Shown here in pieces: positions 1 through 28,628 of a stretch of DNA of 28,628 nucleotides (position 1 is the first letter of the stretch; each line of letters begins with the position of its first letter). The notes under the pieces were generated by a model that was not told where the DNA came from, ran no database searches, and worked only from the letters and a program-made list of their open reading frames with translations. The position numbers and the translations under genes are program-made. The DNA comes from a virus. The stretch lies in IMG/VR virus record IMGVR_UViG_3300009034_000593, positions 1 to 28,628 of that record; one strand, given 5' to 3'.

Positions 1-9
1 GACAATAAA

Positions 10-156
10 TCATTCTTTATTCCAATCTTTCTTACATAATACTTCTGGAGTACTCTCATCTAGTAAATATAGAAACTCAGCATAAGGACATTTCCTTCTT
101 AGACATACTAAATTAGAAGGACTACACTCTAACATTTTCTTTTGTCTTTCATTCAT
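10..156 (-). CDS. Cys-rich microprotein, 48 aa
   Basis: This short open frame starts with ATG directly after the TAG stop of the upstream gene (zero-base spacing) and ends in TGA, so it continues the leftward operon. The product carries four cysteines (C11, C18, C23, C41), the first three spaced C-x6-C-x4-C, which could bind zinc or an iron-sulphur cluster. I recognise no family. The tight packing and purine-rich codon use match its neighbours and support a real gene. The role is unknown; it could equally be a structural zinc-binding protein or a small metal-cluster protein. Confidence 0.5.
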   Translation of the reverse strand: MNERQKKMLECSPSNLVCLRRKCPYAEFLYLLDESTPEVLCKKDWNKE

Positions 157-435
157 CTATCTTTTCCAACCATATTCTATCACTCTTCCACCACATTTCT
201 TATGTATTGAAACTGTAGATAAACAGTAAGGACACATAAAAGATGTTATCTTATTTCTTGAGATAATCATTTTATTACACTTCAAACATCTATATACTCT
301 AGTTTTAGGTACTAATCCAGTTCTTTTATTAGAAATAGTAGGAGAAAAGATACGTTCAGTATGTATCTCTCTCCTAGGGTAGTTGGTGTGTACTTTAGGT
401 TTATGTATTTTATCTCTTATATGTCTATCTACCAT
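157..435 (-). CDS. Zinc-ribbon protein, 92 aa
   Basis: A small basic protein with a C-terminal zinc ribbon: C50-x2-C53 and C68-x2-C71, with C81 nearby. The N-terminal 45 residues are rich in Lys, Arg and His and look disordered or nucleic-acid binding. It starts at ATG and overlaps the end of the upstream gene by 11 bases, so the two are translationally coupled. Zinc ribbons of this kind in archaea and their viruses often bind nucleic acid or modulate transcription, but nothing here identifies a partner. Function is unknown; the zinc-binding call is sound, the nucleic-acid role is inference. Confidence 0.7.
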   Translation of the reverse strand: MVDRHIRDKIHKPKVHTNYPRREIHTERIFSPTISNKRTGLVPKTRVYRCLKCNKMIISRNKITSFMCPYCLSTVSIHKKCGGRVIEYGWKR

Positions 436-655
436 TTAATTTCTCTCTGTTCTTTGGGTTGTCTAACCATTTAGACATACATTTAAGGTTACAGAAGTCA
501 AATCCATCTATACTACACTCTTCATAAGAATGTTTCCATACTTCTAGTTCAATGTATGTATCTCTATCTACATATTCTGTACAGTAGTCACAATAAGTTC
601 TTTCTTCTAGTATTTTATTACACTCTTTACATTTTCTTTCTATTTTATTACCCAT
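425..655 (-). CDS. Small multi-cysteine zinc protein, 76 aa
   Basis: The protein has two tandem zinc knuckles at the N-terminus, C9-x2-C12 and C22-x2-C25, then C47, and a C55-x3-C59 pair in the sequence FCNLKCMSKWL, which resembles the last half of TRASH/MYM-type treble-clef fingers. Seven cysteines suggest up to two zinc sites. It starts at ATG only four bases after the radA stop and overlaps the next gene, so it is part of the leftward operon. I do not recognise the family; regulatory or protein-binding roles are typical for such folds but cannot be shown here. Confidence 0.7.
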   Translation of the reverse strand: MGNKIERKCKECNKILEERTYCDYCTEYVDRDTYIELEVWKHSYEECSIDGFDFCNLKCMSKWLDNPKNREKLNGR

Positions 656-658
656 TTA

Positions 659-1624
659 TTATCCATCCCTTATTCCACTAGCATCTATTCTATATACAGC
701 TTCTCCATAAGGTACAGGAGCATCATATACAATAAACTTCCATGTCTTATCTTTCCTAGATATCTGATCTAATGCTACTAAGAAAGTACCACTATGCTCT
801 AGTAGTTTACCTCCTGTAGCTTTAGATCTAGTACCTTCTTTCTTCAATACTCCTAATTGAGCACCTGCATCTGGAATACCCATTACCTGTACTGTTAGTA
901 CGATAGCTATATTATATTTACTAGCTAATGTTTGTAGATATCCTATATGTCTACCTATCTCTTGACTTCTATCTGCTAGTCTGGTTCTACCAGTATAATC
1001 ACTTCTGAACTTAGCAATGAATGAGTCTATAACTATAAGTCCTATATCTAGTCCTTCTTTTATCTTCTTCTCAATAAGCTCATAAGCTCTAAATTGAGAT
1101 GTAACACCAGATATGAACTTAGAAGGAACTACTAATACATCTTCAGCTAAATCTATCTTAACTCCTTGTGCTTCTGCTATTTCTTCTATTCTCTCTGGAG
1201 TAAATGTTTGAGGTTCTGTTTCTACCCAAGCAGATTTCCTATTATATTGTTTTTTATTATTAACTACTAATTGATGAGATATCTGTGTCTTACCAGTACC
1301 AAACTCACCTTTAAATTCAGTAATAGCATCTGTCCATACTCCACCTTTGAGTAGTTTATCTATTCTAGCAGAACCAGTAGATATTTTCTTTAAGTTCTTT
1401 TCTCTGTATTCTTTTAAATCTTGTGCTGTCATTATAACAACAGGACTAGCTTTATCTTTAGCATCATTGATAATCTCTTGAGCTTTCTTAGCTGATATAC
1501 CTAAATATGAACCTAATTCACTGGGTTTCATTATAGATATCTGTTCAGCTTCTTTAATTCCATATTTGATTAGTACTTCTACTTTCTTTGGTCCAATTCC
1601 TTTTATTTCACTTAATTCTACCAT
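659..1624 (-). CDS. radA: RadA-like archaeal recombinase
   Basis: A RecA/Rad51-family ATPase expected to form filaments on single-stranded DNA and catalyse strand exchange in viral recombination, repair or replication restart. Residues 3-57 form a helix-hairpin-helix domain (IKGIGPKKVE, then a second HhH-like segment), as in archaeal RadA. The ATPase core follows: Walker A GEFGTGKT at 106-113, Walker B LIVID at 196-200, a GRTRLADRSQE segment at 212-222, and the L2 region with GTRSKATGGK around 264-273. The length of 321 residues matches cellular archaeal RadA. The polymerisation motif in the linker, normally FxxA, reads I64-M-T-A67, so the usual phenylalanine is isoleucine. It overlaps the upstream gene by seven bases. 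The family call is firm; whether it acts as recombinase or as a DnaB-loading or regulatory paralogue is open. Confidence 0.93.
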   Translation of the reverse strand: MVELSEIKGIGPKKVEVLIKYGIKEAEQISIMKPSELGSYLGISAKKAQEIINDAKDKASPVVIMTAQDLKEYREKNLKKISTGSARIDKLLKGGVWTDAITEFKGEFGTGKTQISHQLVVNNKKQYNRKSAWVETEPQTFTPERIEEIAEAQGVKIDLAEDVLVVPSKFISGVTSQFRAYELIEKKIKEGLDIGLIVIDSFIAKFRSDYTGRTRLADRSQEIGRHIGYLQTLASKYNIAIVLTVQVMGIPDAGAQLGVLKKEGTRSKATGGKLLEHSGTFLVALDQISRKDKTWKFIVYDAPVPYGEAVYRIDASGIRDG

Positions 1625-2112
1625 AATTCTATCTCCTCTTGATCTTCATTACTTCTCCACTTCTTAACTATTAATCCATTTGGTAATTTAAAGATATAAG
1701 ATATAGGTATTATTATACCAGTACTTAGTTTTTCTTCCTCTAAAGTTGAATATGTTTTAACTTTAGTATGAGTTTCTTTAAGAATATGATATTTACCAGA
1801 GTTAATATACACTAATATCTCATCCATTTCTTTATCATTAGCCTCTCTCCAGCTATTAGGCTGAGGTTCCCATGAAGTCATATAAGTAATTGTTGGATAA
1901 TGATGTACTTTTATCTTCTTCTCTATTGGAGGGGCATATCCTCTTGGATCTTTACCTTGATAGATAAGCCAATACCATATCTCTATAAATTCTTCATTCC
2001 AATATTGAGCTACTTGTATATATTCATCTAAGCTTTTCTTTGGATAGTCTGTATTAAGAATATAGACTAGCTTCCATCCTTGAGGCTTAATAATTTCCTC
2101 TCTGTTAGACAT
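1618..2112 (-). CDS. Uncharacterised protein, 164 aa
   Basis: A soluble protein with many aromatic residues (several Trp and Tyr between positions 13 and 85) and no signal peptide, membrane segment or cysteine motif. I see no known catalytic signature. It lies between the ParB-like gene and radA and overlaps both (8 bases upstream, 7 downstream), so it is co-translated with DNA-handling proteins; that context suggests, but does not show, a role in replication or partition. The start ATG at 2112 follows a suitable purine-rich stretch. It could be a virus-specific orphan. Confidence 0.7.
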   Translation of the reverse strand: MSNREEIIKPQGWKLVYILNTDYPKKSLDEYIQVAQYWNEEFIEIWYWLIYQGKDPRGYAPPIEKKIKVHHYPTITYMTSWEPQPNSWREANDKEMDEILVYINSGKYHILKETHTKVKTYSTLEEEKLSTGIIIPISYIFKLPNGLIVKKWRSNEDQEEIELW

Positions 2113-2989
2113 GTCTACTCCTCAACTCATCTATACTCTTAGGTATTATATACATTCTATACCAAGACTTAGTTACTACTTCTAAGAATTCTCCATGTTT
2201 CTCATCTGCATATTGTCTAGCTTCTTCTTCTGATGCTTTGTTAATAGGAATAAAATATTCTACTCTTTTAGGTTGTCCTACTCTTATTCCTATCTCTTGT
2301 TCCATGTCTCTATAGATACTTCCATATCTAAGTGGATACCAGAACTCTTTAACTACTTTAGCTACTTCTGGATGAGTAGTTTCTAACTGTTCTATTCTGC
2401 TGATTACTTTCTTAGCATTATTCTTGAATTTAAGTAAGTCTTCTCTTTGTAGATTCTCTTTTTGGCATCTATCTATCCAATATTTCCATTCTTCTTCTGG
2501 AAAATCATGGATAGCTTGAACAGTTCTAAGTGGTAATGTCAGCGAGCTGACATTCTTCTCTCCTACTCTTAAAGAGGCTAAATGTTCGGTTATTAATGTT
2601 CTAGATTTATGAACATTATATGCTATTTCCTCTTGAGTCATTCCCATTTCTTGCATCTTAGAATAAGCTGTTGCTCTTTCTATCCATAGTAAATCTTTCC
2701 TTACATCATTCTCTATCAATCCAGTTACTAATGCTTCATTTGTATCTACATTCTCTATAAGGCAAGGCATAGTCTTTAATCCTGCTATCTTACTTGCTTC
2801 ATGTCTTCTAGAACCAATTACTAGTTCATATCCATCCTTTACTTCTCTGACTATTACTGGCTGTATAATACCTCTCTTTCCTTGTTTTACTCTAGCTTTG
2901 ATAGATTCTACTAAGCTAGTTAAATCTCCTAAATCTTGTCTAGGATTGATAGTTGATTTTTTTATTTTCTTAATATCTATTTCTTTCAT
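2105..2989 (-). CDS. ParB/Spo0J-like DNA-binding protein (copy 1)
   Basis: A ParB-type protein expected to bind a centromere-like DNA site for partition, nucleoid-type complex formation or transcription control. The N-terminal ParB nuclease-like domain has the NPR motif (15-17), the core GSRRHEA (59-65), which corresponds to the CTP-binding arginine patch in studied ParBs, and an ENDVRKDL box (93-100). A helix-turn-helix follows at about 118-140 (MTQEEIAYNVHKSRTLITEHL). The C-terminal half, about 150-294, is not recognised. No ParA partner is in the window. The coding sequence contains a 20-base near-perfect palindrome at 2535-2554. It starts at ATG 2989 and overlaps both neighbours. A second ParB-like gene lies in the opposite operon at 6606-7505. 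Confidence 0.87.
   Translation of the reverse strand: MKEIDIKKIKKSTINPRQDLGDLTSLVESIKARVKQGKRGIIQPVIVREVKDGYELVIGSRRHEASKIAGLKTMPCLIENVDTNEALVTGLIENDVRKDLLWIERATAYSKMQEMGMTQEEIAYNVHKSRTLITEHLASLRVGEKNVSSLTLPLRTVQAIHDFPEEEWKYWIDRCQKENLQREDLLKFKNNAKKVISRIEQLETTHPEVAKVVKEFWYPLRYGSIYRDMEQEIGIRVGQPKRVEYFIPINKASEEEARQYADEKHGEFLEVVTKSWYRMYIIPKSIDELRSRHV
2535..2554. repeat. 20-bp palindrome inside parB-like copy 1 (candidate parS or operator)
   Basis: Two perfect 9-base arms, AATGTCAGC and GCTGACATT, flank a 2-base centre (GA). The site is locally GC-rich and contains a CpG, both rare in this AT-rich window. On the coding strand it forces the codons GTC, AGC, TCG and CTG, which neighbouring genes seldom use. 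Bacterial parS sites are similarly short palindromes placed near parB. The palindrome is directly visible; the binding role is inference. Confidence 0.55.
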
Positions 2990-3174
2990 TTACTTTTCCT
3001 CTTTAACCATTTTTCATAGCAATCTGTATGGAAGAATAAATCTTTTAACTTTTTACAGAAAGGAACTATACTCCCTGGAGGAGGAGTTCCTTTACAATGT
3101 CTAACTTCCACCCAAATCCATCCTTCATCAAATGGTGGTACTCTTTTACCACATTCATCACAATCTGGAAACAT
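2986..3174 (-). CDS. Small zinc-binding protein, 62 aa
   Basis: The product begins with a C5-x2-C8 pair (CDEC), followed by C27, C40 and a terminal HTDCYEKWL segment with H49 and C52. The pattern resembles short treble-clef or LIM/TRASH-like zinc fingers in which the final Cys is followed by an aromatic-rich helix; the gene at 425-655 ends in a comparable CMSKWL helix. It overlaps the ParB-like gene by four bases (ATGA). The start ATG lies one base after the preceding small gene. The zinc-binding inference is good; the biological role is unknown. Confidence 0.68.
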   Translation of the reverse strand: MFPDCDECGKRVPPFDEGWIWVEVRHCKGTPPPGSIVPFCKKLKDLFFHTDCYEKWLKRKSK

Positions 3175-3175
3175 C

Positions 3176-3319
3176 TTATTCTTCTCCTAATATTGCTAAT
3201 GCTTCACTTATTTTCTGTATAGCTCTTAATGCTTTAGGACTAGTACAATGAGTTAGTTGTCTCAAGCCTATTCCTATGTACTTAAGAGCATTCTTAATTC
3301 TTTCTTCTTCTGTTTTCAT
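3176..3319 (-). CDS. Helical microprotein, 47 aa
   Basis: A short frame from ATG at 3319, whose start overlaps the TGA stop of the upstream SWIM gene (ATGA), to TAA at 3178-3176, one base before the next start. The product is alpha-helical by composition, with an acidic start (KTEEERIKNALKYIGIG) and a second amphipathic segment (ALRAIQKISEALAIL). No motif is recognised. Perfect junctions on both sides and the lack of any other explanation for this 140-base gap support it as a real gene. Helical proteins of this size in viral operons are often host-protein inhibitors, but that is speculation. Confidence 0.6.
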   Translation of the reverse strand: MKTEEERIKNALKYIGIGLRQLTHCTSPKALRAIQKISEALAILGEE

Positions 3320-3501
3320 ATTTTATTCACTCCTAACTTTTCTTTCAAATATCTTATATGTTTACACATCTTACCAGGATTTCTCTGTCCATAAGGACAG
3401 TTACATACAAATCCTTTATAGTCCAACCAAATAGTATATTCATGATCATTACTTAATACACTCCAGACTCTAGGTGCTATCTGCTTTATTTTTATTACCA
3501 T
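3316..3501 (-). CDS. SWIM-type zinc-finger protein, 61 aa
   Basis: The protein is almost only a SWIM domain: a beta-rich lead (IKQIAPRVWSVLSNDHEYTIWL) followed by C33-x-C35-x10-C46-x-H48, the classic CxC...CxH zinc signature. SWIM domains bind DNA or proteins and occur in archaeal proteins linked to recombination; in eukaryotes SWIM proteins such as SWS1 act with Rad51 paralogues. A RadA gene lies in the same operon, so a recombination accessory role is a reasonable guess. The frame is open upstream to a TTG at 3537, but the ATG at 3501 has a GGAAG Shine-Dalgarno sequence and reduces the overlap with the upstream gene, so I chose it. Confidence 0.75.
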   Translation of the reverse strand: MVIKIKQIAPRVWSVLSNDHEYTIWLDYKGFVCNCPYGQRNPGKMCKHIRYLKEKLGVNKI

Positions 3502-3895
3502 TTTCTTTATCTTCCTTCTTTTCCTTTTGTATGACAATATATCCTGTTCTTATCATATATCCAAATAGAGCAGTAAAAGTCCATAAGTCTCTCTTTACAC
3601 TACATACAGGAACAAAATGTTTCTTTGGTATTGTACTATGTTCAACAACACTATCAGTCTTTTCATCTAAAGAAAGATAGTTCTTATAATCTCTATCAGA
3701 TATAAATGCATGTATTCCAATGAAATTCTCATTAGCTTCTCCTGTATAGAAGATGTAATATTTATCAATCTGTATCTTAAGTATAGCTCTAGTTGATAAT
3801 TTTAATAAGCTCTTCATATCCTCTAATTCTATTATATGTATTCTAGGTGGAGAAGGTCTATGTATATTAACTCTTCCATTTTTATTTTCACTCAT
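3470..3895 (-). CDS. Uncharacterised protein, 141 aa
   Basis: A soluble protein with mixed alpha/beta composition. The central part (residues about 35-110) is rich in aromatic and beta-forming residues and the last 20 residues are a charged Lys/Glu/Asn tail that is probably disordered. I see no catalytic motif, cysteine cluster or membrane segment. It starts at ATG 3895, overlapping the upstream gene by four bases (ATGA), and runs into the SWIM gene downstream. It is likely a virus-specific protein of the replication/recombination operon; no function can be assigned. Confidence 0.68.
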   Translation of the reverse strand: MSENKNGRVNIHRPSPPRIHIIELEDMKSLLKLSTRAILKIQIDKYYIFYTGEANENFIGIHAFISDRDYKNYLSLDEKTDSVVEHSTIPKKHFVPVCSVKRDLWTFTALFGYMIRTGYIVIQKEKKEDKENGNKNKADST

Positions 3896-4194
3896 ACTAA
3901 ATCCTCAATTAAGCTTCTTATTTGACATTTAAGATAATCTGCTTTAGGATTATTATAATCTCCTAAGTCTTCTAGATAATATCTCAACTTACTTTTAAAA
4001 TCCATATCTGTTACAAGAATTTTAGTTTTCTTAGGGAATGACATTTTAGTTCCATCAAATCTAGGTGTTAGGCTTTGATTAGTCTTAATATCAAAATGAT
4101 ATCTAAAGAATAACTCAAAGTCTTCAGATAATTCTTTTAGTTTGTCTACTACAATAGTAGTGATATCTGCACTTCCTTTAATATTAACTACCAA
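3892..4194 (-). CDS. Uncharacterised small protein, 100 aa
   Basis: A 100-residue protein without recognisable motifs. It begins with a short beta segment, then an amphipathic helix (VDKLKELSEDFELFF), a basic middle part, and an acidic helical C-terminus with a single Cys. The start is TTG at 4194, overlapping the DHH gene's TAG by a few bases, with GGAAG about eight bases upstream serving as ribosome-binding site. The coupling to the DHH phosphoesterase gene suggests a shared process but shows no mechanism. It may be an orphan. Confidence 0.62.
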   Translation of the reverse strand: MVVNIKGSADITTIVVDKLKELSEDFELFFRYHFDIKTNQSLTPRFDGTKMSFPKKTKILVTDMDFKSKLRYYLEDLGDYNNPKADYLKCQIRSLIEDLV

Positions 4195-5192
4195 GATACA
4201 GTCTTCCTTAATATTTCAATTACATCCCTAGTAGATTGATCCTTTTCTAATGATCCTCCACAATAACCAGAATGTCCTCCAACTTTTATACCATAAGAAG
4301 ATAACTTATTAGCTACATACTTAGCTAGTTCTCCTCTTAAAGAGATATGCTTAGTCTGACTATTGATTATTATCCAAGTAATATTTCCATTCATTGCTCT
4401 TAATTTAGAAGCTACTCTACTAGCTTGTTTATACTTAGAGTCTATTTTTACAATAGATATATCTCTATTTATTTGTATAGCTCTTAATCCTTTCTTACCC
4501 CATACTTCATTCTCATCATTACCAATTAATTCCATATCAGATTCCATTGCTTTATTAGTTAAGATATCAAGTGGAGATTTAGCTCTTAATACTATATTTA
4601 GTGCTTCTACTGCTGATCCTAATCTACACATAGCATTAACTGGAGATGATAATAGTTTATAGACAGGATATGCATATTCAGATATTTTGTTATATCTGCT
4701 CTTATAGATACTAGATCTTCTTTCAAATAAGAATGTGTTATTATCCCATATTTCATCTGGTGTCAAAGCTACTTGTCCATCTCCTAATAGTCCTCCAACT
4801 ACTTTCCATTTATGTTCATCAGGTATCTTATCTTTAAGTAACTCATATACTATTCCAGTAGTTGGTATATTATTCCATATCAAATTAAATTGTCTATCTT
4901 TTTCAGGCATCTCAGGTGGATGATGATCTATAACTATTCCATGAAAGTCTTTATCTAGTGGCATACCTAAGTCTAGTCCTAAATCAACATATGTATTCTT
5001 CCCTGTTTCTTCATCAACCATATAGATATAATTACCAAAGTTAGATGGTGATACTGCATCAATAACTTTAATAGCTGTAGATACAAGTGCAGCAGAATAT
5101 ACTCCATCAGCATCATCATGAAAAGCAATTGTTACTGGTTTACTACAGAGGTAGTCAAGGATTTCATTTATACTCATTTTTTTATATTTCAA
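4188..5192 (-). CDS. DHH/DHHA1-family phosphoesterase (RecJ/GAN/NrnA-like)
   Basis: A manganese-dependent phosphoesterase or nuclease of the DHH superfamily. The N-terminal DHH domain shows HDDADG at 25-30, an aspartate-rich segment around 70-80, and the name-giving DHHP at 89-92. The DHHA1 substrate-binding domain ends with GGHSGYCGG at 305-313. Family members include RecJ and the archaeal GINS-associated nuclease (5'-3' single-strand exonucleases) and NrnA-type oligonucleotide hydrolases; 334 residues fits a compact GAN- or NrnA-like form, and I cannot choose between exonuclease and nanoRNase. It is the first gene of the leftward operon. The start is TTG at 5192, preceded by TAAGAGGAAA at suitable spacing; an in-frame ATG at 5177 lacks a site. 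Its operon partners RadA and ParB suit DNA-end processing. Confidence 0.88.
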   Translation of the reverse strand: MKYKKMSINEILDYLCSKPVTIAFHDDADGVYSAALVSTAIKVIDAVSPSNFGNYIYMVDEETGKNTYVDLGLDLGMPLDKDFHGIVIDHHPPEMPEKDRQFNLIWNNIPTTGIVYELLKDKIPDEHKWKVVGGLLGDGQVALTPDEIWDNNTFLFERRSSIYKSRYNKISEYAYPVYKLLSSPVNAMCRLGSAVEALNIVLRAKSPLDILTNKAMESDMELIGNDENEVWGKKGLRAIQINRDISIVKIDSKYKQASRVASKLRAMNGNITWIIINSQTKHISLRGELAKYVANKLSSYGIKVGGHSGYCGGSLEKDQSTRDVIEILRKTVSW

Positions 5193-5239
5193 ATATTTAT
5201 TTTCCTCTTAAACTAATAAATAAGATATGTCATTACATG

Positions 5240-5247
5240 TATAAAAG
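5240..5247 (-). promoter_or_regulatory. Archaeal-type TATA box for the leftward operon
   Basis: On the minus strand the sequence reads GAAA-CTTTTATA, a purine-rich BRE-like segment followed by an archaeal TATA element. Transcription would start about 25 bases further, near 5215-5220, just ahead of the TAAGAGGAAA ribosome-binding site of the DHH gene. The position in a divergent intergenic region supports it. The call is from consensus only. Confidence 0.5.
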
Positions 5248-5263
5248 TTTCTATTTTATTAAG

Positions 5264-5272
5264 TTTTAAATA
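5264..5272 (+). promoter_or_regulatory. Archaeal-type TATA box for the rightward operon
   Basis: TTTTAAATA on the plus strand is close to the archaeal TATA consensus, and lies about 65 bases before the ATG at 5330. The expected start site is near 5295, giving a leader of about 35 bases that includes the GGAGTGG ribosome-binding site at 5312-5318. The two TATA boxes lie back to back within 35 bases, so one DNA-binding protein could control both operons. Confidence 0.5.
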
Positions 5273-5329
5273 CTAGTTTTACCGTATTAAGAATACTTAA
5301 AATAAATATTTGGAGTGGATGAATGAAAA

Positions 5330-6403
5330 ATGAATATACCTGAAAAAAGTATTAAAAGAATAAAGTCCTATGCAAAGCAAATAGGAAGAACAGAAAAAGA
5401 ACTAAAATCCTTATATGAGAAAATATATCAGAAAGATGAATTAGATTATCCTAAGTATAATTCTAACACACATCATGGTAGAGCTATTATAGAATTAAGA
5501 AGAACTCTAATAGAAGAAGAGGGATTAGATAGATCCACTGCTATTCTATTCAGAGGATTCTTCTTTGCAGATACTGATGTAATAGATTTTGTAGATATAA
5601 TGAAGAATAAAGCTAAGTCATGGTATAATAATCCTATACTTAAGCCTAGAGCACTTAGAACTCATATGGTTACTAAAGATGGTACTCCACTAGATACTAG
5701 AAAGATAGTTGATTTCCAAGAAAACACTAATTACTTACAACCATTTGGTGAAGATGACCATAGTTTCTTTAGAGCTTTATTTGGTATAGCTGGAGAAGGT
5801 AAAGAGATGAAGAATGCTAAACTAATTAAACTAAACAATAATAGTCCAATGGATATAGAGATGACATACATGCCTTGGCAATTATATGATTTCAGAGCTA
5901 CTATTAGGAAGAAGAAGAAAGCAAGTAATTCTAATATTTTAGAGTTAAATGCTACATCTGTTACTAAATTTAAACCATCAGATGTATCATTAGATAGTGA
6001 AGCTAAAGTAGATTTAGTTAGAAAGAATAAAGTATGGCTTTTAGAAGATTTAGAAACAGTATGGGATATGAGTGGTAAAGATAAAAGTGAAAGAAGAAGT
6101 ACTCTAAGACAATCACCTATATTGATAGAAGCTAATGTTGTCAATATATATGCTAAAGTAAGTGTAAAAGGTAAATCAAGAACATTAAGATTAGATGATG
6201 CTGAATCTGAGAAACTAGCATCTAAGAAATATACATGTTTCTTAGCACAATACATTCCTATTGAATTTGGAGAGAACTCTAGAGTTATCCTATTAGGTTC
6301 TTTAGATAAACTTAAGAATAGAAATAACAACAATGAGGAAGAACTAATCATTAATTCTATGGGATATATTGTAGTACCAGGATATGCATGGAGAAAGGAT
6401 TAA
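5330..6403 (+). CDS. Uncharacterised protein, 357 aa; possible OB-fold ssDNA-binding protein
   Basis: First gene of the rightward operon, with ATG at 5330 behind GGAGTGG. Residues 1-60 are strongly helical and charged; residues 62-100 contain an aromatic FRGFFFADTDV stretch followed by a helix with conserved-looking KAKSWY; the middle is basic and low in complexity; the C-terminus, about 265-357, alternates beta strands (IYAKVSVKGKSRTLRL and following) and ends in GYIVVPGYAWRKD. This layout of helical N-terminus plus C-terminal beta barrel resembles archaeal virus RPA-like proteins encoded near polymerase and ParB genes, but I cannot confirm it by motif. It could instead be a virus-specific DNA-packaging or replication factor. 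The long reverse-strand open frame within it is a shadow. Confidence 0.75.
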   Translation: MNIPEKSIKRIKSYAKQIGRTEKELKSLYEKIYQKDELDYPKYNSNTHHGRAIIELRRTLIEEEGLDRSTAILFRGFFFADTDVIDFVDIMKNKAKSWYNNPILKPRALRTHMVTKDGTPLDTRKIVDFQENTNYLQPFGEDDHSFFRALFGIAGEGKEMKNAKLIKLNNNSPMDIEMTYMPWQLYDFRATIRKKKKASNSNILELNATSVTKFKPSDVSLDSEAKVDLVRKNKVWLLEDLETVWDMSGKDKSERRSTLRQSPILIEANVVNIYAKVSVKGKSRTLRLDDAESEKLASKKYTCFLAQYIPIEFGENSRVILLGSLDKLKNRNNNNEEELIINSMGYIVVPGYAWRKD

Positions 6404-6404
6404 A

Positions 6405-6593
6405 ATGGATTATCCTACTAGTAAATGTCCTGAATGTGGAAATGAATGTAGAATTGAAACTACTCAAGGAAACTTAGAAAGTGATGATTTACTTACATGT
6501 ACAATAGTCTGCAATAAATGTGAAAAGCTATTCAATAAGTTTCAGACATATGATTGGACAGAATGGATAGAAGGCGAATATGAAGAAGATTGA
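6405..6593 (+). CDS. Zinc-ribbon protein, 62 aa
   Basis: The product has C8-x2-C11 and C15 near the N-terminus and C32, C36-x2-C39 later, the pattern of a small zinc ribbon, followed by an acidic tail. The frame is open further upstream to 6384, but the ATG at 6405 lies one base after the previous stop with GAGAAAGGA ahead of it and avoids overlap, so it is the better start. It sits between the possible ssDNA-binding protein and the second ParB-like protein. Role unknown; nucleic-acid or protein binding is a guess. Confidence 0.7.
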   Translation: MDYPTSKCPECGNECRIETTQGNLESDDLLTCTIVCNKCEKLFNKFQTYDWTEWIEGEYEED

Positions 6594-6605
6594 GGTGAAT
6601 AAGAT

Positions 6606-7505
6606 ATGAAAATACTAGGGATAGAATATTATAATCCTAATGAGTTAGAGCTAAGCGAACATAATGTAAGAAAGATAGAGTTAACAAAGGAGTCTCTTAC
6701 TCCTTTGTTAGATTCTATAATAGAGTTTGGTGGAATAATAGAGCCTATCATTATTACTAAAGATAAGAATATAATATGTGGAAGAAGAAGATGGGAGGCT
6801 TGTAAGATAGCTAGAATAGATAAAATTCCTTGCATGGTAGTAGAATTTGATTTTAAGTTTAATAATGATAAAGATATAGAAAAAACAATAGTATCATATA
6901 TAGAAAATAAAGTATATCAGATGATGACAGAAGATGAAGAAATGGTAACTATAAATAAATTAAGAGAAAAGAATTTAACTATTCAGCAAATAGCTAATTT
7001 GTTAGGTGTTCCAGTTTATGTTATCTCAGAATTATCTGCTAGAAGCAGAACACCACCTGCATTTAAAATATCTGATACAGCTAAAGAAATAGTAGAAGAA
7101 GAAAATACACAATTATCATTAGACCCAAAAGATCAGAAGAAGATAAAGTTAGATCAGAAGTATAAGACATTATCTAAGGCACAACCAAGAAAGTATAGAG
7201 TTGTTAGAAGATTGTTAGATAAGAGTCCATATAATAATGATATTAATGAATCAGCTAGACTATTACAATTCTCACAAGTAGCTACTCTAAGGATGTTAGA
7301 AGATATTGAAAGAGATGTCAAAGTTAAAGCTATACCAGATTTAGAGTTTAGAACAGAAGTAGCAGAGAATAAAGAAGGATATGTACTAAGACAAGTTAGA
7401 TTTCCTAAAGTTCTTAATATAGCAATAGGAGAATACCTTAGAAGAAAAGGACTTGACTTTTACAAAGAGAACATCAGAATATGGATAAAAGAAATAAAGA
7501 AATAA
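6606..7505 (+). CDS. ParB/Spo0J-like DNA-binding protein (copy 2)
   Basis: A second ParB-family protein, divergent from the one at 2105-2989. The N-terminal domain shows N20-VRK (in place of NPR), a GGIIEPIII segment at 42-50 and the core CGRRRWEACKIA at 58-69. A helix-turn-helix is visible at about 124-146 (LTIQQIANLLGVPVYVISEL). The C-terminal half is basic with a region rich in Lys and Arg and is not recognised. The start ATG follows a strong GAGGTGA site at 6592-6598. A 10-T run just behind the stop ends the operon. A 29-base inverted repeat lies within codons 26-35. It may bind DNA for partition, replication control or transcription regulation. Confidence 0.84.
   Translation: MKILGIEYYNPNELELSEHNVRKIELTKESLTPLLDSIIEFGGIIEPIIITKDKNIICGRRRWEACKIARIDKIPCMVVEFDFKFNNDKDIEKTIVSYIENKVYQMMTEDEEMVTINKLREKNLTIQQIANLLGVPVYVISELSARSRTPPAFKISDTAKEIVEEENTQLSLDPKDQKKIKLDQKYKTLSKAQPRKYRVVRRLLDKSPYNNDINESARLLQFSQVATLRMLEDIERDVKVKAIPDLEFRTEVAENKEGYVLRQVRFPKVLNIAIGEYLRRKGLDFYKENIRIWIKEIKK
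6682..6710. repeat. Perfect 12-bp inverted repeat inside parB-like copy 2
   Basis: Arms TAACAAAGGAGT (6682-6693) and ACTCCTTTGTTA (6699-6710) are exact reverse complements with a 5-base loop (CTCTT). It could be a DNA-binding site for the encoded protein or a strong mRNA hairpin that limits its translation. The arms do not resemble those of the palindrome in copy 1. Confidence 0.6.
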
Positions 7506-7512
7506 CCCCTCC

Positions 7513-7522
7513 TTTTTTTTTT
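7513..7522 (+). terminator. Oligo-T archaeal-type terminator
   Basis: Ten consecutive T residues follow the second ParB-like gene by seven bases, preceded by a C-rich CCCCTCC. T runs of this length are efficient intrinsic terminators for archaeal RNA polymerase without a hairpin. It separates the ParB operon from the polymerase operon. Confidence 0.65.
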
Positions 7523-7561
7523 AATTCTTATTATGTAAAAGAATAAAATGTGATATTAAAT

Positions 7562-7870
7562 ATGAAAATTAAGATTGGAAATATAGAAATAGATGATTTA
7601 GAATTACAACCATCTGGGATATATAGATATAAGAAGAAAATTAGAAGGCGTGGAACAAAAAAAATTAGACATTGGAGTGAAAATACAATTATTTTAAATA
7701 ATAAGATAATTTATAATTTATTATCTATAGCTGAAGATATTCATAATGCAGGATATAGAGCTAGACAATTTGAAATGACAGTTCTAAGAGATATAATAAA
7801 ACAGATGTTAGATTGTAATGAAAATACAGCTTATGCATATGCTATAGCTTTAATGGTGTTAAATCAATGA
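7562..7870 (+). CDS. Uncharacterised small protein, 102 aa
   Basis: A basic N-terminal half with a run of Lys/Arg (YRYKKKIRRRGTKKIRHW) is followed by a helical C-terminal half. It has no cysteine motif or membrane segment. The frame is open to a GTG at 7550, but GTGAT at 7550-7554 fits the Shine-Dalgarno consensus for the ATG at 7562, so I take the latter. The stop overlaps the polymerase start by four bases (ATGA), so the two proteins are probably made together; a DNA-binding or polymerase accessory role is plausible but unproven. Confidence 0.65.
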   Translation: MKIKIGNIEIDDLELQPSGIYRYKKKIRRRGTKKIRHWSENTIILNNKIIYNLLSIAEDIHNAGYRARQFEMTVLRDIIKQMLDCNENTAYAYAIALMVLNQ

Positions 7871-10347
7871 AATTATCTTTATGTTCAATAGATTATAGAG
7901 AAGAAGAAGAGAAACCAGTTCTATATCTCTTTTGTAGAGATGATAAATATAATAGGTATGAGATACCTATTAGAGATTTTAAACCTTATTTTTATATTAA
8001 AAAGTCCCATTATTTTGGAGTTAAGCCTCATCTTAAAAGATGGAAAAATCAGATAGATTATATATCAACTAAACCTTTACTTTATGATTCATCAAAGATT
8101 AAGATATTTACTAAGTTACCTAGATTTGTAAGAGATATAAGAGTATGGTTATCTTCTTATGAGCTGGTTAAACTAATAGGATTTAGGATTAAATCATATG
8201 AAGCAGATATACTATTCCCATTAAGATTCTTAATTGATAAAGGTATCTTTAATGGTATAGACTATAATCCTGTAACTAAAGAATATAAACCAATAGATAT
8301 GGAGAGTAAAATAAGATTTCTATGTATAGATATTGAAGTAAATATGGATGAGATTAAGGATAATAAAGATGCAGAAGGAGAGTTAATCGTAGTAGGATTA
8401 TATGACTCATTAACTGATAAATATTATATTTATACATCTAAGTACAATAAGAAACTACAAAGTAAGCTAGTAAAATATTTACTACAGAAAGGTAAAGAAA
8501 TAGAGTTTATAAAATGTAAAGATGAATCAGACTTAATGATTAAATCCATTGAATTTATGATTAAAGTAAAGCCAGATATTGTAATGTCTTTCTCTCCTTT
8601 TGATATGGCTTACATAATATATAGAGCTAGGAAGATAGATATCAATATTAGAAAACTATCTCCATTAAATATAGTTAGAATATTCAAGGATGAGAAGGTA
8701 AGGATATCTGGTATTCAAGTTTTAGATATAGCTGAAATGTATAGAGAAACATTAAGAACTTCTAAATGGGAAACATTAGAAGAAGTAGCTCAAAAGGAAT
8801 TGGGTGTAGGTAGAGTATTTCATGATGAGTTGGTTTATGATAACTGGAATAGTAAGAATGATTGGTGGAAAGTAATAGCTAGAAACATGAGAGATATAGA
8901 ATTAATCAAGATGTTAAATGAAGAGTTAGAGTTATTAGAACATTTTGATACAATTAGAAGAACAGTAGGATGTAACTTTAGAGATACATTCTATGCATCT
9001 AGAATAGCAGATGTAATGTTTCTAAGAGAAGTAGATGGAAAAGATATATTACCTTCTAGAAGTATTTATGAGAAATATAAGTACCCTGGAGCTAAAGTCT
9101 TTAAATGTGATAAAGGTATACATAAAAATATAGCTATATTTGACTTTAAAGAGATGTATCCTGTCTTCATAGATATCTTTAATATATCTTATGAAACATT
9201 TAGAGCATTCCCTTCTGATAATACTGTTAAGGTATATGATGGACATTACTTTGTTAAAAATCCTAAAGGATGTACTGTAAATATTATGGATAGGATTAGA
9301 CCAATAAGAGAAAGATTAAAACAACATATGAAGAAACTATCTCCATTAGTTAGAGAATATAAAAGATTAAAATCTAGATCAGATGGATATAAATCTGTTA
9401 TTAATGCAGTATATGGATTCTATGGATTTGGAGGAGATATAGATAAGGGAATACCTTCATCTAGATTATATGCTCCACTTATAGCAGAATCTGTTACTTA
9501 TCCTGGGAGAACTATACTTGAGATGTTAAAAGAGTATATACCAAAGATTAATTATGATATTGTCTATGGAGATACAGATAGTATCTTTATCAAGTTAAAA
9601 ACTAAAAATTTAGAAAAGGAAGCTAAAGAATTACAAAAGAAGTTATCTAAAAAGATTAAACAATTTATTATAGAAACATGGGATGTAGATTCAGAAGAAT
9701 TAAAATTAGAAGTAGATAAGATAGCTACTAAGATAATTCTATTTACTAAAAAGAGATATGTATTAAAGACTATAGAAGGAGATATAGATAGAAAGGGAAT
9801 AGAAGCTATTAGGAGAGAATCATCTAAAACAACTATTGAATTACAGAGGAATATTACCAATATGATTTTAGAGGATAAAACTAAAGAAGATATAGAAAAG
9901 TATCTTACTAAAGAACTAAGAGAATTTAGACATAAACCATTAGAAGAGATAGCTCTATCTCCTAAACTAAGCAAAGCTGAAGATATGTATCCTGTATTTG
10001 CTATACATCTTCAAGCATTTATGTATTCTAAATATAACTTGAATATAGACTTGAAAATAGGTAGTAGATTCTATATGATATATATCAATAAATTACCAGA
10101 TAAATATCCTAGATATATCTCAAGAGTATATAAAAAGAAACTAAAAAGGAAGAAAGCAAAAGTAATAGCATTTAAAGATCCTAGTCAGATACCTAATGGA
10201 TTTAAAGTAGACTATGAAGTTATGATAGAGAAGACAATAAGGAAGAAGATAGATGATTTATTAAATGTTCTAGATATCAATTGGAATAAGATATACTCTC
10301 CATTTAAACCACAGAAGGAATTATTCAATTTTCATAATAGAATGTAA
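7867..10347 (+). CDS. polB: Family B DNA polymerase with 3'-5' exonuclease
   Basis: The viral replicative polymerase, 826 residues. Exonuclease acidic residues are present: D155-I-E157 (Exo I), D246 in SPFD (Exo II) and D343 in RNMRD (Exo III), although the Exo II asparagine and the Exo III tyrosine are not at their usual positions. Polymerase motifs are intact: motif A DFKEMYP at 426-432, motif B K509-SVINAVYG517, motif C YGDTDS with D569 and D571, and the KKRY motif later on. It starts at ATG overlapping the upstream gene. Family B enzymes are usual in archaeal viruses that bring their own replication. It should polymerise; proofreading may be weakened or simply divergent. No intein or insertion is seen. 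Confidence 0.95.
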   Translation: MKLSLCSIDYREEEEKPVLYLFCRDDKYNRYEIPIRDFKPYFYIKKSHYFGVKPHLKRWKNQIDYISTKPLLYDSSKIKIFTKLPRFVRDIRVWLSSYELVKLIGFRIKSYEADILFPLRFLIDKGIFNGIDYNPVTKEYKPIDMESKIRFLCIDIEVNMDEIKDNKDAEGELIVVGLYDSLTDKYYIYTSKYNKKLQSKLVKYLLQKGKEIEFIKCKDESDLMIKSIEFMIKVKPDIVMSFSPFDMAYIIYRARKIDINIRKLSPLNIVRIFKDEKVRISGIQVLDIAEMYRETLRTSKWETLEEVAQKELGVGRVFHDELVYDNWNSKNDWWKVIARNMRDIELIKMLNEELELLEHFDTIRRTVGCNFRDTFYASRIADVMFLREVDGKDILPSRSIYEKYKYPGAKVFKCDKGIHKNIAIFDFKEMYPVFIDIFNISYETFRAFPSDNTVKVYDGHYFVKNPKGCTVNIMDRIRPIRERLKQHMKKLSPLVREYKRLKSRSDGYKSVINAVYGFYGFGGDIDKGIPSSRLYAPLIAESVTYPGRTILEMLKEYIPKINYDIVYGDTDSIFIKLKTKNLEKEAKELQKKLSKKIKQFIIETWDVDSEELKLEVDKIATKIILFTKKRYVLKTIEGDIDRKGIEAIRRESSKTTIELQRNITNMILEDKTKEDIEKYLTKELREFRHKPLEEIALSPKLSKAEDMYPVFAIHLQAFMYSKYNLNIDLKIGSRFYMIYINKLPDKYPRYISRVYKKKLKRKKAKVIAFKDPSQIPNGFKVDYEVMIEKTIRKKIDDLLNVLDINWNKIYSPFKPQKELFNFHNRM

Positions 10348-10371
10348 ATAGAAACATTAATAACATTAAAT

Positions 10372-10380
10372 CATATATTA
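10372..10380 (+). promoter_or_regulatory. Possible TATA box ahead of the membrane/portal genes
   Basis: CATATATTA in the 57-base gap after polB resembles an archaeal TATA element and would place a transcription start near 10400, close to the TTG start at 10405. The match is weak in such AT-rich DNA. Confidence 0.28.
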
Positions 10381-10404
10381 ATTTTAGTAGTAGTTGGTGT
10401 TAAT

Positions 10405-10695
10405 TTGAATGAATTTAGAGAAAGGTTAGCAAGAATAGAAGAAAAAATAACTGGTATTGCTAAGGTTAATACTGTAGAGCTTAAGAATATAAGAAAAGAA
10501 ATTAAGGATGTAAAAGACTCGATTGATAAATTAGCTAAACATGTTAATGAAGAAGTAACTGATCATCAGGATAGAATTAGAGGGTTAGAAAAAGAATCTA
10601 CTAAGAATATTATACTTCGTTCTGCTCTAATATTTGTTAGTGCAATATTAACTACAATAGCTATAGAAAGACTATTTAGTTTATTGGTAGGTTGA
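10405..10695 (+). CDS. Coiled-coil protein with C-terminal membrane anchor, 96 aa (holin/XhlA-like layout)
   Basis: Residues 2-65 form a heptad-rich charged coiled coil (repeated I/L/V spacing, e.g. LKNIRKEIKDVKDSIDKLAKHV), followed by a single hydrophobic helix at about 70-92. This layout matches haemolysin XhlA-type and other phage tail-anchored proteins that work with holins at the membrane; it is also seen in virion or tail proteins, so the role is not settled. The start is TTG with GGTG five bases ahead. The stop TGA lies just ahead of the start region of the protease gene. Confidence 0.72.
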   Translation: MNEFRERLARIEEKITGIAKVNTVELKNIRKEIKDVKDSIDKLAKHVNEEVTDHQDRIRGLEKESTKNIILRSALIFVSAILTTIAIERLFSLLVG

Positions 10696-10700
10696 TAGAT

Positions 10701-11798
10701 ATGGATGAGATAGTAAAAGAGATAGTTAAAACGTATTGGAAAGAACTAAGTAAAAAGAAGAACGTTAGATATTTCTCTGGTACTCTTAAACCTAGAATTA
10801 AGAATGGTATTTCATTAAAAGAAGATGTATGTTTTAGAGTTTATGTGATTGAGAAAGATAAAACTATATCTCCTATGAGTAAAGACTTTGTACCTAGAAT
10901 ATTAGAGATTAATGGAAATAATGTTGGATTAAACATTAAAGAAATGAATATTTCTACAGATATAATTCCTATCGGATTAATCACTGCACTTAATAATAAT
11001 AGATGCAATAAGACTAACTCTCTTACTAAAAGTAAATCTAAACGTAAATCTAAGAGTAGAGAAGAAAATAAGTATAGACCTGTTAAAGCAGGATATAGTG
11101 CTATGAATCATCTAGGTTCAGCTTGTACTCTAGGATGGTTTGCTAAGAATAAAAAGGTAGGAGAAGAAGAGTTTATTGGAATAATAGCTAATAATCATTG
11201 TTGTGCTAGAGAGAATAAAGCTGAATTAGGAGAAGCATATTTATGTCCTTCTCCTTATGATGGTGGAACTATAAAAGATAAAATAGCATCTCATTGGAGA
11301 CATGTAGATATTAAATTTAATGAATATACATGCCCATATAGAAATTTACTATTTAGTATACGTAAGATGATATATCTAAAAGAAGAGTCTAATGAAGTAG
11401 ATTTAGGATTAGAGAAAATAGATATACCAATGAATCAAATATTATTTGAAATAGATGTTATAGGAAAAGTAAAAGGTAAAAGGAGAGGAGAGATAGGAGA
11501 ACTAGTTAAGAAATGTGGAAGAACAACTGGATATACAGAAGGAGCTAAACTTATAGATAATGATTGGTATGGATCAATACAATATAGTAGAGGAATGGCT
11601 TTCTTTGGTCCATGTACTTTATATGAAGGAACTAAGTTCTCTGCAGGAGGAGATTCAAGCTCTGCTATAGTTCTGATGAAGGATAATTATTTAACTTCAA
11701 TCCTTTTTGCTGGTAGTGAAACACATACAATTGGAGTACATTATGACTTAGGAGAGAAGAACTTAGAGGTTGAATTAATTGTTTCAGAAGATAATTAA
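10701..11798 (+). CDS. Trypsin-like serine protease
   Basis: A chymotrypsin-fold serine protease, 365 residues. In this numbering the triad is visible as H166 in IANNHCC, D234 in NEVDLGLEKI, and S319 in the GGDSSS motif (usual GDSG). A GRTTGYTEG segment at about 273-281 is typical of the trypsin-like peptidase group whose histidine motif reads NNHV. Residues about 105-128 form a Lys/Ser/Arg-rich linker after an N-terminal domain of about 100 residues that is not recognised; the linker could be a self-cleavage site. No signal peptide or membrane helix is seen. The frame extends to TTG 10692, but AGGT ahead of ATG 10701 fits better. Two genes further lies the portal gene, so virion maturation is a possible role; host-protein cleavage is the alternative. 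Confidence 0.8.
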   Translation: MDEIVKEIVKTYWKELSKKKNVRYFSGTLKPRIKNGISLKEDVCFRVYVIEKDKTISPMSKDFVPRILEINGNNVGLNIKEMNISTDIIPIGLITALNNNRCNKTNSLTKSKSKRKSKSREENKYRPVKAGYSAMNHLGSACTLGWFAKNKKVGEEEFIGIIANNHCCARENKAELGEAYLCPSPYDGGTIKDKIASHWRHVDIKFNEYTCPYRNLLFSIRKMIYLKEESNEVDLGLEKIDIPMNQILFEIDVIGKVKGKRRGEIGELVKKCGRTTGYTEGAKLIDNDWYGSIQYSRGMAFFGPCTLYEGTKFSAGGDSSSAIVLMKDNYLTSILFAGSETHTIGVHYDLGEKNLEVELIVSEDN

Positions 11799-12066
11799 AG
11801 GAATTAAAAAACATTCTCTATTTTTTATTTTAATTATTAAAGACTTTCTAGGAATGTTAAGTATATGGCAACTAGATCATACTTTCTCTTATCTTGTTTG
11901 GGAGAATAATAAATTATCTGAAATAGCTAGAATATTTACTATTCCAATTTATATGTATTTAACTGACTTCTGGATATTATGTATTTTTACTTTAGTTTTT
12001 GCTCTTTATATACCAGAATTATATTTAATAGGTAGATATTTAAGAAGGAGAATAGTTAAAGAATAA
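11779..12066 (+). CDS. Small multi-span membrane protein, 95 aa
   Basis: The protein has a basic start (MFQKIIKGIKKH) and hydrophobic segments at about 13-30 and 60-85, with a possible weak third one between them, ending in a basic RRRIVKE tail. The start is TTG at 11779 inside the end of the protease gene with GAGGTTGA ahead of it. Size, position among other small membrane proteins and lack of any motif would suit a holin or host-membrane protein. Archaeal virus lysis genes are poorly known, so function is inference only. Confidence 0.65.
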   Translation: MFQKIIKGIKKHSLFFILIIKDFLGMLSIWQLDHTFSYLVWENNKLSEIARIFTIPIYMYLTDFWILCIFTLVFALYIPELYLIGRYLRRRIVKE

Positions 12067-12079
12067 GAGAGGATATATT

Positions 12080-12301
12080 ATGAATTTAAAAGATTTAGGT
12101 GGATATGCTTTTAAGACAGGATTAATTACTTCAGCATTAGTTGTAATTAATACTGCTATTGAATATATAGAAAAAGATTCTACAGTATCTATAGGATTAA
12201 TTGGATTTGCTATAGTATTAGTTGCTGTAGCTGTATATCTTATACACTTACAAGTTAAAGACATGGTAAAGATTGATATACTTAAAGAATTATCTAAGTA
12301 A
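12080..12301 (+). CDS. Two-span small membrane protein, 73 aa (holin-like)
   Basis: Two hydrophobic helices, about 12-28 and 37-56, separated by a short charged loop (YIEKDST) and followed by a charged C-terminal tail. This is the general layout of class II holins, but no family signature is recognised. ATG at 12080 follows GAGAGGA. It precedes the portal gene by ten bases. With the genes at 10405 and 11779 it makes three membrane-associated small proteins in 1.9 kb. Confidence 0.65.
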   Translation: MNLKDLGGYAFKTGLITSALVVINTAIEYIEKDSTVSIGLIGFAIVLVAVAVYLIHLQVKDMVKIDILKELSK

Positions 12302-12311
12302 GTGATAATAA

Positions 12312-13733
12312 ATGAGCTTAGATCAAGAGATTACTAATATACTTGAAAAGAAAAAGAGAGATGAGTCTGAAGAAATATTATCCAAGGTAATTCGTCTTAA
12401 GAATGAGGATAGTGAGATAGATTTATTTGGTGAGATGGAAGAAAGAGTAACTAGAACTGTACCATTAGATAAATTAGAAAGATTATATAGAATAGATTGG
12501 TTAACATGGAGACAAGTAAATAAATATATAGAGAAGATTGTAGGACCAGGACTAATATTAGAAGGAAATGAAAGAATAGTTAAGATACTTAATGAGTGGA
12601 TAGATAAAGTAGGATTTAAATTTATATTAGAAGAGAATGTAAGAGATATATTTCTAGCTGGTAATGCATGGTCAGAATTAGGATATACTCCTAATGGTAC
12701 TGATATAATTAAAGTACTTATAGTTAATCCTAAGACAATTGATTACATAAGAGATAAACTAACTAAATATGTAGAAGTAGATAAGAAGACAGGAGATTTT
12801 CTAGGATTTAAGAGAGAAAAAATATATCGTTTTGCTGAAGTAGAATATAGAAAAGATAGAATAAAAGTAGCTGGTAAAGTAGTATGGACTCCTAATAAAG
12901 AAGATGAAGATGGTAGGGATAGAATAGTACATCTTAAGTTATGGGGATATGGAGAATCATATATAGGATTAACTCCATTAGAACCATGTTATCTTAATGC
13001 TATTATTAGATTAAATATAAGTAAGAATACAGGAGAAGGAGCATTTAGATCTGGTGGTATTATAGCTTATGTAGGTACAGAAGATAGACCTGCTTCTAAT
13101 AAACAGATAGACCAATTAGGAGAAGATCTAAAGAGTGTAGAAACAGAAACTATATTTGTATTTAAACATAATGTAAGAATAGAGAGATTTCCCTCTCCAG
13201 AGATAGGTGGAAGAGAAGCATTACTTTATTATTATGTAAATACTCAATGTGGTGGAATTGGAATACCTTTTGGTATGATTATGGAACCAGGTTCTAGAGG
13301 ATATAGAGGAGATATGGAACTTAAACTAATGGACTTTGAAACATCTATTAAATCTATACAAGAAAGATTAGCATATCAAATTAGAGAACAATACTTTAAG
13401 AGAGTATTAAAAGCTAGAGGTATAAACCCTGATAAATGTCCTAAAGTAGTATTTAGAACTTATATGCCTAGTGTAGAAAGAGAGAGATATAGAAACATAT
13501 CTTCATTAGCTAGAAGAGGATTAATAAATTATGATCCTAGAATAGCTAAAAGATTATTGAAAGAATTAGACTTACCTACTGATTATATAGATAAAGAGAT
13601 AGAAGAATGGGATAAAAGGAAGAATCCTTTTAAAGTTAAAACACCCAAAAGAAGTAGAGATATAGATATGGGTAAAATAGAAGATTTGGTTGATGAGAAG
13701 ATTGAAGAAAGACTTAGTGAAAGAGAAGAGTAA
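12312..13733 (+). CDS. Portal protein of a tailed virus
   Basis: A 473-residue protein that matches the shape of HK97/SPP1-type portals, which form the dodecameric ring at one capsid vertex through which DNA is pumped. Telling segments are the early YRIDWLTWRQV and GPGLILEG stretch, the FLAGNAWSELGY segment at about 112-123, the LKLWGYGESYIGLTPLEP stretch at about 213-230, and the QCGGIGIPFGMI region followed by a long helix (LMDFETSIKSIQERLAYQIREQYF) typical of the wing/stem. The C-terminus is charged (EDLVDEKIEERLSEREE). GTGAT lies ahead of the ATG. Unusually, no terminase or capsid gene is beside it in this window. Confidence 0.78.
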   Translation: MSLDQEITNILEKKKRDESEEILSKVIRLKNEDSEIDLFGEMEERVTRTVPLDKLERLYRIDWLTWRQVNKYIEKIVGPGLILEGNERIVKILNEWIDKVGFKFILEENVRDIFLAGNAWSELGYTPNGTDIIKVLIVNPKTIDYIRDKLTKYVEVDKKTGDFLGFKREKIYRFAEVEYRKDRIKVAGKVVWTPNKEDEDGRDRIVHLKLWGYGESYIGLTPLEPCYLNAIIRLNISKNTGEGAFRSGGIIAYVGTEDRPASNKQIDQLGEDLKSVETETIFVFKHNVRIERFPSPEIGGREALLYYYVNTQCGGIGIPFGMIMEPGSRGYRGDMELKLMDFETSIKSIQERLAYQIREQYFKRVLKARGINPDKCPKVVFRTYMPSVERERYRNISSLARRGLINYDPRIAKRLLKELDLPTDYIDKEIEEWDKRKNPFKVKTPKRSRDIDMGKIEDLVDEKIEERLSEREE

Positions 13734-14151
13734 GAAAACATATGGTAAATGTGAGAAGTGTGGAGAGATTTTAACTAATAAACATAATGCAGAATTTCAT
13801 GGATTAGATCAATTACATTGGTGTCCAGCAACAGTAGAAGTAAGAGAATTAAATATTTTAAACCTTAACTATTGGCAGAAAGAAATAACTAAAGTCTGTA
13901 TAGAGAAAGGATTTGATTGGAAACCAGAAGATATAGACTCTATGCTATTAAGAATAATATCAGAACTTGTAGAAGGTATGGAAGCTATAAGAGATAATAA
14001 TATGGAAGAATTTGGTATGGAATTAGCAGATGTTTTTATTAGATTAGCTAATTGTGCTGAAATAATGGGTGTAGATTTAGAAGAAGAGGTTATAAAGAAG
14101 CATAATAAGAATAAAAATAGACCTTATAGACATGGAAGGATAAATAAATGA
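13693..14151 (+). CDS. MazG-like NTP pyrophosphohydrolase with N-terminal zinc knuckle
   Basis: The C-terminal two thirds show an all-alpha NTP-pyrophosphatase domain: SELVEGMEAI (E91, E94), then MELADVFIRL (E110, D113) and the family's end pattern of a Lys-rich helix, NKNKNRPYRHGR. Such enzymes hydrolyse (d)NTPs to (d)NMPs. The N-terminus adds a zinc-binding segment C20-x2-C23 with H36, H42 and C44, not part of the basic MazG fold. The start is uncertain: TTG 13690, ATG 13693 and GTG 13717 are all in frame and lie inside the portal gene; I give the ATG. It may adjust dNTP pools or remove modified nucleotides during infection. Confidence 0.8.
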   Translation: MRRLKKDLVKEKSKKTYGKCEKCGEILTNKHNAEFHGLDQLHWCPATVEVRELNILNLNYWQKEITKVCIEKGFDWKPEDIDSMLLRIISELVEGMEAIRDNNMEEFGMELADVFIRLANCAEIMGVDLEEEVIKKHNKNKNRPYRHGRINK

Positions 14152-14324
14152 GTGCTATAGATACATTTCAAATAAGATCAGAAGATATTAAAATATCTGA
14201 AGACTTTATGCTTCCTAAATGTAAGAAATGTAATAAAGTAATACCTCCGTTAGATAAAATTAAATTTTGTCCATATTGTGGAACTAAGCTAGAAGAAGAT
14301 AAGAAAGATGAACTCAAAGAATAA
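14148..14324 (+). CDS. Zinc-ribbon microprotein, 58 aa
   Basis: A complete frame from ATG 14148, overlapping the previous TGA by four bases, to TAA 14322-14324. The C-terminal half is a zinc ribbon with C25-x2-C28 and C41-x2-C44 (CPYCG), like the short double-knuckle ribbons common in archaea. The first 22 residues are acidic. It overlaps the HD-domain gene by 17 bases. Its function is unknown, but it belongs to the same class of small zinc proteins scattered through the window. Confidence 0.65.
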   Translation: MSAIDTFQIRSEDIKISEDFMLPKCKKCNKVIPPLDKIKFCPYCGTKLEEDKKDELKE

Positions 14325-14840
14325 TTTATATATTTTTAGAAGAGAGATAAATCTCATTAAAGATTCTAAAATAAGAATATTTGTAAATAAAGCATTAAGA
14401 AGAGCATATCAAGATTTCTATAAAGATCCTGCTTCTCAAGGACATCATCATAGAATGAAAGGAGGATTAGTCTTACATACTAAGAAAGCAGTATATATAG
14501 CTCTTCAGAAGATAAGGATGTATGGATATGATTCACGTACTTCAGACTTATTGATAAGTGCTGTACTATTACATGACATTACCAAATATGTTAAAGATAA
14601 CGAAAACCATAGAGCTAAGTTTAAGACACACCCGTATACTGTTAGAGTTTTATTATGGGATTTAGCTAAGATATTCCTAAAGAAGATTTTAATATTATGA
14701 TGGAAGGAATAGAAACACATATGGGACATTGGTGGCATCATACTTCTCCACCTAAGACTCAGTTCCAAAGAGATGTTTATGAGTGTGATTATTTAGCATC
14801 TAGAGAGGAATTAGGAATACCAGTTATAGGAGAAGAATAG
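14308..14840 (+). pseudogene. HD-domain phosphohydrolase split by a frameshift
   Basis: The frame from ATG 14308 gives an HD-domain protein with GLVLHT (H57) and the signature LLHD at 87-90, but it stops at 14700. The remaining conserved part continues in the frame shifted by minus one from about 14670: DIPKEDFNIMMEGIETHMGHWW, then ECDYLASREELG, ending TAG at 14838-14840. The second part supplies the late metal-site His (ETHMGHW) and the terminal Asp (CDYLA) of the HD fold, so together they form one protein of about 177 residues. The point of shift lies near GCTAAGATATT; one missing base (for example AAGG read as AAG) explains it. There is no classic slippery heptamer. It is either a sequencing/assembly error or a true broken gene. 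HD enzymes act on nucleotides or cyclic nucleotides, which fits the neighbours. Confidence 0.7.
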
Positions 14841-14841
14841 A

Positions 14842-14997
14842 TTGGAAATAATTGATGATTTCTTAGTAGAAGATAATAGAACTAAATGGATAGGAGTATT
14901 TATTAAATTTAATAAGAAGTATTTAGTTATTTTAAATGAAAATGTACATAATTGGCTTAAAGAATTAGATAATAATTGTTATATAGGATTTAGATAA
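14842..14997 (+). CDS. Uncharacterised microprotein, 51 aa
   Basis: A short frame from TTG 14842, one base after the HD reading ends, to TAA 14995-14997. GGAG at 14829-14832 gives a suitably spaced ribosome-binding site. The product has an acidic start and beta-like, aromatic content (WIGVFIKFNKKYLVI), with one Cys. No family is recognised. It fills the gap between two better supported genes without leaving non-coding sequence, which supports it, but the start codon and size keep confidence moderate. Confidence 0.45.
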   Translation: MEIIDDFLVEDNRTKWIGVFIKFNKKYLVILNENVHNWLKELDNNCYIGFR

Positions 14998-15009
14998 AGA
15001 GGAAATAAT

Positions 15010-15276
15010 ATGCCTTATATAAAAAGAAAAGATAGAAAGAACTACCATCCAGAACTAGATCAATTACTTATTAAGCTATTATCTATTCCAGAAGAAGATA
15101 GAGATGGACATATAAACTATTGTGTTACATGGCTATTAAAAGAATTATACTATCCACCTAAATATAAAAGATATAATAGAGCTATGGGAGTACTAGAGTG
15201 TATTAAACAAGAGTTCTATAGAAGAGTAGTTGCTCCTTATGAAGACAAGAAGATAAAAGAGAATAGTGATGTTTAA
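15010..15276 (+). CDS. DUF6899-like protein, 88 aa
   Basis: The sequence has the features of a small family widespread in phages and archaea: a start MPYIK, a middle GHINYCVTWLL, then GVLECIKQEFYRRVVAPYED and an end KIKENSDV close to the usual K..ENGDV. I associate this with the family listed as DUF6899, from memory. Its function is not known. The start ATG follows AGAGGAAA. The stop overlaps the start of the next gene by one base (TAATG). Confidence 0.75.
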   Translation: MPYIKRKDRKNYHPELDQLLIKLLSIPEEDRDGHINYCVTWLLKELYYPPKYKRYNRAMGVLECIKQEFYRRVVAPYEDKKIKENSDV

Positions 15277-15504
15277 TGAATATAATTGGATTACTATTAG
15301 ATATTGGAAATATAATATTTACTATAGGTAGTTTACCTCAAATCTATCGTAGCTTTAGATATAGAGAGAATTTAAAAGGATTAGATCCTTGGACATTGAT
15401 AGCATATTCAATAGCTACAGTAGTATTCTTACCAACAATGGTACTTACTAAATGCTTTGTTAGCCTTTGGATGTGGTATATTTAATTTAGTAGCATTCAT
15501 ATAG
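15276..15504 (+). pseudogene. PQ-loop (SemiSWEET-like) membrane protein split by a frameshift
   Basis: The frame from ATG 15276 gives a first membrane helix followed by GSLPQIYRSFRYRENLKGLDPWT, the proline-glutamine loop signature, and a second helix (IAYSIATVVFLPTMVL), but then changes to an atypical tail and stops at 15485. In the frame shifted by plus one from about 15448 a third hydrophobic helix follows (LNALLAFGCGIFNLVAFI) and ends TAG at 15502-15504. Three helices are what a SemiSWEET-type half transporter needs, so one surplus base near CTTACTAAA is the simple explanation. PQ-loop proteins move sugars or amino acids across membranes as dimers. If the break is real, the product is truncated to two helices. 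Confidence 0.6.
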
Positions 15505-15543
15505 AGTATATATTGGATATTTAGATATAGAAGGGGTTAAAAT

Positions 15544-16017
15544 ATGAATAGATACTTGGAAATATGTGAAGAAGAACTACTAAAGTCTAATTGTCTATTA
15601 ATACACTTTGGTAGTTGCTTAGTAAAGAATGGTGAGATACTAGGTAAAGGACATAATATTGCTATCTACAACTGTAAAGATAAATGTCTTAAACATAAGA
15701 TAAAGAATTTAGAAGTAGGTAAGAATTCAGCAGTATGTTATGCTATACATAGTGAATGGATGACATTAGGTAGAGCAATAGAAAAACATGGAATAGAGAA
15801 AGTAAGAGGTTCTACATTATATATTATAGGTAGATATCCAGATGGTAGATTATGGACTAGTAAGTATTTTGCTTGTACTATTTGTTCTAGACTTCTAAGA
15901 TTCTATGGAATAAAAGAGATAATAGGATTACAGTTTAATAAAGAAAAGAAAATATCTATGGATGATGCATTTAGAAGTGCTTATGTACATTTATTAGGAG
16001 AAGATTATGATAAATGA
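15544..16017 (+). CDS. Cytidine/dCMP deaminase-like protein
   Basis: A zinc-dependent deaminase fold of 157 residues. The catalytic pair H69-S-E71 stands in AIHSEWMTL (usual HAE), with the two zinc cysteines C111 and C114 in FACTICSRLL (usual PCxxC; the proline is Ala here). The segment STLYIIG before the cysteines is the typical core strand. dCMP deaminases make dUMP for thymidylate synthesis and are frequent in viruses; the altered motif leaves room for another substrate or for nucleic-acid editing. A good AGGGG site precedes the ATG. It lies among NTP-pyrophosphatases, which fits nucleotide metabolism. Confidence 0.82.
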   Translation: MNRYLEICEEELLKSNCLLIHFGSCLVKNGEILGKGHNIAIYNCKDKCLKHKIKNLEVGKNSAVCYAIHSEWMTLGRAIEKHGIEKVRGSTLYIIGRYPDGRLWTSKYFACTICSRLLRFYGIKEIIGLQFNKEKKISMDDAFRSAYVHLLGEDYDK

Positions 16018-16181
16018 GTAGACAAATAAGTAAATGCCCTAAATGTAAATATATAGATACATTAAGATTTAAGATATATGATGTTAGTGGATTTATATAT
16101 GAATGTTTTAGATGTGGATGGAACGGTCATATAGATGAAATATATGTTAGAAGGAAAGATGTAAGGAGGAAAGATAAATGA
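16014..16181 (+). CDS. Zinc-ribbon microprotein, 55 aa
   Basis: A complete frame from ATG 16014 to TGA 16179-16181, linked to both neighbours by ATGA overlaps. Cysteines C8-x2-C11 (CPKC) and C31-x2-C34 (CFRCGW) form a compact zinc ribbon, followed by a basic tail (RRKDVRRKDK) that could contact nucleic acid. Ribbons of this kind resemble the short zinc domains of TFS/Rpb9 in outline only; the catalytic acidic pair of TFS is not seen. Function unknown. Confidence 0.65.
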   Translation: MSRQISKCPKCKYIDTLRFKIYDVSGFIYECFRCGWNGHIDEIYVRRKDVRRKDK

Positions 16182-16519
16182 AATTAAGAGAAGCTATAGA
16201 ATTAGAGAAGAGAACCCATAAGAAGAGATTAGAAGTAAGAGTAAAGAAGGGAATGGATTATGCTAGTGAAGAAGACTGTCTAACTAATTTTAAAGTTAGA
16301 TCATCAATATTGGGATTACTTAATGTAGATACTAGTAAGCCATATGGTACAGCTATTAATGATATTATACTTAAACTACAGAGAACATGTAATCTACTAT
16401 TTCCTAAACCTAAGAAAGCAGAGAATGAAACATTATGGGATACAGTAGCTATAGATATGCCTAACTATGTAGACTTATTAAAAGAGATATTAATAGATGA
16501 GGGAATAATACATGAATAG
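16178..16519 (+). CDS. DUF1599/MazG-superfamily-like protein, 113 aa
   Basis: The pattern KKGMDYASEEDCLTNFK at about 23-39, a central helix with LKLQRT, then NETLWDTVAIDMPNYVDLL at about 83-101 matches the DUF1599-type branch of all-alpha NTP pyrophosphatases, in which E, D and N side chains bind magnesium and nucleotide. It probably hydrolyses or senses a nucleotide. A very good ribosome-binding site (AGGAGG) precedes the ATG. It overlaps the preceding zinc-ribbon gene by four bases. It is the second of three proteins of this superfamily in 3.3 kb. The assignment is by pattern only. Confidence 0.68.
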   Translation: MKLREAIELEKRTHKKRLEVRVKKGMDYASEEDCLTNFKVRSSILGLLNVDTSKPYGTAINDIILKLQRTCNLLFPKPKKAENETLWDTVAIDMPNYVDLLKEILIDEGIIHE

Positions 16520-16616
16520 TATGCCTAGAGAATGTCCATACTGTAATAGAAGAATATATATAGTTATTAAGGACTTTAGTTTAGTACTTAAAAAAGAGAA
16601 AGATAAATATGAATAA
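16512..16616 (+). CDS. Very small CPYC protein, 34 aa
   Basis: A 34-residue frame from ATG 16512, overlapping the previous TAG, to TAA 16614-16616, which itself overlaps the next start. It contains a single zinc knuckle ECPYCNRR (C8, C11), a short hydrophobic strand and a lysine-rich end. With only two cysteines it would need to dimerise or pair with another ribbon to hold zinc. Both junctions look like genuine coupled genes, but the size makes this uncertain. Confidence 0.4.
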   Translation: MNSMPRECPYCNRRIYIVIKDFSLVLKKEKDKYE

Positions 16617-16917
16617 ACAAAAGGAGATATTTAGATTAACTAAAGAGATATTTCCAAATGAAACAATAGCAGAACAATTATTAGTAGTAGTATATGAACT
16701 TGGTGATTTAGCTAAATGTATAAAGAATATGGATAGATATCCAAGAGATAGAAGATTATACAGAGTAGAAGCTAAGAAAGCAATAGCTGATTTAATAACT
16801 CAACTAAGATTAACATGTGAATTATTAGGATTTTCATTTGAAGAATTAGATAGTTTTGGATATCAAGCTTGGTTAGAGAAATTTAATTATTATAGAAAGG
16901 AGAGAAAAAAATATTGA
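16609..16917 (+). CDS. MazG-like NTP pyrophosphohydrolase, 102 aa
   Basis: A single-domain MazG-like protein. The first metal-binding helix reads EQLLVVVYELGDLAKCI (E22, E30, D33), the second AKKAIADLITQLRLTCELLG (D61), and the end GYQAWLEKFNYYRK matches the closing helix of the family. Such proteins cleave nucleoside triphosphates, often non-canonical ones. It lies between the DUF1599-like protein and the HAD-like phosphatase, with overlapping ends on both sides. Divergence in the first E..E pair could alter activity. Confidence in the fold is fair, in the substrate low. Confidence 0.72.
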   Translation: MNKQKEIFRLTKEIFPNETIAEQLLVVVYELGDLAKCIKNMDRYPRDRRLYRVEAKKAIADLITQLRLTCELLGFSFEELDSFGYQAWLEKFNYYRKERKKY

Positions 16918-17369
16918 GAATTGGATTTGATTTAGATGGTACTTTATGTGATATAAGTGTAGCACTTCTAAGATCAATTGATAATATGAAAGATAAACAA
17001 GCAATGAGAAATATAGAACAATGGTATTATAGGGAAAGGAAACCTATATTTAATGCTAGATTATTTCTACATGAAACTGATGAGATGTATATTATAACAA
17101 GTAGACCTAAAAGATTAAATAAAATAACTAGAAAGTGGGTTAATAAATATTATCCAAAAGCTAAATTATATATTTGTGATTATCCACAACCATTAGGTAT
17201 TAAGACAGATAGTGAATTAAATAAATGGTTATATAATAAACAGAAGGATAAAGCAGAAGTTTTAAATAAGTTGAAACTAGATGTATACTTTGATGATGAT
17301 CCAAGTTGTACAGATTTAAGAGATTTATGCCCAACTATCAAAATCATACAGTTTGGTGGAAGGATATAA
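16914..17369 (+). CDS. HAD-like phosphatase (possible 5'-nucleotidase)
   Basis: A haloacid-dehalogenase-fold hydrolase of 151 residues. Motif I is FDLDGTLCD with nucleophile D6 and acid/base D8; motif II is YIITSRP with T62; K113 is a candidate motif III lysine; motif IV is YFDDDPS at 125-131. There is only a small cap insertion. Phage enzymes of this type dephosphorylate nucleoside monophosphates or the 3'-phosphate of nucleic acids. The start is TTG overlapping the previous stop (TTGA), with AAAGGAGAG upstream. It fits with the pyrophosphatases, whose NMP product it could dephosphorylate. Confidence 0.82.
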   Translation: MRIGFDLDGTLCDISVALLRSIDNMKDKQAMRNIEQWYYRERKPIFNARLFLHETDEMYIITSRPKRLNKITRKWVNKYYPKAKLYICDYPQPLGIKTDSELNKWLYNKQKDKAEVLNKLKLDVYFDDDPSCTDLRDLCPTIKIIQFGGRI

Positions 17370-17519
17370 TTGAGTAAGAGAGATTTAACTGAATTATTTA
17401 AAGAAATGTCTAAGTTTGTATGTATAGATAAATGTGGTAAATACTGTGATTATAAAGAATGTAAAGACTGTACCTTTATGAGAAACATTAATAAACTGTA
17501 TAAATTACTTATGAAATAA
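17370..17519 (+). CDS. Cys-rich microprotein, 49 aa
   Basis: The frame runs from TTG 17370, directly after the preceding TAA, to TAA 17517-17519, with AGGAT upstream as ribosome-binding site. Five cysteines lie within 17 residues (C18, C22, C26, C31, C34), between an N-terminal amphipathic helix and a C-terminal basic helix. The spacing could hold one zinc ion or an iron-sulphur cluster. No family is recognised. Perfect abutment to its neighbour supports it. Confidence 0.5.
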   Translation: MSKRDLTELFKEMSKFVCIDKCGKYCDYKECKDCTFMRNINKLYKLLMK

Positions 17520-17531
17520 GGTTGTATTAAA

Positions 17532-18704
17532 TTGGAATTACCAATTAAAGAAGAACTAGAACGTCTTTATTTAAAGGAGAAATTATCTACTAGAGAAATA
17601 GGATTAGAGTTTAATATTTCTGGTGATAAAGTACTTAGCTTATTAAGAGAATTTAATATTAAAGTTAGAAATACATCTGAAGCTATAAGAGCAAGATATG
17701 AAAGAGAAAGAGAAGTAAAATCTAAATTAGCAAGAGAAGAGTTTAAGATTATTCTAAAAGATTTAAAAGGAGCAGAGTTTAATGTAAAATATTCTTTTAA
17801 AGAAAGAGATAATCTATTTGTTCCATTACCATTAAGCTTACTTAAAAAAACTAAAAATCCAAAGAAAGAAATAACTTTAGCTGTAGTGATATCTGACTTA
17901 CATTTAGGAGATTGTAATCATCTACCTAATACATATTGGTCTTGTATATCTAATCTAATAAATATAATTAAAACATTAGATAGTAAATTCAAGCTAAAAG
18001 ATATTAAACTAGTATTAAATGGAGATATTGTATCTGGTAGAGAAGTATATAGGATGCAAGAAATAAGAAACATGTTAAGTAGAGGTCATTGGCAAGTATT
18101 CTTAGCTGAAATTATAATAAAGGAAACACTTGAAATGTTAACAAATCTTTTCACTATAAGTAGTGTCTATCTAGTAAAAGGAACACATGAAAGTCTAGCA
18201 GAGAACTATATACTATATCTAAAGAGAGTATTAGGTAAAAATATAAAATATCTAGGTCATTCAGGAATAGTAAATATAGCTAACCCTATAGGTAAATATA
18301 ATATATTCTTTACTCATGGATTTGGATCTAATAGTTTCTATCCAATCTCTAATGAATTACTAAAAGATATATGGAAGGCTAATAGTCAACATAAATTAGC
18401 AGGTGTTCCTATAGAAAGATTCTGTTTAGCTCATTCTCATTGGCTTACTACTAATCTAGAGTTAGAAGGAATGTTAGTAGATGTAACAGGAGGATTCCAG
18501 AAATGGGAGAGAAGTATATCTCAAAGACCAAGTGGATTAATATTATATCTCTACTATGATGGAGAAGTTACTGCTATACCTATTAGACCTGATAAGAAAG
18601 TAGAAACTAAAGAACTATCTGAAGCTGGATTGGAATATAAGAATCTTAAGTATTATGGAGAGAAATTACTAAAACATTTAAAAGAGATAGAGAATATTGA
18701 ATAG
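17532..18704 (+). CDS. HTH-metallophosphoesterase fusion
   Basis: A calcineurin-like metallophosphoesterase with an N-terminal helix-turn-helix. Residues 5-55 contain the HTH (LSTREIGLEFNISGDKVLSLL) and a following basic helix, like DNA-binding modules in homing nucleases and resolvases. The phosphoesterase core shows D122-L-H124 in SDLHLGD, NGD at 163-165, GTHE at 217-220, H262 in FTHGFG, and AHSH at 300-303. The Asn of the usual GNH[DE] motif is Thr here. Relatives include Mre11/SbcD nucleases and phosphodiesterases; no exonuclease capping domain is visible. The start is TTG 17532. A DNA-targeted phosphodiesterase is a reasonable inference. Confidence 0.8.
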   Translation: MELPIKEELERLYLKEKLSTREIGLEFNISGDKVLSLLREFNIKVRNTSEAIRARYEREREVKSKLAREEFKIILKDLKGAEFNVKYSFKERDNLFVPLPLSLLKKTKNPKKEITLAVVISDLHLGDCNHLPNTYWSCISNLINIIKTLDSKFKLKDIKLVLNGDIVSGREVYRMQEIRNMLSRGHWQVFLAEIIIKETLEMLTNLFTISSVYLVKGTHESLAENYILYLKRVLGKNIKYLGHSGIVNIANPIGKYNIFFTHGFGSNSFYPISNELLKDIWKANSQHKLAGVPIERFCLAHSHWLTTNLELEGMLVDVTGGFQKWERSISQRPSGLILYLYYDGEVTAIPIRPDKKVETKELSEAGLEYKNLKYYGEKLLKHLKEIENIE

Positions 18705-18715
18705 GAGGTTTGTAA

Positions 18716-18964
18716 ATGGATTATAGAGTATTGTTTTTCCCATGTGGATATGGTGTTAATAGAGCACCAACAGAACAAATTATAGAACTAACTAGAGCAC
18801 TAAATAATGGATATATTATTACAAAGCAACTTCATGTAGGCTCTGGAGATATTCTAGTTTTATTGAATGTATCAAAAGTATCACCAAAGAAAGACAGAGT
18901 TATAGCAAAGAAAATATTACCAGTAGCAACTGAAATTAAAATTGCCTCAGAAACAGGTGCATAA
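18716..18964 (+). CDS. Uncharacterised small protein, 82 aa
   Basis: An alpha/beta protein with a hydrophobic first strand (YRVLFFPCGYG), a helix (EQIIELTRALNN) and two further strands (YIITKQLHVG and DILVLLNV), followed by a basic part. This could be a small ferredoxin-like or DUF fold, but I do not recognise it. GGAGGTTTG provides a strong ribosome-binding site, suggesting good expression. It follows the metallophosphoesterase by 11 bases. Function unknown. Confidence 0.65.
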   Translation: MDYRVLFFPCGYGVNRAPTEQIIELTRALNNGYIITKQLHVGSGDILVLLNVSKVSPKKDRVIAKKILPVATEIKIASETGA

Positions 18965-18966
18965 TT

Positions 18967-19116
18967 TTGAAATGTCCTAAATGTAGTATAGAAATGCTAT
19001 ACAGTATGAATGATTTATCTATTAGAGATAATGTATCTACAGTTAAAGAATGGCTATGTAATAAATGTGGTTATCTAGTAATAGAATATAAAATATATAT
19101 TCCACCTAAAGAGTAA
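18967..19116 (+). CDS. Zinc-ribbon microprotein, 49 aa
   Basis: The frame runs from TTG 18967 to TAA 19114-19116, with AGGTG upstream. C3-x2-C6 (MKCPKC) and C31-x2-C34 (CNKCGY) form a zinc ribbon separated by 24 residues. It is the first of three zinc-ribbon genes in a row (18967, 19122, 19259), all opening with a nearly identical M[KN]C..C start, which suggests duplication or a shared ancestral ribbon. Role unknown. Confidence 0.6.
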   Translation: MKCPKCSIEMLYSMNDLSIRDNVSTVKEWLCNKCGYLVIEYKIYIPPKE

Positions 19117-19121
19117 TTTAT

Positions 19122-19262
19122 ATGAATTGTCCTAATTGTAGAAGTAAAAGAATTAAAGATATAATATCTGGAGCAGAAGTAAAACTAGGTTCATCCTCAT
19201 CTTATTGGCATACAGAATGTTTAGATTGTGGATATAAATTTGAGAGAGATGATATAATATGA
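19122..19262 (+). CDS. Zinc-ribbon microprotein, 46 aa
   Basis: The frame runs from ATG 19122 to TGA 19260-19262, overlapping the next ATG by four bases. C3-x2-C6 (MNCPNC) and C33-x2-C36 (CLDCGYKF) form the ribbon, with a serine-rich loop between. It has the same layout as the preceding gene, including the ending C..CGY. It is likely a paralogue. Function unknown. Confidence 0.6.
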   Translation: MNCPNCRSKRIKDIISGAEVKLGSSSSYWHTECLDCGYKFERDDII

Positions 19263-19468
19263 AATGTCATAACTGTGATATTGAAATGGATGCTACACCA
19301 GCTACATGTGCTACACTTTATACATGTTCTAAATGTAAGCATAATGAAATTGTGTATGAGAGTGCATTATCTCTTATTAAGCATAAATCAAAAGATATAG
19401 AATGGAAGGCAGATAAATCACAAATTGTTTCAATAGAAGAAATTGTTAAGGAGATGAAAAAGAGATGA
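19259..19468 (+). CDS. Zinc-ribbon protein, 69 aa
   Basis: The product begins MKCHNC (C3-x2-C6) and has C23-x2-C26 (CSKCKHNE) as the second knuckle, then an acidic helical tail of about 35 residues. The first part of the ribbon (DATPATCATLYTC) has an additional Cys. It is the third zinc-ribbon gene in a tandem series and overlaps the following gene by four bases. The helical tail distinguishes it and may bind a partner protein. No family recognised. Confidence 0.7.
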   Translation: MKCHNCDIEMDATPATCATLYTCSKCKHNEIVYESALSLIKHKSKDIEWKADKSQIVSIEEIVKEMKKR

Positions 19469-19749
19469 AAAGACTATCTATATTTGATAAAATAAATATT
19501 CCTTACTATATAGAGAACCTATCTGATAATATGAAGAATAAGCTAAAGCTATGTAAAATACTATTATCAGAAGAAGAACTTAAATCTCTATCTAGTATTC
19601 AAACAGCATATAATATAGCTAGAGATAGATTCATAGATGAATATCTATTTAAAGTAAATCCAGATTTAGCAGAGAGAGCTAAAGGAGAATCTATTCCTAT
19701 ATTCTATAAGTTTGAGATTATTAAGGAATTAGTAGAGAAAGAGAACTAA
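19465..19749 (+). CDS. Uncharacterised helical protein, 94 aa
   Basis: A charged, mostly helical protein with one Cys and no recognised motif. It begins MKRLSIFDKINI and contains helices around 20-40 and 45-65. The ATG overlaps the previous stop (ATGA). It is the last gene before the glycan cassette, separated by a 65-base gap. Function unknown; it may be the end of the small-protein operon. Confidence 0.62.
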   Translation: MKRLSIFDKINIPYYIENLSDNMKNKLKLCKILLSEEELKSLSSIQTAYNIARDRFIDEYLFKVNPDLAERAKGESIPIFYKFEIIKELVEKEN

Positions 19750-19765
19750 TAAAGTAGATAATTAA

Positions 19766-19773
19766 TCTATATT
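19766..19773 (+). promoter_or_regulatory. Possible promoter of the glycan cassette
   Basis: The gap 19750-19814 contains TCTATATT, a weak TATA-like element, about 45 bases before the first glycosyltransferase start; a second AT-rich stretch (CTTATTTAATAA) follows at 19782-19793. Either could serve as promoter. The gap is the only real break in an otherwise overlapping gene series, which is the main support. Confidence 0.27.
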
Positions 19774-19814
19774 CTCCTAGACTTATTTAATAAGGTAAGT
19801 GTTAGGTGAGAGTG

Positions 19815-21014
19815 ATGGGAGAGAAAGATTATAGTAAATATAAATTCTTATGGCATTCAGTTGCAGGTAGTGTACGTTCTGGATATGGTAATCTAACTAG
19901 ACAGATTCCTAGTAGATTAGTAGCTAAAGGATTTCAGATATTTGTAAGTGCATATTATGGTTTAGATCCAGGTGGAGTAATATTAATTAATGGTGTACCT
20001 CATCTACCTTCTAAAGTAGGTAGATTTGGAGAACATAGTTGTATAAGACATTTTCAAAGTCTTAAATGTAATGCAGCAATATTAACTACAGACTTCTGGG
20101 CATTTGGATGGTTTCCTCAGAAATTACCATATACAATCTTACATAGTCCTATGGATCATATTAATTATAATGAAGGGTTAATGAATATGGTAAGAGAATA
20201 TAATCAAGTTATTTCTATATGTAAATGGCAAAAGAAAGAACTAAAGAGAAGAGGAATAGAAAGTAGATATATTCCACATGGAGTTGATACTAATGTATTT
20301 CAACCAGTTGATAAGAAAAAGGCTAGAGAGATAACTAGATTCCCCAATGATAAATATATAGTCTTATGGTTAGCAGCTAATTCAGATAAAGAACCAAGAA
20401 AGGGATGGACAGAAGGATTTCAAGCAATTAAATATTTTCTAGAACAGAATCCAGATGCAAAGAAAGATTTTATGGTATTCTGTCATACTAACCCTACAGA
20501 TGAAAGAGGATTTAATCTTATTGCATTAAGAGATTATTTAGGATTAAATGAAATAGTACATTTTGAGAGTCCATTCTTATCTCAAGTAGGATTGAGAGAT
20601 ATGGAGATAGGATTACTATATAATTCAGCAGATATATTATTAAATCCATCTAGAAGAGAAGGATTTGGTATACCAATATTAGAATCTATGTCTTGTGGTA
20701 CTCCAGTTATAGGTACTAATTTCTCTAGTATGATTGAATTAATAAAAGGAAGAGGATGGTTAGCTAAAACAAGAGCAATGGTAATTACTCCTATTATGGC
20801 AGAAACAGCTATACCTGATCCATATAGTATAGCAGATTGTTTAGAAGATGCTTATAATTATCCTAAGAAGTCAATTAAATATAGAAAGAAATGTATAGCA
20901 TTTGCTAAGAATTATGATTGGAATAAAGTAATAGAAAAGAGATGGGTTCCATTTCTAGAATCAGTAATAGAAGATATAAGACCTAAGAGCTTAGATGAGA
21001 GGAAGATAATATGA
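19815..21014 (+). CDS. GT-B glycosyltransferase (GT4-like)
   Basis: A retaining glycosyltransferase of the GT4 type that would move a sugar from a nucleotide sugar to an acceptor. Visible signatures are a glycine-containing start region (SVRSGYGNLTRQIPSRLV), the domain-linking IPHGVDTNVFQP at about 155-166, and the donor-binding segment NPSRREGFGIPILESMSCGTPVIG at about 275-298, with the E-x7-E pair in EGFGIPILE. The length of 399 residues is normal. No signal peptide is seen; the enzyme is probably cytoplasmic or membrane-associated. The frame extends to GTG 19806, but AGGTGA at 19804-19809 is correctly spaced for ATG 19815. It is the first gene of the cassette. Confidence 0.9.
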   Translation: MGEKDYSKYKFLWHSVAGSVRSGYGNLTRQIPSRLVAKGFQIFVSAYYGLDPGGVILINGVPHLPSKVGRFGEHSCIRHFQSLKCNAAILTTDFWAFGWFPQKLPYTILHSPMDHINYNEGLMNMVREYNQVISICKWQKKELKRRGIESRYIPHGVDTNVFQPVDKKKAREITRFPNDKYIVLWLAANSDKEPRKGWTEGFQAIKYFLEQNPDAKKDFMVFCHTNPTDERGFNLIALRDYLGLNEIVHFESPFLSQVGLRDMEIGLLYNSADILLNPSRREGFGIPILESMSCGTPVIGTNFSSMIELIKGRGWLAKTRAMVITPIMAETAIPDPYSIADCLEDAYNYPKKSIKYRKKCIAFAKNYDWNKVIEKRWVPFLESVIEDIRPKSLDERKII

Positions 21015-22891
21015 GATATCCTAAAATATTAATTGGTACAATGCTGAAGAATTCTGGTGGATGGTTATCTAAATATTGGGAAGAAGTAAAGAAACTAGAT
21101 TATCCTAAAGATAAATTAAGAATAGTATTTGTATATGGAGATAGTAAAGATAATACTCTTAAGATAGCTAAAAGAATAGTTAAAGAGAAAGTATGTAATG
21201 TAGAAATATATAAAGAACCTAATGATACTCTTCTTAAGAGAGGGGGAGCACAACTATCTGCTTCTGTTTATAATGATTGGAAGACATTATTAAATGAAGA
21301 TTATTTTATGTTACTAGATTCAGATTTAATAGAGTTACCTAGTAATCTAATAACTGAACTACTAAAAGTTAAAGAAGATATAGTTGCACCATATCCTTGG
21401 TCAGAAGGACATAGACATTTCTATGATTCTTGGATATTCCGTATTGGAAATAAAAGATTTCATCCTATGAATCCTCCAGGTTTAGGATTAAAAGTTCCAA
21501 TAGAAGTAGATTCGGTTGGTACTTGTTTCTTAGCAACTAGAGAATCATATAAAAGTACACCAATAACTAATCCATATCCTAATCTATCATTCTGTAATAA
21601 TGCTAGGAGAATGGGATATAAAGTTATAGCCTTACCATATTTAGAAGTCTTTCATGCAGATATAGAAAAACTAGGTATTATTCATAATCCACTTCCACCT
21701 AAATTAGGTGGATATCCAGAACAAGGATTTATTACATTTCTAGATGATATTAAAACTCTGTCTAGTTTTAAGAAGCATGATTATAAGAATGAGTTTAAGA
21801 TAATAGAGAATGATATTAAAAGACTTTCTTTGGAAAGATATAAAACTAGTCCAATATATAGAAGTAAAGGAGAGAAATGGTCATATAATAAGACACATTA
21901 TGATACATTATGGATGACACAAAATCCTTATTTAGTTAATTTATTATATAAAGTAGCTCCTATTCCTTCATATATAGAAGTAGAAGTTACTACTAAATGT
22001 AATTTAAGGTGTAAGATGTGTGAACATACATACTGGAAAGAACCAAGTATAGATATGACATTTAAACAGTTTAAATATATTATAGATCAATTTCCAAATC
22101 TTAAGTGGATAGGATTAACTGGTATAGGGGAATCTTTTATAAATAAAGACTTTATGAAAATGTTAGAATATGTAAAAAGTAAAGATATTTATGTAGAGCT
22201 ATATGATACTTTCTTTTTCATAAATGAAAATAAAGCTAGGAAGATAATAGAACTAGGAGTAGATAGGATATTTGCTAGCATAGATGCAACTACTAAAGAA
22301 ACATATGAATCATTAAGAGTAGGATCTAACTATGATAGAGTATGGAAGAATGTTAAGAAATTTAATGATTTAAAGAAAGAGATGAATTGTACTCACTATC
22401 CAGAGTTATGTTTTCATTATATAACATGTAAAGATAATATCCATGAGGTATTGGATTATCTAGATCTTTTATATAATTTAAATATAGATGTTCATTTTGT
22501 TCAATATGCTAGAATGTTACATAAATATAAAGAAACAAGAGATATGTTTACAGAAGTACCAGAAACTATACAAAATAGAATATTAAAGAAAGGAAATGAA
22601 CTTGGAATAAATGTATTATGGAATGCTAACTTACCTAAAACTAAACCACCTTTACATACTTGTACTGCATGGTATATGCCTTTTATATTTGTTACAGGAG
22701 ATGTAATATCATGTTGTGCTGAGAATGAACAGAATGATAGAGAATGGCAAAAGGCTGTATCATTAGGAAATATATTTGAAAAGCCATTTAAAGAAATATG
22801 GTATGATAAAAAATATAGAAATATGAGAAAGAAACTTAAAAAGGGTATATGTCCTAAAGAATGTAGAAACTGTCCTGTATATAAGGTGTAA
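21011..22891 (+). CDS. Glycosyltransferase-radical SAM/SPASM fusion
   Basis: A 626-residue two-domain enzyme. Residues 1 to about 240 form a GT-A glycosyltransferase resembling GT2/Anp1-type mannosyltransferases: start KILIGTMLKNSGGWLSKYWE, FVYGDSKDNT around 40-49, and a D-S-D motif (103-105) in MLLDSDLIELPSNLI, which would bind metal and nucleotide sugar. After a linker, residues from about 318 form a radical SAM domain with C330-NLR-C334-KM-C337 (CX3CX2C), an LTGIGESF glycine motif, and a SPASM-like C-terminus with HTCTAW, a CC pair and CPKECRNC at 614-621. One reading frame spans both without an internal start site. It overlaps the previous gene by four bases. The substrate is unknown; coupling sugar transfer with radical modification of the same acceptor is the obvious inference. 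Confidence 0.87.
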   Translation: MRYPKILIGTMLKNSGGWLSKYWEEVKKLDYPKDKLRIVFVYGDSKDNTLKIAKRIVKEKVCNVEIYKEPNDTLLKRGGAQLSASVYNDWKTLLNEDYFMLLDSDLIELPSNLITELLKVKEDIVAPYPWSEGHRHFYDSWIFRIGNKRFHPMNPPGLGLKVPIEVDSVGTCFLATRESYKSTPITNPYPNLSFCNNARRMGYKVIALPYLEVFHADIEKLGIIHNPLPPKLGGYPEQGFITFLDDIKTLSSFKKHDYKNEFKIIENDIKRLSLERYKTSPIYRSKGEKWSYNKTHYDTLWMTQNPYLVNLLYKVAPIPSYIEVEVTTKCNLRCKMCEHTYWKEPSIDMTFKQFKYIIDQFPNLKWIGLTGIGESFINKDFMKMLEYVKSKDIYVELYDTFFFINENKARKIIELGVDRIFASIDATTKETYESLRVGSNYDRVWKNVKKFNDLKKEMNCTHYPELCFHYITCKDNIHEVLDYLDLLYNLNIDVHFVQYARMLHKYKETRDMFTEVPETIQNRILKKGNELGINVLWNANLPKTKPPLHTCTAWYMPFIFVTGDVISCCAENEQNDREWQKAVSLGNIFEKPFKEIWYDKKYRNMRKKLKKGICPKECRNCPVYKV

Positions 22892-22894
22892 TTA

Positions 22895-24148
22895 TTGTCT
22901 AAGGTAGCACTAGTAAATCCTGGTAGAAAGAGGTCATATGCTACTGTCCCTCCATTAAATCTAGGATTTATAGCTAGTTGTTTAGAAGAAGATAATAATG
23001 AAGTTATTATTATAGATGAATTATTAGGAGAAGATGTTAGAGATAGAATAATATCTTTTAATCCAGATATTGTTGGAATTACAGGAGTAACACCACTTAT
23101 ACCACATGCATATAGAATTGGTGATTGGTGTAAGGAAGAAGGTATCTTAACTGTAATTGGAGGAGTACATTCTAGTATTTTACCTAATGAAGCTATTGAA
23201 CATGCAGATATTGTTCTTATTGGTGAAGGAGAAAAGACTATTAGAAAAATAGTTAAAGATAATTCTATAAGAGGAATAATAAAAGGAGAACCAGTTTTAG
23301 ATTTAAATAAAATACCATTCCCTGCATGGCATCTAATTAATATGAAATATTATCTTACTTACAGACAGAGAACAGAGATGAGTTTTCTATCTTTTGCTCC
23401 TAGAACTTCATTAGTTGGTAGTATTTTAAGTAGTAGAGGATGTCCATATTCATGTACTTTCTGTAGAAATTCATTTAAAGGATTACCATATAGATTTAAT
23501 TCTCCTAAAAGAGTAATAGAAGAAATTAAGATATTACAACATGCTTATGGTGTTAGTTCTATATTCTTTATAGAAGATAATTTCTTTTGTAATCATCCTA
23601 GAGTTAAGAAGATATGTAAATTGATATTAAAGAATAATATAGAATTAATATGGGGAGCTAACTCAAGAGTAGATAATATAAATAAAGAAATACTAGAAAT
23701 AGCAAAGAAAGCTGGATGTAAACAGGTTACATTTGGATTTGAAAGTGGATCACAAAAGATACTTAACATATTAAATAAATTAACTACTGTAGAACAGAAT
23801 ATTAAAGCAATTAAGTTATGTAATGAAACTGGAGTATTAGCTAATGGAACTATCATGATAGGTAATCCTACTGAAACAGAAGACGATTTAGAACTAACTA
23901 AGAAATTTATACTTGAGAATAATATTGATGGAGGAGTAGGTATTTGTATCACTACTCCATTCCCAGGAACTGTATTATGGGATTGGTGTAAAACAAATAA
24001 TAAGATTTCAGATGAATTCTGGTGGTCTGACTTTGATTATCATACTATTCCTATTAAGGTATCAGATATTTCTAGGGATAGACTTATGGAAATACATAAT
24101 GAGTTAATATTGATTTGTATAGAAAAATATAGAGGAGGAATACAATGA
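22895..24148 (+). CDS. B12-binding-domain radical SAM enzyme (1)
   Basis: A class B-type radical SAM protein of 417 residues. The N-terminal 120 residues look like a cobalamin-binding Rossmann domain (PPLNLGFIASCLEE, DIVGITGVTP, TVIGGVHSSILP, DIVLIGEGE), without the DxHxxG lower-ligand motif, as in BchE/HpnP-like members. The radical SAM core has C183-PYS-C187-TF-C190, then the FIEDNFF strand and GFESGSQKIL. Family members methylate or rearrange unreactive carbon atoms, for example on hopanoids, fosfomycin-type phosphonates or sugars. The start is TTG 22895, with AGGTG seven bases ahead. Its place between glycosyltransferases suggests a sugar or lipid substrate. Confidence 0.88.
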   Translation: MSKVALVNPGRKRSYATVPPLNLGFIASCLEEDNNEVIIIDELLGEDVRDRIISFNPDIVGITGVTPLIPHAYRIGDWCKEEGILTVIGGVHSSILPNEAIEHADIVLIGEGEKTIRKIVKDNSIRGIIKGEPVLDLNKIPFPAWHLINMKYYLTYRQRTEMSFLSFAPRTSLVGSILSSRGCPYSCTFCRNSFKGLPYRFNSPKRVIEEIKILQHAYGVSSIFFIEDNFFCNHPRVKKICKLILKNNIELIWGANSRVDNINKEILEIAKKAGCKQVTFGFESGSQKILNILNKLTTVEQNIKAIKLCNETGVLANGTIMIGNPTETEDDLELTKKFILENNIDGGVGICITTPFPGTVLWDWCKTNNKISDEFWWSDFDYHTIPIKVSDISRDRLMEIHNELILICIEKYRGGIQ

Positions 24149-25398
24149 AATTATCTTTAATAAATACTAACTTTGGAATAGTTACTGTTCCTTCCCTAGG
24201 ATTAGGATTCTTAGGTGGATATATTAAAGAACACTGTAATGATATAGATATAGAGGTAATAGAACCTAAATTACAGGGAATAACTAGAAAAGAACTATTA
24301 GATAAAGTAAAAAATAGTGATTATCTTGGAATGACTTGTTATACTGAGAATAGATTTGAATGTATTGACTTTGCTAAAGAATGTAAAGATATTAATCCAA
24401 ATATTAAAATAATACTTGGAGGTCCACATACATTTTCTCTTGATAAGTTACTTCTTAAGAATTATCCTTTTATAGATTATATTATTAGAAGTGATGGAGA
24501 AATAGCTCTTAAGAAATTATTGAATAATACTTCATTAAAAGATATTCAAGGATTAACTTATAGAAATAAAAATAGTATTATAAGAAACAAGTTATCTATT
24601 GAAAGAAATATAGATAACTTTAGATATGACTATTCTCTCTGTTATATTAAAGATTGGAAAGATTCTGAAGTACCAAAATATCTTATGAAATATAACCATT
24701 TACCATTTATATCTTCAAGAGGATGTCCATATAATTGTACATTTTGTGCTACTCCTAGAATATGTGGTAGATATTGGAGAGGATATTCAATAGAGATATT
24801 AGTAGATGAATTAGAGTATTTAATAAATAAATATAAAATTAAATATTTTAGATTTTATGATGCTTTATTTATGCCTAATCCTAAACAAGTAGAAAAATTT
24901 TATAAATTAGTAAAAGAAAGAGATTTAGATTTCTATTTCAGAATAGATGCTCATATTGGAACTAAAATGAAAGTATATAAAATGTTAAGAGAAATTGGAT
25001 GTAGCATACTAGGATTTGGTATAGAATCTGGTAGTGATAGAATTCTAGAAGAGATTAATAAAAATATAAGTGTTAAAGAAATATTAGAAACTATTAAAAT
25101 AACTAAGAAATTATATTATTGGATAATAGGATATTTTATGGTATCTCATCCAACAGAAACATTAAAAGATTTTAAGAATACTAAAGATTTAATGGTTAGG
25201 TTTGATGTAAATAATCTACAGTTCTTTAAGATACATCCAGATACTCATTTCTATGATTATCTTAAAAGTAAAGAATATATAAATGATAATGTTTGGTTTG
25301 ATAGAAAATATGGAATTAAAAGTAGATATGGTTATGAAGTATATTATTGTAAAGAACTATTTCCAAATGCACCATTTAGTATAAGGGGATTTGTATGA
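24145..25398 (+). CDS. B12-binding-domain radical SAM enzyme (2)
   Basis: A second protein of 417 residues with the same two-domain layout as its neighbour. N-terminal domain: PSLGLGFLGGYIKEH, YLGMTCYTENR, IKIILGGPHTF, IDYIIRSDGE. Core: C194-PYN-C198-TF-C201, the strand FRFYDALFMPN, and LGFGIESGSDRILEEI. The two proteins share the family layout but differ considerably elsewhere, so they probably act at different steps rather than being a recent duplication. ATG overlaps the previous stop by four bases. The role is expected to be methylation or carbon-skeleton change in the glycan or lipid pathway. Confidence 0.88.
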   Translation: MKLSLINTNFGIVTVPSLGLGFLGGYIKEHCNDIDIEVIEPKLQGITRKELLDKVKNSDYLGMTCYTENRFECIDFAKECKDINPNIKIILGGPHTFSLDKLLLKNYPFIDYIIRSDGEIALKKLLNNTSLKDIQGLTYRNKNSIIRNKLSIERNIDNFRYDYSLCYIKDWKDSEVPKYLMKYNHLPFISSRGCPYNCTFCATPRICGRYWRGYSIEILVDELEYLINKYKIKYFRFYDALFMPNPKQVEKFYKLVKERDLDFYFRIDAHIGTKMKVYKMLREIGCSILGFGIESGSDRILEEINKNISVKEILETIKITKKLYYWIIGYFMVSHPTETLKDFKNTKDLMVRFDVNNLQFFKIHPDTHFYDYLKSKEYINDNVWFDRKYGIKSRYGYEVYYCKELFPNAPFSIRGFV

Positions 25399-26432
25399 GA
25401 ATATTAATTATTCATCCTAGATTTGATATATATGGAGGAGCAGAGTATCTAATAGTTAAGTTAGCTAACTATCTATCTAAAAATCATAATGTTTCTATTC
25501 TAACATGGACTATGTTACCAGAAATAGAAAAGAAGTTTATAGATACTGAAATATATACAGTTCCTTCTACTAAACTAAGAGAATGGCTACATAAATATTC
25601 AGATTTATACGATATTATAAACTCTCATAATCATCCATGTGAATTATTACTATATCCTAAGTCTAAACCTCATGTATGGATGCTTAATGAACCACCTGAA
25701 ATAGTACTTATAGGAGGTAAATTACCTATAAAAGAGAGAGATATAGTTAGAGAGAGTGTAGACAGAATAGTAGTAGTAGATGAATATAATGCTAATAGAT
25801 GTAAGAAGATTTACGGAGTAACTCCTATTATAAATCATTATGGAATAGATTATGATTTCTTCTCTAAGAAAGGTACTTATGATATTAAGAGTGAATATAA
25901 TCTAGAGAATAAATTTATAATAGTACAGACTGGATGGTTTAATAGCTTTAAGAACCAATTAGAAAGTGTAAAGACTATAGGAAAACTTATAGACGAAATA
26001 CCTAATATCAAGTTATTATTAATAGGAACAAATAAAACTCCATATCGTAAAACAGTCTTAAATTATATTAGAAAGAATAACTTAGAAAGTTATGTATCAA
26101 TTATTGGTCATGTTTCTAGAGAGAAAGTGAGAGATTTCTATCATATATCTAATATAGCTCTATTTCCTATTCATACTCAAGGAGGATGGTTAAGTCCATT
26201 TGAATCTATTAGTAGTAATCTACCTATAATTATATCACCAGATGCTCCTTGTTCTAACTTAATAAGGAAACATGATTTAGGAATAGTTACTAGGAGATAT
26301 GATAAGGCTATATTAGATTTATATAACCATCCTATCAAATTAGATTATGCATCTGAATGGGTAAGAGATAATCTAACATGGGGTAGGTTTAGTAAGAAGA
26401 TAGAAGATATATTTCTAGAAGTGATAAAATGA
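25395..26432 (+). CDS. GT-B glycosyltransferase (GT4-like), second copy
   Basis: 345 residues with a typical GT4 layout: HPRFDIYGGAEYLIVKLANYL near the start, NHYGIDYDFFSKKG between the two domains, the strand FIIVQTGWFN where the second domain begins, and a donor-site region GGWLSPFESISSNLPIIIS. The first glutamate of the canonical E-x7-E pair is not present at its usual place; the second is (SPFE). This variant is seen in some archaeal and viral members, so activity may remain. Overlapping junctions (ATGA) on both sides bind it to the cassette. Donor and acceptor unknown. Confidence 0.86.
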   Translation: MRILIIHPRFDIYGGAEYLIVKLANYLSKNHNVSILTWTMLPEIEKKFIDTEIYTVPSTKLREWLHKYSDLYDIINSHNHPCELLLYPKSKPHVWMLNEPPEIVLIGGKLPIKERDIVRESVDRIVVVDEYNANRCKKIYGVTPIINHYGIDYDFFSKKGTYDIKSEYNLENKFIIVQTGWFNSFKNQLESVKTIGKLIDEIPNIKLLLIGTNKTPYRKTVLNYIRKNNLESYVSIIGHVSREKVRDFYHISNIALFPIHTQGGWLSPFESISSNLPIIISPDAPCSNLIRKHDLGIVTRRYDKAILDLYNHPIKLDYASEWVRDNLTWGRFSKKIEDIFLEVIK

Positions 26433-27460
26433 AAACAATATTAATTACAGGTGTAGGTGGGTTTGTAGGAAGTAATATTGCTGAATATTATATTAGAAAA
26501 GGAGATAAAGTAATAGGGATAGATAATCTCACTAAACATGAGTTAATAAAAACTGGATATAAAGTAAATGAATCTAGAGAGTTTATCTGGAATAATCTTA
26601 AAAAGATTGGTGTAGAATTACACTTAAGAGATATAAGAAATCCATTTATTGAAAAACATATGTATCAAGATATAGATTATATTGTTAATTGTGCTGCTCA
26701 GCCAGCTATGACAATATCTATAGAGAAACCAGATTTAGATTTAAATGTAAATGTATTAGGTACTCTAAACTTATTAGAATTAGCTAGAAAGTTAGATATT
26801 CCTATATTACTTTTCTCTACTATTCATGTATATGGTACTGGAATAAATAATGAGATAGAAGAAGGAAAGACAAGGTATATAAGAAATCCAGTAGAAATAT
26901 CAGAATCTCATGAAATATTAACAGGAATATTAACTCCTCTACATGCTTCTAAGAGAGCTATGGAAATATATGGTAAGACTTATACTGATACTTATGGTTT
27001 GAGAGTAGGAATATTTAGAGCTACTGGAATGTATGGTTCTAAACAATTTGGTGGAGAAGATCATGGATGGGTAGCTAACTTCTGTATTAGAAATATAATG
27101 GAATACCCTATTACTATATTTGGTACTGGTAAACAAGTAAGAGATATACTTTATATTGATGATGTAAATAGAGCTATAGATGCTTATTATAAGAATAGTA
27201 ATGTATCTGGAATATTTAATATTGGTGGAGGAGAAGATACAATGATTTCTTTAATAGAATGTATTAAATTAATAGAGGAGATTACTGGTAAGAAATCTAA
27301 TATACAATATAAACCAGAAAGGAAGGGAGATTTAAGATATTTTGTTTGTGATAATTCAAGAGCATTTATCTCTTTAAACTGGAAACCAAGTATTAAACCT
27401 AAGGAGGGAATAACTAAATTAGTTAATTGGATTAGAAGGAATAAGGAGTTATTTAAATGA
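26429..27460 (+). CDS. NAD-dependent epimerase/dehydratase, CDP-tyvelose 2-epimerase-like, lacking catalytic Tyr
   Basis: An extended short-chain dehydrogenase with TGVGGFVGSN (GxxGxxG, residues 8-14) for NAD binding, an aspartate for the adenosine ribose (GIDNLT), and S/T in LFSTIHVYG. Its second half (MYGSKQFGGEDHGWVANFCI, then FGTGKQVRDILYIDDV) is like CDP-paratose/tyvelose 2-epimerases. In the catalytic YxxxK motif the tyrosine is replaced: the sequence reads P-L171-HAS-K175 (codon CTA). Related enzymes use that tyrosine as acid/base, so this protein either uses another residue, has lost activity, or binds without catalysis. It overlaps both neighbours by four bases. Confidence 0.85.
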   Translation: MKTILITGVGGFVGSNIAEYYIRKGDKVIGIDNLTKHELIKTGYKVNESREFIWNNLKKIGVELHLRDIRNPFIEKHMYQDIDYIVNCAAQPAMTISIEKPDLDLNVNVLGTLNLLELARKLDIPILLFSTIHVYGTGINNEIEEGKTRYIRNPVEISESHEILTGILTPLHASKRAMEIYGKTYTDTYGLRVGIFRATGMYGSKQFGGEDHGWVANFCIRNIMEYPITIFGTGKQVRDILYIDDVNRAIDAYYKNSNVSGIFNIGGGEDTMISLIECIKLIEEITGKKSNIQYKPERKGDLRYFVCDNSRAFISLNWKPSIKPKEGITKLVNWIRRNKELFK

Positions 27461-28173
27461 AAGCTTTAATACTTGTAGCAGGAAAAGGAGAAAGAATTAA
27501 TTCAGAAGATAAAAATAAATGTATGATTACCATAAATAATAAACCAATACTAGAATATAATTTAATGAGGGCTTATGATATACCATATATTGATAAAGCA
27601 ATAATAATAATTGGATATAAAGGAGAAGGTATAAAGAAATACTTTGGTAAATATTATCATAATTTACCTATTAGATATATTTTACAGAAGAAACAGAAAG
27701 GAATTATTAATGCTATTGGCTTAGCAAGAGAAGAAATAGGTGATGATGACTTCTTTCTTTTATTAGGAGATGAGTTATTAATTAATAGTAGACATTTAGA
27801 AATGGTAGAGAAATTCATTTGTGATTATAGTTTGTTTGGATTATGTGGAATTGTGTATGATAAAGATAAGGAATCGGTTAGGAAGACATACTCTGTTAAA
27901 ACAAAGAGTAAAAGAATAATTAAATTAGTTGAGAAACCTAAGATAGTTAGAAATAAAATTAAAGGAACTGGACATTGTGTTTTTAGAAATAGAATTCTTT
28001 CTTACATTAATGATTTACCAATTAATAAAGAAAGAAAAGAATCTGATTTTGTATCTCTAGTACAAATATCTATTAATGATGGTAAGAGAGTAGAGATATT
28101 TAATATATGTGATAAGTATTTTAATATAAATACTAAAGAAGATTTATTTTTAGCTAAACAGTATATAGAATGA
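27457..28173 (+). CDS. Sugar-phosphate nucleotidyltransferase
   Basis: A 238-residue NDP-sugar pyrophosphorylase that activates a sugar-1-phosphate with NTP. The signature LVAGKGERI at 6-14 matches the usual LAAGxGTRL, followed by KCMITINNKPILEY, the metal/substrate motif LLLGDE at about 107-112, and VEKPKIV at about 153-159. The length corresponds to the simple RfbA/RfbF-like or GalU-like core without a C-terminal helix domain. It would supply the donor (for example a CDP- or dTDP-sugar) for the upstream glycosyltransferases and epimerase. It is the last gene of the cassette, overlapping the previous gene by four bases. Confidence 0.87.
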   Translation: MKALILVAGKGERINSEDKNKCMITINNKPILEYNLMRAYDIPYIDKAIIIIGYKGEGIKKYFGKYYHNLPIRYILQKKQKGIINAIGLAREEIGDDDFFLLLGDELLINSRHLEMVEKFICDYSLFGLCGIVYDKDKESVRKTYSVKTKSKRIIKLVEKPKIVRNKIKGTGHCVFRNRILSYINDLPINKERKESDFVSLVQISINDGKRVEIFNICDKYFNINTKEDLFLAKQYIE

Positions 28174-28215
28174 TTTTTAAGTGACATAATTAATTTACTT
28201 AGATAGTGAATATTT

Positions 28216-28605
28216 ATGTCTGAATCTTATGTTCGTGTACCTCCAGATTCGACAGGTAAGAAACTAAGAGCTATAGAGAGAACTATAAGTGGAGAAACAG
28301 TTTTAGATGAAGTATTAGAAATAGCAGATCCTACTACTGGAGATGTTATAGATCCAAGACAGATAAGAACTATAACTGAAACAATACCAGTTGATATAGG
28401 TTCTTCTACTCTAGAAATTAATACTATAGATATGCTTACAGATGGAACAGTAGCTGTTAAGAACACTGTTGAAGTTACTGCTACTGCTTTAGATATAAGA
28501 ACAATTATAGAAACTATTCCAGTTAGTTTTTCTGGTGGAACATTAGATAGTTCGGGTGGCGTTTCTGTGGGTGGTTCTGCTGGTTCGGGTAACTTAAAGC
28601 GATAA
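28216..28605 (+). CDS. Probable virion structural protein, 129 aa
   Basis: The protein starts SESYVRVPPDSTGKKLRAIE, is otherwise rich in Thr, Val, Ile, Asp and Gly without cysteine, and contains two related segments, RTITETIPVDIGSSTLE and RTIIETIPVSFSGGTLD, that suggest a duplicated beta-strand unit. The end is Gly/Ser-rich (SSGGVSVGGSAGSG, then NLKR). This composition is usual for tail-fibre, baseplate or capsid-decoration proteins. It is separated from the sugar cassette by 42 bases with GTGA before the ATG. Codon use changes toward GGT, GTT, TCG and CGA near the end. It could receive the glycan made by the upstream cassette; that is speculation. Confidence 0.65.
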   Translation: MSESYVRVPPDSTGKKLRAIERTISGETVLDEVLEIADPTTGDVIDPRQIRTITETIPVDIGSSTLEINTIDMLTDGTVAVKNTVEVTATALDIRTIIETIPVSFSGGTLDSSGGVSVGGSAGSGNLKR

Positions 28606-28628
28606 AGGTTCCCTCGTAGCCACTGTAC

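Follow-up and report, generated by a model that had tools for sequence, protein, structure and literature searches.

A putative glycan module with radical SAM proteins and a tyrosine-less SDR shared by different tailed viruses

The viral record IMGVR_UViG_3300009034_000593 of IMG/VR carries, towards its right-hand end, a run of sugar-related genes that includes three radical SAM proteins, and the question it raises is whether such a cassette belongs to the virus, whether it is kept as a unit, and what it might make. The window, meaning the whole stretch of DNA that was analyzed (28,628 nucleotides), is practically all of the 28,629-base record, which lacks end repeats and is therefore probably a fragment. 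The cassette (19806/19815-28173) comprises seven ORFs, here termed A to G, all on the + strand. An earlier note, made from the sequence alone, had described seven nearly gapless genes with ATGA joins, and the ORF list agrees: ATGA overlaps are found at five junctions (A/B, C/D, D/E, E/F, and F/G) and B and C are 3 nt apart, with TTG as the start codon of C. The start that had been given for A, 19815, is an internal ATG, as the ORF opens at a GTG at 19806. Pfam supports the families that had been assigned, namely two GT-B enzymes, a GT-radical SAM fusion, two B12-type radical SAM proteins, a member of the epimerase family, and a nucleotidyltransferase, and PF04055 was matched three times in the record, each time above the cut-off.

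The left part of the window carries a viral backbone that includes a RadA recombinase (659..1624, - strand), whose best PDB matches are archaeal RadA proteins (9.5e-46), a family B DNA polymerase (PolB; 7867..10347, + strand; PF00136, 2e-42), and a portal protein (12312..13733, + strand; phrog_9232, 1.3e-5), together with ParB-like proteins, a DHH phosphoesterase, a protease (phrog_20754, 2.5e-32), MazG, HD, and DUF6899 proteins, a dCMP deaminase, and a metallophosphatase. Terminase and HK97 capsid genes are absent from this 28.6-kb fragment and both are present in a second cassette-bearing lineage. The earlier placement of the cassette next to virion genes holds in a weak sense only: the portal gene is on the same contig, and the ORF directly 3' of the cassette (28216-28605) had no match in any family or homology search.

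A scan of 2.9 million viral contigs yielded L167 (16.6 kb), in which PolB, protease, and portal are 36-42% identical to those of the window (PolB 36%, portal 42%) and the portal is followed by NrdD, a phosphoesterase-like gene, A (7675-8883, 41% identity), a 98-aa ORF, the fused B (46%), E (40%), three other genes, F (53%), and G (27%). A shorter contig, L195 (PolB 35%, portal 41%), has the same PolB-protease-portal-NrdD stretch and stops short of the cassette region. Judged by these identities, both contigs are old relatives of the window. All of A to G have cellular relatives, as would be expected of cell-derived DNA that had entered the record through mis-sorting or a chimeric assembly, but to that explanation we give almost no credence. 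The order A, fused B, E, F, and G recurs in L167, a separate contig, behind the same viral genes, which excludes a join artefact or host DNA, and a single chimera common to both contigs is excluded by protein identities of only 27-53%. Base composition likewise argues against it, with no step in GC or GC3 at the left or right cassette edge (GC3 is 0.11-0.15 in the cassette and 0.13-0.21 elsewhere in the contig), as do the recurrence of the cassette beside virion genes elsewhere and the fact that the viral copies form a clade of their own. Breaks at the cassette edges and cellular flanking sequence, which the earlier note had named as the signs of host DNA or an assembly join, were both not borne out. 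The cassette can be assigned to the viral genome on the strength of L167 and of six further viral loci where terminase, portal, and HK97 capsid genes come just after it.

These further loci came from alignment scans of 2.9 million IMG/VR contigs with the SDR (F) and with B, which recovered L085, L086 and its near-copy L087, L088, L089, L090, L219, and L170. In the second lineage (L085, L086, L088, L089, L090, and L219), the radical SAM-SPASM protein B stands alone and is accompanied by E, F, G, two GT4 genes, and in L088, L089, L090, and L219 by C between E and F, with terminase, portal, protease, and HK97 capsid genes following. A chaperonin gene is found upstream in L085, L086, L089, L090, and L170 (Cpn60_TCP1, 3.9e-99 in L085); L170 has B and E and lacks F and G. 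L084/L165 represent a third type, in which an A gene interrupted by an intein-like insert is accompanied by a GT-A gene of its own, an SDR gene, and B, E, F, and G. The GT-A and radical SAM halves of the window's fusion protein are thus separate genes in L084. Each of the nine records with an F-subfamily gene among the 2.9 million contigs also has B and E, arranged as B-E-F, which argues for a gene set beyond chance, and the viral core order is B-E-(C)-F-G. Scans with single sequences of B and of the portal returned nothing from viral contigs, nor did B from genomes, because exact short peptide patterns were too strict where alignments worked. An alignment scan with RadA found no relative, 50,697 phage records contained nothing that matched the fused B or the portal, and the portal profile matched nothing in the PDB.

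Phylogenetic trees point to a shared history of the viral core. The viral copies form one clade in the B tree (10 viral and 18 cellular rows; support 100/100), in the E tree (97/95), and in the C tree (93/93, or 99/97 before L219 was added), and for F the viral clade receives 81/70, a value that does not establish the grouping. The cellular rows were picked by F similarity and by genome searches, and an unsampled cellular branch could lie inside the viral clade. These trees make it probable that viruses took up the core a single time and kept it thereafter as a virus-borne module. Glycan genes in viruses have mostly been regarded as single acquired genes; here several sugar genes, those for radical SAM enzymes among them, form one module, and its conservation over at least two viral backbones, together with the single viral clade of the core genes, makes a viral function likely rather than passing cargo.

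One clue to what this module could do is F (26429..27460, + strand; 343 aa; Pfam Epimerase), a core gene that encodes an extended SDR of the nucleotide-sugar enzyme type. Its best PDB match by sequence is CDP-tyvelose 2-epimerase (TyvE; 1e-49), and its AF2 model (pLDDT 93) matches the fold of 1orr with a TMq of 0.88. TyvE uses a catalytic triad of Thr124, Tyr164, and Lys168 (PMC13098431, PMC7851689). Compared with TyvE (TaTyvE 9RL0, 1ORR), the subfamily to which F belongs, marked by a tyrosine-less PLHxSK motif, retains the Thr/Ser and Lys168 of the triad, the Gly motif, Arg299, and, of the CDP-binding trio Trp207/Trp210/Phe211, the first and the last, whereas Tyr164 is replaced by Leu (Leu171 in F), Trp210 by Asn, Gln205 by His, and Ser193 by Gly, each in 56 of 56 aligned members. 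With the catalytic Tyr missing throughout the subfamily, epimerase activity is not to be assumed, and we dropped a firm epimerase label for F. So strict a conservation nevertheless argues for a function, by another kind of reaction or with another base. The same Tyr is missing from some 4,6-dehydratases of the FlaA1/PglF type. The cassette also brings to light a strictly conserved SDR subfamily that occurs widely in bacteria and archaea yet has no catalytic tyrosine.

The three radical SAM proteins are of two kinds. B (21011..22891, + strand; 626 aa) joins a GT-A domain (residues ~1-260; Pfam Anp1/GT2) to a radical SAM/SPASM domain (~318-626; Pfam Radical_SAM and SPASM), in which the CxxxCxxC and SPASM cysteines are invariant across 13 aligned B sequences. 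The window and L167 were the only contigs in which this fusion turned up; in other viruses and in cells the radical SAM part is a stand-alone protein. The best named model for this half is the tungsten cofactor maturase TIGR04317, and this likeness, together with the dCMP deaminase and MazG-like proteins encoded on the contig, might be read as a cassette aimed at a peptide (RiPP or cofactor maturation by the SPASM protein) or at nucleic acid through glycosylated, hypermodified DNA bases. DNA glycosylation does occur in phages. We consider such a target improbable: B scores 135 bits, far under the maturase cut-off of 380, no precursor peptide was noticed, the cassette has no base-modifying enzyme, and the cellular orthologs occur in polysaccharide loci.

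C (22895..24148, + strand; 417 aa) and D (24145..25398, + strand; 417 aa) both pass the Pfam cut-offs for B12-binding (PF02310) and Radical_SAM (PF04055) domains and contain the CxxxCxxC cysteines (C183/C187/C190 in C), and cobalamin binding is predicted for both. C is 46-50% identical to its counterparts in L088, L089, L090, and L219, the L090 copy having lost one cluster cysteine, and its relatives are rare among phage records (3 of 50,697, one being Streptomyces phage SF3); predicted viral structures include some of them. The AF2 model of C (pLDDT 90.5) has AprD4 (6fd2), a radical SAM 1,2-diol dehydratase of apramycin biosynthesis that acts on a sugar, as its nearest solved fold (TMq 0.82; 1.5e-17 by sequence), followed by TsrM, OxsB, and MgmA, and these neighbors of the model fit sugar deoxygenation or methylation without choosing between them. 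C differs from AprD4, however, in that it is only 22% identical, scores 79 of the 500 bits set as the NCBIfam cut-off, and scores higher with the BchE and HpnJ models; for both C and D, assignment as AprD4, BchE, HpnJ, or HpnR equivalogs is not supported, scores being far under every curated cut-off. No ortholog of D was found, the best identity in any fetched locus being ≤29%.

Transfer and activation steps are represented by three further genes. A (19806..21014, + strand; 402 aa) is a GT-B/GT4 glycosyltransferase (PF00534, 4.6e-13; phrog_2170, 1.1e-34) with 32% identity to its counterpart in L084. E (25395..26432, + strand; 345 aa; PF00534, 4.1e-14) is a GT4 enzyme of the core and is 36-42% identical to its viral and cellular orthologs. 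G (27457..28173, + strand; 238 aa; PF00483, 2.7e-18), also a core gene, is a sugar-1-phosphate nucleotidyltransferase that stays under the cut-offs of the curated models Arch_glmU (104 of 292 bits), AglF (101 of 400), and RmlA (94 of 320). The window copy is 41-49% identical to cellular G proteins and about 26-34% to other viral ones, and G has a mixed history, the window copy being nearer to cells than to other viruses. In two loci from Nanoarchaeota/Pacearchaeota (L034 and L042), orthologs of E and G are joined as one protein, tying donor synthesis to transfer.

Cellular counterparts of the cassette place these genes in a wider context. Of 53 cellular loci with F for which flanks were fetched, 35 contain a G ortholog (F and G are adjacent in 27), 16 contain B, and 15 contain E. 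In the radical SAM-SPASM/GT4/SDR/nucleotidyltransferase clusters of Methanoperedenaceae GB37 (L023), Methanospirillum stamsii (L021), and Scalindua (L053), B, F, and G are orthologous to those of the viral cassette, and the first two clusters also have E, giving B-E-F-G in the viral order. Wzx-type flippases (PF01943) are found nearby in L021, L009, L018, and L054, and by gene content the cellular loci, scattered over archaea and bacteria, look like surface-polysaccharide loci. In contrast to the viral cassettes, the checked cellular clusters carry multi-pass membrane proteins, and the GT-A/radical SAM fusion was not seen in them. A simple hydropathy scan, in which flippase controls gave 10-14 segments, found no multi-pass membrane protein in the viral cassettes, and no flippase, polymerase, or oligosaccharyltransferase was found in them, although the genome parts beyond these fragments might contain such membrane genes. 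The lack of a multi-pass membrane protein favors either transfer in the cytoplasm, perhaps to virion proteins, or export by the host.

Based on the enzyme families, their co-occurrence, and the E-G fusion, we put forward a hypothetical pathway, in which G would convert a sugar-1-phosphate to an NDP-sugar and F, the tyrosine-less SDR akin to CDP-tyvelose 2-epimerase, would alter the NDP-sugar, possibly by dehydration or oxidation rather than by classical epimerization. E, A, and the GT-A domain of B would assemble a short glycan. Radical chemistry on the sugar would fall to C, D, and the SPASM domain of B, which might dehydrogenate, deoxygenate, or C-methylate it. We propose that transfer most likely takes place in the cytoplasm, where virion proteins would be the foremost acceptor candidates, or else that the glycan is placed on host lipid carriers exported by host enzymes. 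The earlier suggestion that the set could activate, epimerize, transfer, and methylate or rearrange a sugar survives in part: the enzyme families are consistent with activation and transfer, the catalytic Tyr is missing from F, and the nearest fold of C is the dehydratase AprD4, not a methylase. We put the probability at roughly one half that tailed viruses carry these genes as a glycan module of their own, maintain it as a unit, and use it for decoration by cytoplasmic transfer or through host-exported lipid carriers. Glycosylation is known from archaeal virion proteins, and a virus-encoded transferase has been suggested to be responsible (PMC10384203, PMC10848311).

The main rival to virion decoration is surface remodeling, in which the cassette would act on the host envelope by supplying a precursor for host flippases and transferases to place on the S-layer or surface glycan, altering a receptor or blocking superinfection by analogy with phage serotype-conversion genes. 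The cellular relatives, being in surface-polysaccharide loci with flippases, are consistent with this, as are reports of O-antigen-type genes and of GT2, GT4, and GT9 enzymes in viruses of methane-cycling archaea (PMC9723712). No viral cassette contains a membrane-bound step, however, and in one lineage the cassette lies directly before the terminase, portal, and capsid genes, more like late virion genes, and we see envelope remodeling as a real possibility at clearly less than even odds. Returning to virion decoration, a more specific form of it is that archaeal tailed viruses modify their virions in the cytoplasm, adding a sugar remodeled both by radical SAM chemistry and by the tyrosine-less SDR, the latter through a new type of reaction, and that the cassette, long apart from its cellular sources, moves between lineages as a unit; this combined reading we regard as tentative and less likely than not. 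Several quite different tailed viruses probably use the same compact gene set, with its rare iron-sulfur radical enzymes, to attach an unusual sugar to the virus particle or to the cell it infects. Viral glycosyltransferases, nucleotide-sugar enzymes, and radical SAM proteins have precedents in viruses of methanogens and methanotrophs, in which radical SAM genes as well as glycan genes have been reported (PMC9723712), and in B12-type radical SAM proteins of phages. The literature searched, which gave partial coverage, describes neither a conserved cassette uniting these genes nor a common viral origin for it. The proposed pathway is small and soluble and lends itself to experiments on the radical chemistry of surface sugars.

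As to the host, the nearest cellular B is that of Methanoperedenaceae GB37 (59% identity), with others in genome G166 (L178) of the same phylum and in Methanospirillum (L021). At an E value of 1e-60, B was found in 3 of 295 genomes of the phylum of Methanoperedenaceae (Halobacteriota-type), in none of 227 of that of Helarchaeota (Asgard), and in none of 300 of the phylum of Bathyarchaeota. Because B orthologs are so rare in archaeal genomes, nearness to Methanoperedenaceae hints at a source and does not amount to a host call. When 295 genomes of a single phylum were searched at the DNA level for a host, no clear spacer or provirus emerged, the matches being mostly to a conserved RadA motif, with short weak ones besides. 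Cassette-bearing tailed viruses most likely infect archaea, the archaeal signs being a thermosome-like gene in the second lineage and the archaeal RadA of the window, for which the matches among phage records are to haloarchaeal viruses only.

The homolog of the GT4 glycosyltransferase A in the viral contig L084 is a protein of 772 residues (L084:3029-5347; the same is seen in L164 and L165), a length due to an intein-like insert. In a profile search, residues 155-288 gave a weak match to the model for B12-dependent ribonucleotide reductase, members of which can contain inteins, and a gene encoding an HNH/NUMOD3 endonuclease lies upstream. A glycosyltransferase carrying an intein would be unusual.

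In L090, from the second viral lineage, the homolog of the B12-binding-type radical SAM protein C (L090:7020-8279) has Tyr at one of the three cluster cysteine positions (RGCPYKYTFC), and, judged from this motif, the copy may be inactive or may contain a sequencing error. The tailed viruses L085 (4223-5653), L086, L089, L090, and L170 also encode a thermosome-like chaperonin, whose gene either immediately precedes the cassette or lies upstream with one or two small genes in between (e.g., an SDR gene).

In the related contig L167, E and F are separated by genes for a PAPS-reductase-domain protein and for two proteins that match the phosphatase superfamily weakly (L167:12105-14134), and the anaerobic ribonucleotide reductase NrdD encoded upstream (L167:4870-6618) hints at an anoxic host. 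In Nanoarchaeota/Pacearchaeota loci (L034:5170-7065; L042:6661-8541; L060), the nucleotidyltransferase G and the GT4 enzyme E form a single fused protein.

Directly after the cassette in the window, a Ser/Thr/Gly-rich ORF of 129 residues (28216-28605; MSESYVRVPPDSTGKKLR...), which had no matches across the profile libraries and phage records searched, may encode a virion protein. The same contig carries two distinct, divergently transcribed ParB-like proteins (2105-2989, minus strand; 6606-7505, plus strand).
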